A DNA stretch of 64,000 bases. Origin: Pantoea rwandensis. GTDB lineage: Bacteria; Pseudomonadota; Gammaproteobacteria; Enterobacterales; Enterobacteriaceae. Shown here in pieces: positions 1-64,000 of this stretch (positions are counted from its first letter, which is position 1; each line of letters starts with the position of its first letter). The stretch is from assembly GCF_002095475.1 (NCBI RefSeq), contig NZ_MLFR01000025.1, forward strand, positions 1 through 64,000. The letters run 5' to 3'. Position numbers and translations under genes: made by a program. The notes under the pieces are model-generated. The model was not told where the DNA came from and did no database searches. It was given only the letters and a program-made list of their open reading frames with translations.

Positions 1-153
1 CGCCATTCATGGCGACCGAAAACCGCATCGAACAACGTAGGGGCGCCATTCATGGCGACCGAAAACCGCATCGAACAACGTAGGGGCGCCATTCATGGCG
101 CCCGAAAACCGCATCGAACAACGTAGGGGCGCCATTCATGGCGCCCGAAACGC
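1..153. repeat. 43-bp tandem palindromic repeat array
   Basis: Three full 43-bp units begin at positions 1, 44 and 87, and a partial fourth begins at 130. Each unit holds an inverted repeat, GGCGCCAT-TC-ATGGCGCC in the later copies and with one mismatch (GGCGACC) in the first two, followed by a conserved spacer ending in GTAGGGG. The array lies beyond the 3' end of the thiolase gene and runs off the left edge, so the true copy number is unknown. The layout resembles enterobacterial REP/BIME-type intergenic elements. It is not a CRISPR, because there are no variable spacers. Confidence 0.85.
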
Positions 154-192
154 ACTTAAGTGACAAGCCTTACGCCATTTGCGGCCCTAGTT

Positions 193-1370
193 TTAGGGAC
201 GCTCAATCGTCACAGCCACGCCCATTCCGCCGCCGACGCACAGCGTGGCCAAACCGCGCTGCTGCTGGCGTTGCTCTAGCGCATGCAGCAACGTGACAAG
301 AATGCGGCAACCGGATGCGCCAATCGGATGGCCGAGGGCAATCGCTCCACCATTGACGTTGACGCGCTCTGGCAGCCAGTTCAGTGCTTTACCCACCGCC
401 AGCGCCTGTGCCGCAAAGGCTTCATTGGCCTCAATCAGATCTAACTGCTCCAGCGTCCAACCTGCTTGTTTAAGTGCTTTTTGTGTGGCGGCCACCGGAC
501 CAATCCCCATCACGGCAGGATCGACGCCTGCAATGCCGCACCCCGTCAGACGTGCCAGCACCGGCAACCCTAAGGTTGCTGCACGCTGTGCTGACATCAA
601 CATCACCGCTGCCGCGCCATCGTTGAGACTGGACGCATTGCCTGCGGTCACGCTACCGTCCTTTTTGAACGCAGGATGCAAACGTGCCAACCGCTCTGCT
701 GAGCTATCCGCACGTGGCTGCTCATCCTCGCTTATCAGTACCGGGTCCCCTTTCGCCTGAGGCACCTCGATCGCGGTAATCTCTGCACCGAAACATCCCT
801 GCTGTTGCGCTGTTACTGCCTTCTGTTGCGATAACAACGCAAACGCGTCCTGCTCTGCACGGGTAATCTGATATTGGTCGGCAAGATTCTCTGCGGTTAT
901 CCCCATGTGGTAATCGTTAAAGGCATCCCACAGCCCATCGTGAATCACACTGTCAACCAGCTGGCTATGTCCGAGACGGCAGCCACCGCGCGCGTCAGGC
1001 AGCAAATAGGGCGACTGACTCATACTCTCTTGACCACCGGCAATGACGATTTCAGCCGCACCGCTCTGAATCGCCTGCGCAGCCTGAATCACCGCTTTAA
1101 GTCCCGAACCACACACCATATTCAGCGTGCTGGCTGGAACGCTATAAGGCACACCGGCGGCCACCGCGGCCTGACGAGCCGGATTCTGCCCACACCCTGC
1201 GGTCAAGACTTGCCCCATGATCACTTCATCAACCTGAGCGGGATCGACTTGGGTCTGCGCTAGCAGCGCGGCAATCACGCGTTGACCTAACTCAACAGCT
1301 GACAGAGAAGCCAGCGCACCATGAAAGCGCCCAATCGGCGTTCGGGTCGCGGCAACAATCACGCATTCGT

Positions 1371-1374
<4 letters not shown>
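193..1374 (-). CDS. atoB: acetyl-CoA C-acetyltransferase (thiolase)
   Basis: This 393-residue thiolase should cleave acetoacetyl-CoA with CoA to two acetyl-CoA in the cytoplasm, or run the reverse condensation. All three catalytic positions are visible: the acylated Cys88 in NMVCGSG, His349 in GHPIGASG, and Cys379 in CVGGGMG. The NEAFAAQ motif is also present. Length is that of the family. It is the last gene of a minus-strand operon, its start overlapping the end of the CoA-transferase B gene by four bases. Together the three genes form an acetoacetate degradation set like ato. A polyhydroxybutyrate-type PhaA role is possible, but the neighbours favour AtoB. Confidence 0.9.
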
Positions 1375-2034
<660 letters not shown>

Positions 2035-2048
<14 letters not shown>

Positions 2049-2754
2049 GCGCGCCTCCCGCTCTTAAGGTGCGTTGTTCAATGCGTTTCTCGAAACTGCC
2101 CTGAATTAAGCGGTCAACATAGATACCCGGCGTATGAATCGCTGCGGGGTCCAGCTCACCGGGTGCCACGATCTCCTCCACTTCCACCACGGTGACGCGT
2201 GCGGCCATCGCCATCAGCGGGTTAAAGTTTTGTGCCGTGTGGCGATAAATCACATTGCCGTACCAATCGGCCTTCCAGCCTTTGACGATGGCAAAGTCAC
2301 CGCGAATGGCCTGCTCCAGAATGTAATGACGCCCATCGAATACCCTGACTTCCTTACCCTCTGCCACGGGCGTGCCATACCCCGTCGCGGTGTAAAATGC
2401 CGGAATACCTGCACCGCCCGCACGCACTTTTTCTGCCAGCGTGCCTTGTGGCGTCAGAATCACCTCCAGCTCTCCACTCAGCATCTGTTGCTCGAACAGG
2501 GCGTTCTCACCGACGTAGGAGGCGATCATGGTTTTGATTTGCTGATTCTCCAGCAGCAAACCCAAGCCAAACCCATCCACGCCGCAATTGTTGGAGACCA
2601 CCTTCAGCCCTTTGGTCCCTTGTTGCCGAATCTGGGCGATCAAATTTTCCGGGATGCCGCACAGGCCAAACCCCCCTGCCAGCACGGTCATGTTGTCTTC
2701 TAAACCAGCCAGCGCCTGCGGGTAACTGGTGACGCGTTTATCTAAACCTGCCAT
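2035..2754 (-). CDS. atoD: 3-oxoacid/acetoacetate CoA-transferase subunit A
   Basis: This is the alpha subunit of the heteromeric CoA-transferase, about 239 residues, starting MAGLDKRV. The glycine-rich [13 protein letters not shown] loop and the [11 protein letters not shown] segment mark the family. An upstream in-frame TTG at 2772 lies inside the ribosome-binding site; the ATG at 2754, preceded by AGGAGAAGC at six-base spacing, is the likely start. First gene of the atoDAB-like operon, transcribed away from the LysR gene at 2900. The operon probably allows growth on acetoacetate or other short-chain acids. Confidence 0.9.
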
Positions 2755-2850
2755 TGCCGTGCTTCTCCTCAATTCACCGGATAAGCCATCCTCGCGTCAC
2801 AAAAATGATTTGTTAATTTTGTTTTTCTGCGCCTTTCATTTACTTTTTTT

Positions 2851-2867
2851 ATTAATGAATGATTAAT
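2851..2867. promoter_or_regulatory. candidate LysR-type operator
   Basis: ATTAAT-N5-ATTAAT is a dyad that contains a T-N11-A core, the usual layout of a LysR binding site. It lies in the 145-bp divergent region between the CoA-transferase operon and the LysR gene, 33 bases upstream of the latter. Inferred from position and symmetry only. Confidence 0.45.
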
Positions 2868-2899
2868 CGTTGTTTTACATAAAGTTAACAAATTAAAAA

Positions 2900-3799
2900 A
2901 TGAAAATGACTATCAAGCAGTTACGCGCATTTTTAGCGGTTGCTCACACTTTGAATTTTGCCCAAGCCAGCGAGCGACTGGCGATCTCGCAGCCTGCATT
3001 GAGTCTGGCGATACGCGGATTAGAAGAAGCGCTGGGCGGCTCACTATTGATGCGAACCACTCGGCATGTCTCACTCACGCCAGAAGGCGAGATCTTTTTC
3101 CCCCTGGCACGGCGGCTACTGGCCGACTGGGAAAATGCCGAAGAGGCCATGCATCTGCGTTTCACACTGCAATTGGGCAAGGTTTCAATTGCAGCCATGC
3201 CCTCTTTCGCCGGTAACCTGTTGCCCGCGGTGTTGAAAGCCTTCCGCCAGCGCTACCCCGGGGTCAATATCGCTGTGCATGATGTGATCAATGAAACGGT
3301 GCTGGAGATGGTGCAAGAAGGTCGCGTGGAGATGGGCGTCGCGTTCGAGCCTGAGCTGGCCGATGCATTGCATTTCACCCCGTTAGGGAGTGATCGCTTT
3401 GTGGCGGTGGTGCCTGCAGAGAGCCCTTTGGCGCAAAAGTCGCAGTTAAGTTGGCGTGATTTACTGCATCTCGATTTTATTACGCTACAGCGCCCTTCTG
3501 CTGTGCGTCTGCTGCTGGAGCAGTCGTTGGCCCAGGCTGGGCGGCGCTTAGATGTCGCTTATGAGAGCCATCAGTTAGTCACCGTAGGGAAAATGGTGGC
3601 CAGCGGTTTAGGGGCCAGCGCAGTGCCTGCGCTCTGTATCCAGCAGATGCGTGAATTGGGCGCAGTCTGTGTGCCCTTGGTATCGCCGATGATTGAGCGA
3701 CGCGTGGGGATATTAAGATTAAAACAACATCAGTTGTCACATGCCGCGGCAGCGTTGGCACAAACCATGAGTGAGCAATGCCGTTGGCCGGACTTGTAA
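2900..3799 (+). CDS. LysR-family transcriptional regulator
   Basis: A 299-residue LysR regulator. The N-terminal winged helix-turn-helix (about residues 4-63, with ASERLAISQPALSLAIRGLEEALGGSLLMR) is followed by a periplasmic-binding-like effector domain from about residue 90. It is divergent from atoDAB with a shared AT-rich promoter region, so it most likely controls that operon in response to a short-chain acid or its CoA ester. Two nearby ATG codons (2900 and 2906) are possible starts and differ by two residues. Confidence 0.85.
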   Translation: MKMTIKQLRAFLAVAHTLNFAQASERLAISQPALSLAIRGLEEALGGSLLMRTTRHVSLTPEGEIFFPLARRLLADWENAEEAMHLRFTLQLGKVSIAAMPSFAGNLLPAVLKAFRQRYPGVNIAVHDVINETVLEMVQEGRVEMGVAFEPELADALHFTPLGSDRFVAVVPAESPLAQKSQLSWRDLLHLDFITLQRPSAVRLLLEQSLAQAGRRLDVAYESHQLVTVGKMVASGLGASAVPALCIQQMRELGAVCVPLVSPMIERRVGILRLKQHQLSHAAAALAQTMSEQCRWPDL

Positions 3800-4079
3800 A
3801 GGTGTTTGTGTAAAGCCAACCTAAACCAACCCGCATTTTCCTCATTTCCTGTCGGCGCTTTCCGGCGCCATGTGGGATTAAATCACCCTAAAACATGAAC
3901 AAACTGCATAGGCACTGAATGATAAATTGGTGAAAGATCATCGCTTAGTAAAATTATTCATCAGCACTTTTCAAAACTTTGATTAATCCCACCAATATAA
4001 ATTCGCCTAAAAATAAATTAGAAAGATCACCTCATTTTTTGCCGGACACTTTAGGATCAAAATAACAATAACGTAAATG

Positions 4080-4093
4080 TAAGAATAATCCTA
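4080..4093 (+). promoter_or_regulatory. RcsAB-box-like site 1
   Basis: TAAGAATAATCCTA matches the enterobacterial RcsAB box consensus (TAAGAATATTCCTA, established knowledge) at 13 of 14 positions. It lies about 400 bases upstream of the LuxR-type fimbrial regulator. This suggests control by the Rcs phosphorelay or by an RcsB-like paralogue; the site is inferred, not tested. Confidence 0.6.
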
Positions 4094-4338
4094 ACGACGC
4101 CAATTTAATCCGCAATTGTATCGAGAATCATCTAAACCTTAGTGCTGTAGAGATACTGAATGATAATCCTGAAGCATTATCAATTTTGTTTAATAAGCAC
4201 GTTATCAATAACAGTGAGAAATAAATATTATTAGCTTGAAGATGATATCCATTAGTCTAAAACACAGAAACATTTAGCAATTAGTGCTATAAAAAAATTG
4301 ATCTTAGTGCGCCATTTTAAAAATTAATCCTGGTGAAT

Positions 4339-4352
4339 TTAGAAAAATCCTA
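4339..4352 (+). promoter_or_regulatory. RcsAB-box-like site 2
   Basis: TTAGAAAAATCCTA agrees with the RcsAB consensus at 11 of 14 positions and lies about 130 bases upstream of the TTG start of the regulator, a more usual distance for promoter control. Weaker matches (9 of 14) overlap the AATCC motifs at 4165 and 4326. Confidence 0.4.
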
Positions 4353-4480
4353 ACTCGTTTGAGGTATTCAGAGAAAAACTGCGCTTCAAGTTGAGAAAAG
4401 ACAAAGAAATTCCATTTTATTCTCACCTGTAGAACTTAAGACTATTCTGAGCAAAGAAAAAACGTCATTTTCTTAACTCA

Positions 4481-5158
4481 TTGAATAAAAACAACTATCC
4501 TGCCAGGATATCCGCAGCTCTTGATGGAGCGGATGAGTTAGCTATGAGAAACACAACCAAAGAGGACATACGCTGTGTCAGTTGCAAATATGGCTGCCAG
4601 CTAACAGATCGGAACAACGATATTCTTAACCGATGCCCAATTCAAAAAATCGCAGTCTGGCCAGACAGTAATCACTATCTGACCCGGGGCGTATTGTCAT
4701 TGGTAGCAGGTCGCTATGAAAGTGTTTTTTGCCGCGGCTGTATATTCGTTGATTTTTCGATCTACAACATACGTTATTTAACCAATAAGCACTGGATTGA
4801 TTATCTCAAATCGACCGGCTTAACCATCGTTTTGATTTGCGATCGTGCCTTAGCCGCATTAGCCGCGCACTGGATGAAGAGAGAGGGAATCCACTCTGTT
4901 ATTTATTGCGAGGAACAGCTGGTCGATATTAAGAGAACCATCAACAGTACTTATTATGGTTTAAAAGGAGGTGCAAAGCGGAGGGTCAATGCGCTCTCCA
5001 GTGAAGAGGTAGCCTTTCTGGATTTAGCGCTCAAAGGCAACTCACTCTCTTCCATTTCGTTAGCCATGAACCATGACATAAAAAAGATTTACAACATGAA
5101 AGATTCAATTCGTAGAAAAACCGGTACCAGCCTTAATCAGCTGCTCTCGGGTCACTAA
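4481..5158 (+). CDS. LuxR-type HTH regulator of the fimbrial operon
   Basis: This protein has up to 225 residues. It ends in a LuxR/FixJ-type helix-turn-helix (about 165-220, beginning NALSSEEVAFLDLALKGN) that resembles the RcsB class. The N-terminal part has a cysteine cluster (CVSCKYGCQ followed by RCP) and no clear receiver phosphorylation site. It lies 17 bases upstream of the major pilin and is probably its activator, in one transcript. The start is uncertain: TTG at 4481 has no ribosome-binding site, while ATG at 4544 (204 residues) has a weak GGATGAG upstream. The target and signal are unknown. Confidence 0.75.
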   Translation: MNKNNYPARISAALDGADELAMRNTTKEDIRCVSCKYGCQLTDRNNDILNRCPIQKIAVWPDSNHYLTRGVLSLVAGRYESVFCRGCIFVDFSIYNIRYLTNKHWIDYLKSTGLTIVLICDRALAALAAHWMKREGIHSVIYCEEQLVDIKRTINSTYYGLKGGAKRRVNALSSEEVAFLDLALKGNSLSSISLAMNHDIKKIYNMKDSIRRKTGTSLNQLLSGH

Positions 5159-5175
5159 GTAAAAAGGATTACACG

Positions 5176-5721
5176 ATGATGACTCAAACACATAAAACTC
5201 TATTAACGCTGGTGATCTCCAGCACCCTGTTCTCCACTGCTGCGTTCGCCGCGTCGGACAACACCATTAACTTCCAGGGTGAAGTATCAGATGAGACCTG
5301 TTCGATCTCAGTGAATGGCAATGCAGCATCCCCGGTTGTGTTGATGCCAACCGTCAGCAAAGCCGATCTTGCGGCGAGTGGTGATACAGCAGGACAAACG
5401 GCTTTCACTGTCGGACTGTCCGGTTGCACCGGTGATACTACTGCCTCCACAAAAATCTCAACCGTGTTTGTCGGGAACAACGTGACGGCCAATGGCAACC
5501 TTGCCAACTCCGGTACGGCGACCAACGTTGAGGTGCAATTGGTGGACAGCAAAGACGCGGTGATTAACCTGACCGGCGGTTATACCGGCAGCGGTGACTT
5601 GACGCTGGCCGCAGGTGAAACGGAATCCTCAGCCACCTACAACGCGCAATATTACGCCAACGGCGTGGCCACCGCCGGTACGGTTGAGGCTTCACTGCAA
5701 TACGCCGTCACCTACCAGTAA
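5176..5721 (+). CDS. type 1-family major fimbrial subunit
   Basis: A 181-residue pilin with a Sec signal peptide ending at about AFAASD. The two conserved cysteines (DETCSI and SGCTGD) and the C-terminal donor-strand pattern ending YAVTYQ are typical of chaperone-usher pilins. A good AAGGA ribosome-binding site precedes ATG ATG at 5176. It would be exported, capped by the PapD-like chaperone encoded next, and polymerised through the usher into the fimbrial shaft. A hairpin separates it from the downstream genes, which fits higher expression of the main subunit. Confidence 0.9.
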   Translation: MMTQTHKTLLTLVISSTLFSTAAFAASDNTINFQGEVSDETCSISVNGNAASPVVLMPTVSKADLAASGDTAGQTAFTVGLSGCTGDTTASTKISTVFVGNNVTANGNLANSGTATNVEVQLVDSKDAVINLTGGYTGSGDLTLAAGETESSATYNAQYYANGVATAGTVEASLQYAVTYQ

Positions 5722-5729
5722 TAACGAAC

Positions 5730-5760
5730 CCGTGTGGCTCGTTTCCTTGGGGCCACACGG
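5730..5760 (+). terminator. hairpin between pilin and chaperone (attenuator or stabiliser)
   Basis: CCGTGTGGC and GCCACACGG form a perfect 9-bp stem around a 13-base loop. It begins nine bases after the pilin stop codon and lacks a T tract. It is more likely a partial terminator or mRNA-stabilising hairpin that raises pilin mRNA relative to the assembly genes than a full stop. Confidence 0.6.
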
Positions 5761-5780
5761 AATGACATGAGATTGTTTGT

Positions 5781-6521
5781 ATGTTTTTACGTAAGGCCTT
5801 GTCTTGTTTATTACTGAGTACAGTGCTGACTTCAGCGCAGGCCAGCGTGACGCTGCTGGGGAGCCGAATTATTTATCCAGGTGCGGCTAGCTCGATCGAT
5901 ATTCAATTTAAAAATGGCGACAACATTCCTTATATCATCCAGGCCTGGTTTGATGACGGGGATATTGATGCCAAACCACAGCAAATAAACCGAGTGCCTT
6001 TTATTATCACACCGCCGGTATTTCGTATTCAGCCTAAAGCAGGACAAGTTGCCCGCGTCATGTTTAGCTCATCGCGTCCGCTGCCTCAGGATAAGGAATC
6101 CGTGTTCTGGTTTAACATGCTGCAAATCCCACCGGCAGGACAGGCTTCTGCAGCTAAGCAGAATGCGATGACCGTGATGTTGCGTAATCGCATCAAGCTG
6201 TTCTATCGCCCGGCCGTCATTGGAAAACCCGGCAATATTCTGCAGGGTATTAAAGTCCGTAGCCTGTTCGATGAGCGCCACGGGAGCGGAATCGAGATCG
6301 AGAATGTGCAGCCGTGGTTTGCTTCACTCGTTGCCGCCACCCTGCAGGTAGCGAATAAAACTTACCGCTGTGAACCCGAGATGGTAGCCCCATTCTCTCA
6401 GCAGACCTGTTGGTTTCCCAATCATAAACAGCGCTTACAGGGTGTAGGCACCGTGCGTCTCGACGCCATTAACGACCAGGGAGCAAGAATAAGTGAAAGT
6501 TACCCCATCCACTCCCAGTGA
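5781..6521 (+). CDS. periplasmic fimbrial chaperone (PapD family)
   Basis: This 246-residue protein has a signal peptide (cleavage near AQASVTL) and the two immunoglobulin-like domains of PapD/FimC chaperones. Typical segments are SRIIYPGAASSIDIQFKN, the ITPPVFRIQP strand, and FWFNMLQIPP. It would bind pilin subunits in the periplasm by donor-strand complementation and deliver them to the usher. Its 3' end overlaps the usher start by 29 bases. A second, divergent chaperone is encoded at 10346 in the same operon. Confidence 0.9.
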   Translation: MFLRKALSCLLLSTVLTSAQASVTLLGSRIIYPGAASSIDIQFKNGDNIPYIIQAWFDDGDIDAKPQQINRVPFIITPPVFRIQPKAGQVARVMFSSSRPLPQDKESVFWFNMLQIPPAGQASAAKQNAMTVMLRNRIKLFYRPAVIGKPGNILQGIKVRSLFDERHGSGIEIENVQPWFASLVAATLQVANKTYRCEPEMVAPFSQQTCWFPNHKQRLQGVGTVRLDAINDQGARISESYPIHSQ

Positions 6522-9056
6522 ATTGAAACTGCCCTTATTCTTCCTGACTGTTTCATTCTATTTTTCTTCACCTGCACACAGCGATGAATTTTATTTTGAT
6601 TCGTCGCTGTTTAAAGGATCGGCATTTGGTCAAAACATCGAACAATTTAATCATGGAAATTTACCTGCCGGAGAATATCTGGTTGATGTCTATTTAAATA
6701 ACCAGTTGGTCTCTTCTGGCGTGAAGCTCAATTTTTTACCCTCTGCCGTGGGTCAGCCAGCAGAGCCGTGTTTACCGCTCGCGCTGGTCAACATGATGCA
6801 AATTAAACATAGCACCGACAACGTGGCTTCAACGCGCTGTTCGCCACTGGCAGCCTGGACGCCACAGGGCAACTGGGAGTTTGATTCCGCCGCTTTACGT
6901 TTAAACATCACGCTGCCAATGTCTGCGCTCAACCGCACGCCCAGAGGATACATCCCACCTGAACAGTGGGATCAAGGCATGACCGCGTGTTTTTGCGCCA
7001 TAACACCAACTACACCTGGACGGAAAACAGCGCGGCGGGCTATCGCTATCAGTACTTATGGAGTGGTATCACTGCTGGCACCAACCTCGCTAACTGGCAA
7101 CTGCGCCATCAGGGAAATCTACGCTATCTCAGCAGCAGCCTGGGCGGCAGCAGCTATCGCTACAACACGGTGAGAACCTGGGTACAGAGGCCGATAGAAG
7201 CGATCAATAGTCAGGTCGCCCTTGGCGATGGTTATACCGAAAGCTCGCTCTTCGGCAGTTTAGCCTTCAACGGCATCAAACTCTCCTCCGATGAACGTAT
7301 GCGGCCGCAAGGACGTCGTGGCTATGCGCCAGAGATTCACGGGATTGCCTCCTCGAACGCACGGGTGGTAGTGAAACAACTCAACCGCGTGGTGTATGAA
7401 ACCGTGGTGCCACCGGGTCCCTTTGTCATAGACGATCTCTACAACACCCGCAGTCAGGGTGACTTTGAGGTCGAGGTGATCGAAGCCAACGGCAAGAACG
7501 CCATCTTCACGGTGCCCTACGCGTCCGTGCCGGACTCCGTTCGACCGGGCAACTGGCACTACTCACTGGCCTTAGGACGGGTACGTCAATATTACGCGGT
7601 CAATAACCACTTCTTTGAGGGTGTGTTACAGCACGGCATCAGCAATAGCCTAACGGCAACCGCGGGCTCCCGATTGGCTGAAGATTATCAGGCGTGGTTG
7701 CTGGGTGGCGTCTGGGCAACGGACGTGGGCGCGTTAGGCGTCAATACCACTTTCTCTCAGGCAAAAGTCGAGAATGATCAACGAACCTCGGGCTGGCGCG
7801 CAGAGCTGAGCTACAGCAAAACCTTCGAAACGGGCACCAATCTCGTGTTAGCGGCTTATCGCTATTCCACCCGTGGCTTTCGCGATCTTGAAGATGTGTT
7901 GGGTATGCGACGCCAGCAACAGGCAGGGATCCGCTACTACTCGGATTCGCTCAACCAACGTAACCGCCTCTCCGCCACCTTGAGCCAATCAATGGATGAA
8001 TATGGTTTGGTCAGTCTGAGCGCCAGCACCGCTGATTATTACAACAACCAATCACGTATCACGCAGTTGCAACTCGGCTATACCAACAGCTGGCGGGGCA
8101 TCAGTTACGGCGTTAACGTGGCGCGCCAGCGTACTTACTGGAACACCAGTCGATACGATCTGAGTGTTAATGATGACCAGGACAGCAGCCGTCAGCAGAA
8201 GTACACCGAAAACACGGTGTCATTCAATATCTCACTGCCGCTGAACTGGGGCTCAGGTTTCTCATCGGTTGCTTACAACTACAACCAGTCTAAACAGAGC
8301 CGTTCGTCGACGGTTTCCCTCACGGGTTCGGCTGGCGACCAGCGTGATTTCTCTTATTCGCTGTATGGCGGCACCGAGCATTACCGCAATGGTGCCAGCG
8401 GAGAAGCCAGCTCATTTGGCGGTAACCTACAACAAAACACCCGCTTCGGCGCGGTGCGCGCCAACTACGGCCAAGGGAATAACTATCGCCAGGTGGGTTT
8501 AGGCACGTCTGGCACGTTACTGCTGCATCGCGGTGGATTGACCGCAGGGCCCTACACCAGCGAAACCTTCGCCCTGATTCATGCTGAAGGCGCCCAAGGC
8601 GCTGTGGTTCAGAATGGACAAGGTGCCGTGATCGATAGCAACGGCTATGGGTTGCTGCCGTCACTGACGCCCTACCGCGAGAACACCGTGAGTCTCGACA
8701 CCCTGAATATGCGCGCCGATGCCGAGTTGAGCGGAGGAAGCCAGCGCGTTGTGCCTTACGCCGGTGCGGTGAGCAAAGTGAGTTTCTCCACCCTCCGCGG
8801 TAACGCGGTGCTGATCTCATTAAACACTAACCTGGGCTTGCCGCCCCCCATGGGTGCAGAAGTCCGAGATGCGGCCGGTACAGTGATAGGTGTGGTAGGC
8901 CAAGGCAGCCAACTGTATGCCCGTGTGCCGCACGACTCTGGCACATTAAAAGTAAGTTGGGACGGCAACACAAACCACTGCTTAGTGGATTATCAAATAA
9001 CCGGAAAAACGCAACAGGCGCTGATCCTTCTCGATGGTATTTGCAGGAAGTCATAA
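6493..9056 (+). pseudogene. fimbrial outer-membrane usher, split by a one-base frameshift
   Basis: The first part (GTG start at 6493) encodes a signal peptide and the usher N-terminal domain up to PPEQWDQGMTA. The rest, in another frame, continues FLRHNTNYTW through the beta-barrel and C-terminal domains to the stop at 9054-9056. Joined, the protein would be about 854 residues, the usual size for FimD/PapC ushers. The break is at about 6985-6990 and looks like loss of one base; adding a C after GCG would give the common usher sequence TALFL. As written, the first frame stops at 7173 and no full usher can be made. Sequencing error, recent inactivation and phase variation are all possible. Confidence 0.85.
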
Positions 9057-9060
9057 CCCC

Positions 9061-10380
9061 GTGAACATTAAATACACGCTTTTTGCGCTGCTGCTGCTCC
9101 CTCTGACGTTGTGGGCTAACTGCATAAAAGTCACCAGCAGCGCCTCGCTCTCTGCCGCCGCGATTGCGGCGGGCTATTCGGCGTCCTCCTGGACCGGCGC
9201 ATGCGATACCTGCTCTGGCAACCTGGGCTTGCCTTCGGTGATCAGCATTAACAGCGGCACATCCTTTCAGCCCGCAGGTTCGCTGATTGCCAGTTCGGTA
9301 GGATCATTTCTGACTTCAGCCAGCAATGTGGCCTATAGCCCAAACCAGATCCTTTATCGTTGCGCTGTCGCTGATGCCAGCAGCTTGTACGAGATGTACG
9401 CCACCAACGGCGACAGCGCTTATGCTGGGATGTATGCCAGTAGTGAAGTCGACGGCGCTTATTATGATGTCGCGAAGAACGTCGCCGTTCGCATGACCAA
9501 CACCGCGACGGGCGAATATTACAGTCGTTACTGGAAGGCACGTCAGTTCAATGCTGATAGCTGGTATTCCGATGGAACGTATCTTTATATTCCGGCCAGC
9601 GCGTTTAGCAACGTGCTGTATGAGATGTTTAAGATCAGTTCGACCAGCTATTTCGCTAACGGCGACAACCGCTACAGGGATACCTGGACACAGCCGCGTG
9701 GCTATATCGCCTTTAAAGGTCCCGGTCTGGATACCAACAGTTTGGTGGTGGGCCAGGACAGCGCCAGCTATTGGTACGGCTTTTACGGCAACTGGCCCGC
9801 CGCCTGGAGTACCTACAACAATGTCACCTACGTGCGCGGTGCACTGTGCGAGGTACAAAACTACCCGTCGGTGGTGCTGTTACCCACCATCAGTGTCGGC
9901 ACCCTTACCGGCGGTGGCAGCAGCCAAGCCCCCTTCTCTATCTCTTTGCAGTGTGAAACGGGCGCCAAAGCCAGCACCAGCACCTCAACCAGCAGTTCCG
10001 CCAACGTGGCCATGGGATTGCTGGTGAACCAGTCTAATGCCGTCTTACAGGCAACCCAGTTGGGACTCACCACCAGCGGGGGCGGTCTGACCTGGTTACT
10101 GGATTCGCGCTACGGCAGCATTGGCGTCGCCTCCGGTGTGGGTATCAAAATCTATGACAGTAATGGCAGCGCGATCAATCTGCTGCCTAATTTGGCCAGC
10201 ACCGGCACCGGCAATACGCGCGGCTGGTATGCCTACACGGATCTGACCTCGCTGGTGTCATCAGGCACCAGCAATATTTACAGCGGTGATTTTACGGCTT
10301 CCCTTGAAGCCTTAAGTGGACAAACAGTGACAGCAGGAACAGTGAATGCGCAGTTGCAAGTTGTGGTTAGTTTTCAGTAG
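9061..10380 (+). CDS. fimbrial tip adhesin-like protein (two-domain)
   Basis: About 439 residues from a GTG start at 9061 with AGGAAG upstream; this start gives a clean signal peptide (LLLLPLTLWA). The N-terminal part (to about residue 260, rich in Tyr, Ser and Asn) has no family I recognise and would be the binding domain. The C-terminal third has pilin features: a cysteine pair (CEVQNYP and SLQCETG) and a terminal QLQVVVSFQ beta-strand for donor-strand exchange. The two-domain build and the place after the usher suggest a tip adhesin. The ligand cannot be inferred. Confidence 0.75.
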   Translation: MNIKYTLFALLLLPLTLWANCIKVTSSASLSAAAIAAGYSASSWTGACDTCSGNLGLPSVISINSGTSFQPAGSLIASSVGSFLTSASNVAYSPNQILYRCAVADASSLYEMYATNGDSAYAGMYASSEVDGAYYDVAKNVAVRMTNTATGEYYSRYWKARQFNADSWYSDGTYLYIPASAFSNVLYEMFKISSTSYFANGDNRYRDTWTQPRGYIAFKGPGLDTNSLVVGQDSASYWYGFYGNWPAAWSTYNNVTYVRGALCEVQNYPSVVLLPTISVGTLTGGGSSQAPFSISLQCETGAKASTSTSTSSSANVAMGLLVNQSNAVLQATQLGLTTSGGGLTWLLDSRYGSIGVASGVGIKIYDSNGSAINLLPNLASTGTGNTRGWYAYTDLTSLVSSGTSNIYSGDFTASLEALSGQTVTAGTVNAQLQVVVSFQ

Positions 10381-11068
10381 CGCGCTGGCGATAGCCAGCC
10401 AGTGTTTCAGCGGAAACGCCTTGGCGGTGGTCAATGTAGATCGCACGCGCATCATTTTCAGTGCCAACCAAACCAGCCAGACGCTGAATGTGAAAAATGG
10501 ACCGGAGAACCCTACGGTAGTGCAGATTTGGAGTGATGAAGGTGACTTGATGCAATCACCGGATCTCAGCAAAACGCCGGTGTTCGCGATGCCACCGATG
10601 ATGAGGTTGTCGCCCGATGAACAGCGTTCCATTCGTCTGGTGCTGACGACCCGTCAGTCATTGCCGGAAGACAGAGAAAGTCTTTACTGGCTGAATATTT
10701 ATCAGATTCCTGCCCTGACTCAGCAAACCGGCAGTGCGGAGCGGAAGATCGTACTGCCGCTGCGTATTCGACTTAAAGTCTTTGTTCGACCTGCCACGCT
10801 TAACGCACCCAAACCCGATGACGCACAAAAACTGCGCTTTGTGGTCAAGGGTAATCAACTCCGCGTGGAAAACCCCACGCGCTGGTTTATGAGCTTGCGC
10901 TTGCAAATCGCCAATAAGATCCAAGTGAACGATGTGATGGTCGCGCCGCTGACCACGCAATCCATTACGCTCAGCCAACCTGCTCAGCCCAATGAAAAGG
11001 TCAGTTACGAGGTGTTTGACGACAATGGCAATCCGGTGAGTTATATCAGTACTACGCGCTCATCGTGA
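10346..11068 (+). CDS. second periplasmic fimbrial chaperone
   Basis: A 240-residue PapD-family chaperone with signal peptide (about to NALAVV) and the motifs TRIIFSANQTSQTLNVKN and YWLNIYQIPA. It starts 35 bases inside the adhesin gene, with AGGAACAGTG before the ATG, so it is translationally coupled to it. It differs clearly from the chaperone at 5781. One may serve the shaft subunit and this one the adhesin. It is the last gene of the fimbrial operon. Confidence 0.88.
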   Translation: MRSCKLWLVFSSALAIASQCFSGNALAVVNVDRTRIIFSANQTSQTLNVKNGPENPTVVQIWSDEGDLMQSPDLSKTPVFAMPPMMRLSPDEQRSIRLVLTTRQSLPEDRESLYWLNIYQIPALTQQTGSAERKIVLPLRIRLKVFVRPATLNAPKPDDAQKLRFVVKGNQLRVENPTRWFMSLRLQIANKIQVNDVMVAPLTTQSITLSQPAQPNEKVSYEVFDDNGNPVSYISTTRSS

Positions 11069-11072
11069 AGGC

Positions 11073-11097
11073 TGCCGCGCCAACGTTCGGCGCGGCA
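11073..11097. terminator. bidirectional hairpin between fimbrial and MFS operons
   Basis: TGCCGCGCC and GGCGCGGCA form a perfect 9-bp GC-rich stem with a seven-base loop, placed exactly between two convergent operons. T tracts are weak on both sides. Confidence 0.6.
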
Positions 11098-11105
11098 CTC
11101 CAGCA

Positions 11106-12452
11106 TTACTCAGTCTTATAGGGGTCTTTGACCTGTGACACAGCCAGTGCGCCAATCAGTAACACCGCTGAAACGGCTAGAAGTGCCCACATAAAGCCAC
11201 CTGACATTTGCTTAATATAGCCAATCAGTGACGGGCCAAAAAATCCGCCCAAATTACCGACAGAGACAATCACCGCCAAGCCAGCGGCGGCGGCATTCCC
11301 GGTGAGAAAACCCGACGGTAGCGCCCAAAATGACGCTTGAAACGCCAGAATCCCACTTACCGTAAAACAAAGTGCCAGCATTTTCAGTACAGGTTCAGTC
11401 ACTACCGCACTGACTGAAAGCGCGCATGCGGCAATGATCAAGGCACCACTTATCCAGCGAATTCGATGCGGCGACTGATTGGCTCGCTTAGCCCACAGCA
11501 GCATACTCAATGCCCCACAGATATAAGGCAGTGCGGTGAGAAAGCCCGTGGCAGTGTGACTGACGCCCATCTGTTTAATTATTTGCGGCATCCACAAGCC
11601 AACGCCAATTGATCCCACAATGCCGCAAAAGTTGATCATCGCCAGTAGCCACAACAAAGGATTGCGCATCGCATGTTGCATACTCGCACCATGCTTGGCG
11701 GCAATGCGCTGCTGCTCATCGTCCAACCGACGTTGTAACACGCTCTTCTCTTCTGCAGTCAGCCACTTTGCCTTGGCCGGTTTATCATCGAGAAAGAACA
11801 AACAGACAATACCGAGGATGACGGCAGGCACACCCTCGATCAATAACAGCCACTGCCAGTTGCGGATATGCTCATGTCCGGTGAGTTGCATCAGCGCCCC
11901 CGAAATGGGAGCACCAATAATGTTCGCCACCGGAATACCCACTAAAAACGCAGCAGTGATCTTTGCTCGCCATGTGCCTGGGAACCAATAGGTAAAAAAC
12001 AGGTAGATGCCCGGTGTAAAGCCAGCCTCAGCCATGCCAAGGCAGAAACGTGCTACCGCAAAACTCATCGGCCCCGTAACAAATGCCGTGGCCATTGAGA
12101 TCACACCCCACGAGATCATGATGCGCGCAATCCAAATACGTGCGCCGGTTTTCTGCATGATGAGATTACTGGGAATTTCAAACAGGAAATATCCAATGAA
12201 GAACATCCCTGCGCCAAAACCAAACTGCTCAGCCGTAATGCCGAGATCGGCGTTCATTCCGAGTGCCGCAAAGCTGACATTGGTTCTGTCGAGATAGCTG
12301 ATGACATAACAGATAAAAATAAAGGGCAGAATGCGGCGGAATGCTTTGGCGACAGCGCGCTCGCTCTGGTCCATCTCTTGTGCGTTGAGCGTGTTAGATT
12401 CGGGCGCAGCTATAGTAGCCGGTGCCGCGTCCGGTAAGGTATGCAGGGTCAT
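11106..12452 (-). CDS. MFS transporter, anion:cation symporter family
   Basis: About 448 residues with 12 predicted membrane helices. The first helix ends with YLDRTNVSFAALGMN, the hallmark of the ACS (ExuT/GarP/phthalate) branch that takes up sugar acids and other organic anions by proton symport. The GGA G-CCTCTT-ATG context supports ATG at 12452 rather than the upstream GTG at 12479. It is the last gene of a four-gene operon with an RraA-like aldolase, a hydroxyacid dehydrogenase and an SMP-30 lactonase. It probably imports the acid those enzymes degrade. A related permease gene lies at 15992. Confidence 0.85.
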   Translation of the reverse strand: MTLHTLPDAAPATIAAPESNTLNAQEMDQSERAVAKAFRRILPFIFICYVISYLDRTNVSFAALGMNADLGITAEQFGFGAGMFFIGYFLFEIPSNLIMQKTGARIWIARIMISWGVISMATAFVTGPMSFAVARFCLGMAEAGFTPGIYLFFTYWFPGTWRAKITAAFLVGIPVANIIGAPISGALMQLTGHEHIRNWQWLLLIEGVPAVILGIVCLFFLDDKPAKAKWLTAEEKSVLQRRLDDEQQRIAAKHGASMQHAMRNPLLWLLAMINFCGIVGSIGVGLWMPQIIKQMGVSHTATGFLTALPYICGALSMLLWAKRANQSPHRIRWISGALIIAACALSVSAVVTEPVLKMLALCFTVSGILAFQASFWALPSGFLTGNAAAAGLAVIVSVGNLGGFFGPSLIGYIKQMSGGFMWALLAVSAVLLIGALAVSQVKDPYKTE

Positions 12453-12482
12453 AAGAGGCTCCAGAGTGCTCTGCGGCACCTG

Positions 12483-13409
12483 TTATTGTTGTTGTGAGCT
12501 GAACAGCGCGTTCCCGGGGATTGTCATTTCGCAAGTCAATATGGAACCGCTCACCGACTCGGTAATGAACAGCTTGCGTCGATGATGACCGCCATAACAG
12601 ACATTGGTGGTGGAACGCCCTGCGGGACTGGTGATGATTTGTATAGGTTCCGCCAAAGCATTTAATAACCACAATCGACCCAATCCCGGATTTGCAATCA
12701 GCAACTCACCTTCTGCGTTGATGGCCAGCCCATCTGGGCCACTCGGACCATATGAAGTGAAGAATTGGCCGACTTTGCTGACCGAACCATCCTTTTGCAG
12801 CGGGACGCGCCAAATACAGTTGCCGCGCGTCATGGCCACATACAGCACACTTTCGTCAGGAGAGAGCACTAAGCCGTTAGGACTTGGACAGTTGTCCAGC
12901 AACAGATCGAGGCGCCCATCAACGCCCAATCGATAGACGCGGCCGGTCGGGTCATGCAAACCGGTTTGGCCTTGATCGGTGAAATAGAGATTGCCACAGC
13001 GATCAAAAGTGAGATCGTTAACACCTTTGAAACTCTCAGAGTTACGCCGTGTCAGCCAAGGGGTGACGCTTCTGTCAGAGAGTGACAGTTTCATCAGGCC
13101 ATTTTGGTAATCGGTGATAATCAGCGTGTCATCATCCAGCAATTTCATGCCGTTAGGCTCACCCGCGTACTGAACGATCAACTCCCACTCACCGTTCATA
13201 TCGACACGGAAGATGCGGCCATAGGGGATATCCGTGACAAACAGACAACCTGAAGGGTGCCAGACGGGTCCTTCAAGAAAAGAGTCTACGGCCTGTCCAC
13301 CGCGATTCGCCGCAGACCAGGCATTGGCCGGATCGGGATGCCGATAGCGGTCAGGCAACCGAGTAAAAAGCTCAGCTTCTCGGATGACGGGTTGTGTCAA
13401 CGTGATCAC
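12483..13409 (-). CDS. SMP-30/gluconolactonase-family lactonase
   Basis: A 308-residue six-bladed propeller protein of the SMP-30/regucalcin/gluconolactonase family. The metal-site pattern is visible: Glu in FLEGPVWHP, Asn in SPNGLVLSPDES, and Asp in GPDGLAINAEG. It would hydrolyse an aldono- or hydroxyacid lactone in the cytoplasm. It overlaps the upstream dehydrogenase by four bases. In this operon it probably works on an oxidation product or precursor of the imported acid; the exact substrate is not known. Confidence 0.85.
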   Translation of the reverse strand: MITLTQPVIREAELFTRLPDRYRHPDPANAWSAANRGGQAVDSFLEGPVWHPSGCLFVTDIPYGRIFRVDMNGEWELIVQYAGEPNGMKLLDDDTLIITDYQNGLMKLSLSDRSVTPWLTRRNSESFKGVNDLTFDRCGNLYFTDQGQTGLHDPTGRVYRLGVDGRLDLLLDNCPSPNGLVLSPDESVLYVAMTRGNCIWRVPLQKDGSVSKVGQFFTSYGPSGPDGLAINAEGELLIANPGLGRLWLLNALAEPIQIITSPAGRSTTNVCYGGHHRRKLFITESVSGSILTCEMTIPGNALFSSQQQ

Positions 13410-14356
13410 GGTGACACCCCCGCTTCCAAAGGATGCTCTTGCATTGCCTGCAAGATATTCTGCGCCGCAACCGTCCCCATCCGAATATAAGAGGCATCGC
13501 TGACTCCCCCAATATGCGGTGAAAGGATGACATTAGGAATGCCCTGCCAACGATGGGGTGCCGCGAGAGGCTCAACACTAAAACTGTCGAGTGCAGCAGC
13601 ATGCAATGCGCCCGATGTCAGGGCCTCTCCCAACGCCGCTTCGTTAATCAACCCACCTCGCGCGGTGTTGACTAAAATGGCACCGGGTTTGAATTTGGCT
13701 AAGGTTTCCGCATTGATCATCTCGTGATTGGATGCGGTAAGTGGGCAGTGCAGTGATACAACATCTGCCTGCGCCAATAAACTCTCCATGTCAGCGACCG
13801 CTTCACAAGCTGGAGGTAGTTCTCGCGCATAGGGGTCATAGGCCAGCACTCGCATACCAAAAGCGTTACCTGCACGGGCTACCCGGCTACCAATCGCGCC
13901 GAGGCCAATTAACCCTAAAGTACGGCCTTCCAGTTCAACTGACTTATGTGTCGATTTGTCCCAGAACCCGGCTTGCATACGCGCATCCAAGGCAATAACT
14001 GATTTGGCGCAGGCCAGGATCAATGCCCAAGTGTGCTCCGCCACGGCGGCGGCGTTGGCCCCAGGAGCAGAGCAGACAAGGATATTGCGGGCCGCTGCCG
14101 CCTGCTGGTCGATAACATCAATGCCACTGCCATGCTTGGAGATCACCCGCAGCGCAGGTGCAGCGTCCATCACTGCTGCGGGAATTTTGCCGTAACGCAC
14201 CAGAATGGCTACCGGATTGTGTTGCTGACAAAGCGCGATCAGTTGCGCTTCTGTGGGTTGCTTACCCGCGAAAACCAGGTGGTAGCCATGCAACATGGCC
14301 ACCGCTTCTGCAGCCAGATCGCTGCCAGTGATCAGTACAACGGGAGCAGCATTCAT
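13406..14356 (-). CDS. D-2-hydroxyacid dehydrogenase (NAD-dependent)
   Basis: A 316-residue member of the D-isomer 2-hydroxyacid dehydrogenase family. The Rossmann fingerprint is GLIGLGAIGSRVARA. The catalytic Arg sits in NTARGGLI, the Glu in VEPLAAPH and the His in SPHIGGVS. ATG at 14356 shares a base with the stop of the RraA-like gene (TGATG) and follows GGGGGAG; the longer frame to 14413 would lie inside that gene. It would interconvert a 2-oxoacid and a D-2-hydroxyacid. The pairing with the aldolase-like gene suggests it oxidises or reduces the aldolase product or substrate. Confidence 0.88.
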   Translation of the reverse strand: MNAAPVVLITGSDLAAEAVAMLHGYHLVFAGKQPTEAQLIALCQQHNPVAILVRYGKIPAAVMDAAPALRVISKHGSGIDVIDQQAAAARNILVCSAPGANAAAVAEHTWALILACAKSVIALDARMQAGFWDKSTHKSVELEGRTLGLIGLGAIGSRVARAGNAFGMRVLAYDPYARELPPACEAVADMESLLAQADVVSLHCPLTASNHEMINAETLAKFKPGAILVNTARGGLINEAALGEALTSGALHAAALDSFSVEPLAAPHRWQGIPNVILSPHIGGVSDASYIRMGTVAAQNILQAMQEHPLEAGVSP

Positions 14357-15048
14357 CACAGCGACTCCCCCTCGCCCAACATACCGGCTTGGCGCAGCGC
14401 TTTCTCTACCCATGAAGGGCGCAAATCACCTGTACGAATAGCGGCAAGACGCTGGGTTTCCCCCTCCAGTTTTTTCTTCGCGAGCGCGATGATGGCCTGT
14501 ACTTCAGCACGCGGAATCACCACCACACCATCGACATCCCCGACAATGAGGTCACCCGCCTCAATCTGTGCGCCAGCCACTGAAACAGGATGATTGACGC
14601 GGCCAGGAATGAGTTTTGTCGGACCACACGGGTTTAAGCCTGCGGCAAAGACCGGATAATTTTGCTTGCTCAGCGTGTCGGCGTCACGCACAGCGCCATC
14701 AATGATGATGCCTGCAATGCCCGTCGCTTCAGCCTGCGTCGCCATGATCTCCCCCAGCAAGGCACAACTGAGATCGCCTTTACCGTCCACCACGATGACA
14801 TCCCCTGGTTGGGCAATGGCCAGCGCCGCATGGATCGCGAGATTGTCGCCGGGGCGGACTTCAACCGTAATGGCCGGGCCTGCCACCTTCATGTGTGATG
14901 CCAGTGGTTTGATTCTGCCATGCAACGTGCCTCTGCGACCGGCGACATCCGCCAGTATCGCGGCCTGATATTCCGCTGCCTGCTGTACTTCTTCTGCCGT
15001 CACTCGCTGGATGTTGCGCTGAATCATGGTGTTGGTTGGGTTTGTCAT
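14356..15048 (-). CDS. RraA-family protein, 4-hydroxy-4-methyl-2-oxoglutarate aldolase-like
   Basis: A 230-residue RraA-fold protein. The GDVIVVDGKGD strand and the IIDGAVRDAD motif (Arg and Asp that bind substrate and metal in HMG/CHA aldolases) are intact, so enzymatic aldolase or decarboxylase activity is more likely than the RNase-inhibitor role of RraA. First gene of the operon, with AGGAG before the ATG. The promoter directly upstream carries an IclR-type palindrome. Family members are often misnamed methyltransferases. Confidence 0.8.
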   Translation of the reverse strand: MTNPTNTMIQRNIQRVTAEEVQQAAEYQAAILADVAGRRGTLHGRIKPLASHMKVAGPAITVEVRPGDNLAIHAALAIAQPGDVIVVDGKGDLSCALLGEIMATQAEATGIAGIIIDGAVRDADTLSKQNYPVFAAGLNPCGPTKLIPGRVNHPVSVAGAQIEAGDLIVGDVDGVVVIPRAEVQAIIALAKKKLEGETQRLAAIRTGDLRPSWVEKALRQAGMLGEGESL

Positions 15049-15061
15049 GCTTGCTCCTGTT

Positions 15062-15096
15062 GTTTTACTCTGTAAAACCTATGTGTACAATATAAA
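15062..15096 (-). promoter_or_regulatory. promoter with palindromic operator upstream of the RraA-like operon
   Basis: GTTTTAC-N3-GTAAAAC (15062-15078) is a perfect 7-bp dyad. Read on the minus strand, a -35-like TTGTAC is followed after 17 bases by TAAAAC, which overlaps the dyad. The dyad, a 5-base spacer and TGTACAATATAAA recur in the same order upstream of the MFS gene at 17332. The best candidate binder is the IclR regulator encoded at 15216. Confidence 0.7.
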
Positions 15097-15215
15097 ACAA
15101 CTATAGCCAGGCCGATGCATGATTAGCCATAGCCACAACAGGGTTTGTGACGTAAACACGAGGTGACTCACAAAATTTCAGGTACACTCTGTGTCGTTCA
15201 AAACAGGAGGAATGC

Positions 15216-15947
15216 ATGGGAAATGAAGGCGTTATTGCGGTGGAAAAGGCGCTTGCGCTGCTTGACTGCTTCCGTCCGGGCGACGATAGCCTGACGCTGA
15301 CAGCGTTGTCACAGGCGTCCGGATATCATAAAACCACAGTTTATCGCCTGATGAATTCTCTGGAACGCATGAACTATGTGGTGCGCCATGAAAATGGCAG
15401 CTATGGATTGGGGCCACGACTGCTTTACTTGGGTAAGCTTTATGAACAATCGTTCCATTTAGCGAGCGTTGTGCAGCCTGAACTGCATCAGTTGGCGCAA
15501 GCCACGCATGAAAGTGCCAGTTGGTATGTGATAGAAGGCGGCCAACGTATGTGTCTGTTCCGTGCAGAAGCATCAGAAGGTTTACGCCACAGTCGTTTAC
15601 CCGGCACTATTTTCCCTTTAGATAACTCGGCCATTAGCCAAGTGCTGCGTTACTGGGGACAAAATGAAGCGCTGTTTAACGCTGATCCGCTGCTGCCCCT
15701 CTATACCTCCGGTGCTCGCGATCCCCATACAGCAGCATTTGCCATGCCGGTGTTTGGCGTTAACGATAAATTGACTGCAGCACTGGCGTTAACCGGTCCG
15801 GCCTCACGTCTCGTTGAATCACGCCGAGATGAAGGCATTGCACTGCAAATGGGGCAGACCGCTGCTCGGCTCTCCTTGAAGTTAGGGGCGTCCAAACCCT
15901 TTTGTACCGTGCAATATGGTGCTGAAGCACTCATTAGCGACATCTAA
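15216..15947 (+). CDS. IclR-family transcriptional regulator
   Basis: A 243-residue IclR regulator with an N-terminal winged helix (about residues 6-65, including LTALSQASGYHKTTVYRLMNSLERMNYV) and a C-terminal effector-binding domain. AGGAGG precedes the ATG. It lies divergent from the RraA-like operon and convergent with the second MFS gene. Both of these have the same GTTTTAC-N3-GTAAAAY operator, so this protein probably represses both until its acid ligand is present. Confidence 0.88.
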   Translation: MGNEGVIAVEKALALLDCFRPGDDSLTLTALSQASGYHKTTVYRLMNSLERMNYVVRHENGSYGLGPRLLYLGKLYEQSFHLASVVQPELHQLAQATHESASWYVIEGGQRMCLFRAEASEGLRHSRLPGTIFPLDNSAISQVLRYWGQNEALFNADPLLPLYTSGARDPHTAAFAMPVFGVNDKLTAALALTGPASRLVESRRDEGIALQMGQTAARLSLKLGASKPFCTVQYGAEALISDI

Positions 15948-15960
15948 ACCCCATAAAGTG

Positions 15961-15985
15961 AAACCGGTGCTCAAGGCACCGGTTT
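15961..15985. terminator. bidirectional rho-independent terminator
   Basis: AAACCGGTGC-TCAAG-GCACCGGTTT forms a perfect 10-bp stem whose flanking A and T bases serve both convergent genes (IclR on plus, MFS on minus). Confidence 0.85.
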
Positions 15986-15991
15986 TGTTAC

Positions 15992-17332
15992 TTAAGATGT
16001 ATGGCTAGACATGGCGTTATCCTGCGTTTCACCCCGCGAGAGGCTACGTCCCATAGTCACCACGGCAATCCCACCGGCCAAACATAGTGCAGCCAATGGC
16101 AGCAGTGCCAATGTATGACTGCCCGTTTTCTCATTGATAATACCGTACGCGTTCACCATAACGGCACCCCCAATCAGGTTAGCGATGGCACCAATTGCTG
16201 CAAGTCCTGCGGCGGCTGAGCCACTGCTCATCCAACCTGCTGCTAATGCCCAAAACGGCCCTTTCATCGAATAAGCACCGACCAAAATCACACTCATGAT
16301 GATGACGGTTGCAGGCAATGAGAGGCTGACAAAGGCCGCGAAAATTCCACCTGCGATCATGAACAATGTCAACGCCGTATGCCAACGACGCTCACCCGTG
16401 CGATCGGAGCTTCGCCCCCACACAATCATCAATACAGATGCCAGACCATAAGGGATGGCATTCAGCAAACCGGTGGTGAGATTGTCTAAATGGAAAGATT
16501 TCAGCAATTGCGGAGACCAAACGCTCAAGGTTGTACCCGCCGCTGACGCACCCGAGTAGATCAGTGCCATCAGCCAGATATGTTTGTGCTTAAGCAACTG
16601 CCACGTTGAGATGTGACCGATGTTTTTTTGCTGCTGACGCTCCGCTTGTAACGTCTCCACCAGCCACTGCTTTTGCTCTGGATTTAACCAACGTGCCTCG
16701 TCAGGGCGATTACTCAAGACAAAATAGGCAGCAATACCCAGCAACACCGCAGGTAAGCCCTCAATAATAAACAGCAAATGCCAACCGCGAAGACCCATCC
16801 AACCGTCTAACGTGAGGATCAGACCAGAAAGCGGAGAGCCGATAAAATTCGCTAACGGGATCGCCACCATAAAGGAAGCGATGATTCTTGCGCGATAACG
16901 GGCGGGGATCCACCAGGTAAGGTAGAGCACCACGCCAGGAAAGAAGCCCGCCTCTGCTGCACCCAGTAAAAAGCGCAATACATAGAGAGAGGATGACGTC
17001 TCAACCAGCGCCATGCACATGGAAACGATACCCCAGCTGATCATGATGCGTGGGATCCACAGTCGTGCCCCCACCTTTTGCATCGCTAGATTGCTGGGCA
17101 CTTCAAAGAGAAAATACGCCACGAAGTAGAGACTGCTGGCAAAACCAAAAGCGGCCTTACTTAAGCCTAAATCTTCATTCATCTGTAACGCCGCCATACC
17201 GATATTGCCGCGATCGATAATGGAGACCAGGTAACTCACCACCAGGAAAGGCAAAATGCGCCAGATCACTCGCCGCATCGTATCGCGCTCCAGCGCCGAA
17301 GCGGGAGCATGTTTTAGAGTTTGTTCAGTCAT
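15992..17332 (-). CDS. second MFS transporter, anion:cation symporter family
   Basis: About 446 residues and 12 membrane helices. The YLVSIIDRGNIGMAALQMN segment in helix 1 again marks the ACS family. ATG at 17332 follows GAGGAAAG; the upstream in-frame extension to 17407 runs across the promoter and is not used. It is monocistronic and has the same operator as the RraA-like operon, so the IclR regulator appears to control two related permeases. They may take up different stereoisomers or related acids. Confidence 0.87.
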   Translation of the reverse strand: MTEQTLKHAPASALERDTMRRVIWRILPFLVVSYLVSIIDRGNIGMAALQMNEDLGLSKAAFGFASSLYFVAYFLFEVPSNLAMQKVGARLWIPRIMISWGIVSMCMALVETSSSLYVLRFLLGAAEAGFFPGVVLYLTWWIPARYRARIIASFMVAIPLANFIGSPLSGLILTLDGWMGLRGWHLLFIIEGLPAVLLGIAAYFVLSNRPDEARWLNPEQKQWLVETLQAERQQQKNIGHISTWQLLKHKHIWLMALIYSGASAAGTTLSVWSPQLLKSFHLDNLTTGLLNAIPYGLASVLMIVWGRSSDRTGERRWHTALTLFMIAGGIFAAFVSLSLPATVIIMSVILVGAYSMKGPFWALAAGWMSSGSAAAGLAAIGAIANLIGGAVMVNAYGIINEKTGSHTLALLPLAALCLAGGIAVVTMGRSLSRGETQDNAMSSHTS

Positions 17333-17378
17333 TCTTTCCTCGCAGGATCTGATTATGGTTATCAGGAAAAGACGCCAT

Positions 17379-17413
17379 GTTTTACTGTGTAAAATCAGGT
17401 TGTACAATATAAA
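17379..17413 (-). promoter_or_regulatory. promoter with the same palindromic operator, upstream of MFS 2
   Basis: GTTTTAC-N3-GTAAAAT at 17379-17395, then five bases and TGTACAATATAAA at 17401. On the minus strand TTGTAC and TAAAAC are 17 bases apart. The layout is the same as at 15062, base for base in spacing. Confidence 0.7.
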
Positions 17414-17527
17414 CTATCAGAATCCACACAAAGCCCACACCCTTGGCAACAGGGATGCGGCGCGAATCACAGAATTCTATGAGGTATAAGATTGAATTGT
17501 GATCAAAGGCGAGAGTTTAAAACGAAA

Positions 17528-17565
17528 AAACCTGCTTCAGCTCATAAAGAGTGAACAGCAGGTTT
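17528..17565 (-). terminator. terminator of the BtpA-TenA transcript
   Basis: AAACCTGCT and AGCAGGTTT form a 9-bp stem with an inner partial stem; on the minus strand it is followed by a run of six T. It ends the operon that stops at 17615. Confidence 0.75.
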
Positions 17566-17614
17566 AAGAGCTTGATCGGTGTACTAGGAGTAGCTAAATA
17601 ATGCAATAAAACAG

Positions 17615-18271
17615 CTATTCATCCGCACTCTCCAGATAGGCCGCACTATGGAAGTCGATTTCCCATTGCAGTACGGTGCCGTAAAGCTCGGTAAGCCGCT
17701 GTTTCTCGTCAGTGCTGAGTGACAATGCGCACTGATCCAGTTCGGCTTTGAGCCACAACGCCTGTTGGTAGAACTCCTCTTCGGCGTGCATCTCTACCCA
17801 GCGGCGCACATCCGCATCGCTTTGAGGTTGCGCGCTGACTCGCTTGCACCAGTGGTAATACATCCACTCAGCGCCAAACATCAGGGTGATGATTTCGGCA
17901 TAGCTGCCCTGCTGCGCTACCCGCAGCATGCCGTCACGGAAGCGATTCACGCCCGGCAAATCATCGGGATAGTCGCTGGGGTTAATTGCACGCTGCGCCA
18001 GCACGGCTTCGAACCAGGCAATTTGGGTATCCACCAGGGCATTGAGCACCCCGATTAGCCAGCGTTGCTGACGTATATCCGGCGCTTTGCTCACGCCCAA
18101 AGCAAAAATGGCGATGGCGGTGGCCACAAAATTGCCTTCAAACACTAAATAGCGATTGAACACGCTGTCAGGAAGCTGGTCACGTTCAATGTCCAGCACA
18201 AAGCGATGCTGCTGCATCTCTTGCCAAACTTTTTGATGCTCGGCCAACAGCTGATCGGTAAAGCTGCTCAT
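17615..18271 (-). CDS. TenA/thiaminase II-family protein
   Basis: About 218 residues of all-helical TenA fold: AEHQKVWQEMQQHRFV at the N-terminus, then FGAEWMYYHWCKR and a terminal HAEEEFYQQALW segment. TenA enzymes hydrolyse aminopyrimidines in thiamin salvage, but in the central FGAEW stretch I see no cysteine where TenA_C enzymes have their nucleophile. This suggests the TenA_E-like subgroup, whose substrates are poorly known. It overlaps the BtpA-like gene (TGATG). In a sugar ABC cluster it may act on an amine- or base-bearing compound. Confidence 0.7.
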   Translation of the reverse strand: MSSFTDQLLAEHQKVWQEMQQHRFVLDIERDQLPDSVFNRYLVFEGNFVATAIAIFALGVSKAPDIRQQRWLIGVLNALVDTQIAWFEAVLAQRAINPSDYPDDLPGVNRFRDGMLRVAQQGSYAEIITLMFGAEWMYYHWCKRVSAQPQSDADVRRWVEMHAEEEFYQQALWLKAELDQCALSLSTDEKQRLTELYGTVLQWEIDFHSAAYLESADE

Positions 18272-19116
18272 CACGCCTCCTCCAGTGCAGCTTGCGCCAC
18301 CGACATAAAGTGCTTCACGCGCGCCAGCTCAACGTCGTTCCACCACACGCCATCCAGTTTCATGGTGCTGGCTACGATCACCCCTTGGGTGCGTCCTAAA
18401 ATCTGGCAAACATTGGCTGGGGTGATGCCTGAACCCACTAGCAGCGGCAATTCGGTAGCAGCACGAATCTCATCGATTTCACTCAAGGTGGCGCTGTCAC
18501 CGGTTCGTTGTCCGGTGGCAATCACAGCATCCGCTTCGAAGAAATCGACATCGCGCGTCAATTCCTGAATGGATCGGTCAGCTACAATCGCGTGACTGCC
18601 GTGTTTGACGTGGCTATCGGCAAATATGCGAATATGGTCAGCGCGCAGCTGATTGCGATAGCGCAACGCTTTCGCGGCCGCACCCTCAATAAATCCTTCA
18701 TTGGCGATATACGCATTGGCCCATTGGTTGACGCGCACGAAATCAGCACCACCTGCCAGCGCGGTGGCAATGGCTGGAATCGCGGCATTTGCCAGCACGT
18801 TAATCCCCAGCGGTGCGCCAAAGCGTTGACGGATCTTCTCAGTGATGACCGCCATAAAAGCCGCGGTTTCATGGCCGATGTCCTCGGGTTTAGCGAAAGG
18901 AATGTCGCCATGATTCTCTACAATCAAACCATGAACACCACCAGAGAGATAATTATCTGCATCGCGTAAAGCACGATCGATAATATCTAAAACTGATTTA
19001 CCTCGATATTTTGGCGACCCTGGAAATGCATCACAATGAATAACACCAATCACTGCTTTCTTACGTGAAAAAATATCTTGTATCGCGCTACTTTTTTCTG
19101 CTGATATAGAAGCCAT
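18271..19116 (-). CDS. BtpA/SgcQ-family protein
   Basis: About 281 residues of TIM-barrel BtpA/SgcQ type: VIGVIHCDAFPGSPKYRG at the N-terminus, GVHGLIVENHGDIPF, GADFVRVNQWANA, and LLVGSGITPANV near the C-terminus. BtpA was named for photosystem I biogenesis, but bacterial SgcQ homologues occur in sugar operons and are suspected nucleosidase- or aldolase-like enzymes. ATG at 19116 follows AAGG; the longer frame would run across the divergent kinase start. It is divergent from the kinase with only 27 bases between start codons. Confidence 0.75.
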   Translation of the reverse strand: MASISAEKSSAIQDIFSRKKAVIGVIHCDAFPGSPKYRGKSVLDIIDRALRDADNYLSGGVHGLIVENHGDIPFAKPEDIGHETAAFMAVITEKIRQRFGAPLGINVLANAAIPAIATALAGGADFVRVNQWANAYIANEGFIEGAAAKALRYRNQLRADHIRIFADSHVKHGSHAIVADRSIQELTRDVDFFEADAVIATGQRTGDSATLSEIDEIRAATELPLLVGSGITPANVCQILGRTQGVIVASTMKLDGVWWNDVELARVKHFMSVAQAALEEA

Positions 19117-19143
19117 CTCTTTCACCTTATTAACGAGAAAACC

Positions 19144-20010
19144 ATGCGTGTATATGTTGCAGGTAATATTGTTGTTGACGAAACTTGGTCCATTGATGAA
19201 CTGCCACAAAAAGGCGCCTCAATACATGGGCGAAAAATATCCCAAGATATTGGTGGAAAAGGCGCTAACCAGGCGATTATCCTTTCACGCTGCGGTATCG
19301 ACACCCATTTAATCGCTGCTACGGGCAATGATATTCATGGCCAGTGGATTCGCGCGCGCATGCAGAGTGAACATTTATTGCTACAGCCCGATGAGGCTTT
19401 ATCCGAACACAGTGACACCTCAATTATTTTCAATAGCCATGATGGTGACAACGCTATTATTACCACCCTCGCCGCAGCAGAAGCGTTGGCGCTGGAACGC
19501 ATCCTGGTTTATTTAGCGGATGCTGCACCTGGCGATATTCTGTTACAACAAGGTAATTTCTCCGTTGGAAAAACCCACGCGCTGTTTAGTTGGGCGAAAT
19601 CCCACGGCTTAATCACTGTTTTTAATCCCTCACCGGTTAATCCTGACTTTGCCGATTTATGGCCGCTGATTGATATTGCCGTGGTCAATCAACTTGAAGC
19701 CGAATTACTGCATCCCGCTGGCGTCAACACCTTAGTGATCACGCAAGGGGCTGCGGGGGCCGACATTTTCCGAGCTGACGACCACCTTTATTGTCCCGCT
19801 GCACCGGTACAAGCGGTAGACAGCACCGGCGCTGGCGACACCTTTTTGGCGGTATTACTGGCGTCTTCCCTGATACGGGGCGTCGAACCTGATGCACTTG
19901 CCCTGTACCATGCCAGTGCTGCGGCGGCCATCACCGTCAGTCGCACTGGCACCCTGAATGCCTTCCCCACGGCAGATGAGCTGGCGGCCATCCTCACTCA
20001 CCGCCCGTAA
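19144..20010 (+). CDS. PfkB/ribokinase-family carbohydrate kinase
   Basis: A 288-residue PfkB kinase. The N-terminal GNIVVDETWSIDELPQKG and GGKGANQAIILSRCG match the ribokinase substrate site, and DSTGAGDTFLAVLLAS holds the anion hole and catalytic Asp. It would phosphorylate a sugar, nucleoside or related alcohol with ATP. It is the only plus-strand gene between the BtpA-like gene and the binding-protein gene. Regulation by the LacI protein is likely but no clear operator was found at its start. Confidence 0.85.
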   Translation: MRVYVAGNIVVDETWSIDELPQKGASIHGRKISQDIGGKGANQAIILSRCGIDTHLIAATGNDIHGQWIRARMQSEHLLLQPDEALSEHSDTSIIFNSHDGDNAIITTLAAAEALALERILVYLADAAPGDILLQQGNFSVGKTHALFSWAKSHGLITVFNPSPVNPDFADLWPLIDIAVVNQLEAELLHPAGVNTLVITQGAAGADIFRADDHLYCPAAPVQAVDSTGAGDTFLAVLLASSLIRGVEPDALALYHASAAAAITVSRTGTLNAFPTADELAAILTHRP

Positions 20011-20017
20011 GGGCGGT
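20000..20017. terminator. hairpin terminator between kinase and binding-protein genes
   Basis: ACCGCCC-GTAA-GGGCGGT is followed by TTGATTATT. The loop includes the kinase stop codon. It serves convergent transcripts. Confidence 0.65.
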
Positions 20018-20021
20018 TTGA

Positions 20022-20972
20022 TTATTTAAACAGCGAACGGTAACTGTCGACGTTCACTTTTGTCACCACAGTCGCGGGAACCAAAATAGTCTTGCTGACC
20101 GTTTTGCCCTCATTAATGGCATTCAGTGCTTTTAGCGCCTCTTCCCCCATCTTTTTCGGGTCTTGCTGCAGCACCGCCGCGACATAACCGCCATCAATCC
20201 CACTGATGGCTTTCGCGGTCAAATCCCAACCGAAGACTTTGATATCTTTCTGACGCCCCTGGTTTTCCACCGCCGCGATAGCGCCCAGCAGTGCCGGCTC
20301 TCCCGTGGCATAAATTGCCGTGAGGTCTGGATTACCGGTGATCAGGTTTTCCGCCGCACTCATCGCGTTGTCCTGAATATTTTGCCCATCGACCACATCA
20401 GCAACGGTGATTTTGCTGTTGCTCTTAATGGTCTCTTCAAAGCCCTTCTGCCGCTGGTTCTGGATAGCTGAATTCAACGCACCGACAATACCGAGACGCG
20501 CTTTGCCGCCCATCTCTTTCGCGACATAATCAACAAAGTATTTGCCGAGGATTTTCCCTCCTTCCAGGTTATCTACCCCCACCTGTGAGGCTTGCGGTCC
20601 TGCCGGTAATACCGCATCAATGGCAATCACCGGAATTTTCGCAGCGGCAGCTTCTTTAATCGCCGGCATGATACCGTTAACATCAATGGCATCCACCAGA
20701 ATACCTTTCACACCCTGCTGAATATAATTTTCAATCGCATCATTCTGCGCCACAGGATTGTCATTGGCATTGTAGATCACCAACTCTTTGCCGCTGGCTT
20801 TCGCCGCATCCTGTGCGCCTTGGTTCATCAGATTAAAGAACAGTGCCTGCTGATTAATTTGCACCAATGCATAAGTGGGTGCGGCCTGAGCCATTGCAAA
20901 TAACGATCCTGCTGAGAGGAGTGTCGTTGCCAAAACCATTGAACGCAGTTTTCCGGTGAAAGATGACATCAT
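20022..20972 (-). CDS. sugar ABC transporter substrate-binding protein (RbsB-like)
   Basis: About 316 residues with a Sec signal peptide (through AMAQA) and a class B periplasmic-binding fold: YALVQINQQALFFNLMNQG at the N-terminus and GILVDAIDVNGIMPAIKEA before the hinge. This branch binds ribose-like pentoses, galactose, AI-2 or nucleoside-like ligands. GAGGAAC supports ATG at 20972 over the longer frame. It is separated from its ATPase and permease genes (22676, 23468) by the LacI gene and transcribed away from them. Confidence 0.87.
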   Translation of the reverse strand: MMSSFTGKLRSMVLATTLLSAGSLFAMAQAAPTYALVQINQQALFFNLMNQGAQDAAKASGKELVIYNANDNPVAQNDAIENYIQQGVKGILVDAIDVNGIMPAIKEAAAAKIPVIAIDAVLPAGPQASQVGVDNLEGGKILGKYFVDYVAKEMGGKARLGIVGALNSAIQNQRQKGFEETIKSNSKITVADVVDGQNIQDNAMSAAENLITGNPDLTAIYATGEPALLGAIAAVENQGRQKDIKVFGWDLTAKAISGIDGGYVAAVLQQDPKKMGEEALKALNAINEGKTVSKTILVPATVVTKVNVDSYRSLFK

Positions 20973-21109
20973 TGAGTTCCTCGTCGGGAATAAATAATAA
21001 TCAGCGCTTCCCAGCGCTATCACGCTGAGAGTTTATGTTGGCAGGCAAATATCGATTAAATAATGCAGAACACGCCATTCATGTCGTGTTTTTGATACCA
21101 CCGAATTCC

Positions 21110-21152
21110 ACTATTTCGGCATCCCTTCCGTTGGGAGTGCGGTTGAAATAGT
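21110..21152. other. long imperfect hairpin in the binding-protein/LacI intergenic region
   Basis: ACTATTTC and GAAATAGT form an outer 8-bp stem; inside, GCATCCC and GGGAGTGC can pair with one bulge around a TTCCGTT loop. A smaller GGGAA-GCTA-TTCCC hairpin follows at 21165. The 341-base gap 20973-21313 holds no coding frame. These dyads could be operators or structured leader RNA. Confidence 0.4.
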
Positions 21153-21187
21153 TCGAAGCGGGTTGGGAAGCTATTCCCGGTACTGCG

Positions 21188-21200
21188 GTAAACGGTTTAT
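21188..21200. promoter_or_regulatory. degenerate LacI-type operator
   Basis: GTAAACGGTTTAT looks like the GTAAACCGGTTTAC operator seen at 22412 and 22583 with one central base missing. It lies between the divergent binding-protein and LacI genes and could link them to the same repressor. A second dyad, ACAGCGC-N10-GCGCTGT, is at 21245-21268. Confidence 0.4.
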
Positions 21201-21313
21201 ACAATTCGCCTCATGGATTTCTTTGTCAAGTGTTTATTTATCGAACAGCGCAAAAGGGAAAGCGCTGTATCAGTTACGCTTAACTGTGTTACAGATAAAC
21301 CACCTGAGCAGAA

Positions 21314-22351
21314 ATGGCGAAATTCATGAGTACAAAACGCGTGTTGTTGTCTGATGTCGCGAAGCTGGCTGGTCTGTCGAAAGCCACGGTTTCACGTTAT
21401 ATGAATCACAGCATCGTGCTGCCTCAGGAGACTATTGACCGCATTGAAACCGCCATCCACACCCTCGACTATCGTGGCAACAGTCTCGCGCGGCGCTTAA
21501 GCAAAGGCGGCAGTGAAACTTTGGGTTTAGTGCTGCCTGACATCACCAACCCCTTCTTTGCAGAACTGGCCGATGCGGCCGAAGAGGCTGCCTCTGCGCG
21601 CGGCTACAGTCTGGTGTTGTGCATCACGCGGAACAATCCGGACAAAGAGGCGCAATTTATACGCTGGCTGGATACGCGCCAGGTGGATGGTTTGCTGTTC
21701 ACCACCAACCGCCCGGATAACGGCGTATTGCGGGCTGAAATCCAGCGTCAGCATCACGTGGTGTTGCTGGATGAAGATATCCCCGGTAGTCAGGTACCCA
21801 AGGTGTTTGCGGATAATGTGCAAGGTGGGCGCATCGCCACTGAGCAACTGATTGCCGCTGGCCACACGCGAATCGCGTTTATCGGCGGGCCGGAACAGCT
21901 GATGAGCGTGCGCGAACGCTTTCTCGGTTTTTGCACCGCAATGCAGCAAGCCGGTTTGGCGGTGCCGCCCGAGTGGGTGATGTACGGCAACTATGCTCGC
22001 GAATTTGGTCAGCAAGCGCTGAATCACCTGTTCAGTTGCGACCAACGCCCCACTGCGGTGTTCGCCGCCAGTGATTACCTGGTGTTGGGCTTGCTCGACG
22101 GTTTACGCGCCAACGGTTTACAGGCACCCGCCGCCCTCTCACTGGTTGGTTTCGATGACGCAAACTACACCGACCTCACGCAACCCCGAATCTCCACCAT
22201 CCGCCAGCCCGCAAGAGAACTCGGCCACACGGCGGTCAACATCATGCTACGCCTGCTCAACAACGAATCCGATATTCCCATGGAGACGCGCTTACCGGTG
22301 GAGTGGATTGGGCGTGATTCGATTGGATTTGTTAACAGCGTCCCAAAATGA
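21314..22351 (+). CDS. LacI-family transcriptional repressor
   Basis: A 345-residue LacI repressor. The N-terminal helix-turn-helix (LSDVAKLAGLSKATVSRYMN, about residues 11-30) and hinge region (NSLARRLSKG) are followed by a periplasmic-binding-like sugar domain starting GLVLPDITNPFFAELADAAE. It lies between the two parts of a split ABC import system. Two perfect palindromes of LacI type downstream, before the ATPase gene, are its probable operators. Start ATG 21314 or 21326 cannot be separated by ribosome-binding site. Confidence 0.9.
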   Translation: MAKFMSTKRVLLSDVAKLAGLSKATVSRYMNHSIVLPQETIDRIETAIHTLDYRGNSLARRLSKGGSETLGLVLPDITNPFFAELADAAEEAASARGYSLVLCITRNNPDKEAQFIRWLDTRQVDGLLFTTNRPDNGVLRAEIQRQHHVVLLDEDIPGSQVPKVFADNVQGGRIATEQLIAAGHTRIAFIGGPEQLMSVRERFLGFCTAMQQAGLAVPPEWVMYGNYAREFGQQALNHLFSCDQRPTAVFAASDYLVLGLLDGLRANGLQAPAALSLVGFDDANYTDLTQPRISTIRQPARELGHTAVNIMLRLLNNESDIPMETRLPVEWIGRDSIGFVNSVPK

Positions 22352-22411
22352 TGCAAAAGCGCACAATAATGGCGCAAAAAGTGAGCTGAATTTTTTAATC
22401 GCGTTATAGTC

Positions 22412-22427
22412 AGTAAACCGGTTTACT
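22412..22427. promoter_or_regulatory. LacI-family operator O1
   Basis: AGTAAACCGGTTTACT is a perfect 16-bp palindrome with a central CG, the hallmark of LacI-family operators. It lies in the 324-base gap between the LacI gene and the ATPase gene. Confidence 0.8.
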
Positions 22428-22582
22428 TGAAAATTGCCTAACAAGTGATGCTTTACAACAAGTTAACCGAAAGTGCAGTGCCTGCGATGCAGGCTGGCAT
22501 GGATGCTGCAATGTCGTACCTGGCGAGTAAATATCATTGTAGCGTTTGTCCTGTTGGTTTTGACAAAAGTCTTATCTGGTAG

Positions 22583-22596
22583 GTAAACCGGTTTAC
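22583..22596. promoter_or_regulatory. LacI-family operator O2
   Basis: GTAAACCGGTTTAC repeats the O1 core exactly, centred about 170 bases downstream of O1 and 86 bases before the ATPase start. A half-site, TTGTAAACCG, follows at 22601. Two operators at this spacing would allow repression by DNA looping. Confidence 0.8.
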
Positions 22597-22675
22597 TAGA
22601 TTGTAAACCGTGCTGGATGAGTCCTTTTTCCCAACAGGACAAACATTTCCCACAAGCGTTGATGGGAGTTGTCCA

Positions 22676-23458
22676 ATGCAGCAATTACAAGCTCTTCCTG
22701 CCCGGGTTGAAATGGTGAATATCACCAAAACCTACGGTTCGATTCGCTCCCTGCGCGGCGTCAATTTGCAGCTTGCGCCGGGAGAAGTGCTCGGTTTGGT
22801 AGGCGATAACGGTGCCGGCAAATCAACACTCACCAAAGTCCTTTCGGGCGCCGTGATCCCCACCAGCGGTACCATCCGTATTGACGGGGAACAGCAGCAT
22901 TTCAACAACCCGGCCGATTCACGTCGCTGCCATATCGAAATGGTCTATCAAGATTTGTCACTGTGCGACACCGTGGATGTGGCGGGTAACTTATTCATGG
23001 GCCGTGAGCCAATGAAAAGCGTGCTCGGTGTTCCTTTCCTTGACCAAGCCAAAATGCATGCTGAAGCCCGCGAGATGCTGAAAGGGTTGGGGATTTCCAT
23101 TCCCGACACCCGCTTATTAGTCCGCAACCTCTCAGGTGGACAACGCCAGGCGATAGCCATTGCACGCGCTGCAGCGTTCGAACCGAAAGTCCTGATCATG
23201 GATGAACCTACGGCGGCACTGGCAGTCGCCGAAGTGGAGGCGGTACTGGAATTGATTCGCCGTGTGTCGGCGCGCGGCGTCAGTGTGATTTTGATTACAC
23301 ACCGCCTGCAAGATCTCTTCCTGGTGTGCGACCGAATTATGGTGATGTATGAGGGCACCAACGTTGCCGATCGCCGAGTGGCCGATACCAGTCTCAGCGA
23401 CATTGTGAACCTGATCGTGGGTGAAAAATTTACCGCGCACTCAGCGGCTGCACATTGA
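22676..23458 (+). CDS. sugar ABC transporter ATP-binding protein (single-domain, RbsA/XylG-like)
   Basis: About 260 residues with one nucleotide-binding domain: Walker A GDNGAGKST, signature LSGGQRQ, Walker B VLIMDEPTAAL, and the switch His in ILITHR. RbsA itself has two such domains; this single-domain form is common in fructose/FrcA-type importers and would work as a dimer. ATG at 22676 follows GGGAG; the longer frame starts within the operator region. It would power import through the permease encoded next. Confidence 0.9.
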   Translation: MQQLQALPARVEMVNITKTYGSIRSLRGVNLQLAPGEVLGLVGDNGAGKSTLTKVLSGAVIPTSGTIRIDGEQQHFNNPADSRRCHIEMVYQDLSLCDTVDVAGNLFMGREPMKSVLGVPFLDQAKMHAEAREMLKGLGISIPDTRLLVRNLSGGQRQAIAIARAAAFEPKVLIMDEPTAALAVAEVEAVLELIRRVSARGVSVILITHRLQDLFLVCDRIMVMYEGTNVADRRVADTSLSDIVNLIVGEKFTAHSAAAH

Positions 23459-23467
23459 GGTAACAGG

Positions 23468-24478
23468 ATGAGCATCATGAATTTAGGCAGCTCCCGCATG
23501 ATCCAGCACTCACTCCCTCGCCGCCTGCTACATAACCATTCCGGCGTGGTGAGCATTGCACTGTTTTTCATCTTCTGCTGTGTGGTGTTTTCGCTGATCA
23601 CCAGTAACTTTCTCACCAGCACCAACTGGCTGAATATCATTCGCCAAAGTGCACCGCTACTGATTGTCGCCACCGCCATGACGCTGGTGATCACCACTGG
23701 CGGCATTGATTTATCGGTAGGGTCGACGCTGGCGTTGGTCGGAGCGCTTTCTGCCATTGCCCTGAACAACTGGGGTTTGCCGTGGCCGGTGGTATTAATT
23801 GGCGGGCTGCTGCTGGGGGGCTTAGTGGGGGCGATCAACGGCTTCTTTATTGCCTTCGAAGGGATACCCGCCTTTATCGTCACGCTGGCGACTCTCGCCG
23901 TGGTGCGGGGTATCGCACTGTTGGTGACCCAAGGTTATTCGATCCCGGTTCCCGCCGACAGCCTGTTCACCTTTATGGGTCGCGCTTGGGTGCTGGGTAT
24001 ACCAATGCCCGCGCTGATTGGCATTGTCTGTTTAATTGCCGGGCACATCCTGCTGAATCATATGCGTTTTGGCCGTTACGTGACCGCCATCGGGGCTAAC
24101 GCTGAAGGCGCGCGCCGCAGTGGCATCAATACCAAAGCGGTAACCATGAAGGTGTACATCATTAGCGGGATGGCGGCCGCACTGGCAGGGATGATCATCA
24201 CCGCACGTCTCGGCAGCGGCTCCTCTAACCAAGGCGAAGGCTTTGAACTGCAGGTGATTGCCGCAGTGGTATTGGGTAGCACCAGTTTGTTCGGCGGTTT
24301 TGGCACGGTCATCGGCACGCTGTTGGGTGCGCTTTCTATCGCGATTATCCAGAACGGACTGATCTTGTCGCATATCTCGCCGTTCTATACCCAGATTGCA
24401 ACAGGCACCATCATTCTTCTCGCCATCTGGCTCAACACTCGCATTCTCAACCCAACCCGCTCCGCCGCGAAAGGATAG
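23468..24478 (+). CDS. sugar ABC transporter permease (RbsC-like)
   Basis: A 336-residue inner-membrane permease with eight to ten hydrophobic segments. The TTGGIDLSVGSTLALVGAL motif and the EGFELQVIAAVVLGSTSLFGG loop are signatures of ribose/xylose-type (CUT2) permeases. It lies ten bases after the ATPase gene in the same operon. The partner binding protein is encoded at 20022. Confidence 0.9.
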   Translation: MSIMNLGSSRMIQHSLPRRLLHNHSGVVSIALFFIFCCVVFSLITSNFLTSTNWLNIIRQSAPLLIVATAMTLVITTGGIDLSVGSTLALVGALSAIALNNWGLPWPVVLIGGLLLGGLVGAINGFFIAFEGIPAFIVTLATLAVVRGIALLVTQGYSIPVPADSLFTFMGRAWVLGIPMPALIGIVCLIAGHILLNHMRFGRYVTAIGANAEGARRSGINTKAVTMKVYIISGMAAALAGMIITARLGSGSSNQGEGFELQVIAAVVLGSTSLFGGFGTVIGTLLGALSIAIIQNGLILSHISPFYTQIATGTIILLAIWLNTRILNPTRSAAKG

Positions 24479-24481
24479 CTA

Positions 24482-25561
24482 ATGAAAGGATCAATATTTC
24501 GCCACGCGGATCCGTTGCCCCTCGGGGTGAGCAGTGGTCACGTGATGACGGTGCTCGGTCCGCTGCCACTGGCAGAAATGGGTGTGACCTTGATGCATGA
24601 ACACATCCTGCTGGATGCGTCAGGAAAATGGGTGGCGCCCTGCTGTTGCAGCGAACGCCATGTGGCCGAGATGCCCGTCAAAATGGAAAACCTGGGTGAG
24701 TTGTCGCTCAACCCGCTGATGAGTCGTGATAACTGCCAGCTTTTTGATGTGGATACCGCCATCGAAGAATTGATGAAGTATCGCGCGCTGGGCGGAGAGA
24801 CAGTGGTCGATCCCACCAATATTGGCATTGGTCGCGACCCCAAAGGCTTGCAACGTATCGCACGTTTGACGGGCTTAAACATCGTGATGGGCACCGGATT
24901 GTATCTGGAGCCTTCACATCCTGAATGGGTAAAAAGCATCAGCGTTGAGCAACTCGCAGACAAACTGATTTATGACCTCGGTGGCGCAGAAGAAAAACCG
25001 GAGGTGATCGCGGGTTTGATTGGTGAAATCGGCATCTCCAGCCGTTTCACGCCAGACGAAGAGAAATCACTGCGCGCCGCTGGACGCGCCAGTGCAGCCA
25101 CCGGCGTGCCGATTCAGGTGCACTTGCCCGGTTGGGAACGACTCGGCCACAAAGTACTGGATATCCTGGAACAGGAAGGCGCGAACCTGCGGCATGTTGT
25201 GCTTTGCCACATGAACCCCAGTTTTGCTGACAAGCGCTATCAGCGCGAGCTGGCCGAACGCGGGGTGTTTCTGGAGTACGACATGATTGGCATGAGTTAT
25301 TACTACGCCGATGAGGCTGCGCAATCCCCTTCCGATGAGGAGAACGCGCGCGCCATTTGCGGATTGATTGAGGATGGCTACATTCAGCAGATTTTGATGT
25401 CGCAGGATGTGTTCCTCAAGACCATGCTGACGCGCTATGGCGGTCACGGTTATGGATACATCCTCAAGCATTTTGTGCCGCGTCTGAAACGCCATGGCGT
25501 CACCGGCGAACAACTGGAAACCTTAATGATTGCCAATCCGCAGCGGGTATTTGGCGGATAA
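24482..25561 (+). CDS. phosphotriesterase-family metal hydrolase
   Basis: A 359-residue amidohydrolase-fold protein of the phosphotriesterase homology group. The metal-binding HEHILLDASG start (HxH), HLPGWE, and VVLCHMNPS histidines and the late SQDVF aspartate are all present. Natural substrates in this group are usually lactones, esters or amides rather than organophosphates. It is three bases downstream of the permease, so it probably acts on the imported compound or an intermediate. Confidence 0.82.
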   Translation: MKGSIFRHADPLPLGVSSGHVMTVLGPLPLAEMGVTLMHEHILLDASGKWVAPCCCSERHVAEMPVKMENLGELSLNPLMSRDNCQLFDVDTAIEELMKYRALGGETVVDPTNIGIGRDPKGLQRIARLTGLNIVMGTGLYLEPSHPEWVKSISVEQLADKLIYDLGGAEEKPEVIAGLIGEIGISSRFTPDEEKSLRAAGRASAATGVPIQVHLPGWERLGHKVLDILEQEGANLRHVVLCHMNPSFADKRYQRELAERGVFLEYDMIGMSYYYADEAAQSPSDEENARAICGLIEDGYIQQILMSQDVFLKTMLTRYGGHGYGYILKHFVPRLKRHGVTGEQLETLMIANPQRVFGG

Positions 25562-25574
25562 ACGGAGAGATGTC

Positions 25575-26330
25575 ATGCAGAAAAACGTTTTGCTGGTCGG
25601 TGAATCCTGGACCAGCACCTCGACTCATGTAAAAGGCTTTGATCAGTTTGCGACTGCGACCTGGCACAGCGGTGCGGTGGATTTTATGGCGGCCTTAAAA
25701 CAGAGCGAATACGCCATCACGCACATGCCTGCCCATGCCGCGGCCACTGAATTCCCTTTGACGCTGGAAGAATTACAGCAGTGGGATGTGATTATCCTTT
25801 CTGATATTGGCGCCAACACCTTGCTGCTACACCCAGATACCTGGCTGAAAAGCCGACGCACGCCCAATCGTTTGGCGCTGATTCACGATTACGTGGCAGG
25901 CGGTGGTGCGTTGATGATGATTGGTGGTTATTACAGCTTCCAGGGCATCAATGGCGGCGCGCGCTACCGTAATACCTTGGTTGAAAAAGTCTTGCCGGTG
26001 CGCTGCCTGGCCTGGGACGATCGCATTGAAACCCCTGAGGGCAGCCATGTTGAAGTGACAACGTCACATGAAATCCTCAAGGGTATTCCCACTGACTGGC
26101 CTTGGTTGCTGGGCTATAACGAGGTGGAAATGCAGACCGAAGGTCAACTCCTCGCCACCATAGCCGGTACCGGACATCCATTACTGGCCGTTCGTGAATA
26201 CCAACGTGGTCGTTCACTTGCCTGGACCAGTGATATGTCGGCCCATTGGCTGCCTGAAGAATTTTCAAAATGGCCCGGCTATCGACAACTGTGGATTAAT
26301 TGCCTCGACTGGCTGACGGAGCCCCGCTGA
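25575..26330 (+). CDS. class I glutamine amidotransferase-like protein (GATase1-like)
   Basis: About 251 residues of flavodoxin-like GATase1-like type: NVLLVGESWTSTSTHVKGFD at the start, WDVIILSDIGANTLL, and GGGALMMIGGYYSFQG. No clear nucleophilic cysteine in a GxCxG elbow is visible, so glutaminase activity is doubtful. GGAGAG precedes the ATG at 25575, which overlaps the previous frame region only if a longer start were used. It is cotranscribed with the phosphotriesterase homologue and the M20 hydrolase; function unknown. Confidence 0.7.
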   Translation: MQKNVLLVGESWTSTSTHVKGFDQFATATWHSGAVDFMAALKQSEYAITHMPAHAAATEFPLTLEELQQWDVIILSDIGANTLLLHPDTWLKSRRTPNRLALIHDYVAGGGALMMIGGYYSFQGINGGARYRNTLVEKVLPVRCLAWDDRIETPEGSHVEVTTSHEILKGIPTDWPWLLGYNEVEMQTEGQLLATIAGTGHPLLAVREYQRGRSLAWTSDMSAHWLPEEFSKWPGYRQLWINCLDWLTEPR

Positions 26331-27445
26331 TGCAGCTCAAGTCCCTTGAATTAGCTCAGCGTTTGTTGGGTTTCGATACCATTAACCCACCGGGTAATGA
26401 AGCCGACTGCATGCACTATTTCGCCAACTGGCTCACTGAGCAGGGCTTTACTGTTACCCTCACCGCCTTTGGTGAGGGGCGCACCAACCTCGTGGCCCAA
26501 CTGCCAGGTCAACGCGTTGGCAAACCGCTGGCATTTACCGGCCATCTGGATACCGTTCCGCTTGGCAACCAGCCGTGGCGCTTCGATCCGTTTGGCGGCG
26601 ATATCGAAGGTGACCGCCTGTATGGCCGTGGTGCCAGTGACATGAAAGCGGCTGTGGCCGCGTTTGCGCTGGCCTGCGTGCAGCAAAAAGCCGCCATTGA
26701 GGCGGGACGCGGTGTGGTATTGATCATCACGGGGGGTGAAGAGACCGGTTGTGATGGCGCCAAAGCGCTGATTGACGCGGGCACTTTACCTGATATCGGC
26801 GCATTGATCGTGGGAGAGCCAACCGCAAACTATCCGGTGATCGGCCACAAAGGTGCACTGTGGTTGCGTTGTGAAACGCGGGGTAAAACGGCACATGGCG
26901 CCATGCCCGAACTGGGCATTAATGCCATTTATCTGGCGGCGGATGCCTTGGGCAAAATCCGCCATTTTTCTCCCGGTGCGCCTCATCCGCTGATGAAACA
27001 TCCCACGTTAAATGTCGGGCGTATCCAGGGCGGATTGAACATCAATTCGGTGCCAGACCGAACGGCATTCGATGTCGATATCCGCAGTGCGCCTAATCTA
27101 GACCATGCCACCATTCGGCAACGACTCGCTGACCTGTTAGGCGCAGAGGTCACGTTAACCACCTTAGTGGATTTGCCTGCAGTGTTGAGTTCTGAAGCGC
27201 ATCAGTGGATTCAATCCGTCTTTCAACACTGCCAAGCGCTGTTCGACCAGCCTCTTGAGGCCAAAGTGGTGCCCTACTTTACCGATGCCTCACTGCTTTT
27301 GCCCGCGCTTAGCCATCCACCTTGCGTGATTCTTGGTCCTGGCGAACCGGCCATGGCGCACCAAACGGATGAATATTGCCTGCTAAGTCGCCTGGCTGAA
27401 GCGGAGGTGTTGTATACGCAATGCATTGAGGACTGGATGCGCTAA
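26330..27445 (+). CDS. M20-family metallopeptidase/deacylase (ArgE/DapE-like)
   Basis: About 371 residues. The di-zinc site is visible: His in TGHLDTVPLG, Asp in GRGASDMKAAV, the catalytic Glu pair in TGGEETGCDGAK, and VGEPTAN. A lid/dimerisation domain (about 175-285) with KTAHGAMPELG interrupts the catalytic domain. Such enzymes cleave N-acyl amines, amides or small peptides. The start shares a base with the previous stop (TGATG at 26328-26332). Its presence in a sugar operon suggests an N-acylated or amide-bearing substrate. Confidence 0.83.
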   Translation: MQLKSLELAQRLLGFDTINPPGNEADCMHYFANWLTEQGFTVTLTAFGEGRTNLVAQLPGQRVGKPLAFTGHLDTVPLGNQPWRFDPFGGDIEGDRLYGRGASDMKAAVAAFALACVQQKAAIEAGRGVVLIITGGEETGCDGAKALIDAGTLPDIGALIVGEPTANYPVIGHKGALWLRCETRGKTAHGAMPELGINAIYLAADALGKIRHFSPGAPHPLMKHPTLNVGRIQGGLNINSVPDRTAFDVDIRSAPNLDHATIRQRLADLLGAEVTLTTLVDLPAVLSSEAHQWIQSVFQHCQALFDQPLEAKVVPYFTDASLLLPALSHPPCVILGPGEPAMAHQTDEYCLLSRLAEAEVLYTQCIEDWMR

Positions 27446-27495
27446 TCAGTCACTGGACAGATTCTGGCGTGAACAGATTGATTTCACCGAGTGTG

Positions 27496-28386
27496 CTAAA
27501 TGCGCATCTCTTTGGGTGCAAAACCATACTTTTTGCGGAATGCCACCGACAAATGCGCGGGTGTGTAGCCAACTTTGTAGGCAATCGATGAAACACTGGC
27601 TTCACCGGTTGAAAGCATACGCCATGCCGTTTCCAGCCTTAACGTTTGCAGATAGCCATAGATACTTTGATCAAACAAACGTTTAAAACCTGATGTCAGT
27701 TTGCGTGTGTTAATGCCCAACAAGGCACTCAGCTCACTGATTGAAGGAGGTTTATCAATGTGCTCAGCCAACAGGCGTTTCACATCATGTAAGCGCGCGA
27801 TATCACTCGCATTTAAGCGCGGCAATGCTGGCTGCGTTTCTGCTGTCAGGTTATCGAGCGTATGCGCCACAATTTCCAACGCTTTCCCGGTCATATACAG
27901 CTGACGCGCCAGGCCTTGCAATGGCGTGGTAAAGAGTTGTGCACGAAGGCCGTTGAGTGTTTTGGGCGCGGAATGAATGCGCATTTTAGGGCGCGCCGCG
28001 AGGTCGAGATGCAAACCCGACGCGAGTTGTTCCATGACATCAGCGCCAAGATGCTGGGACAGCGAGTGCGTGGAGAGAGACACGGCGCTGTAGCACAAAT
28101 CTTTGCCCGGCAGGAAACACTGGCTGGCTTCGGCTCGATCTTGATTCCACACCGCGCACAGGGCTGGCCCCGTGATATGCCGTTCCTGTTGCGAAGGGAA
28201 ACGGCAGAGTAGCTCGCCACTCTCAATAATGATGATTTTCAGCCCAAGACAAAGCTGCTCATCCTGCCAGATCGCCCGCTGCGGCCTGACGCTTCCGCTC
28301 ATTAATGCAATATCCCCGCTGAGCAAGGTGACCTGATCATGTAAAGGAGCTTCCGTCACCACCTCCCGATTTTCCCGCTGTAGCAT
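27496..28386 (-). CDS. AraC-family regulator, PchR-like siderophore regulator
   Basis: About 296 residues. The C-terminal double helix-turn-helix (about 210-296, including SELSALLGINTRKLTSGFKR) and the YLQTLRLETAWRMLSTGE segment match PchR/YbtA-type regulators of siderophore receptors. An upstream ATG at 28425 lies inside the Fur box; ATG at 28386, preceded by GTAGGG, fits better. It is divergent from the receptor gene and probably activates it when the ferric siderophore is bound. Confidence 0.82.
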   Translation of the reverse strand: MLQRENREVVTEAPLHDQVTLLSGDIALMSGSVRPQRAIWQDEQLCLGLKIIIIESGELLCRFPSQQERHITGPALCAVWNQDRAEASQCFLPGKDLCYSAVSLSTHSLSQHLGADVMEQLASGLHLDLAARPKMRIHSAPKTLNGLRAQLFTTPLQGLARQLYMTGKALEIVAHTLDNLTAETQPALPRLNASDIARLHDVKRLLAEHIDKPPSISELSALLGINTRKLTSGFKRLFDQSIYGYLQTLRLETAWRMLSTGEASVSSIAYKVGYTPAHLSVAFRKKYGFAPKEMRI

Positions 28387-28410
28387 GACCCTACTCTCAA
28401 TGCGATTAAT

Positions 28411-28429
28411 GATATTGATTCTCATTTAC
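28411..28429. promoter_or_regulatory. Fur box
   Basis: GATATTGATTCTCATTTAC matches the 19-bp Fur consensus at 14 of 19 positions and lies in the divergent region between the AraC regulator and the TonB receptor. Both genes are probably repressed by iron-loaded Fur. Confidence 0.7.
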
Positions 28430-28585
28430 ACTTTAGGCGTTTTACTGCTCGCTGTCTATTTTTGCTTTTTTGCCTTCCAGCTAAAGAAAGAGTCCCGCAA
28501 ACAAAAGGGTTGACGATTGTTCACAAGATCCCGCGCTGACACACTTTCAGCCGACAAATTGGCTGATTCATTTCGGGAGAATATC

Positions 28586-30712
28586 TTGCAAAACAATAAT
28601 AAAAATCGGGCGCGCTGGAGCACGCCCCTGACCTGTCTTGCCCTGCTGGTTCAGGCGCATTGCGTGATGGCTGAAGAAACATTAACCGTCAACGCTAACG
28701 GCGAAAGCTCATCTGAGAAAGGCTATGTGGCGCAAACCAGCAGCACAGCCAGTCGCACCAATCAATCCATTTTGGCAACGCCACAATCCGTCTCGGTGAT
28801 TACGCGTGGCGAACTGAATGACCGTAATGTGCAGAGCACCACGCAAGCCCTGCAATATACGCCGGGGGTTTTTGCCTCCACGAGCGCCATTTCGTCACGC
28901 TTTGACTATTTCAGCATTCGCGGTTTTGATGCCACGTTGAATGGCACGCTGTTAGATGGACTGCGCTCAACCACGCGACAATCCTATGTGCGTTATGAAC
29001 CTTACGGTTTAGAGCAACTGGATGTCCTGCGCGGACCGAACGGCTTCCTGTATGGTGCCGGATCGCCAGGTGGCATTGTTAATGGGATTAGCAAGCGCCC
29101 TACACTCAATGCGCAGCATGAAGTCGCGCTTCAAACGGGCAGTCATGGTCGTATGCAAGGCCAGTTTGATACTTCAGGCCCTCTCGATGACGACAAAACC
29201 CTGCTCTATCGCGTGGTTGGCGTGGCGCGGGACAGCAACACGCAATTCAATAACGTACCTGATGACACACTCTATCTGGCCCCCTCTCTGACATGGCGCC
29301 CGGATACCGATACCACCCTAACGGTGCTCGCCTCGGTCAACCGCAACAAGTTTGGTCCACCTCGCCCATTCCTGCCGCTTCATGGCACTTTGCTCAGCAA
29401 TCCCAACGGGCCGGTCAACCGTAACAGTTATCTTGATGGCACCAATCTTGATAACCACATGAGCCAGACAAATTTGGGTTATGAACTGGACCATAAGTTT
29501 GCCGATCGTTGGACCTTCCACTCGGCCAGCCGCTACAGCGAAACAGACCTCTCAACACAGACGCTATCAGGGTCGGCGCTGGCTGCTGATATGCGCACGT
29601 TAAGCCGCGTGGCCTACGCATTTAGGATAAAAGGGAAAATCTTTGCCACCGATAACAACCTGAAAACACAATGGGAAGCCGGTCCGGTGCAGGGTTCGAG
29701 TGTGGCAGGATTATCGTTTCGCCACACCGGCGAGGATTACACGCTGGACTACGGTCGCGCCAGCAGCATTGATATTTATAACCCTACCGGAAATGGCCGT
29801 TTCTCTGCTCCCACGGCGTATACCAGCACACAACAGAATGCTAATGAAACTGGCGTCTATCTCTCAAACAGCCTGTCGCTGTTTCAGCATCTGAATCTGG
29901 ATCTTTCCGCGCGACAGGATTGGGCAACGGTCAACACTAAAAATCGACTGAGCGATAGTTATACCTCGCAGAATGACCAACGCTTCACCTGGCGTGCAGG
30001 GTTGAGCTGGATCACCGATAGCGGTGTGGCGCCTTATGTCAGCTATGCCACATCCTTTGCGCCTACGCTGAGCACCAACATTTACGGTGAAAATTATAAG
30101 CCCACCACCGGCAAGCAGTGGGAAGTGGGCTTGAAGTATCAGCCCGTTATGATGGATGCGCTATTCACGCTGGCCTGGTTTGATTTGCAGCAAAACAATG
30201 TCCTCACCACTGACCCCAATAATTCACTGAACAGTGTACAGACCGGGCAGATCACCTCTAAAGGCATTGAAGCATCTGCAACCGCTAACCTGACGGATCA
30301 ATGGAAATTAGTGGCCAGCTACAGCTGGAACGATTTGGAAACCACTAAGTCCAGCGTAGCGAGTGCACAGGGTAAAACACCTGTCGCCATGCCAGAGCAT
30401 ATGGCCTCATTGTGGAGTCACTATACCGTGCAGAGCGGGCCATTGGCTTCGTTGGGGCTCGGTGCCGGTATTCGCTACTCGGGTTCAACTTGGGCGGATA
30501 CCAACAACACGATAAAAGTCCCGGATTACACCCTGGTTGACGCCTCAATTCATTACGACCTCGGCCAACTCAGCCAGCGATTGCATGGGGTGAATGTGGC
30601 CCTTAATGCCAATAACCTGTTTAACAAACATTATTGGGTGAGCTGCTCAACCACCACCTGCAGCACCGGCTACGACCGTTCACTGCTCGCCACCCTTTCG
30701 TACCGTTGGTAA
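28586..30712 (+). CDS. TonB-dependent ferric-siderophore receptor
   Basis: About 708 residues: signal peptide, plug domain (TPQSVSVITRGELNDRN followed by YTPGVFAS and FSIRGFD), and a 22-strand barrel ending in aromatic YRW. The pattern is of the FhuA/FoxA/FcuA branch for hydroxamate siderophores. The best start is TTG at 28586, which follows GGGAG and puts the signal peptide close to the N-terminus. An upstream TTG at 28517 lacks these features. No siderophore synthesis genes are nearby, so it may take up xenosiderophores. Confidence 0.88.
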   Translation: MQNNNKNRARWSTPLTCLALLVQAHCVMAEETLTVNANGESSSEKGYVAQTSSTASRTNQSILATPQSVSVITRGELNDRNVQSTTQALQYTPGVFASTSAISSRFDYFSIRGFDATLNGTLLDGLRSTTRQSYVRYEPYGLEQLDVLRGPNGFLYGAGSPGGIVNGISKRPTLNAQHEVALQTGSHGRMQGQFDTSGPLDDDKTLLYRVVGVARDSNTQFNNVPDDTLYLAPSLTWRPDTDTTLTVLASVNRNKFGPPRPFLPLHGTLLSNPNGPVNRNSYLDGTNLDNHMSQTNLGYELDHKFADRWTFHSASRYSETDLSTQTLSGSALAADMRTLSRVAYAFRIKGKIFATDNNLKTQWEAGPVQGSSVAGLSFRHTGEDYTLDYGRASSIDIYNPTGNGRFSAPTAYTSTQQNANETGVYLSNSLSLFQHLNLDLSARQDWATVNTKNRLSDSYTSQNDQRFTWRAGLSWITDSGVAPYVSYATSFAPTLSTNIYGENYKPTTGKQWEVGLKYQPVMMDALFTLAWFDLQQNNVLTTDPNNSLNSVQTGQITSKGIEASATANLTDQWKLVASYSWNDLETTKSSVASAQGKTPVAMPEHMASLWSHYTVQSGPLASLGLGAGIRYSGSTWADTNNTIKVPDYTLVDASIHYDLGQLSQRLHGVNVALNANNLFNKHYWVSCSTTTCSTGYDRSLLATLSYRW

Positions 30713-30728
30713 GTGAAGGAAAACATTG

Positions 30729-31814
30729 ATGAAAAATTATCTTCTGCTCACGTTGTTGTGTTTGATGTTCGGTATTTCCTCAGCCTCGGCCTCCATAACA
30801 GTGACAGATATGCTGCAGCGTAAAGTCACCTTGCCCGGCCCAGTGAAACGCATCGTATTAGGCGAAAGCCGCCACATCATTACGCTGGCGTTATTGGAAA
30901 AAGACCCGTTCCACAATTTAGTAGGCTGGGGAGATGACCTTCAGCGCTACTCACCCGCCACTTGGGATGCTATCGAAAAGCAGTATCCAGCGGCGCGCAA
31001 TGTTCCGGTGCTGGGCACCATGAATAGCGGTACTTTTTCACTGGAAGCGACCATCGCTGCAAAGCCTGATATCGTTATTTTTACGCTCTATGGACCCATT
31101 CCGCCGGGACTGGAAGCGCTGGATGCGGCGCACATCCCTTATGTGTTTGTGGATTTTTTCCGTAAACCCTTGGTGAATACTGTACCCAGCCTGAAACTGC
31201 TCGGCTCGGTGCTGGGCGAGAATACACAGGCTGATAAGGTGATTACATTCTGGCAACAGCACATGGACGAGGTAAAAAAACGGCTCGCCACCGTAAACAC
31301 ACGTCCTTCAGTGTTCTTTCATCTCAATCCCGGCAAAGGTGACTGCTGCTTCACCTCAGGTCCCGGCAATATGAGTGATTTTATCGCCGCGGCGGGTGGG
31401 CATAATATCGGCACCGATCTGTTGAGTGCGCCGATTGGCAAGCTCAACCCGGAATATATTATGTCTCGTAACCCTGATTTTTATTTAATGGGCGGGGGTT
31501 CTGCAGTGAGTCGTGAAGGTTTGCAAATTGGCACTGGCGCGACAGCACAACAAGTCGCTCAAAGCAGCAGGCAGTTGCTTCACACGCCAGAAATCGCCAA
31601 TTTACCCGCCGTGAAAGCTGGGCATGTAGGGGGCGTTTGGCTGTTCTTTTTTGATAGCCCACTCTATTTCATCGGTGTCGAAGCCATGGCGAAAATGTTC
31701 CATCCAGCCCTGTTCAGCGATATTGACCCCGATGCCACACTGCGCACGGTAACGCAAAGCTGGCTTTCGGTGCCGCTCCAGGGCACCTTCTGGACAACCT
31801 TGCCACAGCAGTAA
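30729..31814 (+). CDS. periplasmic iron-siderophore binding protein (FecB/BtuF-like)
   Basis: A 361-residue protein with a Sec signal peptide (to SASA) and a class III binding-protein fold: GPVKRIVLGESRHIITLALL, GTMNSGTFSLEATIAAKPDIVIF, and a long central helix. It lies 17 bases after the receptor gene and is probably cotranscribed. No ABC permease or ATPase for the siderophore is encoded beside it, so it must share an inner-membrane importer encoded elsewhere. Confidence 0.82.
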   Translation: MKNYLLLTLLCLMFGISSASASITVTDMLQRKVTLPGPVKRIVLGESRHIITLALLEKDPFHNLVGWGDDLQRYSPATWDAIEKQYPAARNVPVLGTMNSGTFSLEATIAAKPDIVIFTLYGPIPPGLEALDAAHIPYVFVDFFRKPLVNTVPSLKLLGSVLGENTQADKVITFWQQHMDEVKKRLATVNTRPSVFFHLNPGKGDCCFTSGPGNMSDFIAAAGGHNIGTDLLSAPIGKLNPEYIMSRNPDFYLMGGGSAVSREGLQIGTGATAQQVAQSSRQLLHTPEIANLPAVKAGHVGGVWLFFFDSPLYFIGVEAMAKMFHPALFSDIDPDATLRTVTQSWLSVPLQGTFWTTLPQQ

Positions 31815-31821
31815 ACACCAT

Positions 31822-31846
31822 CGACCACCGTTCTTCGGTGGTCGTT
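31822..31846 (+). terminator. hairpin after the siderophore-binding protein gene
   Basis: CGACCACCG-TTCTT-CGGTGGTCG is a perfect 9-bp stem between convergent genes. The trailing T tract is short. Confidence 0.7.
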
Positions 31847-31850
31847 CCCC

Positions 31851-32321
31851 TTACAGAGTTTTAGACACCCGAGCCAAATAGCAGCCGAATTGCGCGCTAT
31901 GAGCATGAATATAAGCGGTTTCCGGCCGCTGTAGCAGTGCTAAAACCGTTTGTTCCACTTCATAACCTGTCGCCAATTCTGCCGCAATAATGCAGTGCTC
32001 AAGATTAAACGCACGCAGCGAGAGTTGACGCTTGGCGAGATACTCCGGGATCTCGTCATTGAAAACACCTGAGTGAGTACAGCCCTCATGAATGAAGATG
32101 GCGTGTTGCCCGTGGTAAGGCGATTGCGCAGGTTGGTAGGTGTGATTAAGCAAGATAGCATTCTCGCCCGGGGGGACATCTTTCAAACCAATACGATCAG
32201 GCAAAGCTGAGTGAATGTCAGCAGTGACTCGTCGTGCATTGTGCCGTGCCAGATAATCACTATCCTGGCCATACAAATGGGCGAATTCGCTGCTGTTCAA
32301 ACCACTGATAACATAATGCAT
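31851..32321 (-). CDS. DUF1203-family protein
   Basis: A 156-residue protein preceded by AGGAGG. The segments CRHARRVTAD-like NARRVTADIHSALPDRIG, PPGENAILLNHTYQP and HAIFIHEGC match the DUF1203 family, which has no known function. No signal peptide or membrane segment is seen. It is a single gene between convergent and divergent neighbours. Confidence 0.75.
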   Translation of the reverse strand: MHYVISGLNSSEFAHLYGQDSDYLARHNARRVTADIHSALPDRIGLKDVPPGENAILLNHTYQPAQSPYHGQHAIFIHEGCTHSGVFNDEIPEYLAKRQLSLRAFNLEHCIIAAELATGYEVEQTVLALLQRPETAYIHAHSAQFGCYLARVSKTL

Positions 32322-32520
32322 GCTGCCTCCTGGTAATAATATGGGGTTCAGCAGCAGTAAACGTCATCAAGCCTGAAGTTGCTCGCTGGAAACGGTCAGC
32401 GGATTCTTGTTCACCCTCGCAACTGTGATAACCCTCTTAACACAATCAATAGGGATTTGATAAGGTGGCTGGCAATAAAATAAAAAAGCTGCATTTGCAT
32501 ACTTAACCGGGAAAATGACC

Positions 32521-32763
32521 ATGCCAAATTACATCTTCTATCGTAAAGATCAGGTAGTTGCTACCGTCGAAAGAGCGGACGTCGAGAACGCCTTACTTTT
32601 GATATCGCAAGGCTATGAAAAGCTGACGGATGAGGTTGAAGCAGCAAGTCCGGAAGCGGCATTAAGGCGGTTAGCTGATATTCGCCAGGAAGATAATGTC
32701 ACTGAACACGCTTTCACCACCGGCAGCGTATTCTGTTCCATCGTGAGTGCCATGTTCAAATAG
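32521..32763 (+). CDS. small hypothetical protein
   Basis: An 80-residue cytoplasmic protein beginning MPNYIFYRKDQVV; an ATG two codons earlier (32515) is also possible. GGGA lies upstream. The sequence is acidic and mostly helical, ending with a short hydrophobic VFCSIVSAMFK. I do not recognise the family. A stable hairpin lies 43 bases after the stop, which supports a real transcript. Confidence 0.6.
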   Translation: MPNYIFYRKDQVVATVERADVENALLLISQGYEKLTDEVEAASPEAALRRLADIRQEDNVTEHAFTTGSVFCSIVSAMFK

Positions 32764-32805
32764 CCCATTGCTCTATAAGCAGCATATTTGTCTGGCTGAG
32801 TGAGT

Positions 32806-32829
32806 CTCACCACATATTATTGTGGTGAG
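32806..32829 (+). terminator. hairpin after the small hypothetical gene
   Basis: CTCACCACA-TATTAT-TGTGGTGAG is a perfect 9-bp stem with a six-base loop. The T tract is weak. The region from here to 33063 holds no gene; it should contain the promoter of the ProP-like gene (a TTGACA is at 32884). Confidence 0.6.
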
Positions 32830-33063
32830 CCAACTAATTAACATCGTCAGCCCTATAATCATTTATTTCACTCCTTCAGCACTTTGACAGATTATTCGTT
32901 CATCGCTACGCTTTATTGCAACGATATATGTCACAAACTTGCACATCTTAAAAATATTTCCTAAGGTGTCCGCCTTTCAGCCTCTTATAGCTTTCATTTC
33001 CATTTGTGAATTGTACGGCTGCGAAAGCTATAAGATCGCTCCAATTTTACTCATGGGGAGTTT

Positions 33064-34503
33064 ATGAGCACCGGAACGATTTCTAAACAAAATGACTTAA
33101 CCGTTGATGATATTACCGTTATCGACAACAAATTACTTAAACGTGCCGTCAGTGCTGCTGCATTGGGCAATACCATGGAATGGTTCGATTTCGGCGTATA
33201 TAGCTATCTCGCGGTGATAATTGGCCAAGTATTTTTTCCCGGCGCCAGTAATACCGCACAATTAATCGCCTCATTCGGTACTTTTGCCGCTGCGTTCCTG
33301 GTCCGCCCGATTGGTGGCATGGTATTTGGTCCCTTAGGTGACCGTTTTGGCCGTCAGAAGGTGTTGGCTTTCACCATGATCATGATGTCCATTGGCACCT
33401 TCTGTATTGGACTGATTCCAAGTTATAGCAGCATCGGTATTGCCGCGCCCATCTTACTGCTGGTTGCCCGTCTGGTGCAGGGTTTCTCTACAGGAGGCGA
33501 GTATGGCGGTGCCGCCACCTTTATCGCTGAATATTCTACCGATAAGCGCCGCGGCTTTATGGGCAGCTTCCTGGAGTTCGGGACTTTGGCAGGCTACCTG
33601 TTGGGCGCCAGTCTGGTAACCGGTATGATCGCTGTATTACCCCATCAGTCAATGATGGATTGGGGCTGGCGCATTCCGTTCTTTCTAGCCGCTCCCTTAG
33701 GATTATTTGGCCTGTATATCCGCTTAAAATTGGAAGAAACACCGGCCTTTAAAGAGCATATGGATAAGCGCGAAGAACTGGAACATAACAAGCCGCAACT
33801 GGGGCTATTTCAGATGCTGCGTAAGCAGAGCAAACCGCTGTTAAAGTGCATTGGATTAGTGCTGCTGTTCAACGTGTCAAATTATATGCTGACCGCCTAC
33901 ATGCCGAGTTATTTAACCGGCGTATTGGGACTAAGTGAATTATCCGGCCTCATGCTTGTCATGGTGGTGATGTTTATTATGATGCCGCTGACGTTGATGT
34001 GGGGACACTTCACCGATCGTATTGGCCGTAAGCCGGTTATTGGTTTCGGTGCGTTAGGATTATTATTGCTGTCAATTCCAAGCTTTATGTTAATTGGCTC
34101 CGGCAATATGATGCTGGTATTTTTCGGTCTGGCGATATTAGGTTTACTCCATACCTGTTTTAGCGGCACCATGCCAGCAACACTGCCAGCACTGTTTGTG
34201 ACCGATATTCGTTACAGTGCTTTGGCCATCGGCTTTAATTTATCGGTTTCCCTGTTTGGTGGTACGACTCCCTTGATCACTGCTTGGCTGGTCGATACCA
34301 CGCACAATGCAATGATGCCTGCCTATTACATGATGGGGGCGGGCGTCATTGGTCTGATTACCGTCTTAACGCTGAGTGAGACCGCGCGTAAGCCGTTGAA
34401 AGGCTCTTCACCTGCTGTTGCCACCAAAGCGGAAGCGCATAAATTGATCGATAAACTGCGCAAGCAGCGCGGTCGAAAAGTTCAGCAGCAAAAAACGGCT
34501 TAA
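33064..34503 (+). CDS. proP: MFS osmolyte/proline-betaine transporter, ProP-like
   Basis: A 479-residue transporter of the metabolite:H+ symporter family with 12 helices. The signature NTMEWFDFGVYSYLA in helix 1 and VRPIGGMVFGPLGDRFGRQKVL in the 2-3 loop are typical of ProP. The C-terminal tail (KAEAHKLIDKLRKQRGRKV) is charged but shorter than the coiled coil of E. coli ProP, so osmosensing may differ. GGGGAG precedes the ATG. It probably imports proline, betaine or a related osmolyte, which fits the trehalose genes next to it. Confidence 0.85.
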   Translation: MSTGTISKQNDLTVDDITVIDNKLLKRAVSAAALGNTMEWFDFGVYSYLAVIIGQVFFPGASNTAQLIASFGTFAAAFLVRPIGGMVFGPLGDRFGRQKVLAFTMIMMSIGTFCIGLIPSYSSIGIAAPILLLVARLVQGFSTGGEYGGAATFIAEYSTDKRRGFMGSFLEFGTLAGYLLGASLVTGMIAVLPHQSMMDWGWRIPFFLAAPLGLFGLYIRLKLEETPAFKEHMDKREELEHNKPQLGLFQMLRKQSKPLLKCIGLVLLFNVSNYMLTAYMPSYLTGVLGLSELSGLMLVMVVMFIMMPLTLMWGHFTDRIGRKPVIGFGALGLLLLSIPSFMLIGSGNMMLVFFGLAILGLLHTCFSGTMPATLPALFVTDIRYSALAIGFNLSVSLFGGTTPLITAWLVDTTHNAMMPAYYMMGAGVIGLITVLTLSETARKPLKGSSPAVATKAEAHKLIDKLRKQRGRKVQQQKTA

Positions 34504-34531
34504 GGCGATTGGATTAGGCCATTACTTGTGT

Positions 34532-34555
34532 TCGGGCGTGCCAAGGTACGCCCGA
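34532..34555 (+). terminator. hairpin after the ProP-like gene
   Basis: TCGGGCGT-GCCAAGGT-ACGCCCGA forms an 8-bp stem 28 bases after the stop codon. No strong T tract follows. The rest of the gap to 34786 shows no gene and should hold the trehalose operon promoter. Confidence 0.5.
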
Positions 34556-34786
34556 TGTTCTCCCTGACTCACCGTTTTCCTGCCTCAATTAGCGAAGCGC
34601 AACGCTCCGGTAATTTCCGAAACGGACCGAATTCCCTCCTGTACGCGCCTGAAAAGGCAAAAATATCGACTATGATCTGTTCTCGGCCCTGTCGAGTCGT
34701 CCCAACTTAAGCCATACATCTTTTAACGGAACGCTAACCGCTTGATGTCGTCCATTGCCCTTGCTTGGGCTTAACGAGGCAATTGA

Positions 34787-36571
34787 ATGGAATTCAGATC
34801 TTTTGAGAAATCTTGGGGCGCAGAAATACAGGCAGATGGCAGCGTGCTGTTTCGCTTGTGGGCGCCGGGTCAGCAACAAATTACGCTACGCATCGCTGAG
34901 GGTGACCATCGCATGCCCGCGATCGGTGAGGGCTGGTATGAACTGCAACTGAGCAACATCGCTCATGGAACGCCATATCACTATCTCCTCGCCGATGGCA
35001 CCTTAGTGCCCGACCCCGCCTCCCGCGCGCAGCAATCGGCGGTGAATGGCCCTTCACTGGTGATAGATCCTCACCATTACGTATGGCAACACCCAAGCTG
35101 GCGCGGGCGGCCCTGGGAAGAAACCGTGGTGTATGAACTGCATATCGGCACCTTCACCCCAGCGGGCACATTCCTGGCGGCGATAGAAAAGCTACCGGAA
35201 TTAAAAACGCTTGGCATCACCATGATCGAGGTTCTACCGGTGTCACAATTTGGTGGAACGCGCGGCTGGGGCTATGACGGCGTATTACTTTACGCACCTC
35301 AAGCCAGTTATGGATCGCCGGATGATTTCAAAGCGTTCGTCGATGCCGCGCATGCGCATGGTTTATCGGTGGTTCTCGACATTGTGCTTAATCACTTTGG
35401 CCCAGAGGGCAATTATTTGCCGCTGCTGGCTCCCGCGTTCTTCCACCAGGAACGTATGACGCCTTGGGGCGCAGGTATCGCCTACGATGTGGATGCCGCT
35501 CGCCGTTACATTATCGAAGCCCCGCTCTACTGGCTGCAGGAGTTTCATCTCGACGGTCTACGTTTTGATGCCATAGACCAGATTGAAGATACCTCCAGCA
35601 AGCATGCGTTGATTGAGATTGCTGAACGCATCCGTCGAGACATCACCGACCGGCCCATCCATCTCACCACCGAAGATTGCCGCAACGTGACCTTCCTGCA
35701 CCCACGTGACAAACAGGGTAACGCGCCACTGTTTACCGGCGAGTGGAATGACGACTTCCACAACGCCATTCATGTATTTGCCACCGGTGAAACCCACGCC
35801 TACTACCAGGACTTTGCCGACGTGCCGGAAAAACTGATTGCACGCATTCTGGCTGAGGGCTTTGCCTATCAGGGTGAAATCTCCCCGCAAAGTGGTCAGC
35901 GGCGCGGCGTACCGAGTGCTGGGCAACCGCCAGTGGCCTTTGTGGATTTCATCCAGAATCATGATCAGGTCGGTAACCGGGCGCAAGGGGATCGATTGAT
36001 CACGCTGGCCGGCGCAGAACGTACCAAAGTGCTGCTCGCCACCCTGTTGTTGTCACCGCATATCCCTTTGCTGTTTATGGGCGAAGAGTTTGGCGAAACC
36101 AACCCGTTTTTGTTTTTCACAGATTTCCACGGCGATCTCGCCAAAGCCGTGCGCGAAGGCCGTGCCCGCGAGTTCACCGGACACGCTGGACATGATAGCG
36201 ACGTGCCCGATCCTAACGATGAGCAGACCTTTATCCGCTCTAAACTCGACTGGAGCAAACCACAAAGCGTTGAGGGGAAAACCTGGCTGACGTTCACTCA
36301 GGCTCTGTTGCAATTGCGGCAGCGCCACATTGCGCCGTTACTGGCTTCGGCTGCGGGTCACAGTGGCAAGGTCTTGAAAACCGCACAAGGCTTTGTGGCG
36401 GTGAGCTGGTCATTCCCGGCTGGAGAGCTGTCAATGGCCCTCAATATCGGTAAAACCGCACAGCCCCTTCCTGCCATGCCCGGTGAAACTATTTTTGCGT
36501 GGCCACAGGAAAGTGTATCCCTGCCACAACACACCATTGTCGTACGTCTGAACACGGGAGTATCCGCATGA
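34787..36571 (+). CDS. treZ: malto-oligosyltrehalose trehalohydrolase
   Basis: A 594-residue GH13 enzyme that releases trehalose from maltooligosyltrehalose. An N-terminal carbohydrate-binding/E-set domain (LFRLWAPGQQQITLRIAEG) precedes the barrel. Catalytic features are DGLRFDAIDQIED (nucleophile Asp), LTTEDCRN (acid Glu) and FIQNHDQVGNRAQG (transition-state Asp). It is the first gene of treZ-treY-glgX and overlaps treY by four bases. The route makes trehalose, an osmoprotectant, from glycogen. Confidence 0.95.
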   Translation: MEFRSFEKSWGAEIQADGSVLFRLWAPGQQQITLRIAEGDHRMPAIGEGWYELQLSNIAHGTPYHYLLADGTLVPDPASRAQQSAVNGPSLVIDPHHYVWQHPSWRGRPWEETVVYELHIGTFTPAGTFLAAIEKLPELKTLGITMIEVLPVSQFGGTRGWGYDGVLLYAPQASYGSPDDFKAFVDAAHAHGLSVVLDIVLNHFGPEGNYLPLLAPAFFHQERMTPWGAGIAYDVDAARRYIIEAPLYWLQEFHLDGLRFDAIDQIEDTSSKHALIEIAERIRRDITDRPIHLTTEDCRNVTFLHPRDKQGNAPLFTGEWNDDFHNAIHVFATGETHAYYQDFADVPEKLIARILAEGFAYQGEISPQSGQRRGVPSAGQPPVAFVDFIQNHDQVGNRAQGDRLITLAGAERTKVLLATLLLSPHIPLLFMGEEFGETNPFLFFTDFHGDLAKAVREGRAREFTGHAGHDSDVPDPNDEQTFIRSKLDWSKPQSVEGKTWLTFTQALLQLRQRHIAPLLASAAGHSGKVLKTAQGFVAVSWSFPAGELSMALNIGKTAQPLPAMPGETIFAWPQESVSLPQHTIVVRLNTGVSA

Positions 36572-39063
36572 CTGTGCCTACCGCCACCTACCGTATTCAG
36601 TTTCGTAATGGCATGACGTTTGACCGCGCCATCGAACTCATCCCCTATCTGCAACGACTCGGGATTAGCCATCTGTATGCTTCACCCATCTTCACCGCCA
36701 CCCGTGATTCTACCCACGGATATGATGTCACCGATGCCAATGAGATCGATCCCGCACTCGGTGGGCGTGAAGGGTTTGATCGCTTGTCTGCCGCTTTGCA
36801 GCAGGCACACCTCGGTCTAATTCTCGATATTGTGCCGAACCATATGGCGGCATCGCTGGAAAACACGTGGTGGCAGGATGTGATCGAACAGGGCGAGCAC
36901 AGTCGCTATGCCTGCTACTTCGATATCGACTGGTCACGTCGTTTGACACTGCCGTTCCTGGGTGACGATTTTGACCGGGTGCTACAAAACAATGAGCTCA
37001 GCATAAAGCCCCATCCACAAACTGGCCGTCCAGCCTTGGCTTACTACGACAGCTTCTACCCCCTGACGCCGACCAGCTGGGAAAATCGGGTTGATGAGGT
37101 GCTGGCCATCACCGACCATGCAGCCATTGCCGAACTGCATCAACAGCAGCCCTGGCAGTTAATCAACTGGCGTGATGCACGACGAGACCTCTCCTACCGT
37201 CGTTTTTTTGAGATCACCGGTTTGGTGGGCATACGCGTTGAGGATGAAGACGTATTTAACGCGTCACACGCGCTGATTCTGGAATTGGTGCACCATGGCG
37301 CAGTGAGCGGATTACGTGTCGATCACATTGATGGATTGGCCGATCCGCAAGGCTATCTGCAACGTCTGCGCAAGGCCGCAGGACCAGATTGCTACATCAC
37401 GGTGGAGAAGATTTTAGCCGAGGGGGAACAGATCCCCGCAGAGTGGCCGATTTCTGGCACCACCGGCTATGAGTTTATCGCTGCGCTGTCCCATGCCTTA
37501 ATCGACGACACCCAAATTGATGCGCTGCACCTCGCTTATGAAGCCGCGACGGAAGAGAGAAACAACCTTAGCGCGGGTTTGCGGGCGGCACGTGAATTGA
37601 TGGTGGATCGCAATTTTGCCGGGGAGTTCGCCCGCTTGCTGGCGTTAGCCACCGATATTGCCGGCGAAGAGCAGCGTAATTTTGGTGAAGCCGAATTGCA
37701 TGTTGCACTGAGAGAAATGCTGATTGCCTTCCCTGTTTATCGCACCTACGGTCGCCATGCTGGCATGACGTTGGCGGGAGAAGAGTTGCTGCAGCAGGTG
37801 CTGGAGGAGGTGAAGTTCAGCGCTTCGCCCGTTGCCCTAAGCTTTCTGCAAGCCATATTGCTGGGGGCGCTATCTGAACGCAGCGAGCATGACGCGGCTG
37901 AATTCCGCTCGCGCTTCCAACAACTTACCGGCCCACTGATGGCGAAGTCCGTCGAAGATACTCTGTTTTTCCGTAACCACGTTCTGCTGGCGATTAATGA
38001 AGTGGGCGCAGAACCGTTGCCGCATCCCTTCTCATTGCAACATTTTCACCAAGAGATGCAAACCCGCCTTCAGCGCCAACCCGATGGCATCTCGAGCACC
38101 TCAACACACGATACTAAACGTGGCGAAGATGCCCGTGCACGTCTTTATACCCTGAGTGAAGCCCCGGCGTTGTGGGCAGAGCATGTGACACGCTGGCGTG
38201 ATCTTCACCAATTGCAGATAACGCCCCTGCGGGATGGGATTGCTCCTGAGCCCGCCGTCGAGTGGATGCTGTATCAGGCACTGGCAGGCGCATGGCCCAC
38301 AACCTTACAGCCACAAGATGCTGCAGGATTGGCCGCACTGCAGGAACGCTTTGTTCCCTTTGTGGAGAAAGCACTGCGAGAAGCCAAACTGCGTACCGAT
38401 TGGGCCGATAGCAATGAGCACTATGAAAAGGCGGTGTTGGACTACACGCGCCACCTGCTTTCCCCACACAATCAGGCGTTTTTGGTGGATTTCCATCAAG
38501 CGTTACAACCTTTCCTGACCGCCGGTCTGATCAACAGCCTGACCCAAACCGTGATCAAACTGACCGCGCCCGGTGTGCCAGATATTTACCAAGGTAGCGA
38601 AGCGCTGGATTTCAGCCTGGTTGACCCTGACAACCGCCGCGAACCCGATTTTGCCACGCTGCAACAGCAGCTTAGCGCTACGAATGCAGTGAATTTTAAT
38701 CAGCAGATGGATTGGTTAAACGGCACACTCAAACAGCAGATTATCGCCCGTATTTTACATCTGCGTCTGGATAAACCGCAGTTATTCCGTTTTGGTGATT
38801 ATCAACCGCTGTATGCCACGGGTGAAAATGCAGAGCATGCTATCGCTTATGCCAGGCAGGACAGCAGCGATACGTTGCTGGTCGTGGTTCCTCGTTTACT
38901 GCTGGACAGCCAAGACTGGGCAGGGGCCGTCATTCAATTACCGGAGTCATTGGCACATCGCCGCTATCGCAACCTGTTGAGCGGCGAAATGCTCTCGCTT
39001 AACGAACAACTTTCACTGGAAAACATGCCGTACTACGCGCCGCTGGTGCTGATTGCCAGCTAA
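36568..39063 (+). CDS. treY: malto-oligosyltrehalose synthase
   Basis: An 831-residue GH13 enzyme that turns the reducing end of maltodextrins into a trehalosyl unit. Markers are TYRIQFRNGMTFDRA at the N-terminus, LDIVPNHMA, SGLRVDHIDGLADP (nucleophile Asp), VEKILAEGE (acid Glu) and TSTHDTKRGEDARARL. The start ATG at 36568 overlaps the treZ stop (ATGA) and follows CGGGAG. It works with TreZ on chains trimmed by the debranching enzyme encoded downstream. Confidence 0.95.
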   Translation: MTVPTATYRIQFRNGMTFDRAIELIPYLQRLGISHLYASPIFTATRDSTHGYDVTDANEIDPALGGREGFDRLSAALQQAHLGLILDIVPNHMAASLENTWWQDVIEQGEHSRYACYFDIDWSRRLTLPFLGDDFDRVLQNNELSIKPHPQTGRPALAYYDSFYPLTPTSWENRVDEVLAITDHAAIAELHQQQPWQLINWRDARRDLSYRRFFEITGLVGIRVEDEDVFNASHALILELVHHGAVSGLRVDHIDGLADPQGYLQRLRKAAGPDCYITVEKILAEGEQIPAEWPISGTTGYEFIAALSHALIDDTQIDALHLAYEAATEERNNLSAGLRAARELMVDRNFAGEFARLLALATDIAGEEQRNFGEAELHVALREMLIAFPVYRTYGRHAGMTLAGEELLQQVLEEVKFSASPVALSFLQAILLGALSERSEHDAAEFRSRFQQLTGPLMAKSVEDTLFFRNHVLLAINEVGAEPLPHPFSLQHFHQEMQTRLQRQPDGISSTSTHDTKRGEDARARLYTLSEAPALWAEHVTRWRDLHQLQITPLRDGIAPEPAVEWMLYQALAGAWPTTLQPQDAAGLAALQERFVPFVEKALREAKLRTDWADSNEHYEKAVLDYTRHLLSPHNQAFLVDFHQALQPFLTAGLINSLTQTVIKLTAPGVPDIYQGSEALDFSLVDPDNRREPDFATLQQQLSATNAVNFNQQMDWLNGTLKQQIIARILHLRLDKPQLFRFGDYQPLYATGENAEHAIAYARQDSSDTLLVVVPRLLLDSQDWAGAVIQLPESLAHRRYRNLLSGEMLSLNEQLSLENMPYYAPLVLIAS

Positions 39064-39113
39064 GCGTGCATCACATCAACCTGTATTTCTGTTCATTGGA
39101 TGGAGAGGAATGA

Positions 39114-41188
39114 ATGTCTAACGGTAAGCCTTTGGAAATCACCGCGGGTTCGGGTCTGCAGTTGGGTGCGAACTATGACGGTGCAGGGGTGAACTTTGCC
39201 CTGTTCTCAGCGCACGCAGAACGTGTTGAGTTGTGTCTTTATGATGAGAGTGGGCAGCATGAGGTCGCACGTTTTGATCTGCCCGAATATACCCATGAAA
39301 TCTGGCACGGCTATGTGCCCGGATTGCCTGCGGGCGCTCTTTACGGCTATCGGGTACATGGCCCGTTCGACCCGGAGAATGGGCATCGTTTTAACCCCAA
39401 TAAGCTGCTTCTTGATCCTTATGCGCGTGAACTACGCGGCAATATTGACTGGAATGACGCGCATTTCGCCTACGATCTGCATCATGAAGATAAAGATCTG
39501 ACCTTCGACGAGCGTGACAGCGCTCCCTTTACACCGAAATGTCGTGTTATCGATCCTAACGAATTTGACTGGCAAGACGGAAACCGCCCTAATATTCCGT
39601 GGTCGCAAACCGTCATTTATGAGACGCACGTGAAAGGCTTTAGCCAGCTCAATCCAGCCGTGCCGCCAGATATGCGCGGCACCTATGACGGAATGAGCAA
39701 TAAAGCCACGGTGGAGTACATTAAAAGTCTGGGTGTGACGTCAGTAGAACTGCTGCCGGTGCACTGGTTCCCGGACGATCAGCATTTGCTGGATAAAGGA
39801 TTGAAAAACTTCTGGGGCTATAACTCACTGGCCTTTTTTGCGCCGGCATCACGCTATTTTGGCCCTCGAGGTATTCAGGGTTTTCGCGATATGGTGCGTG
39901 CCTTCCATGACGCCGGGATTGAAGTGATTCTTGATGTGGTCTACAACCACACCGCTGAGGGCAACGAACTCGGCCCAACCTTGTCATTTAAAGGCATCGA
40001 TAACTTCTCCTATTATCGCACGCTACCCGATCAGCATCGTTACTACATTAACGATACCGGCACCGGCAATACCCTCAACACCTCGCATCCTCGCGTGCTA
40101 CAGATGGTGATGGATTCATTGCGCTATTGGGCAGAATCGATGCATATCGATGGTTTTCGTTTTGATCTGGGCACCATTCTCGGACGCGAACCCGAAGGCT
40201 TCGATCAGCGCGGCGGCTTTTTTGACGCCATGACGCAAGACCCGGTGTTATCGAAACTGAAACTGATTGGCGAGCCTTGGGATATTGGACCTGGAGGTTA
40301 TCAGGTAGGCGGGTTTCCACCTGGCTGGGCCGAATGGAACGACAAATATCGCGACACGGTGCGCGAATACTGGAAAGGCGACAACGTCTCTACCGACTTC
40401 GCTGCGCGTCTGCTGGGTTCCGGCGATCTCTACGATCAACGCGGACGCCGCCCGTGGGCCAGCATTAACTTCTTAACTGCGCACGATGGTTTCACGCTGA
40501 ACGACTTAGTGTCATACAACGAGAAACACAACGACGACAACGGCGAAGATAACAACGACGGCCACAACGATAACCGTTCCTACAACTATGGTGCAGAGGG
40601 CCCCACCGACGACGAAGGTATCAATGCGGTGCGTGAACGGCAAAAACGCAATTTCCTGGCAACGCTGCTGTTCTCACACGGTACACCGATGTTGCTGGCG
40701 GGTGATGAATATGGTCGCAGCCAAATGGGCAATAACAACGGCTATTGCCAGGACAGCGAAATTTCGTGGCTGCATTGGGAGAATTTGCCAGAGTCGGCGG
40801 ATGCGCTACGTGAATTCACTCGCCATTTGTTGGCTCTGCGTGTCAAGCAGCCACTGCTGCGACGTGAAAACTGGCGCGATGGTATGGACATCAAGTGGTT
40901 CAACGCAGGCGGCGGCTTCCAGCAAGCTGAACAATGGGATGAGGGCACTACACTTGGCGTCTACATTGGTCGGCCCGACCTACAAACAGAAGAGGACATC
41001 TGGCACGATGTGCTGATGCTGTTCAATCCGTTTGAAGGCAACGTGCCCTTCCGTATCCCACAATTCGGTGAAGGCGGCTGGGTACTGGAACTCACCACTC
41101 CGATACCGCTAAAAAAGGTCTCGTCATCACCAAAGAGAAGGATTTCGAGCTGGAAGGACGCAGCATGGCGCTATTTAGACGGCCTTAA
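39114..41188 (+). CDS. glgX: glycogen debranching enzyme GlgX/TreX, C-terminus frameshifted
   Basis: About 690 residues when corrected. N-terminal E-set domain, then a GH13 barrel with DVVYNHTAEGNE, IDGFRFDLGTILG (nucleophile), GEPWDIGPGGYQVGG (acid) and LTAHDGFTLNDLVSYN. It cleaves alpha-1,6 branches of glycogen to feed TreY/TreZ. As written the frame leaves the family sequence at about 41098 (after LELTT) and runs to 41267, through a terminator and into the antitoxin gene. Restoring one base there gives the normal ending (GLVITKEKDFELEGR then SMALFRRP) and a stop at 41186-41188. The lost segment is non-catalytic, so the protein may still work. Confidence 0.9.
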
Positions 41189-41198
41189 CTCATTATGC

Positions 41199-41225
41199 GG
41201 GAAGCTGAATGGCAGCTTCCCTTTT
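41199..41225 (+). terminator. rho-independent terminator of the trehalose operon
   Basis: GGGAAGCTG-AATGG-CAGCTTCCC is followed by TTTT. It lies 10 bases after the corrected glgX stop, which supports that stop as the real gene end. Confidence 0.85.
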
Positions 41226-41562
41226 AAATCGCAAATGCATCTGGCCCCTTGGCCGCAAGGGTATTAAGAATACGTAATGCCGGACCGCTTGGTTTGATCT
41301 CTCCGCGCTCCCATTTCGAAACGCTATCTACCGTCATTCCCAAGGTATAAGCCAATAGTGCCTGACTTAAACCATACTGGTTTCGCATCCTTTTGATTTC
41401 CTGCCCGGTCATATCATGTACGGCAGCGACGCGTTTGCGGTATTCACTGGCTGAGATGCGCGTTTTAATTTGTTCGACATCTTCACCAGAGATTAAACCT
41501 AATGTGCGCAACTCTTCAGCATCTTCAAGCATCTCATTCAATGTCACTGACGTCGTTTTCAT
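41224..41562 (-). CDS. XRE-type HTH antitoxin
   Basis: A 112-residue protein with a C-terminal XRE helix-turn-helix (about 60-105, IKRMRNQYGLSQALLAYTL then VSKWERGEIKPSGPA) and an N-terminal extension that probably binds the toxin. It is the downstream partner of the RelE-family toxin gene and overlaps its 3' end by 29 bases. Toxin-first order is typical of higBA-like modules. It should repress the pair by binding the palindrome at 41958. Confidence 0.83.
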   Translation of the reverse strand: MKTTSVTLNEMLEDAEELRTLGLISGEDVEQIKTRISASEYRKRVAAVHDMTGQEIKRMRNQYGLSQALLAYTLGMTVDSVSKWERGEIKPSGPALRILNTLAAKGPDAFAI

Positions 41563-41941
41563 CACAATTTACCTCTCTGAAAGTCCCTCTGTTTTTGAGT
41601 TGAAGCAGGTCGGTCTCACTTGCCTGCAAATAACCCTTGGCGAGAATTTTGTAAGCAGTCAGCGCATCATCTTCAATTTCCCTGGCGTTTTTCTTGTTCA
41701 GCTCGGCCTTGGACCAGCCATCATAAAAAAACAGCGTGTTTCCTCTTTTGAAGAAAATCACCGAACGCGCCCCACAGCTCTTTCCAGCCTTCAGCGCTAT
41801 ACGCTTTTTGATAACACCACCGCCTAAATCAGCTTCAAACTCTCCTCTTTTGACCTCAGCAGCAGCGTTGCACAAATCGGCATCAAAGAGTTTTGTTTTC
41901 TTGAAACTACGGTCAAACCGCTTATGCACATAAATCGCCAT
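41534..41941 (-). CDS. RelE/HigB-superfamily toxin
   Basis: A 135-residue basic protein with FDRSFKKTKLFDADL at the N-terminus, GGGVIKKRIALKAGKS, and SVIFFKRGNTLFFYDGW, typical of the RelE-like toxins annotated as HigB or DUF1044. Such proteins cleave mRNA on the ribosome. The C-terminus (from about 110) is acidic and extends into the antitoxin gene. It is the first gene of the toxin-antitoxin operon. Confidence 0.83.
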   Translation of the reverse strand: MAIYVHKRFDRSFKKTKLFDADLCNAAAEVKRGEFEADLGGGVIKKRIALKAGKSCGARSVIFFKRGNTLFFYDGWSKAELNKKNAREIEDDALTAYKILAKGYLQASETDLLQLKNRGTFREVNCDENDVSDIE

Positions 41942-41957
41942 TCCCTGCCCCTAAAAT

Positions 41958-41987
41958 CCGTAATGATTATTATAGTAATCATTACGG
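41958..41987. promoter_or_regulatory. palindromic operator of the toxin-antitoxin operon
   Basis: CCGTAATGATTA-N6-TAATCATTACGG is a perfect 12-bp inverted repeat 17 bases upstream of the toxin ATG. It is the expected autoregulatory site of the antitoxin. The remaining bases to the chemoreceptor gene (41988-42227) hold no gene. Confidence 0.8.
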
Positions 41988-42134
41988 CATTGCTTCAACA
42001 TCTCCGCTGGTAAGATTCATACATGTCTGTCACATTAAATTTTATTGGCACTGAAATAATCCACGACTTCGGTTAAATGCGTCACAATCTCACAACGGTT
42101 TACCCGCTGTGCATCACCCCTTCATAAAAAAAAT

Positions 42135-42161
42135 TAACTAAATCTCACAATCTGCCGATGG
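42135..42161 (+). promoter_or_regulatory. possible sigma-28 (FliA) promoter of the chemoreceptor
   Basis: TAAC-N15-GCCGATGG compares with the flagellar consensus TAAA-N15-GCCGATAA (9 of 12 positions). It lies 67 bases upstream of the chemoreceptor ATG. A weaker match than the one before fliD at 50956. Confidence 0.45.
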
Positions 42162-42227
42162 TTATTAATCTGCCCTATTCCCTGATTTTCCTTAAACCAG
42201 GGGTGCTTTTAGATTAAGGATAATAAG

Positions 42228-43865
42228 ATGAACATCTCCCAGCGTCTTTTGCTGACTCTCTCTATGCTGTTTGGCGCCATCATCCTACAAGCGGTATTTG
42301 CTATCTCACTGCTTTCTGGATTTCAGGACCGTTTTGAATTTGTGCAAACCAACGCCATTCCTTCCATCAAGGACCTTGGTAAACTCATCGATCAAAGTAA
42401 CCAACTGGCACTGACGTTGTATAAGCATCAGAGCCAGATTCATGACAGCAATATGCCCGCCGTGGAGCAACAGATTGGTCAGCAAATCAATGGATTGAAA
42501 GCACTGACTGATTACTACATGGCGAACGATATCTCTAGTGAAGAGGACAAGCGGCTGACCAATGTGGCTTTTGATCATATTCAACAGGTGGCCGCACAAT
42601 TACCTGCATTCTTAACGGCTTCTCGCGCGCACCAAAATGAAGTCAGCTTAGATTTGCTTCAGAGTAATAACGGTATCGGCTCGGCAATTCGCCAAATGAT
42701 CAGCGATTATCAAAAACAGCTGGCGCTGAACATTGCTATTGGTGATGAACTACGTGCTACCAATCGCAGTACCTTCCATTTTGTGTTGTGGGCCACCATC
42801 GCTGGGGTCACCGCCACGGTAGTAATATTTGGTCTGTTCTCGCTGTTTACCGTGATGCGTATTCGCCGCAGCTTGAGTGCCGTCGGCAAAGTGATGTTGA
42901 CCGCCAGTGAAAATCTGGACCTGACACTGAGCGCGGACGAGAGCCGTCGCGATGAAGTGGGTAATATGGCGCATTCATTTAATATCCTGATGCAGCGTGT
43001 CTCGGAATCACTCGCCTCCGTGCGCAGAGCCTCACAGTCTGTCAGCAGTGCTTCGGTACAGATCTCAGCGGGCAATGAGGATCTCTCGGCACGCACCGAG
43101 CAACAGGCCGCCTCGCTGGAACAAACAGCAGCCAGCATGACGGAGCTGAGTGAAACCGTGCGTCAGACCGCGGACAACACCCGCCAGGCGAGCCAGCTGG
43201 CGGCCAACGCCAGCGAGCTATCTGAGAAGAGCGGTACATCGCTCACCACCATGTTATCGACGATGGATGACATTCGCGGCAGCTCACGCAAAGTCACGGA
43301 GATCGTCTCGATCATTGAAGGTATCGCCTTCCAGACCAACATTCTGGCACTGAATGCTGCTGTTGAAGCGGCACGCGCGGGTGAGCACGGTAAAGGCTTT
43401 GCAGTGGTCGCGGGTGAAGTGCGCAGCCTCTCGCAGCGCTCTAGCAATGCGGCACGTGAGATCAAAGCATTGATTGAAGAGTCGCACCGATTAACCGAAG
43501 CCGGTGCAAATCAGGCCAGCGATGTCGGCCGTAATATGGATGTGATGAATGATGCCATCCATCAGGTAAGCCAGTTGGTCGGTGAAATTGCTGCGGCGGC
43601 TGTTGAGCAGAGTCAAGGCATTGTGCAGGTTCAACAAGCCGTCAATCAGATGGATGATGTCACCCAGCAAAACGCCGCGCTGGTCGAGCAAGCCGCGTCA
43701 GCCTCGCAGTCACTGCAGGAACAAGCGGGAACCTTGAATCAACTGGTGGGCAAATTCCATGTCAGCGATGCGATTGATGTACCACAGCCTGTTCTGCGTA
43801 AAATCTCACAGCCAAAACCTCAGCGTTTAACCGTGGTGAACGACGCCGACTGGCAGAGTTTTTAA
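42228..43865 (+). CDS. methyl-accepting chemotaxis protein
   Basis: A 545-residue chemoreceptor. Membrane helix 1 is at about residues 8-28 and helix 2 at about 188-212, flanking a four-helix periplasmic ligand domain. A HAMP domain follows (about 213-265) and then the cytoplasmic signalling hairpin with the invariant tip IVEGIAFQTNILALNAAVEA-like stretch (IIEGIAFQTNILALNAAVEA at about 363-382). It ends DWQSF, an xWxxF tail like the CheR/CheB tether NWETF, so it may be a high-abundance receptor. The ligand is unknown. Confidence 0.92.
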   Translation: MNISQRLLLTLSMLFGAIILQAVFAISLLSGFQDRFEFVQTNAIPSIKDLGKLIDQSNQLALTLYKHQSQIHDSNMPAVEQQIGQQINGLKALTDYYMANDISSEEDKRLTNVAFDHIQQVAAQLPAFLTASRAHQNEVSLDLLQSNNGIGSAIRQMISDYQKQLALNIAIGDELRATNRSTFHFVLWATIAGVTATVVIFGLFSLFTVMRIRRSLSAVGKVMLTASENLDLTLSADESRRDEVGNMAHSFNILMQRVSESLASVRRASQSVSSASVQISAGNEDLSARTEQQAASLEQTAASMTELSETVRQTADNTRQASQLAANASELSEKSGTSLTTMLSTMDDIRGSSRKVTEIVSIIEGIAFQTNILALNAAVEAARAGEHGKGFAVVAGEVRSLSQRSSNAAREIKALIEESHRLTEAGANQASDVGRNMDVMNDAIHQVSQLVGEIAAAAVEQSQGIVQVQQAVNQMDDVTQQNAALVEQAASASQSLQEQAGTLNQLVGKFHVSDAIDVPQPVLRKISQPKPQRLTVVNDADWQSF

Positions 43866-43872
43866 GGTTCCC

Positions 43873-43899
43873 CCTTCCTGCGCCGCGCGCGCAGGAAGG
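43873..43899 (+). terminator. terminator of the chemoreceptor gene
   Basis: CCTTCCTGCGC and GCGCAGGAAGG form an 11-bp perfect stem with a five-base loop, followed by CTTTCTGTT, seven bases after the stop codon. Confidence 0.85.
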
Positions 43900-43944
43900 C
43901 TTTCTGTTACCCTTGGCGCTGATTCAGGGACGGGGGAACGCTCC

Positions 43945-44496
43945 ATGGCTGACAACAGCGACATCAAAACAGACATTCTCGAAGCCACACTCACAGTGAT
44001 CATTAACCAGGGTGTACGCGGCACGACTTATCGTCGGGTAGCTGAACAAGCGGGCTTATCACCAGGCACCCTCACCTACCATTTTCCACAAACCGATATC
44101 CTGCTTATGGGCGCCTTTAGCCATATGGTGGATACCATTGCGCAATCTTTTCGTGACCGTATGCATGCCGCGCGCGACCGAGCCAGCGCCTGTGAAGCGG
44201 TAGTGGATCTGATCTGTGGTGATATCTGGGCCAGCAAGCGTCATTTGGTGTTGAGTTTTGAGCTTTACTCGCTGGCCGCGCGTAAAGAGCCCTTCCGTGA
44301 ACTGTTACAGCAATGGATGCAACGCAGCCGCGCGTCCCTACATCTGTTTTTCTCAATGGAAACAGCCTGTTCACTGGACGCGCTGATTGAAGGGTTCACC
44401 ATTCACAACCTGCTCAATAATACCCCGATCAGCCGCGCAACGATTCTTAACGCGGTACGCAATATCGCCGCGCAGGACGATAATCAGGCAAGCTAA
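43945..44496 (+). CDS. TetR-family regulator (YbjK/RcdA-like)
   Basis: A 183-residue TetR protein with the N-terminal helix-turn-helix at about 10-55 (GVRGTTYRRVAEQAGLSPGTLTYHF). The C-terminal domain is of the YbjK/RcdA type. It lies 78 bases upstream of a YbjJ-like MFS gene on the same strand, the pair known from E. coli. A perfect dyad before the MFS gene (44545) is its probable operator. Confidence 0.82.
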   Translation: MADNSDIKTDILEATLTVIINQGVRGTTYRRVAEQAGLSPGTLTYHFPQTDILLMGAFSHMVDTIAQSFRDRMHAARDRASACEAVVDLICGDIWASKRHLVLSFELYSLAARKEPFRELLQQWMQRSRASLHLFFSMETACSLDALIEGFTIHNLLNNTPISRATILNAVRNIAAQDDNQAS

Positions 44497-44544
44497 ACGG
44501 AGAAATCTGCCTGTTCAGGTCTCGTCGATTTCTGTATTATCACC

Positions 44545-44560
44545 TCGTACACCTGTACGA
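44545..44560. promoter_or_regulatory. candidate TetR operator before the MFS gene
   Basis: TCGTACA-CC-TGTACGA is a perfect 7-bp inverted repeat, 15 bases upstream of the MFS start and just before its ribosome-binding site AGGGA. Confidence 0.6.
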
Positions 44561-44574
44561 CAAAAGGGACAGTG

Positions 44575-45770
44575 ATGAATTTACAGCAACAGCTACGCGG
44601 CAAATGGGCGATTTACGGCCTGATGTTTTTACCCGGTTTCACCTGGGCTTCATGGGTTAGTCGCACGCCCTATATGCGTGACATTCTGCATGCCTCCACC
44701 GAGATGATGGGCCTGATCTTGTTCGGCTTTTCCTGTGGTTCCATGCTGTGCGTGTTGCTGGCAGGAAAATTAATCGCGCAATATGGCACCAGCCGCGTCA
44801 TGCGCTATGGCTTTGTGCTGCTGCTGAGTGGCGTCGCAGCCATGTTAGCTGCCCTACTCCTGCATAACGCTTACGGGGTGTTCGCCAGCCTGGTGTTACT
44901 GGGCGGAGGGACAGCGTTAATCGATGTCGTGATAAACGTTGAAGGCGCAGCCTTTGAGCGGCTGATCGACAAGTCAATTATGACCACCATTCACGGCTTC
45001 TTTAGCTTTGGTACGCTGATTGGCGCTCTGTCGGGTCTTGCGATGACGGCAGCGGATATCAGCATTAGCTGGCACTTTGCCGCCGTGGTGCTGGTGAACC
45101 TGCTGATCGTCTCCACGGCACTGCGTCATTTGCCCGCCACCAGCGACAGCGAACGACATGAACAGGATCACAGCGGAGGTTTCCTGGCGCAAGTTGGACG
45201 AGAGCTGCGCGACCGCCAACTGCTCATCCTTGGGGTGGTGATTTTGGCCATGGCGCTGGCGGAAGGCTCTGCCAATGACTGGCTGCCGTTACTGATGATC
45301 GATGGTCATAATCTCAATCACACGCAAAGCACGCTGGTGTATGCGGGTTTCACTGCGGGCATGACCATTGGGCGTTTCCTGGGCGGATACGTAGTGGATC
45401 GCGTGGGTCGTGTACTGGTATTACGTGCCAGCGCATTTTCAGCCGCCTTGGGTCTGGCAATGGTCATTTTTCCAACAATCAATGGCTGGCGGCAGCGGCG
45501 GTGTTGTTCTGGGGAATTGGCGCATCGCTTGGCTTCCCACTGACCGTTTCCGCTGCCGGCGACGGCCAAAACAGCGCGGTTCGCGTGACCATCGCCGCAA
45601 CGCTTGGCTATCTGGCGTTTCTGGTGGGGCCACCGGGTTTGGGCTTTATTGGTGAACACGCGGGTTTGCGTATGGCGATGTTGCCGGTGCTGGTCATGGT
45701 GCTGCTGGCATTGGTGTGTGCGGGTGCGGCGGGTTCCAGAGACCTCAAAAAGGCTGATCAATCCATTTAA
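44575..45770 (+). pseudogene. YbjJ-like MFS transporter, split by a one-base frameshift
   Basis: The first frame (ATG 44575) encodes 9 or 10 helices, starting KWAIYGLMFLPGFTWASWVSRTPYMRDIL-like family sequence, and stops at 45543. The rest is in another frame from about 45495, VLFWGIGASLGFPLTVSAAG to DLKKADQSI at 45770. Joining the frames by one inserted base at about 45488 (GGC-TGG, probably once GGCCTGG) gives a normal 12-helix protein of about 398 residues. As written the protein lacks its last helices. E. coli YbjJ has no firm function. Confidence 0.82.
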
Positions 45771-45797
45771 ATAAAGCGGCCCAAAGGCCGCCTTATT
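45770..45797. terminator. bidirectional terminator
   Basis: AATAA-A-GCGGCC / GGCCGC-C-TTATT makes a GC stem with A/T arms between the convergent MFS and CLC genes, a typical two-way terminator. Confidence 0.8.
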
Positions 45798-45806
45798 CCG
45801 CTGACA

Positions 45807-47582
45807 CTAAGCTGACTTGCGCAAACCTAAATAGCGCACTTTAAAGCTCTCCGCTTTTTGCGCCAGATAGCGCACGCGGAAAATATCATGGCGGGTGATC
45901 ACCCCTTTCACCTCGCCTGAATCAACATCGGTGACCACCACCATGCCCACCTCTTCGCTGAATAAGTGGTCCGCGATATGGCTGCACAAGGTGTCGGGAT
46001 GGGCGCTCATTTGTGGTTGGTCGCTCAGCAACTCCTGTAAGCTGATATCCATCGCACGCTGCTGCAGCTGCCAGTGGATCATCTCCTTACGTGACACCAC
46101 CGCAATAAATCTGTCCTGCGCATCCACCACCGGATAATGGTGATGCGCATGTAAATCGCTCATCACAGCAATCACCTGTTGCAGAGGCGTTGAGCCCGGT
46201 AGCGTCGCTGGAGCGGCGGTCATAATTTGTCGCGCTTTGGTGGTCTCCAGCGTGTCGGTGGCATACTCCTGCACGATGTGATGTCCACGGCGCGCCAGTC
46301 GTTCCGTGAAAATGGAGCGAGGCATCATTAAAACGCTCACCGCATAAGATGCCACAGCCGCCCCTAATGCTACGGGCAGCAGGTCAAAATGCCCGGTCAC
46401 TTCCACCGCAAACAGTGTCCCCGTTAACGGTGCTCGCATAGCCCCACTGAGAATACCGGCCATGCCCGCCATCACCAGCATGCCGCTGTAGCCGGGTAGC
46501 AGATGTGCCACCACGGCACCCACCGCGCCACCAATGATCAGTAACGGGGCGACCACACCACCAGAAGTCCCCGAACCCAGCGAGATCAGCCAGACGATAC
46601 TTTTGACCAGCAGCAGCGAAATGATGATGTTGATTGCCAGCGAGCCATCTAACAAATTCTGGATACTGACATAACCCGCACCCAGCACGCGTGGCTGAAC
46701 AATGCCCCCAATACCCACTGCCACGGAACCCAGCGCGGGCCACCACATCCAGTGAACTGGCAGCTGATGAAACCACTCTTCCAGCCGATACAGGCTTTTC
46801 GACAGCGCCACGGCGATAACGCCAGTCAAAGCACCAATACCCACCGCCACGATGAGTTGCATCGGTTGCAGATGAGTCACCCACTGGAAAGGGAAAATCG
46901 CGCCGGTGCCAATCAGCGCGTTGCGCCAACACCAGGAGACCAACACCGCACTGACCACCGGAATAAAGCTGCGTGGCTTCCACTCAAACAACAGCACTTC
47001 CAGCGCCAGCAGTACTGCTGCGACAGGAGCATTGAAGATGGCGGTCATGCCCGCAGCCGCGCCCGCCACCAGCAGGGTTTTACGTTCGGCCGCGCTGAGA
47101 TGAAATAACTGAGCAAACAAAGAACCGATTGCGCCGCCAGTCATGATAATCGGCCCTTCTGCACCAAACGGGCCACCGCTACCAATCGATACCGCCGAGG
47201 AGAGCGGCTTAAGCACTGCCACCTTGGGTGACATGCGGCTTTCGCTGTAGAGAATTGCCTCAATCGCTTCTGGAATACCGTGGCCGCGAATTTTCTCCGA
47301 ACCAAAACGCGCCATGACGCCAATGATTAAGCTGCCCAGCACCGGTGCCGCAAGAATGTGAAGCGCGCCAGCGTTGCCCGGCATCACGTGCTCGGTGAAC
47401 GAAAATTGGTGATACCAGAACAGATTGGTCATCAAGGCGATCAGGTGCAGCAGCACAATGGCACCGAACGCACCGCCGGTTCCTATCAGAATGCCCATCA
47501 GCGCGAGTATAATCACTCGCTTCGTCACGGTGTGGTCAGAAAGTTTGGGCCGATGTGAGGAATCGGACAACGTGTCCCGCAT
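45807..47582 (-). CDS. CLC-family chloride channel/antiporter with CBS domains
   Basis: A 591-residue membrane protein. The CLC selectivity motifs are RGHGIPEAI (usual GSGIP, here with His), GSGGPFGAEGP (which keeps the gating Glu), and GGVVAPLLIIGG. Two CBS domains follow at about 445-575 and probably bind adenine nucleotides. It would exchange chloride and protons across the inner membrane. AGGAG precedes ATG 47582. Divergent from a MarR regulator with a shared dyad. Accumulated similarity is to ClcB-like proteins. Confidence 0.88.
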   Translation of the reverse strand: MRDTLSDSSHRPKLSDHTVTKRVIILALMGILIGTGGAFGAIVLLHLIALMTNLFWYHQFSFTEHVMPGNAGALHILAAPVLGSLIIGVMARFGSEKIRGHGIPEAIEAILYSESRMSPKVAVLKPLSSAVSIGSGGPFGAEGPIIMTGGAIGSLFAQLFHLSAAERKTLLVAGAAAGMTAIFNAPVAAVLLALEVLLFEWKPRSFIPVVSAVLVSWCWRNALIGTGAIFPFQWVTHLQPMQLIVAVGIGALTGVIAVALSKSLYRLEEWFHQLPVHWMWWPALGSVAVGIGGIVQPRVLGAGYVSIQNLLDGSLAINIIISLLLVKSIVWLISLGSGTSGGVVAPLLIIGGAVGAVVAHLLPGYSGMLVMAGMAGILSGAMRAPLTGTLFAVEVTGHFDLLPVALGAAVASYAVSVLMMPRSIFTERLARRGHHIVQEYATDTLETTKARQIMTAAPATLPGSTPLQQVIAVMSDLHAHHHYPVVDAQDRFIAVVSRKEMIHWQLQQRAMDISLQELLSDQPQMSAHPDTLCSHIADHLFSEEVGMVVVTDVDSGEVKGVITRHDIFRVRYLAQKAESFKVRYLGLRKSA

Positions 47583-47616
47583 CTTGTTGCTCCTGGTTAC
47601 ATTATTGAAACGCGCA

Positions 47617-47641
47617 ATTTAAATCGTAATGCGATATAAAT
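47617..47641. promoter_or_regulatory. candidate MarR operator between clc and marR-like genes
   Basis: ATTTAAATCG-TAATG-CGATATAAAT is a near-perfect 10-bp inverted repeat (one mismatch per arm), in the 81-base divergent gap. Typical MarR operator size. Confidence 0.6.
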
Positions 47642-47663
47642 TCAATTCAGAAAGGTTTTCAAC

Positions 47664-48071
47664 ATGTCACAACCCAAAATGAAAGATGCCGATTACGTGC
47701 TGCTGGCGGACTTCCGCGCCACCTTGCGCACCTTTATGGCCTTCAGTGAAACGCAGGCTCGCAGCGTAGGGTTAACGCCGCAACAGCACCAGGCTCTGCT
47801 GACCATTCGCGGTACCGCGTTAGGTAACGCCACGGTCGGTTATGTGGCAGAGCGTCTGATGCTAAAACCGCACAGTGCGTCAGGCTTGTTAAGTCGTTTA
47901 GAAGAGGCGGGGTTGGTGCTACGCGAGCCAGATCAAACTGACCAGCGCAAAACCTTTTTGCGGTTGACGGCGGAAGCGGAGCAACTACTGGAGTCGCTCT
48001 CGCTGGCGCATCTGGAAGAGTTGAGCAACTTAAAACCGATGCTGCTGTCGATGATTAACCAATTCTGCTAG
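47664..48071 (+). CDS. MarR-family regulator
   Basis: A 135-residue winged-helix protein: LTPQQHQALLTIRG, then LMLKPHSASGLLSRLEEAGLV (recognition helix) and the wing with DQTDQRKTFLRLT. AAAGG lies before the ATG. It is divergent from the CLC gene and likely regulates it and itself. The three bases between its stop and that of the SRPBCC gene leave no room for a separate terminator. Confidence 0.87.
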   Translation: MSQPKMKDADYVLLADFRATLRTFMAFSETQARSVGLTPQQHQALLTIRGTALGNATVGYVAERLMLKPHSASGLLSRLEEAGLVLREPDQTDQRKTFLRLTAEAEQLLESLSLAHLEELSNLKPMLLSMINQFC

Positions 48072-48074
48072 ACG

Positions 48075-48410
48075 TTAGGCGGCAAGCATCAGTGGACTGA
48101 ATCCATCGTTGGCTGCTTGCAGGCGCGGATCGCTCAGGCGATGCACAATGGTCAACAAGGTGCCACCGGCGTTATCTGGCGCGATCCTTAACGACACCTC
48201 GCTCTCCAGATAGGGAGGCGTATCATCGCGCATACGATAATGGATCGTTTTGCCAGGTTCACAGACAAGGGGTTCAACATCAGCTAATACCGCATCGGGC
48301 AGCCAGGCTTCCCGGTATTCGGCGATACTGATGGCGCGCCACACTTTCTCCGGTGGCGCGTCCAGTTGATACTCTTCAACGCGTTCGATCGCGGTCTCGG
48401 CTTCACTCAT
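48075..48410 (-). CDS. SRPBCC/AHSA1-like protein
   Basis: A 111-residue START-like protein: YQLDAPPEKVWRAISIAEYREAWLPD at the N-terminus and GGTLLTIVHRLSDPR near the end. It is a little shorter than typical AHSA1 proteins (about 140), ending before the last long helix would be complete. It overlaps the ArsR gene by four bases, a very common ArsR-SRPBCC pair. Its ligand is unknown. Confidence 0.8.
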   Translation of the reverse strand: MSEAETAIERVEEYQLDAPPEKVWRAISIAEYREAWLPDAVLADVEPLVCEPGKTIHYRMRDDTPPYLESEVSLRIAPDNAGGTLLTIVHRLSDPRLQAANDGFSPLMLAA

Positions 48411-48721
48411 TGGTCCATATCCTTCAGCAAACTTTTCAGGGCATCAATGCGTGTCGGCCAAAACGCACGATACTTGGCTAGCCAGTTGACCAGAAACGTC
48501 ATGCCAACCGGGTCGACTTCATAGTTCACAAACCGCCCTTGCCGCTCTTCACGCACCAGCCCCGCACACCGTAACACCGCGAGATGCTGAGACATCGCCG
48601 ATTGGCTGATCTCCATCCCGTCGCGCAACGCCGTGGCATTCATGCGCCCCACCGACAGCTTTTCAAATATGGCACGGCGGGTCGGATCCGCCAGTGCTTT
48701 GAATATCGCATTTTCAATCAT
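48407..48721 (-). CDS. ArsR-family regulator
   Basis: A 104-residue winged-helix protein: FKALADPTRRAIFEKLSVG and ISQSAMSQHLAVLRCAGLVREERQG. The metal-binding ELCV(C)DL motif of true ArsR is absent, so it is a non-metal subtype that normally controls its SRPBCC partner. No clear ribosome-binding site precedes its ATG. Confidence 0.87.
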   Translation of the reverse strand: MIENAIFKALADPTRRAIFEKLSVGRMNATALRDGMEISQSAMSQHLAVLRCAGLVREERQGRFVNYEVDPVGMTFLVNWLAKYRAFWPTRIDALKSLLKDMDQ

Positions 48722-48746
48722 GCTGATGACATTAGCATTGGCTTAT

Positions 48747-49358
48747 TTATGCAGCAAGATAATGTGCCGCAATTTCATGCTCGGAAACAATAACGTTGTG
48801 CACTAAACCGTATTCCACCCCCTGCTCTGCACTCAACCAGAAATCACGCTGGGTATCCTGCTCAATTTTTTCGATCGGCTGCCCAGTGGCGTCAGCAAAA
48901 ATGAGGTTAAGACGGTTTTTCATACGCACGATCTCATTGCTGTAAATCTGCATATTGCTGGCCGGCCCTTGCATGCCACCGGAAGGCTGATGCAGCAGAA
49001 AGCGTGTGTTAGGCAACGCGTAACGATGCGCCTTTTTGGCCGCCACATAGATGAGCGCACCAGCACTGGCGACGCAGCCTGAACCGATCATAATCACGTC
49101 TGGCGCGATAAAGCGGATGGCATCAAAGATCATATCGCCGGATTCCGCATGACCGCCGGGGGAGTTGATGAAAATGGTAATAGGTAGGCTGTTGATCGCT
49201 GCAAGGATGTGTAAATGCTGTACCACCTCTTTCGCCATTTTTTCATCGACGGTTCCGGTGATAAAGATCTTACGGGCGTTGATCAGGTGTTCCATCAACG
49301 AGGGGTTCAGCGGTGCAGCAGCGGGCGGCTGAGGGGATTCGGTATTGCTGTAACGCAT
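48747..49358 (-). CDS. ClpP-like serine peptidase
   Basis: A 203-residue ClpP-fold protein. The triad is intact: Ser98 in GSGCVASAGA, His123 in RFLLHQPSGG, and an Asp near residue 172 (QRDFWLSAEQGVEYGLV). The surroundings differ from housekeeping ClpP (usual GQAASMGA). No ClpX/ClpA gene is beside it. The N-terminal 25 residues are Pro/Ala-rich and unlike the usual axial loops. It is an accessory paralogue; whether it pairs with a Clp ATPase is unknown. Confidence 0.83.
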   Translation of the reverse strand: MRYSNTESPQPPAAAPLNPSLMEHLINARKIFITGTVDEKMAKEVVQHLHILAAINSLPITIFINSPGGHAESGDMIFDAIRFIAPDVIMIGSGCVASAGALIYVAAKKAHRYALPNTRFLLHQPSGGMQGPASNMQIYSNEIVRMKNRLNLIFADATGQPIEKIEQDTQRDFWLSAEQGVEYGLVHNVIVSEHEIAAHYLAA

Positions 49359-49512
49359 AGGTTAGCTCCGCAAAAAGGATAGGCACCCAATTACATTAGC
49401 ATTCACTTATCTATTTGGCGAGAGTATGTGTTCAGAGGCGATGTTAGCGGGGTAATAAAGAGTAGGGTCAGGGCGCAAAGTGCACCCTGACTCAGGCAGA
49501 TTAGCAGGAGGA

Positions 49513-50922
49513 TTACTTCTTGCTGCTGGTGTTATCAAACTGCTGGGTAAGGTAACTACTGGTGTTATTCAACACGCTAACCAACTTATCCAGATTGGTA
49601 AACTGGGCTTTGTAACGCGCAATCTTGTCATCAATACGCTTGCTCGCCACATTGTATTGGTCGGTCAGTTGGTTGAGCTTTTTACTGATACTGTCAGTCG
49701 CCCCTTGCAAGACCCCTTTACTACTCAGGAATGTACTTAGCGTGGTATCCAGCACGGTAGTGACACCGGTTTTCTTGCCATCACCGGTATACATATCTCG
49801 AATTGCTTCTGGTTTTACCTGCAGTGCATTCGCCAGCTTCGTCGCATCCAGCTTTAATTGGCCATTAGTTGGGTCAGTGGTGATACCCGCTTGGCTCAAC
49901 GTCTTATACACTGCCGACCCTGAGGCATTCGCCAGAATACTTTTCAGCTGCGTCTGAATGTTGCGTAAGGTGCCATCACCCAGCAATGCGCCGTTTTTGC
50001 TGTCCGGATCCGCACCTGCATCAACCGCTGTGTATTTGGTCAGGCTCGCCATGGAGTCCTGCAGCGAGTTATAGGCTGTTACCCATTCAGTGATCGCCGT
50101 CTTCGCTTTGTTGGTATCACTGCTCACCGTCAGCGTTTGGTTGCCGCTGGTTTTATCATTCAGCTTCAGGGTAATCCCTTCCACCGCATCGCTAATGGTG
50201 TTGCTGCTGCTAACAATCGACACATTGTTAACCGTCAAACTGGCATTCTGAGCTTCCACACTCTGTGTCATGCCACTACTGGCTATGTCTGCTGCATCGA
50301 AACCGATGAAGCTGTGCAGCGTGTCATCGCCGGTCACGCTCAGGGATTTCAGGGCATGGTCGGTACCCGTCGCCGTGGAGGTTAATGACAGACGATACTC
50401 GGTGCTGGACACCTTAATCAGGCTGGCACTGACACCCGCATCTGATTTGTTAATGGTGTCGCGAATCGCGGAAAGCGAAGTCTGATCTTTGGTCAGGGTA
50501 ATACTTTTCTCTTTCCCTTCCGCCGTGACAAATTTCAGGGTACGAGAGGCCGCATCACCCCCGATTGCCGCTTTAATATCGGTTTTGGGCGCACTGGTTA
50601 ACGTTTGTGATTGTGCCAAATGATCGACAGCAATGGTGTATTTGCCCGTTAACGCATTGCCATTGGTATCGGCACTAAAAGCGGTCGAACTCGCCGTGGT
50701 GCTGGTGGCGGTATACAAGGCGGCGTCTTTTAATTTGGTGTTTGCCGTCTGGAAAGCTTGAATGGCGGTTTTAAGCGTGCCGTAAGCAGAAAGCTTTGCC
50801 GTTGCAGCCGATTGCTGTTTTGAAATCGGCGTCAAAGATTGCTTTTCCGCGCTGGTTAACGCCGCCAGCGTATCACTCAATTTCATGCCAGAACCGACGC
50901 CTAAACTTGATATCCCGGTCAT
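49513..50922 (-). CDS. fliD: flagellar hook-associated protein 2 (filament cap)
   Basis: A 469-residue FliD. It begins MTGISSLGVGSGMKLSDTL (coiled-coil terminal region), has the FliD_N domain to about 110, a variable middle, and a FliD_C domain ending in LTQQFDNTSSKK. It caps the growing filament and helps flagellin fold. AGGAG lies eight bases before ATG 50922. It has no fliC, fliS or fliT neighbour, unlike the usual fliDST order, but keeps its own sigma-28 promoter. Confidence 0.9.
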   Translation of the reverse strand: MTGISSLGVGSGMKLSDTLAALTSAEKQSLTPISKQQSAATAKLSAYGTLKTAIQAFQTANTKLKDAALYTATSTTASSTAFSADTNGNALTGKYTIAVDHLAQSQTLTSAPKTDIKAAIGGDAASRTLKFVTAEGKEKSITLTKDQTSLSAIRDTINKSDAGVSASLIKVSSTEYRLSLTSTATGTDHALKSLSVTGDDTLHSFIGFDAADIASSGMTQSVEAQNASLTVNNVSIVSSSNTISDAVEGITLKLNDKTSGNQTLTVSSDTNKAKTAITEWVTAYNSLQDSMASLTKYTAVDAGADPDSKNGALLGDGTLRNIQTQLKSILANASGSAVYKTLSQAGITTDPTNGQLKLDATKLANALQVKPEAIRDMYTGDGKKTGVTTVLDTTLSTFLSSKGVLQGATDSISKKLNQLTDQYNVASKRIDDKIARYKAQFTNLDKLVSVLNNTSSYLTQQFDNTSSKK

Positions 50923-50955
50923 CCCACTCACTCCTGTTATTTTGACGTTACGGTA

Positions 50956-50982
50956 CTATCGGCGACTTAAGGCAAACCTTTA
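50956..50982 (-). promoter_or_regulatory. sigma-28 (FliA) promoter of fliD
   Basis: On the minus strand TAAA-N15-GCCGATAG matches the flagellar class 3 consensus TAAA-N15-GCCGATAA at 11 of 12 positions with exact spacing. It ends 33 bases before the fliD ATG. Confidence 0.85.
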
Positions 50983-52232
<1,250 letters not shown>

Positions 52233-52262
52233 AACCGGGCGCATCCGCACCCGGCCGCAAGA

Positions 52263-55623
<3,361 letters not shown>

Positions 55624-55630
<7 letters not shown>

Positions 55631-55653
55631 TGCCTGCCAAACAGTAACAATCC
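55624..55653 (-). promoter_or_regulatory. RAT site 2, upstream of bglFB
   Basis: On the minus strand GGATTGTTACTG, a short loop, then GGCAGGCAAAACCTG. The last bases overlap the left arm of the terminator, the standard bgl design. Confidence 0.92.
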
Positions 55654-55838
55654 TTAACGCAGGACATATTGCTCAGCCACCATAAAAAATGGCAAGGCGT
55701 TTTCAAAAATTCCGCATAAAAACGTGAAGCAAGTCAAAATTCGCGCGTGTTTATTGAGAGACAAATATGCCCGTCACGAATCGTTTAGGGTGAGAAACCG
55801 TCCACTTTATGTGCCAGCATAAAGTGAGGTTTTAACGG

Positions 55839-56510
55839 TCATAGGAAAAGGTCGTCATGGTACTTGAACAGTTCGAGTTCGGAATGAATACCCAATTTTC
55901 TCATACCAGATTGTTTATGGCCGCTTATTGTTTTATTGCTTCTTTTTAATTTCTTAGCGATGTCACTATTTTTCATCCCAGCCAGAATGCAGCGAATTAC
56001 TTCAGCCTCACGAGGTGAGAGCAGGTTATCCAACCGCGACTTGATCATATTATCTTGTTCAGATAAAGGGCTATCTAATACCGCACCATCGCATCTGCGC
56101 AGAGGTATTTTGGCAAGTTCTGTGTAAATTCGTTCTGGAATATAACGTTGCCCACGGCTCAACGTACGAATCGCCTGCAGATAGCAGTCGGGATCTTCAC
56201 GCTTAGAGAGATACCCGCAAATGCCGCGCTGAAATGCGACACGAATAACAGCTAAGTTTTCCATGGATGTATAAACCAGAATGGGGATATTCGGATAATG
56301 CGCGATAACCTGTTTAATCAGTGACAGCCCATCAACTTCATCATTATCTAAAATATAGTCCAGCACCAGTACATTCACATCAAATTGCTGAAGCCCGTAC
56401 CATAAATCGATACTGCGGCTAAAGTTACCCACAACCTGCATATCCTGCTGTTTGTTTATCACCATTTCCATTGAAAGACGAATCATAGGGTGATCGTCCA
56501 GCAACATCAC
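55839..56510 (-). CDS. RcsB-like LuxR-family response regulator
   Basis: About 223 residues from the GTG at 56510. Receiver domain (DDHPMIR, phospho-acceptor Asp in VLVLDYILDN, Lys in GYLSKRED) and a LuxR helix-turn-helix (about 160-215) with KKLKRSNKTISGHKQSGMRK, close to RcsB. The annotated start lacks the first beta strand. Upstream, GGAGG and GTG-AAAAAA-TAG would give MKKIAVMLLDDHP if one more A were present, so the real start may be at 56524 with a frameshift or a sequence error. No sensor kinase is adjacent; it could share the Rcs phosphorelay. Confidence 0.82.
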   Translation of the reverse strand: MMLLDDHPMIRLSMEMVINKQQDMQVVGNFSRSIDLWYGLQQFDVNVLVLDYILDNDEVDGLSLIKQVIAHYPNIPILVYTSMENLAVIRVAFQRGICGYLSKREDPDCYLQAIRTLSRGQRYIPERIYTELAKIPLRRCDGAVLDSPLSEQDNMIKSRLDNLLSPREAEVIRCILAGMKNSDIAKKLKRSNKTISGHKQSGMRKLGIHSELELFKYHDDLFL

Positions 56511-56576
56511 GGCTATTTTTTCACTGACTGAACAGTTCCTCCGGTTTTCCTCGTCATAATTCTCAGCAGAAGCGAT

Positions 56577-56656
56577 AATCCGGATTGATTAAACGTCAAG
56601 ATAGAGTGCAGTCAGAGAATCAGATGCCCTCCACATCTGATTAATCCGTAAGGATT
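56577..56656. other. dyads between the two RcsB-like genes
   Basis: The palindrome AATCCGGATT (56577-56586), a 9-bp hairpin AATCAGATG-N7-CATCTGATT (56618-56642) and AATCC-GTAA-GGATT (56643-56656) lie in the gap. The hairpin probably ends the upstream gene at 56709. The AATCC dyads share the pentamer repeated before the fimbrial regulator and could be binding sites of these regulators. Confidence 0.45.
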
Positions 56657-56708
56657 TCCCGACGTGTTGTGTAAATAAGATGAAATAGCATTGTATTGAT
56701 AGGGTTCA

Positions 56709-57302
56709 TTAATTCATTGAGTTAAAACCATAGCGCTTTAGGCAATCATGAAAGTGAACATTATTTTTACAATATAGCTTCGTGTAAATTGAACGCTTGT
56801 AATGGCTAATGGTTTTATTATTAAGCCGAAGCTTAAATGCAATCTCATGCTGACTGCTATATTGTGAAAACCATTTCAACATTTTAAATTCTTGTGGCGA
56901 GAGTGAGGCAGCAGAACGCATTGGCACCTTACCCACAGATTCCATGGGCAAAGAAAAAATCTGTTTAATATTCTCTATAGAACTGGTTTTTTTCAATATT
57001 GCTATCAAACTCAGTGTGTTCACAAAAAAATTCAATAATGCCGTATCCGTGATCTCAGTGAAAACGACGATACGCATATGAGGATACAAGGTCTGGGTAA
57101 GCCGTAAAAATTCATGGGTTGTTTCAATATTATCCTCTTCAGTTTTGAGCTCAACGACCAGAATATCTACATGTTGGTAAGGGAGAACGCGTTTCGCATT
57201 CCCGATCGAAATACAGGTTAAGACTTGATCATGTTGAGAATTCAATAAGGCGCTGAGTCCCTGCGCCACCCAATTATCTGCATCAATGCTGAGAATGTTC
57301 AT
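56709..57302 (-). CDS. RcsA/RcsB-like LuxR-family regulator, degenerate receiver
   Basis: About 198 residues starting MNILSIDADNWVAQG. The N-terminal half has receiver-like folds (DILVVELKTEEDN, MRIVVFTEITD, LIAILKKTS), but the acidic pocket is incomplete and the phospho-acceptor position reads Glu in VVELK, so it is probably not phosphorylated. The C-terminal LuxR helix-turn-helix has LRLNNKTISHYKRSIYTKL. Codons before 57302 have no family sequence and no better start. It may form heterodimers with RcsB in the way RcsA does. Confidence 0.78.
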   Translation of the reverse strand: MNILSIDADNWVAQGLSALLNSQHDQVLTCISIGNAKRVLPYQHVDILVVELKTEEDNIETTHEFLRLTQTLYPHMRIVVFTEITDTALLNFFVNTLSLIAILKKTSSIENIKQIFSLPMESVGKVPMRSAASLSPQEFKMLKWFSQYSSQHEIAFKLRLNNKTISHYKRSIYTKLYCKNNVHFHDCLKRYGFNSMN

Positions 57303-57504
57303 GTTTTTTAGGTGAAGAGTTAAAAAGCAATTAAATCGCGAACACTGACCTTTTAACATCGGACAACAATGCCATCTACGTACGATAAAGCTTACAGTTT
57401 GAAAACTTCCCTGCAGCGACTGGCACAGCGGCAACGGCACACTAAAATTATGATGTGACTAGCTAGTCCTTATCTCTAACGGAACATTGATATGAGGTCT
57501 TCCT

Positions 57505-57690
57505 ATGAAACAACAGAGCTACAGAGGCGGTGCAGGGAATTTTGCTAACGATCCGGCACGTGCAAAAGAAGCGGGCAGAGCGGGAGGCAAAGCCAGTGGG
57601 GGCAACTTCAGAAACGATCCTGAACGCGCCGTTGAAGCGGGTCGGAAAGGAGGCAAAATAAGCCGCCGTCCTCCAACAAAGTCTGAATAA
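57505..57690 (+). CDS. KGG-repeat general stress peptide (YciG-like)
   Basis: A 61-residue hydrophilic protein with two copies of a GNFxNDPxRAxEAGRxGGK unit at about residues 11-30 and 33-51. It is of the YciG/KGG (Con-10-like) type, associated with stationary phase and desiccation. GAGG is upstream. No partner genes. Confidence 0.85.
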   Translation: MKQQSYRGGAGNFANDPARAKEAGRAGGKASGGNFRNDPERAVEAGRKGGKISRRPPTKSE

Positions 57691-57732
57691 AGCGCTTTAG
57701 GATTTCGTTTGCCAAGGACTGGCGTCTTCATC

Positions 57733-58647
57733 TTAGTCAATGCGGCCAATTCGATTCAATCGTGTTCCTGTTGGCCACTGGCCTTCTTGTTTCTCAACAC
57801 TGAACCAAATAGCAACCGCCTTACCCACCAGATTACGCTCTGGCACAAACCCCCAGTAGCGACTGTCATAGCTGTTATTGCGATTGTCACCCATCATAAA
57901 ATACGATTTGGCAGGCACAATCCACTCTGCTGGCGTTTGACCTGGTTGTTGGAAAAATTGACGGCTGTTTACTATCGCATGCGGGTTTTGCAGGATCCGA
58001 TGAATCACGCCTGATAAATTCTCCGTACGCATCTGCAAACGCGTGCCTACCGGTGATTTGTCACCTAAAGGTACTGAATAAAACTGGGGGTGTGCCCCTG
58101 CGCTTTCGACGAACTCGCCGGGGACGAGCGCACTGTATTTGACCGATAACGGAGGCGCGCAGTGTTCGGTCTGTTGGCAGGCAGGAAAAATCGACAATTG
58201 TTGATTCACGGGATCAAACACGATTCGGTCGCCAGGCAAACCGATCACTCGCTTGATATACAGCTGGGATTCATCCTCTGGGAAGGCAAAAATGGCGATA
58301 TCTCCTCGCTTGGGATGACCAGTAGCAAACAGTAATTTCTGATTAAAAGGATTTTTGAGCCCATAGGAATATTTATCAGCCAATACCAAATCACCCGTTA
58401 GTAAGGTGGGCATCATAGAACCAGATGGAATACGGAACGGTTCCCAGCCAAACGAACGAATCAGTAACACCACAGCAAGCAGAGGAAACAAGGATGCGAG
58501 CGTATCCACCCAAGCGGGCAAAAGTTTGAGGCGTTTCTTGGTTGAAACCGCGTCAGTGTGCAAACGTGAACGACTTTTCCTTCTGTATCCCCAACACAAA
58601 CCACTCACAACCGCAGCGATAGCCAAAATCAGGGCGAAAATGTTCAC
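57733..58647 (-). CDS. lepB: signal peptidase I, accessory copy
   Basis: A 304-residue type I signal peptidase. An N-terminal membrane helix (residues 1-20) and a second at about 48-65 anchor the periplasmic catalytic domain. Catalytic Ser77 in PSGSMMPT and Lys132 in YIKRVIGLPGD are present, as is GDNRNNSYDSR. The start is GTG 58647. Housekeeping lepB normally follows lepA and precedes rnc; here it stands alone, so this is probably a second copy, perhaps for a subset of exported proteins. Confidence 0.88.
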   Translation of the reverse strand: MNIFALILAIAAVVSGLCWGYRRKSRSRLHTDAVSTKKRLKLLPAWVDTLASLFPLLAVVLLIRSFGWEPFRIPSGSMMPTLLTGDLVLADKYSYGLKNPFNQKLLFATGHPKRGDIAIFAFPEDESQLYIKRVIGLPGDRIVFDPVNQQLSIFPACQQTEHCAPPLSVKYSALVPGEFVESAGAHPQFYSVPLGDKSPVGTRLQMRTENLSGVIHRILQNPHAIVNSRQFFQQPGQTPAEWIVPAKSYFMMGDNRNNSYDSRYWGFVPERNLVGKAVAIWFSVEKQEGQWPTGTRLNRIGRID

Positions 58648-58909
58648 AATTGTCAGGTTCCATATTCAAAATTGAAATCAATTTTTACAAAGACTCATAA
58701 TTTGATAAAGCATCCAATATATGCGAAATCCCGATTTGTTGCTCAACTGGATGTGCTTTACGTTTTAAAATTACAGGTACGGAATATACAGCGGTGCGAT
58801 TATTCTTAGCCCCCGCCCTGTCTTGAATTCTGGACATTTCAGTGCGATATTTCTACAGAATATTTTTACCGCAATGAATGTCGTCCATAGCCAAGTTAAC
58901 GGAGTGTCT

Positions 58910-59161
58910 ATGTCAGCTGAAAATAGGATTAAGGAACTTGAAGAAACGGTACTTCGACTCAAGGTTGAAACAGATGTACTGCGCGAACTGATGATTAAAC
59001 AAGTCGCGTTGAACAATATTGCCTACAAGGGAAAGTATGATGAAGTGATTATTCAGATGGCAAAAGAGTATGAAGAACGCGGGCTGGATGTTGAACGTAA
59101 CCGAGCGATGCATGAGGCTATGCGGCAATACATTAAGGATGGCGTCTCTTCCGCTGACTAA
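58910..59161 (+). CDS. small coiled-coil hypothetical protein
   Basis: An 83-residue cytoplasmic protein with a leucine-heptad coiled coil at about 5-35 (RIKELEETVLRLKVETDVLR) followed by charged helices. GGAG precedes ATG 58910. I do not recognise the family. The gap before it (58648-58909) shows no gene. Confidence 0.6.
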   Translation: MSAENRIKELEETVLRLKVETDVLRELMIKQVALNNIAYKGKYDEVIIQMAKEYEERGLDVERNRAMHEAMRQYIKDGVSSAD

Positions 59162-59425
59162 GTTCACGACAGAAACAGGGCCTCAATGCGGCTCTGTTTC
59201 TTAATTCTGGTATTAAATTTTGCAGCCTATAATCGAGAGTATGTGCGCTTATTAACGCTTGGCTTATAATGTGTTTCGCTACTTATCCTGTTCCTAAAAT
59301 AGTCTTCAGAAAGCATTAGAATAAGCGGAGCGTTAAATAGCTCCTGTTTCACATCAATTTCATAAAGGTATCGCTCAACCAAAGAATATGTCACACTGTA
59401 TGTGTATACATATTCCGGAGGTTCA

Positions 59426-59626
59426 GTGATTTATGACAACCGAATGACTCAAGAAATGCTCGCGCTATTAGGTTCAACCGTGACGCGATTTATGCGCGAT
59501 GGTATTCCTTTTGAGTTGCATGAATTATCTCAAGCTTTGCAGAGACTTAAAGAGGATGAAGTTAATTTTGAGATAAAACAGCGTTATGAAGCTATTATTC
59601 GGCTACTTTCCGAACTCATGCACTGA
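59426..59626 (+). CDS. small protein, possible YmgA/AriR-like member
   Basis: A 66-residue protein starting at GTG 59426, which follows GGAGG at four-base spacing. The layout (helix, LLGSTVTRFMRDG, then LSQALQRLKEDE and a last helix YEAIIRLLSELM) resembles the connector proteins encoded next on the other strand. Similarity is structural and low, so the assignment is tentative. It is convergent with the AriR-like gene. The gap 59162-59425 shows no gene. Confidence 0.6.
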   Translation: MIYDNRMTQEMLALLGSTVTRFMRDGIPFELHELSQALQRLKEDEVNFEIKQRYEAIIRLLSELMH

Positions 59627-59649
59627 TCTTATATCTCATTTTTTTAATG

Positions 59650-59913
59650 CTAATCGTCGGGAGTATAGCCCACCACGATTTCCAAGGTTCTGCGCAAAAC
59701 AGCGGCTTGCGCTTCATCATCCACACATTCTAACGCTCTGATAAGACTGATGATGATGGACTTATTACTAATTTTCCCTTCAGACGCCAGAACGCTGCGG
59801 ATAACGATGTCCAACACCGCGACTTCATCGCCATGATCCGGACCCGCATTTCGCAGAAACTCAGCCAGTTCAATGTCAGGTAAAGCAGAGTAGATTTCTT
59901 CTGGGTTTTGCAT
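59650..59913 (-). CDS. ariR: AriR/YmgB-like biofilm and acid-resistance regulator
   Basis: An 87-residue protein, the same length as E. coli AriR, whose C-terminal half (IVIRSVLASEGKISNKSIIISL and LRRTLEIVVGYTPDD) is clearly similar. In E. coli AriR is a small helical dimer that acts through the Rcs system on biofilm, curli and acid resistance. ATG 59913 follows AAGAGA and is preferred to a TTG at 59958. Third gene of a ycgZ-ymgA-ariR set. Confidence 0.83.
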   Translation of the reverse strand: MQNPEEIYSALPDIELAEFLRNAGPDHGDEVAVLDIVIRSVLASEGKISNKSIIISLIRALECVDDEAQAAVLRRTLEIVVGYTPDD

Positions 59914-59975
59914 GTTAACGTCTCTTGCAGTCTCATGTCCGGATGAGTAATCGCTCAATCAAGCGTACTTTGTGC

Positions 59976-60275
59976 TTAATGCTTCTGTCTGCTGCCTGAT
60001 TGAAGAGGGTTAATATAGTGGCGATGAGCACTCTCCGCTTCAGCAACTCCACTATTTTTTCGTTGTCTATTGCTACCCTCTGCCAGACTTTCTCTGACCT
60101 CTTTAATCGCCAGGGCAACAAAATGACGCCTGTCAGGATCTTCAGATTTTTCACCCAACTGACTGAGTTGTTCAAGCAGCGCGCGCGTATTGATTGGCCC
60201 GGCCTGCTGAAGCAGTGCCAGTGTGGCCTCGCCGATAATTTCATCGATAATTTGCTGGTAATCACTTCTGTTCAT
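59976..60275 (-). CDS. ymgA: YmgA-like connector protein
   Basis: A 99-residue protein; IIDEIIGEATLALLQQAGPI, LLEQLSQLGEKSEDPDRRHF and VALAIKEVRESL follow the E. coli YmgA pattern (helix, short loop, helix, charged tail). It sits between the ycgZ- and ariR-like genes, the E. coli order. In E. coli these genes are induced by blue light or cold when BluR is removed and then stimulate the Rcs phosphorelay. No BluR/BluF genes are seen here. Confidence 0.72.
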   Translation of the reverse strand: MNRSDYQQIIDEIIGEATLALLQQAGPINTRALLEQLSQLGEKSEDPDRRHFVALAIKEVRESLAEGSNRQRKNSGVAEAESAHRHYINPLQSGSRQKH

Positions 60276-60424
60276 ACATATCTCTGATTGCTGCCTGAAA
60301 GGCGTAGCTTTGACGCCACCTTCTCTCTGCGATCGATAGCTTACCGCTTCTTAGCCACGCGTCGTACAAATGCAATGCAATATCAGAACAAGTAATGCTG
60401 TACAACTATGACTCAGAAATAAGA

Positions 60425-60670
60425 TCAACCTTCGCGATCAAAAAGCAAACCTATCAGCTGATGATAATGGCGTTCTTCTTCCGCTCCGCTAGAAAGTTCC
60501 AGACGACGGAGCAATTTAGTGCACAGTGACTTGCGGTTGAGATTGCGGCCTTCTCTAAGGATTTCAACCACGATCTGACCCAGCGTTTCCTGCTGTGAAG
60601 GCAGGGATGCTTTGTTGAAATACTGCGCAATCGCTTCTGAAGAATTCTGAGTGTATCCATTCTGACGCAT
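60425..60670 (-). CDS. ycgZ: YcgZ-like connector protein
   Basis: An 81-residue protein strongly like E. coli YcgZ over its full length: SEAIAQYFNKASLPSQQETL, then GRNLNRKSLCTKLLRRLE and HYHQLIGLLFDREG. GGGGG precedes the ATG. First gene of the connector set; 150 bases separate it from the YmgA-like gene. Confidence 0.87.
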   Translation of the reverse strand: MRQNGYTQNSSEAIAQYFNKASLPSQQETLGQIVVEILREGRNLNRKSLCTKLLRRLELSSGAEEERHYHQLIGLLFDREG

Positions 60671-60896
60671 GTATTACCCCCAATAGGTTGGTCCGGCATG
60701 CTGCCCGTTAAGTTGTACAGGTATCCAAAAATCTGTACAAGAATATAATAAATCTCTTGATGTTATTTTTTGCAAAAAGTGCTATCGGTGGATGAATCTT
60801 TTAGCGATGGGTGCAGATTATTCTGGAAAGTATAAGAAAGCGCTGATGCCGGCATTCCAGAATGGAAAACATCAGCGTTTCGATGCTGTAAACACG

Positions 60897-61154
60897 CTAT
60901 TTTGACAAATCAATGCTATCGCCTTTCTGAATCATGCCGCGCAACGGAGAGTTTGCCCGTTCATCCACCGCTGAGAGATGACGATACTTTTGCAGCCAAT
61001 TGAGAGCCGCCAATATCTCTGATTTACGTTGCGATGTAACCGCATCCGCGGCCATCAACTGGAGCTGGTGATTGAGTTTTACGACCGTAATTTTTTCATT
61101 ACGTATCAGTAATTGATAGGCTGCTTCACCGATTATTTTTTCCATATTGTCCAT
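60897..61154 (-). CDS. additional YmgA/YmgC-like small protein
   Basis: An 85-residue protein starting at ATG 61154 with a strong AGGAGG. KIIGEAAYQLLIRNEKITVV and LNHQLQLMAADAVTSQRKSE resemble the YmgA-like protein encoded at 59976 (IIGEATLALL, LLEQLSQL). It is likely a paralogue that extends the connector cluster. The tail (SPLRGMIQKGDSIDLSK) is specific. The 225-base gap to ycgZ holds the promoter of the set. Confidence 0.65.
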   Translation of the reverse strand: MDNMEKIIGEAAYQLLIRNEKITVVKLNHQLQLMAADAVTSQRKSEILAALNWLQKYRHLSAVDERANSPLRGMIQKGDSIDLSK

Positions 61155-61293
61155 TCCATTACCTCCTGAGAGTGTGGGCTTGCGCTTTTTTCTCAGCAAA
61201 AATTATAGCTCATAAACTGATTCCCTCTTGCATCGCAACTCTTAAAGCGTAACCTATATATAAAACACATATGTTTCGTATACAGGCCATTCA

Positions 61294-61539
61294 ATGGGTA
61301 TCGTCAAAATCTCCGACCTGATGCATGAGAATTTACGCATAGCGAGCACTGCGCTTAGTCGTTCAATCAATGCCCAGGCAGAACACTGGATGAAGATCGG
61401 CATGCTTGCCGAACTTTATCCCAACCTCAGTCATCATGAATTGACGCGCCTGCTGATGCGCGTCGAACGAGGCGGCGGCGCAGATTTAGCGCAGCTGCTC
61501 GACCAGACTACTTTCACACCGCAGGGAATCGCGCAATGA
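61294..61539 (+). CDS. ParD-like protein
   Basis: An 81-residue ParD-like protein: MGIVKISDLMHENLRIASTALSRS-type ribbon-helix-helix start (VKISDLMHENLRIASTALSR) and INAQAEHWMKIGMLAELYPN. No ParE toxin gene is present. Instead the end overlaps the map gene by four bases (ATGA), a pairing I know from other enterobacteria. It may regulate that gene. Confidence 0.8.
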   Translation: MGIVKISDLMHENLRIASTALSRSINAQAEHWMKIGMLAELYPNLSHHELTRLLMRVERGGGADLAQLLDQTTFTPQGIAQ

Positions 61540-62318
61540 GTATCAAATTACATACCGCAGAACAGATCGAATTAGCACGCGCCGCCGGACATGCCGCCGC
61601 TAAAGTGCTGGAGATTATCACACCCTACGTCAAACCCGGCGTCACCACCGATGAACTTGACGCCATTTGCCATGACTATCTCGTCAATGAGCTGAAGGTG
61701 GTGCCAGCCAACATCGGCTATCACGGCTATACCCGCACGACCTGCACTTCGGTGAATCACGTGGTGTGTCACGGTATTCCTGGCGATAAGAAGCTTAAAA
61801 ATGGCGATATCGTCAACATTGACGTCGGCATCATCAAAGATGGCTGGTACGGTGACACCAGCCGCATGTATTACGTGGGTGAGCCGTCGGTTCGCGCTAA
61901 ACGTCTTGTCGATATCACCTACGAATCCATGGTCGCGGGCATTAAAGTCGTCAAACCCGGCGCGACTTTGGGCGATATTGGTGCCGCGATTCAACAGGTG
62001 GCGGAGAAAGCCGGATTCTCAGTGGTGCGTGAATATTGCGGTCACGGCGTCGGTGAGGTCTATCACGACGAGCCTCAGATTCTGCACTACGGTACACCGG
62101 GCGCGGGAATCGCGCTGAAAGCCGGGATGATCTTCACCATCGAACCGATGATTAACGCCGGTAAAGCCGGTACCAGCGTGCTCTCTGATGGCTGGACGGT
62201 GGTCACCAAAGATCGCTCGCTGTCGGCGCAGTGGGAACACACCATCGCGGTGACGGAAACCGGCTTTGATTTGTTGACACCGTGGCCGGAAGGAACGGGT
62301 GAATACGCCGCGATCTAG
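61536..62318 (+). CDS. map: methionine aminopeptidase type I, second copy
   Basis: A 260-residue type I enzyme that removes initiator methionine. Metal ligands are visible: Asp in NIDVGIIKDGWYGDTSR, His in GHGVGEVYHDEP, Glu in FTIEPMINAGK, and Glu in QWEHTIAVTE; His in GYTRTTCTSVNHVVCHGIP is also kept. The housekeeping map is next to rpsB; this copy, coupled to a ParD-like gene, is an accessory paralogue. Confidence 0.9.
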   Translation: MSIKLHTAEQIELARAAGHAAAKVLEIITPYVKPGVTTDELDAICHDYLVNELKVVPANIGYHGYTRTTCTSVNHVVCHGIPGDKKLKNGDIVNIDVGIIKDGWYGDTSRMYYVGEPSVRAKRLVDITYESMVAGIKVVKPGATLGDIGAAIQQVAEKAGFSVVREYCGHGVGEVYHDEPQILHYGTPGAGIALKAGMIFTIEPMINAGKAGTSVLSDGWTVVTKDRSLSAQWEHTIAVTETGFDLLTPWPEGTGEYAAI

Positions 62319-62352
62319 CGAATACTGAGACGCGAAACCTCAAGGCCACATC

Positions 62353-62397
62353 AGTAGCGTGCCCCTTTGCCAGCGTGTAAGGTAGCGCTACTTTTTT
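62353..62397 (+). terminator. terminator after map
   Basis: AGTAGCG pairs with CGCTACT over a 26-base loop and a T run follows. The right arm is itself inside the palindrome GTAGCGCTAC. Confidence 0.5.
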
Positions 62398-62417
62398 ATT
62401 TCCAAGGATTAAGAGTC

Positions 62418-62951
62418 ATGCGTGAACAAGCGATTTTTGCTGGCGGCTGTTTTTGGTGTACCGAAGCGATTTTCCAGTCTATCGATGGCGTGCTAAGCGT
62501 AGAGAGCGGCTATATCGGCGGTCATCTGCCCTCGCCCACTTATGATGAAGTCTACAGTGACACCACCGGTCACGCTGAAGCCGTCAAAATCGAGTTTGAC
62601 CCGGCCATCGTGAGTTACGACGATCTGCTTGATATTCACTTCGCCACGCATGATGCCACCCAAGAAAACATCAAAGAAGGCGTGGTGCGCTCACGCTATC
62701 GTTCTGCCCTGTTTCCGACTTCTGACGCGCAACGCCTCGCCGCTGAACAAGGTATTGTCCGAGCAGCCGCTGAACTCGGTAAACCGCTGGTTACGCGCCT
62801 CGAACCACTGGCTGAATGGTATGCGGCAGAAGATTATCATCAGAACTTCTGGGAGAGAGAAGGACAGGAAAACGCCTTCTGTATGATGAATATCCCGGCA
62901 AAACTGCAGAAACTGCGCAATAAATTTCCGAAACAGGCATCAGACGCTTAA
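62418..62951 (+). CDS. msrA: peptide methionine-S-sulfoxide reductase A
   Basis: A 177-residue MsrA that repairs oxidised methionine (S form). The catalytic Cys is in GGCFWCTEAIF near the N-terminus, and the WYAAEDYHQNFW segment is typical. The C-terminal part lacks the extra Gly-rich recycling motif of long MsrA proteins; a second Cys in NAFCMMN may resolve. The start at 62418 puts the motif at the usual place. The stop overlaps the end of the convergent LysR gene by four bases. Confidence 0.92.
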   Translation: MREQAIFAGGCFWCTEAIFQSIDGVLSVESGYIGGHLPSPTYDEVYSDTTGHAEAVKIEFDPAIVSYDDLLDIHFATHDATQENIKEGVVRSRYRSALFPTSDAQRLAAEQGIVRAAAELGKPLVTRLEPLAEWYAAEDYHQNFWEREGQENAFCMMNIPAKLQKLRNKFPKQASDA

Positions 62952-63853
62952 CGCGCCATCTCATCGATAACCTGTGTGATGCGCTGAATCACCCTCTGCG
63001 CCGCCCGCGATAACTGTCGGGATGGCGCAGTACAGAGTGCCAACGTCAGCGGACGCATCACGCTGTTTTTCAACGGCACAAAGCACAGCTGCTGCTCCTG
63101 CACTTCAGTCATCACGTCCAACAAACTCAGCACACATACCCCAGTGCCCTGCGCAATCAAACTGCGTATCAGTCGAATATCGTTGCAGGCAATGATGTTA
63201 TCAGGCGCCATGCCCTGTTTGCGGTATAACGCATTGACCCGTTCATGGACCACCAGCGAATCGCCAGGAATGATATGCCGTTCCTGGCTCAATTGACTGA
63301 GGGATAGCGCATCGCACTGGCTCAGTGGATGGTCGGGCGCCATGACAATACCCATCTCCAGCTCCGCAAACGCCAACACATCCAACCCACTCTGTCCTGC
63401 CGGATCGAGGATCAAGCCAAAATCTATCTCAGACTGTCGAATTAACTGGCTGATGGCATGGCTGTTGTCGACCGTAAGTTCCAGTCGCAGCCACTGATGT
63501 TCGCGAGCAATATCGGCAATCGCATCGGCCACCGGGCCTTTAGTCAGCGATTGCACTAGACCCGCGCTGACGTTGCCGCGTTTAAGTCCTTGGATATCGT
63601 CGAAACGCTGGCGCGTAACACGAAACTCGCGCTGCCAGCGCATCACATCGTCGTACAGCAACTCGCCGGCGGTAGTCATCCGCAAGCCATCAGGCAAACG
63701 CTCGAACAGCGGCGTACCAAAGCTCTCTTCCGCCTGCAGGATCTGCCGGTTAATGGCGGACGCGGAGACATGCAGTTTCTCAGCGGCTTTACGTAAGCTG
63801 CCGCTACGAGCCACTTCGGCAAAGTAAACGGAAAAACGGGAAAACGGACTCAT
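62948..63853 (-). CDS. LysR-family transcriptional regulator
   Basis: A 301-residue LysR protein with helix-turn-helix RKAAEKLHVSASAINRQILQ at about residues 20-39 and a C-terminal effector domain. AGGTGATGT precedes the ATG. It is divergent from a gene whose first bases are at the right edge, which is probably its target. Confidence 0.86.
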   Translation of the reverse strand: MSPFSRFSVYFAEVARSGSLRKAAEKLHVSASAINRQILQAEESFGTPLFERLPDGLRMTTAGELLYDDVMRWQREFRVTRQRFDDIQGLKRGNVSAGLVQSLTKGPVADAIADIAREHQWLRLELTVDNSHAISQLIRQSEIDFGLILDPAGQSGLDVLAFAELEMGIVMAPDHPLSQCDALSLSQLSQERHIIPGDSLVVHERVNALYRKQGMAPDNIIACNDIRLIRSLIAQGTGVCVLSLLDVMTEVQEQQLCFVPLKNSVMRPLTLALCTAPSRQLSRAAQRVIQRITQVIDEMAR

Positions 63854-63989
63854 ACATCACCTGTACTGTTTTTTGCAACACTGGATTGAATTCTTGCTGA
63901 TGGATTTGTACAGGGCTAATTATTCACAATGTCCTGACAAAAATGAAGTCTTTCAGTCGCCCTTGTGAGCCAATGACAGGAACATCGCC

Positions 63990-64000
63990 ATGAATACGCC
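63990..64000 (+). CDS. start of a gene cut by the window edge
   Basis: An ATG at 63990 follows ACAGGAACATCGCC, a usable ribosome-binding site, and lies 136 bases from the divergent LysR start. Only the first codons (Met-Asn-Thr) are visible, so the product is unknown. Confidence 0.45.

Follow-up and report, generated by a model that had tools for sequence, protein, structure and literature searches.

A locus at positions 17615–27445 of a 64,000-nucleotide stretch of the Pantoea rwandensis genome (here called the window) raises a simple question: what compound do its ten genes import and degrade? The initial annotation knew of no described pathway with this combination of genes, and we found none with the same genes in the open-licence literature. 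On the basis of the analysis below, we propose that the ten genes form a regulon for uptake and catabolism that is induced by its substrate. We give roughly even odds that LacI controls this uptake and breakdown and that the compound is a sugar conjugate whose aglycone is of the amide, ureide or ester type.

Organisation of the locus

All ten ORFs are present within the locus, and each matches its family well above the Pfam cut-offs (TENA_THI-4, BtpA, PfkB, Peripla_BP_4, LacI/Peripla_BP_1, ABC_tran, BPD_transp_2, PTE, GATase1_like and Peptidase_M20). Start positions were refined against the annotated Pantoea dispersa copy of the cluster, and are probably 18271 for TenA, 19116 for BtpA, 20972 for the binding protein, 22712 for the ATPase, 25575 for the GATase-like protein and 26327 or 26330 for the M20 protein. 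As first noted in the initial annotation, a ribose-type importer is split around the gene for a LacI-family regulator (21314–22351, plus strand; PF00532, 131.2 bits; PF00356, 48.4 bits). The periplasmic binding protein is encoded to the left on the minus strand (20022–20972; PF13407, 181.2 bits), and a single-domain ABC ATPase (22712–23458; PF00005, 119.4 bits) and the permease (23468–24478; PF02653, 136.2 bits) to the right on the plus strand.

The genes fall into two modules. Module A comprises the importer, a phosphotriesterase (PTE)-like protein, a GATase1-like protein and an M20 (or carbamoylase-type) hydrolase. Module B comprises a ribokinase-like kinase and BtpA, often with a TenA-like protein, and recurs with other importers and amidohydrolases. 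This structure, and the GATase-like protein without a nucleophile described below, are new relative to the initial annotation.

Conservation of the cluster

Loci were fetched with the PTE-like protein alone. The set consists of the best 80 of at least 526 relatives, and close copies are therefore over-represented. Gene presence was counted in Enterobacterales loci spanning at least 19.9 kb (n = 39) and in alphaproteobacterial loci (n = 20). Among the best 80, importer and hydrolase genes occur together in Enterobacterales, Pseudomonas, Paraburkholderia and Alphaproteobacteria. The binding protein, LacI, ATPase, permease and M20 genes are each found in 39/39 Enterobacterales loci of the best 80, BtpA and PfkB in 38/39, TenA in 35/39 and the GATase-like gene in 33/39. 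The last two are dispensable, since TenA is missing from four of these loci (L045, L048, L049 and L051) and the GATase-like gene from six. In the alphaproteobacterial loci of the best 80, the binding protein, ATPase, permease and GATase-like genes are present in 20/20, BtpA and PfkB in 19/20, and a carbamoylase in just 7/20; the Shinella carbamoylase passes TIGR01879 with 405.5 against a cut-off of 204.

A second query, with BtpA, covered 398 genomes and found a close BtpA in 11. The kinase gene lies within 2 kb in 11/11 of these, and a PTE gene within the 20 kb examined in 8/11. This query is independent of the PTE query, but the genomes are not all so, at least three of the 11 (G340, G023 and G518) having contigs equal in length to ones in the PTE set. 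The kinase and BtpA are accompanied by an amidase and another ribose-type importer at one locus (L138), and by an Amidohydro_2 protein and a CUT1 importer at another (L139). In Sagittula, a kinase–BtpA–TenA run lies near a ureidoglycine aminohydrolase (AllE; TIGR03214, 303 against a cut-off of 200) and a carbamoylase-family protein, a second TIGR01879 protein (349.1).

The cluster genes are under purifying selection, with dN/dS of 0.016–0.086 in 17/18 comparisons. The cluster is rare: the PTE gene is present in 2/148 genomes drawn from the order of the window, including its own. A megablast search with the Klebsiella michiganensis copy (L039:8100-13000) found no E. coli match in 20,395 records, and would detect near-identical DNA only. 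Clustering of flanking genes gave no further family in more than 12 loci, the commonest resembling overlapping false ORFs or chromosomal neighbours. The ten-gene set is a conserved unit. Because it stays together, whole or largely, in distantly related bacteria, it looks like a real, undescribed metabolic pathway. The initial annotation had named a lack of conserved linkage as a finding that would count against it, and the neighbourhood comparison found the genes linked in distant bacteria.

Operators and proposed regulation

Two perfect operators had been claimed, and both were found: the 14-bp palindrome GTAAACCGGTTTAC occurs as two exact copies in the window, at 22413–22426 and 22583–22596, 170 bp apart. 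A set of 100 dinucleotide shuffles contained no copy, even when one mismatch was tolerated. The whole 5.78 Mb genome contains two exact copies, both in the cluster, and a single one-mismatch site (contig C4). At least one exact operator is present in 42/43 Enterobacterales loci and two in 32/43, with one each in 6/6 Pseudomonas loci; in the compared loci the position is kept where lacI is present. The binding-protein gene has a promoter-like region on the minus strand (21187–21231), containing TTGACA on that strand and a GGTAAAC operator half-site. In 16 aligned upstream regions of this gene, counted by eye, GGTAAAC is found in 14/16 and TGTCAAG in 15/16.

We infer that LacI binds the two operators and represses the importer/hydrolase operon from them, probably via DNA looping over the 170 bp. 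It may also bind the half-site at the binding-protein promoter, and the substrate or a product thereof would release it.

The binding protein and its probable sugar ligand

The binding protein matches the solved chain 5hsg with an E value of 2.4e-164, and scores 126.6 bits against the RbsB model PRK10653, below the cut-off of 337. Fourteen ribose-contact positions of RbsB were compared by sequence alignment. Six are kept (F15, F16, D89, R141, D215 and Q235), seven are changed in 5/5 sequences, and position 64 is variable. The changes include R90A, F164G, N190G and I132A, which suggest a pocket larger than that of RbsB. The pocket residues suggest a ligand that is a sugar with a large substituent, which the importer would take into the cell as a conjugate.

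The cluster resembles the E. coli rbs regulon in its ribose-type binding protein and permease, LacI-family regulator and ribokinase-like kinase. The present cluster differs from it in its single-domain ATPase, its extra hydrolases, BtpA and TenA, and in pocket positions R90, N190, F164 and I132. The ribose-type binding protein and ribokinase-like kinase support the sugar moiety that was originally suggested. It is most likely a pentose, in a conjugate of nucleoside-like or acyl-glycosylamine-like form.

The hydrolases of module A

The PTE-like protein (24482–25561, plus strand) belongs to PF02126, scoring 225.5 bits against a gathering score of 22.4. Chain 9efa, a phosphotriesterase-related protein, matches it over residues 18–355 with the metal ligands conserved. 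The presumed ligands H39, H41, E182, H214, H243 and D309 are invariant in 5/5 sequences and align with 9efa. The solved relative 3k2g, which we take to be Rsp3690 of Rhodobacter sphaeroides, matches with an E value of 4.7e-120, and 3rhg/4qsf (Pmi1525 of Proteus mirabilis) with 1.9e-62. These two PF02126 relatives are characterised as esterases, metal-stimulated esterase activity being described for both in PMC5341072. A further relative with shared metal ligands is PTER, which according to PMC11374699 is an N-acetyltaurine hydrolase, with R204, R233 and H300 of the mouse protein as proposed contacts. When these positions are transferred by hand through 9efa, they align with G217, P246 and F311. 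N-acetyltaurine hydrolysis was accordingly rejected, and taurine amides are unlikely, because all three contacts are replaced; taurine-conjugated bile salts, the subject of the preprint PMC13081902, were also considered.

The GATase1-like protein (25575–26330, plus strand; PF07090, 367.8 bits) has a GGYFSFQG-type segment that contains no Cys in 10/10 aligned sequences, and its nearly invariant Cys (C144) sits outside this segment. With the nucleophile elbow placed in this segment, the alignment indicates that the protein is without the Cys nucleophile of class I glutamine amidotransferases. The families assigned initially to six enzyme genes are all borne out, but the textbook catalytic residue is missing from both the GATase1-like and the TenA-like protein, and these two are therefore only putative enzymes. 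The M20 protein (26327–27445, plus strand; PF01546, 106.7 bits) scores 213.5 bits against the ArgE/DapE model TIGR01910, just under the cut-off of 217.6, and is probably an ArgE/DapE-like amidohydrolase or deacylase.

We suggest that the PTE-like metal hydrolase, followed by the M20 protein (a carbamoylase in some Alphaproteobacteria), would open or trim the aglycone, with the GATase1-like protein assisting. The recurring hydrolase genes fit an aglycone of the amide, ureide or ester type. Allantoin/ureide and hydantoin catabolism (AllE, AllC, hydantoinase/carbamoylase) is related through the carbamoylase of some alphaproteobacterial forms and the AllE near the Sagittula run. In the window, however, the cluster lacks AllE and its M20 protein is not of the carbamoylase type, and those pathways are not known to include a kinase, BtpA or a sugar importer.

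The kinase and BtpA

The kinase (19144–20010, plus strand; PF00294, 129.2 bits) scores 172.9 bits against the ribokinase model TIGR02152, below the cut-off of 299.65. It keeps D16, GGKGxNQ and D255 of RbsK, with E143 replaced by Asn in 5/5 sequences.

BtpA (18271–19116, minus strand; PF03437, 225.5 bits) is the only match to its family in the genome. It scores 209.9 bits against the BtpA/SgcQ model TIGR00259, above the cut-off of 153.4, and 187.9 bits against the photosystem I BtpA model NF045918, below the cut-off of 400. An enzymatic role for the family was not found described in the open-licence literature. The AlphaFold2 model (pLDDT 80.9, pTM 0.86) resembles phospho-sugar barrels, with Z of 19.2–20.5 among the 50 matches listed. 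HisF, MJ1099, HPS, aldolase and ThiE barrels lie within about 1 Z of each other, so that the fold does not point to any one function. The prediction for BtpA is a phosphate-binding-type TIM barrel, and the protein therefore probably acts after the kinase. The E. coli sgc cluster likewise has a BtpA-family gene (sgcQ) beside sugar transport genes, but there they encode a PTS rather than an ABC importer, and the HVKHGSHAIVADR segment of the present BtpA has no counterpart in SgcQ.

In the proposed pathway, the kinase would phosphorylate the sugar, BtpA would then isomerise or cleave the phospho-sugar, and the TenA-like protein would probably hydrolyse a C–N bond of the remaining fragment. The order of reactions, the class of substrate and the roles given to the GATase-like, TenA-like and BtpA proteins are putative.

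Alternative explanations

An unlikely alternative is a sugar or sugar-acid lactone pathway, in which the PTE-like protein would act as a sugar lactonase, the kinase would phosphorylate the opened product and BtpA would be an aldolase or epimerase, while the M20, TenA-like and GATase-like proteins handle side products. The importer, LacI and kinase are all ribose-type, the BtpA model is similar to the barrels of KDPGal aldolase, RPE and HPS and also to that of HisF, and PTE relatives include sugar-lactone hydrolases, the phospho-furanose lactonase model matching at 83.2 bits. However, this score is far below the cut-off of 630. Moreover, C–N hydrolysis looks central, because the M20 gene is present in 39/39 Enterobacterales and 5/5 Pseudomonas loci of the best 80, and carbamoylase, amidase and amidohydrolase genes recur with the modules.

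It is rather improbable that one regulator governs two unrelated pathways, with module A for an acylated or amide nutrient and module B for a separate sugar. In the best 80, the Pseudomonas loci have module A without module B. BtpA is missing from the loci of Pseudomonas, Erwinia mallotivora (L045) and Oryzibacter (L100), which also lack PfkB and TenA, and it was found elsewhere in 0/8 genomes whose locus has none. Module B may thus be unnecessary for the sugar, or each module may have a substrate of its own. Exact operators were found only ahead of module A genes, and module B is seen with other importers, as noted above. Against this, a single sugar-type importer serves both modules, and the pair was found in Gamma-, Beta- and Alphaproteobacteria, arranged in no fewer than four gene orders.

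A bolder suggestion, to which we give little weight, is that the cluster scavenges ring-opened or oxidised nucleosides (ribosylated ureides, hydantoins or formamido-pyrimidines) from damaged nucleic acids. The PTE-like, M20 and carbamoylase proteins would dismantle the base remnant, the TenA-like protein would remove an amino group, the kinase would make a 5-phosphate, and BtpA would be a new barrel enzyme breaking or rearranging the N-glycosidic bond of the phosphoriboside.

Salvage of a thiamin breakdown product, raised in the initial annotation, is very unlikely and was rejected as the main reading. Formylaminopyrimidine salvage uses a TenA and M20-type pair, which the present pair resembles, with M20 deformylating and TenA deaminating the pyrimidine. 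The only other PF03070 match in the genome, presumably PqqC, sits among PQQ-type cluster neighbours and was rejected as a canonical TenA, leaving no other TenA for salvage. The TenA-like protein (17615–18271, minus strand; PF03070, 71.7 bits) also has a Glu, E136, that aligns with Glu of the Pyrococcus furiosus TenA homologue 1rtw. However, it has Ala in 13/13 aligned sequences at the position of the active-site Cys of Helicobacter pylori TenA (2rd3), which we take to be catalytic, and Glu at the position equivalent to the TenA Asp. It scores 62.7 bits against the thiaminase II model (NCBIfam salvage_TenA), whose cut-off is 130, and the M20 protein is nearest to ArgE/DapE models. Rfam families, including the TPP riboswitch, gave no match in the 64-kb window, against five TPP riboswitches in the genome, and none at gathering threshold over five sources. 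The importer is ribose-type, and in the best 80 the core persists without TenA in Pseudomonas and in 29/29 alphaproteobacterial loci, nine of them shorter than 19.9 kb; TenA is present in Rhizobium leguminosarum, Paracoccus, Roseivivax and Sagittula plasmids. It is worth adding that an AI-2-like ABC importer adjoins TenA in six loci (L024–L029), with none at that place in the window.

Finally, some PTE-family lactonases quench acyl-homoserine lactones, but lactone detoxification or quorum quenching with the other genes as accessories is hardly credible, as it would need no sugar importer, and the permease gene lies beside the PTE gene in 39/39, 5/5, 1/1 and 20/20 counted loci of the best 80.

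Significance

The gene set has clear boundaries, is conserved and regulated, and occurs in bacteria that include plant-associated and soil species. It joins several families of obscure function: BtpA/SgcQ, the GATase1-like PF07090, Cys-less TenA, and hydrolases of the 3k2g type, for which a structure exists and no pathway was found in the open-licence literature. Knowing the ligand of the binding protein would offer a substrate lead for each of these families. Because kinase and BtpA are paired, whether BtpA has a biochemical role outside photosynthesis can be tested directly, and if the nucleoside-scavenging reading is true, the BtpA family gains an enzymatic role. The set probably lets plant-associated bacteria import and degrade a sugar-linked compound.

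Gene content of the cluster

The cluster at 17615–27445 of the window comprises ten genes, judged from the window's open reading frames (ORFs) and family profile matches, and all ten match the families named in the initial annotation. The TenA-like and BtpA genes are on the minus strand, the PfkB kinase on the plus strand, the ribose-type binding protein on the minus strand and LacI on the plus strand. After LacI come, in this order and all on the plus strand, the importer ATPase, the permease, a phosphotriesterase-like protein (PTE), a GATase1-like protein and an M20 hydrolase. The ATPase, about 249 residues long, has a single domain. Only 27 bp (19116–19144) separate the divergent btpA and pfkB genes, which probably places at least one of the promoters within the neighbouring gene.

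The host genome is 5.78 Mb in size, and Candidatus Pantoea formicae is the nearest named record by PTE (99%) among the matches listed. To the right of the cluster (28517–32000, and at about 16247 in locus L024), translations show ORFs for a TonB-dependent receptor, a binding-protein-like protein and an AraC-like regulator, which suggests a separate siderophore-type uptake locus.

Conservation of linkage

The PTE alignment alone was used as the query, and the loci of the best 80 of 526 relatives were scored for gene content with HMMs made from the window copy plus up to four others. As PTE was the query, it is present in every locus by construction. Linkage was counted in the 65 loci that span 19.9 kb or more, leaving out 15 shorter ones (Enterobacterales 4, Pseudomonas 1, Paraburkholderia 1, Alphaproteobacteria 9). 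The initial annotation would have given way had these genes shown no conserved linkage; the binding protein, ATPase and permease are in fact kept in the same locus as PTE in all 65 of these from the best 80 of 526.

Within the same best 80 of 526, the Enterobacterales (n = 39; our own grouping, which includes L061, labelled Martelella alba) have the binding protein, LacI, ATPase, permease and M20 in 39/39, BtpA and PfkB in 38 each, TenA in 35 and the GATase-like gene in 33. The five Pseudomonas loci all have the binding protein, LacI, ATPase, permease, GATase-like and M20 genes, and none has BtpA, PfkB or TenA. The single Paraburkholderia locus has the whole set minus M20 and carbamoylase. Among the 20 alphaproteobacterial loci, the binding protein, ATPase, permease and GATase-like genes are found in 20, BtpA and PfkB in 19, a carbamoylase-type hydrolase in 7, M20 and LacI in one each, and TenA in none.

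Among annotated records, Pantoea dispersa has the complete set. Plasmids of Rhizobium leguminosarum, Paracoccus and Roseivivax lack M20 and have the LacI, importer, PTE, GATase-like, kinase, BtpA and TenA genes in different orders. On plasmids of Shinella, Aureimonas and Rhizobium tumorigenes, TenA is missing and the importer, PTE, GATase-like, kinase and BtpA genes are accompanied by a carbamoylase-type hydrolase. There are counter-examples: on a Raoultella plasmid (L021), a GATase1-like gene accompanies a different kind of ABC importer, LacI, a nitrilase and M24, and neither PTE nor BtpA nor the kinase is matched; the remote relatives of PTE in loci L107 and L108 lie outside any such cluster.

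Klebsiella pneumoniae CP125156 (L020) also has the complete set, which looks partly broken: an IS1 lies at the kinase gene, and the gene for the GATase-like protein is split in two. Two further copies also look broken, L043 with its LacI gene matching in two pieces and G011:C11 (L132) with a GATase-like gene in two pieces. On the conjugative IncL/M plasmid pEBSI041-2 of K. pneumoniae (L019), a partial cluster of permease, PTE, GATase-like and M20 genes lies between IS26 copies, near blaSHV-12. A second, AI-2-like ABC importer adjoins TenA at the left end of six loci (L024–L029), and in annotated P. dispersa it comes with an ArgE/DapE deacylase; none was seen at that position in the window.

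Operators

The two perfect operators proposed initially are both present: GTAAACCGGTTTAC occurs exactly twice in the window, at 22413 and 22583, and not at all in 100 shuffles of it. The whole 5.78 Mb genome holds no further exact copy and a single one-mismatch site, on contig C4. In loci from the best 80 of 526 PTE relatives, at least one exact operator is found in 42/43 Enterobacterales (two in 32/43), the sole exception, L062, beginning within the permease gene. Within the same set, Pseudomonas has one exact operator in 6/6 loci, Paraburkholderia two copies of GTAAAGCGCTTTAC in 2/2, and Alphaproteobacteria an exact operator in 0/29. Of these 29 alphaproteobacterial loci, only L078 and L082 have a LacI gene as scored by HMM, and each has two overlapping two-mismatch sites; L099 has one such site distant from the cluster, and the LacI-bearing plasmids of R. 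leguminosarum (L105) and Paracoccus (L106) have near-matches. One two-mismatch site is also present in L109, which has no LacI gene. From this distribution, the operator largely tracks the presence of the LacI gene. A GGTAAAC half-site precedes the binding-protein gene in 14 of 16 aligned sequences, counted by eye.

Two modules

BtpA served as a second query against 398 genomes drawn across the phylum. The query is independent and the genome set not wholly so, since at least three genomes (G340, G023, G518) are apparently also behind loci L103, L028 and L043. Close matches (E at most 1e-90) occur in 11 genomes, and near them, counting the window's own locus, HMMs (Pfam for L138 and L139) find PfkB within 2 kb in 11/11 and PTE in 8/11. 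The three loci without PTE in range have PfkB, TenA, importer and LacI (L137); importer, PfkB and amidase, adjoining a second ribose-type importer with M20, GATase1-like and LacI genes (L138); and a CUT1 importer, PfkB and an amidohydrolase (L139). Seven further loci have a remote BtpA (L140–L146), two of them short (L144, 14.3 kb; L145, 5.7 kb). PTE, GATase-like and TenA matches are absent from all seven, PfkB is matched weakly in three, and importer genes are matched in L140.

The kinase and BtpA pair, often with TenA, forms a module that recurs beside other importers and other C–N hydrolases. The remaining importer, PTE, GATase-like and M20 or carbamoylase-type genes form another, which can stand alone, since no BtpA was found elsewhere in eight genomes with BtpA-less loci (six Pseudomonas, Erwinia mallotivora and Oryzibacter); the query itself works, as the identical alignment matches 17 of the 398 genomes.

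In Acidisoma, BtpA adjoins two importers, and the stretch examined has no annotated kinase; beside it is an AI-2-like importer cassette (L157:13657–18647), as near TenA in L024–L029. Sagittula has the run PfkB, BtpA, two small proteins, BtpA, TenA, near an AllE, scoring above the NCBIfam cut-off for that family, and a hydantoinase/carbamoylase-type (TIGR01879) protein, which falls below the allantoate-specific cut-offs. The Shinella hydrolase is also above the TIGR01879 cut-off. The occurrence of such proteins with the modules in Sagittula and Shinella points to amide or ureide chemistry. In three alphaproteobacterial clusters, proteins without a Pfam match follow directly after BtpA, of about 240 and 100 residues (L160:7876–8950, L157:9822–10840) or the short one only (L155:9834–10127).

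Protein residues and selection

The binding protein was compared at what we take to be the ligand positions of E. coli RbsB. F15, F16, D89, R141, D215 and Q235 are kept in 5/5 sequences, N13A, R90A, S103V, I132A, F164G, N190G and F214W are found in 5/5, and N64 is variable; the pocket looks sugar-like but roomier. In the kinase, the equivalents of D16, GGKGxNQ and D255 are kept, and E143 is replaced by Asn in 5/5. PTE shares its metal ligands with PTER and has lost the substrate contacts present there. The TenA-like protein has Ala in place of Cys in 13/13 sequences, and the GATase-like protein has Cys at the usual place in 0/10, with C144 elsewhere nearly invariant. BtpA is predicted to be a TIM barrel (pLDDT 80.9, pTM 0.86), about equally like HisF, MJ1099, HPS and KDPGal aldolase (Z 19.2–20.5, among 50 matches listed), and carries a GSGIT/GSGVT motif, presumably for phosphate binding.

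Window genes compared with two relatives gave dN/dS of 0.016–0.086 in 17 of 18 comparisons (one not computable), with synonymous sites near saturation and the kinase and GATase-like gene compared with P. dispersa only.

Interpretation

The results support a putative regulated gene unit that would import and break down a sugar conjugate. We infer the compound, the steps and their order: metal-dependent C–N or C–O hydrolases would open the aglycone of the conjugate, the sugar would be phosphorylated, and BtpA would then act. Two observations count against such a unit: the TenA and GATase-like genes are dispensable, and some genomes keep the importer and hydrolase module without kinase and BtpA.

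Two parts of the cluster have crystallised close relatives, the binding protein (5hsg, E 2.4e-164 to that of the window) and PTE (3k2g). Esterase activity has been reported for Rsp3690 and Pmi1525 (PMC5341072). No described pathway with this gene set was found in the open-licence papers searched, and the cluster fits best among LacI-type sugar catabolic regulons, with a combination of enzymes not found described there. PTE occurs in 2 of 148 genomes of the window's order, and close BtpA in the same two; a GATase-like gene is present in 16 of 60 relatives, all within the genus. The cluster is therefore a patchy accessory trait.
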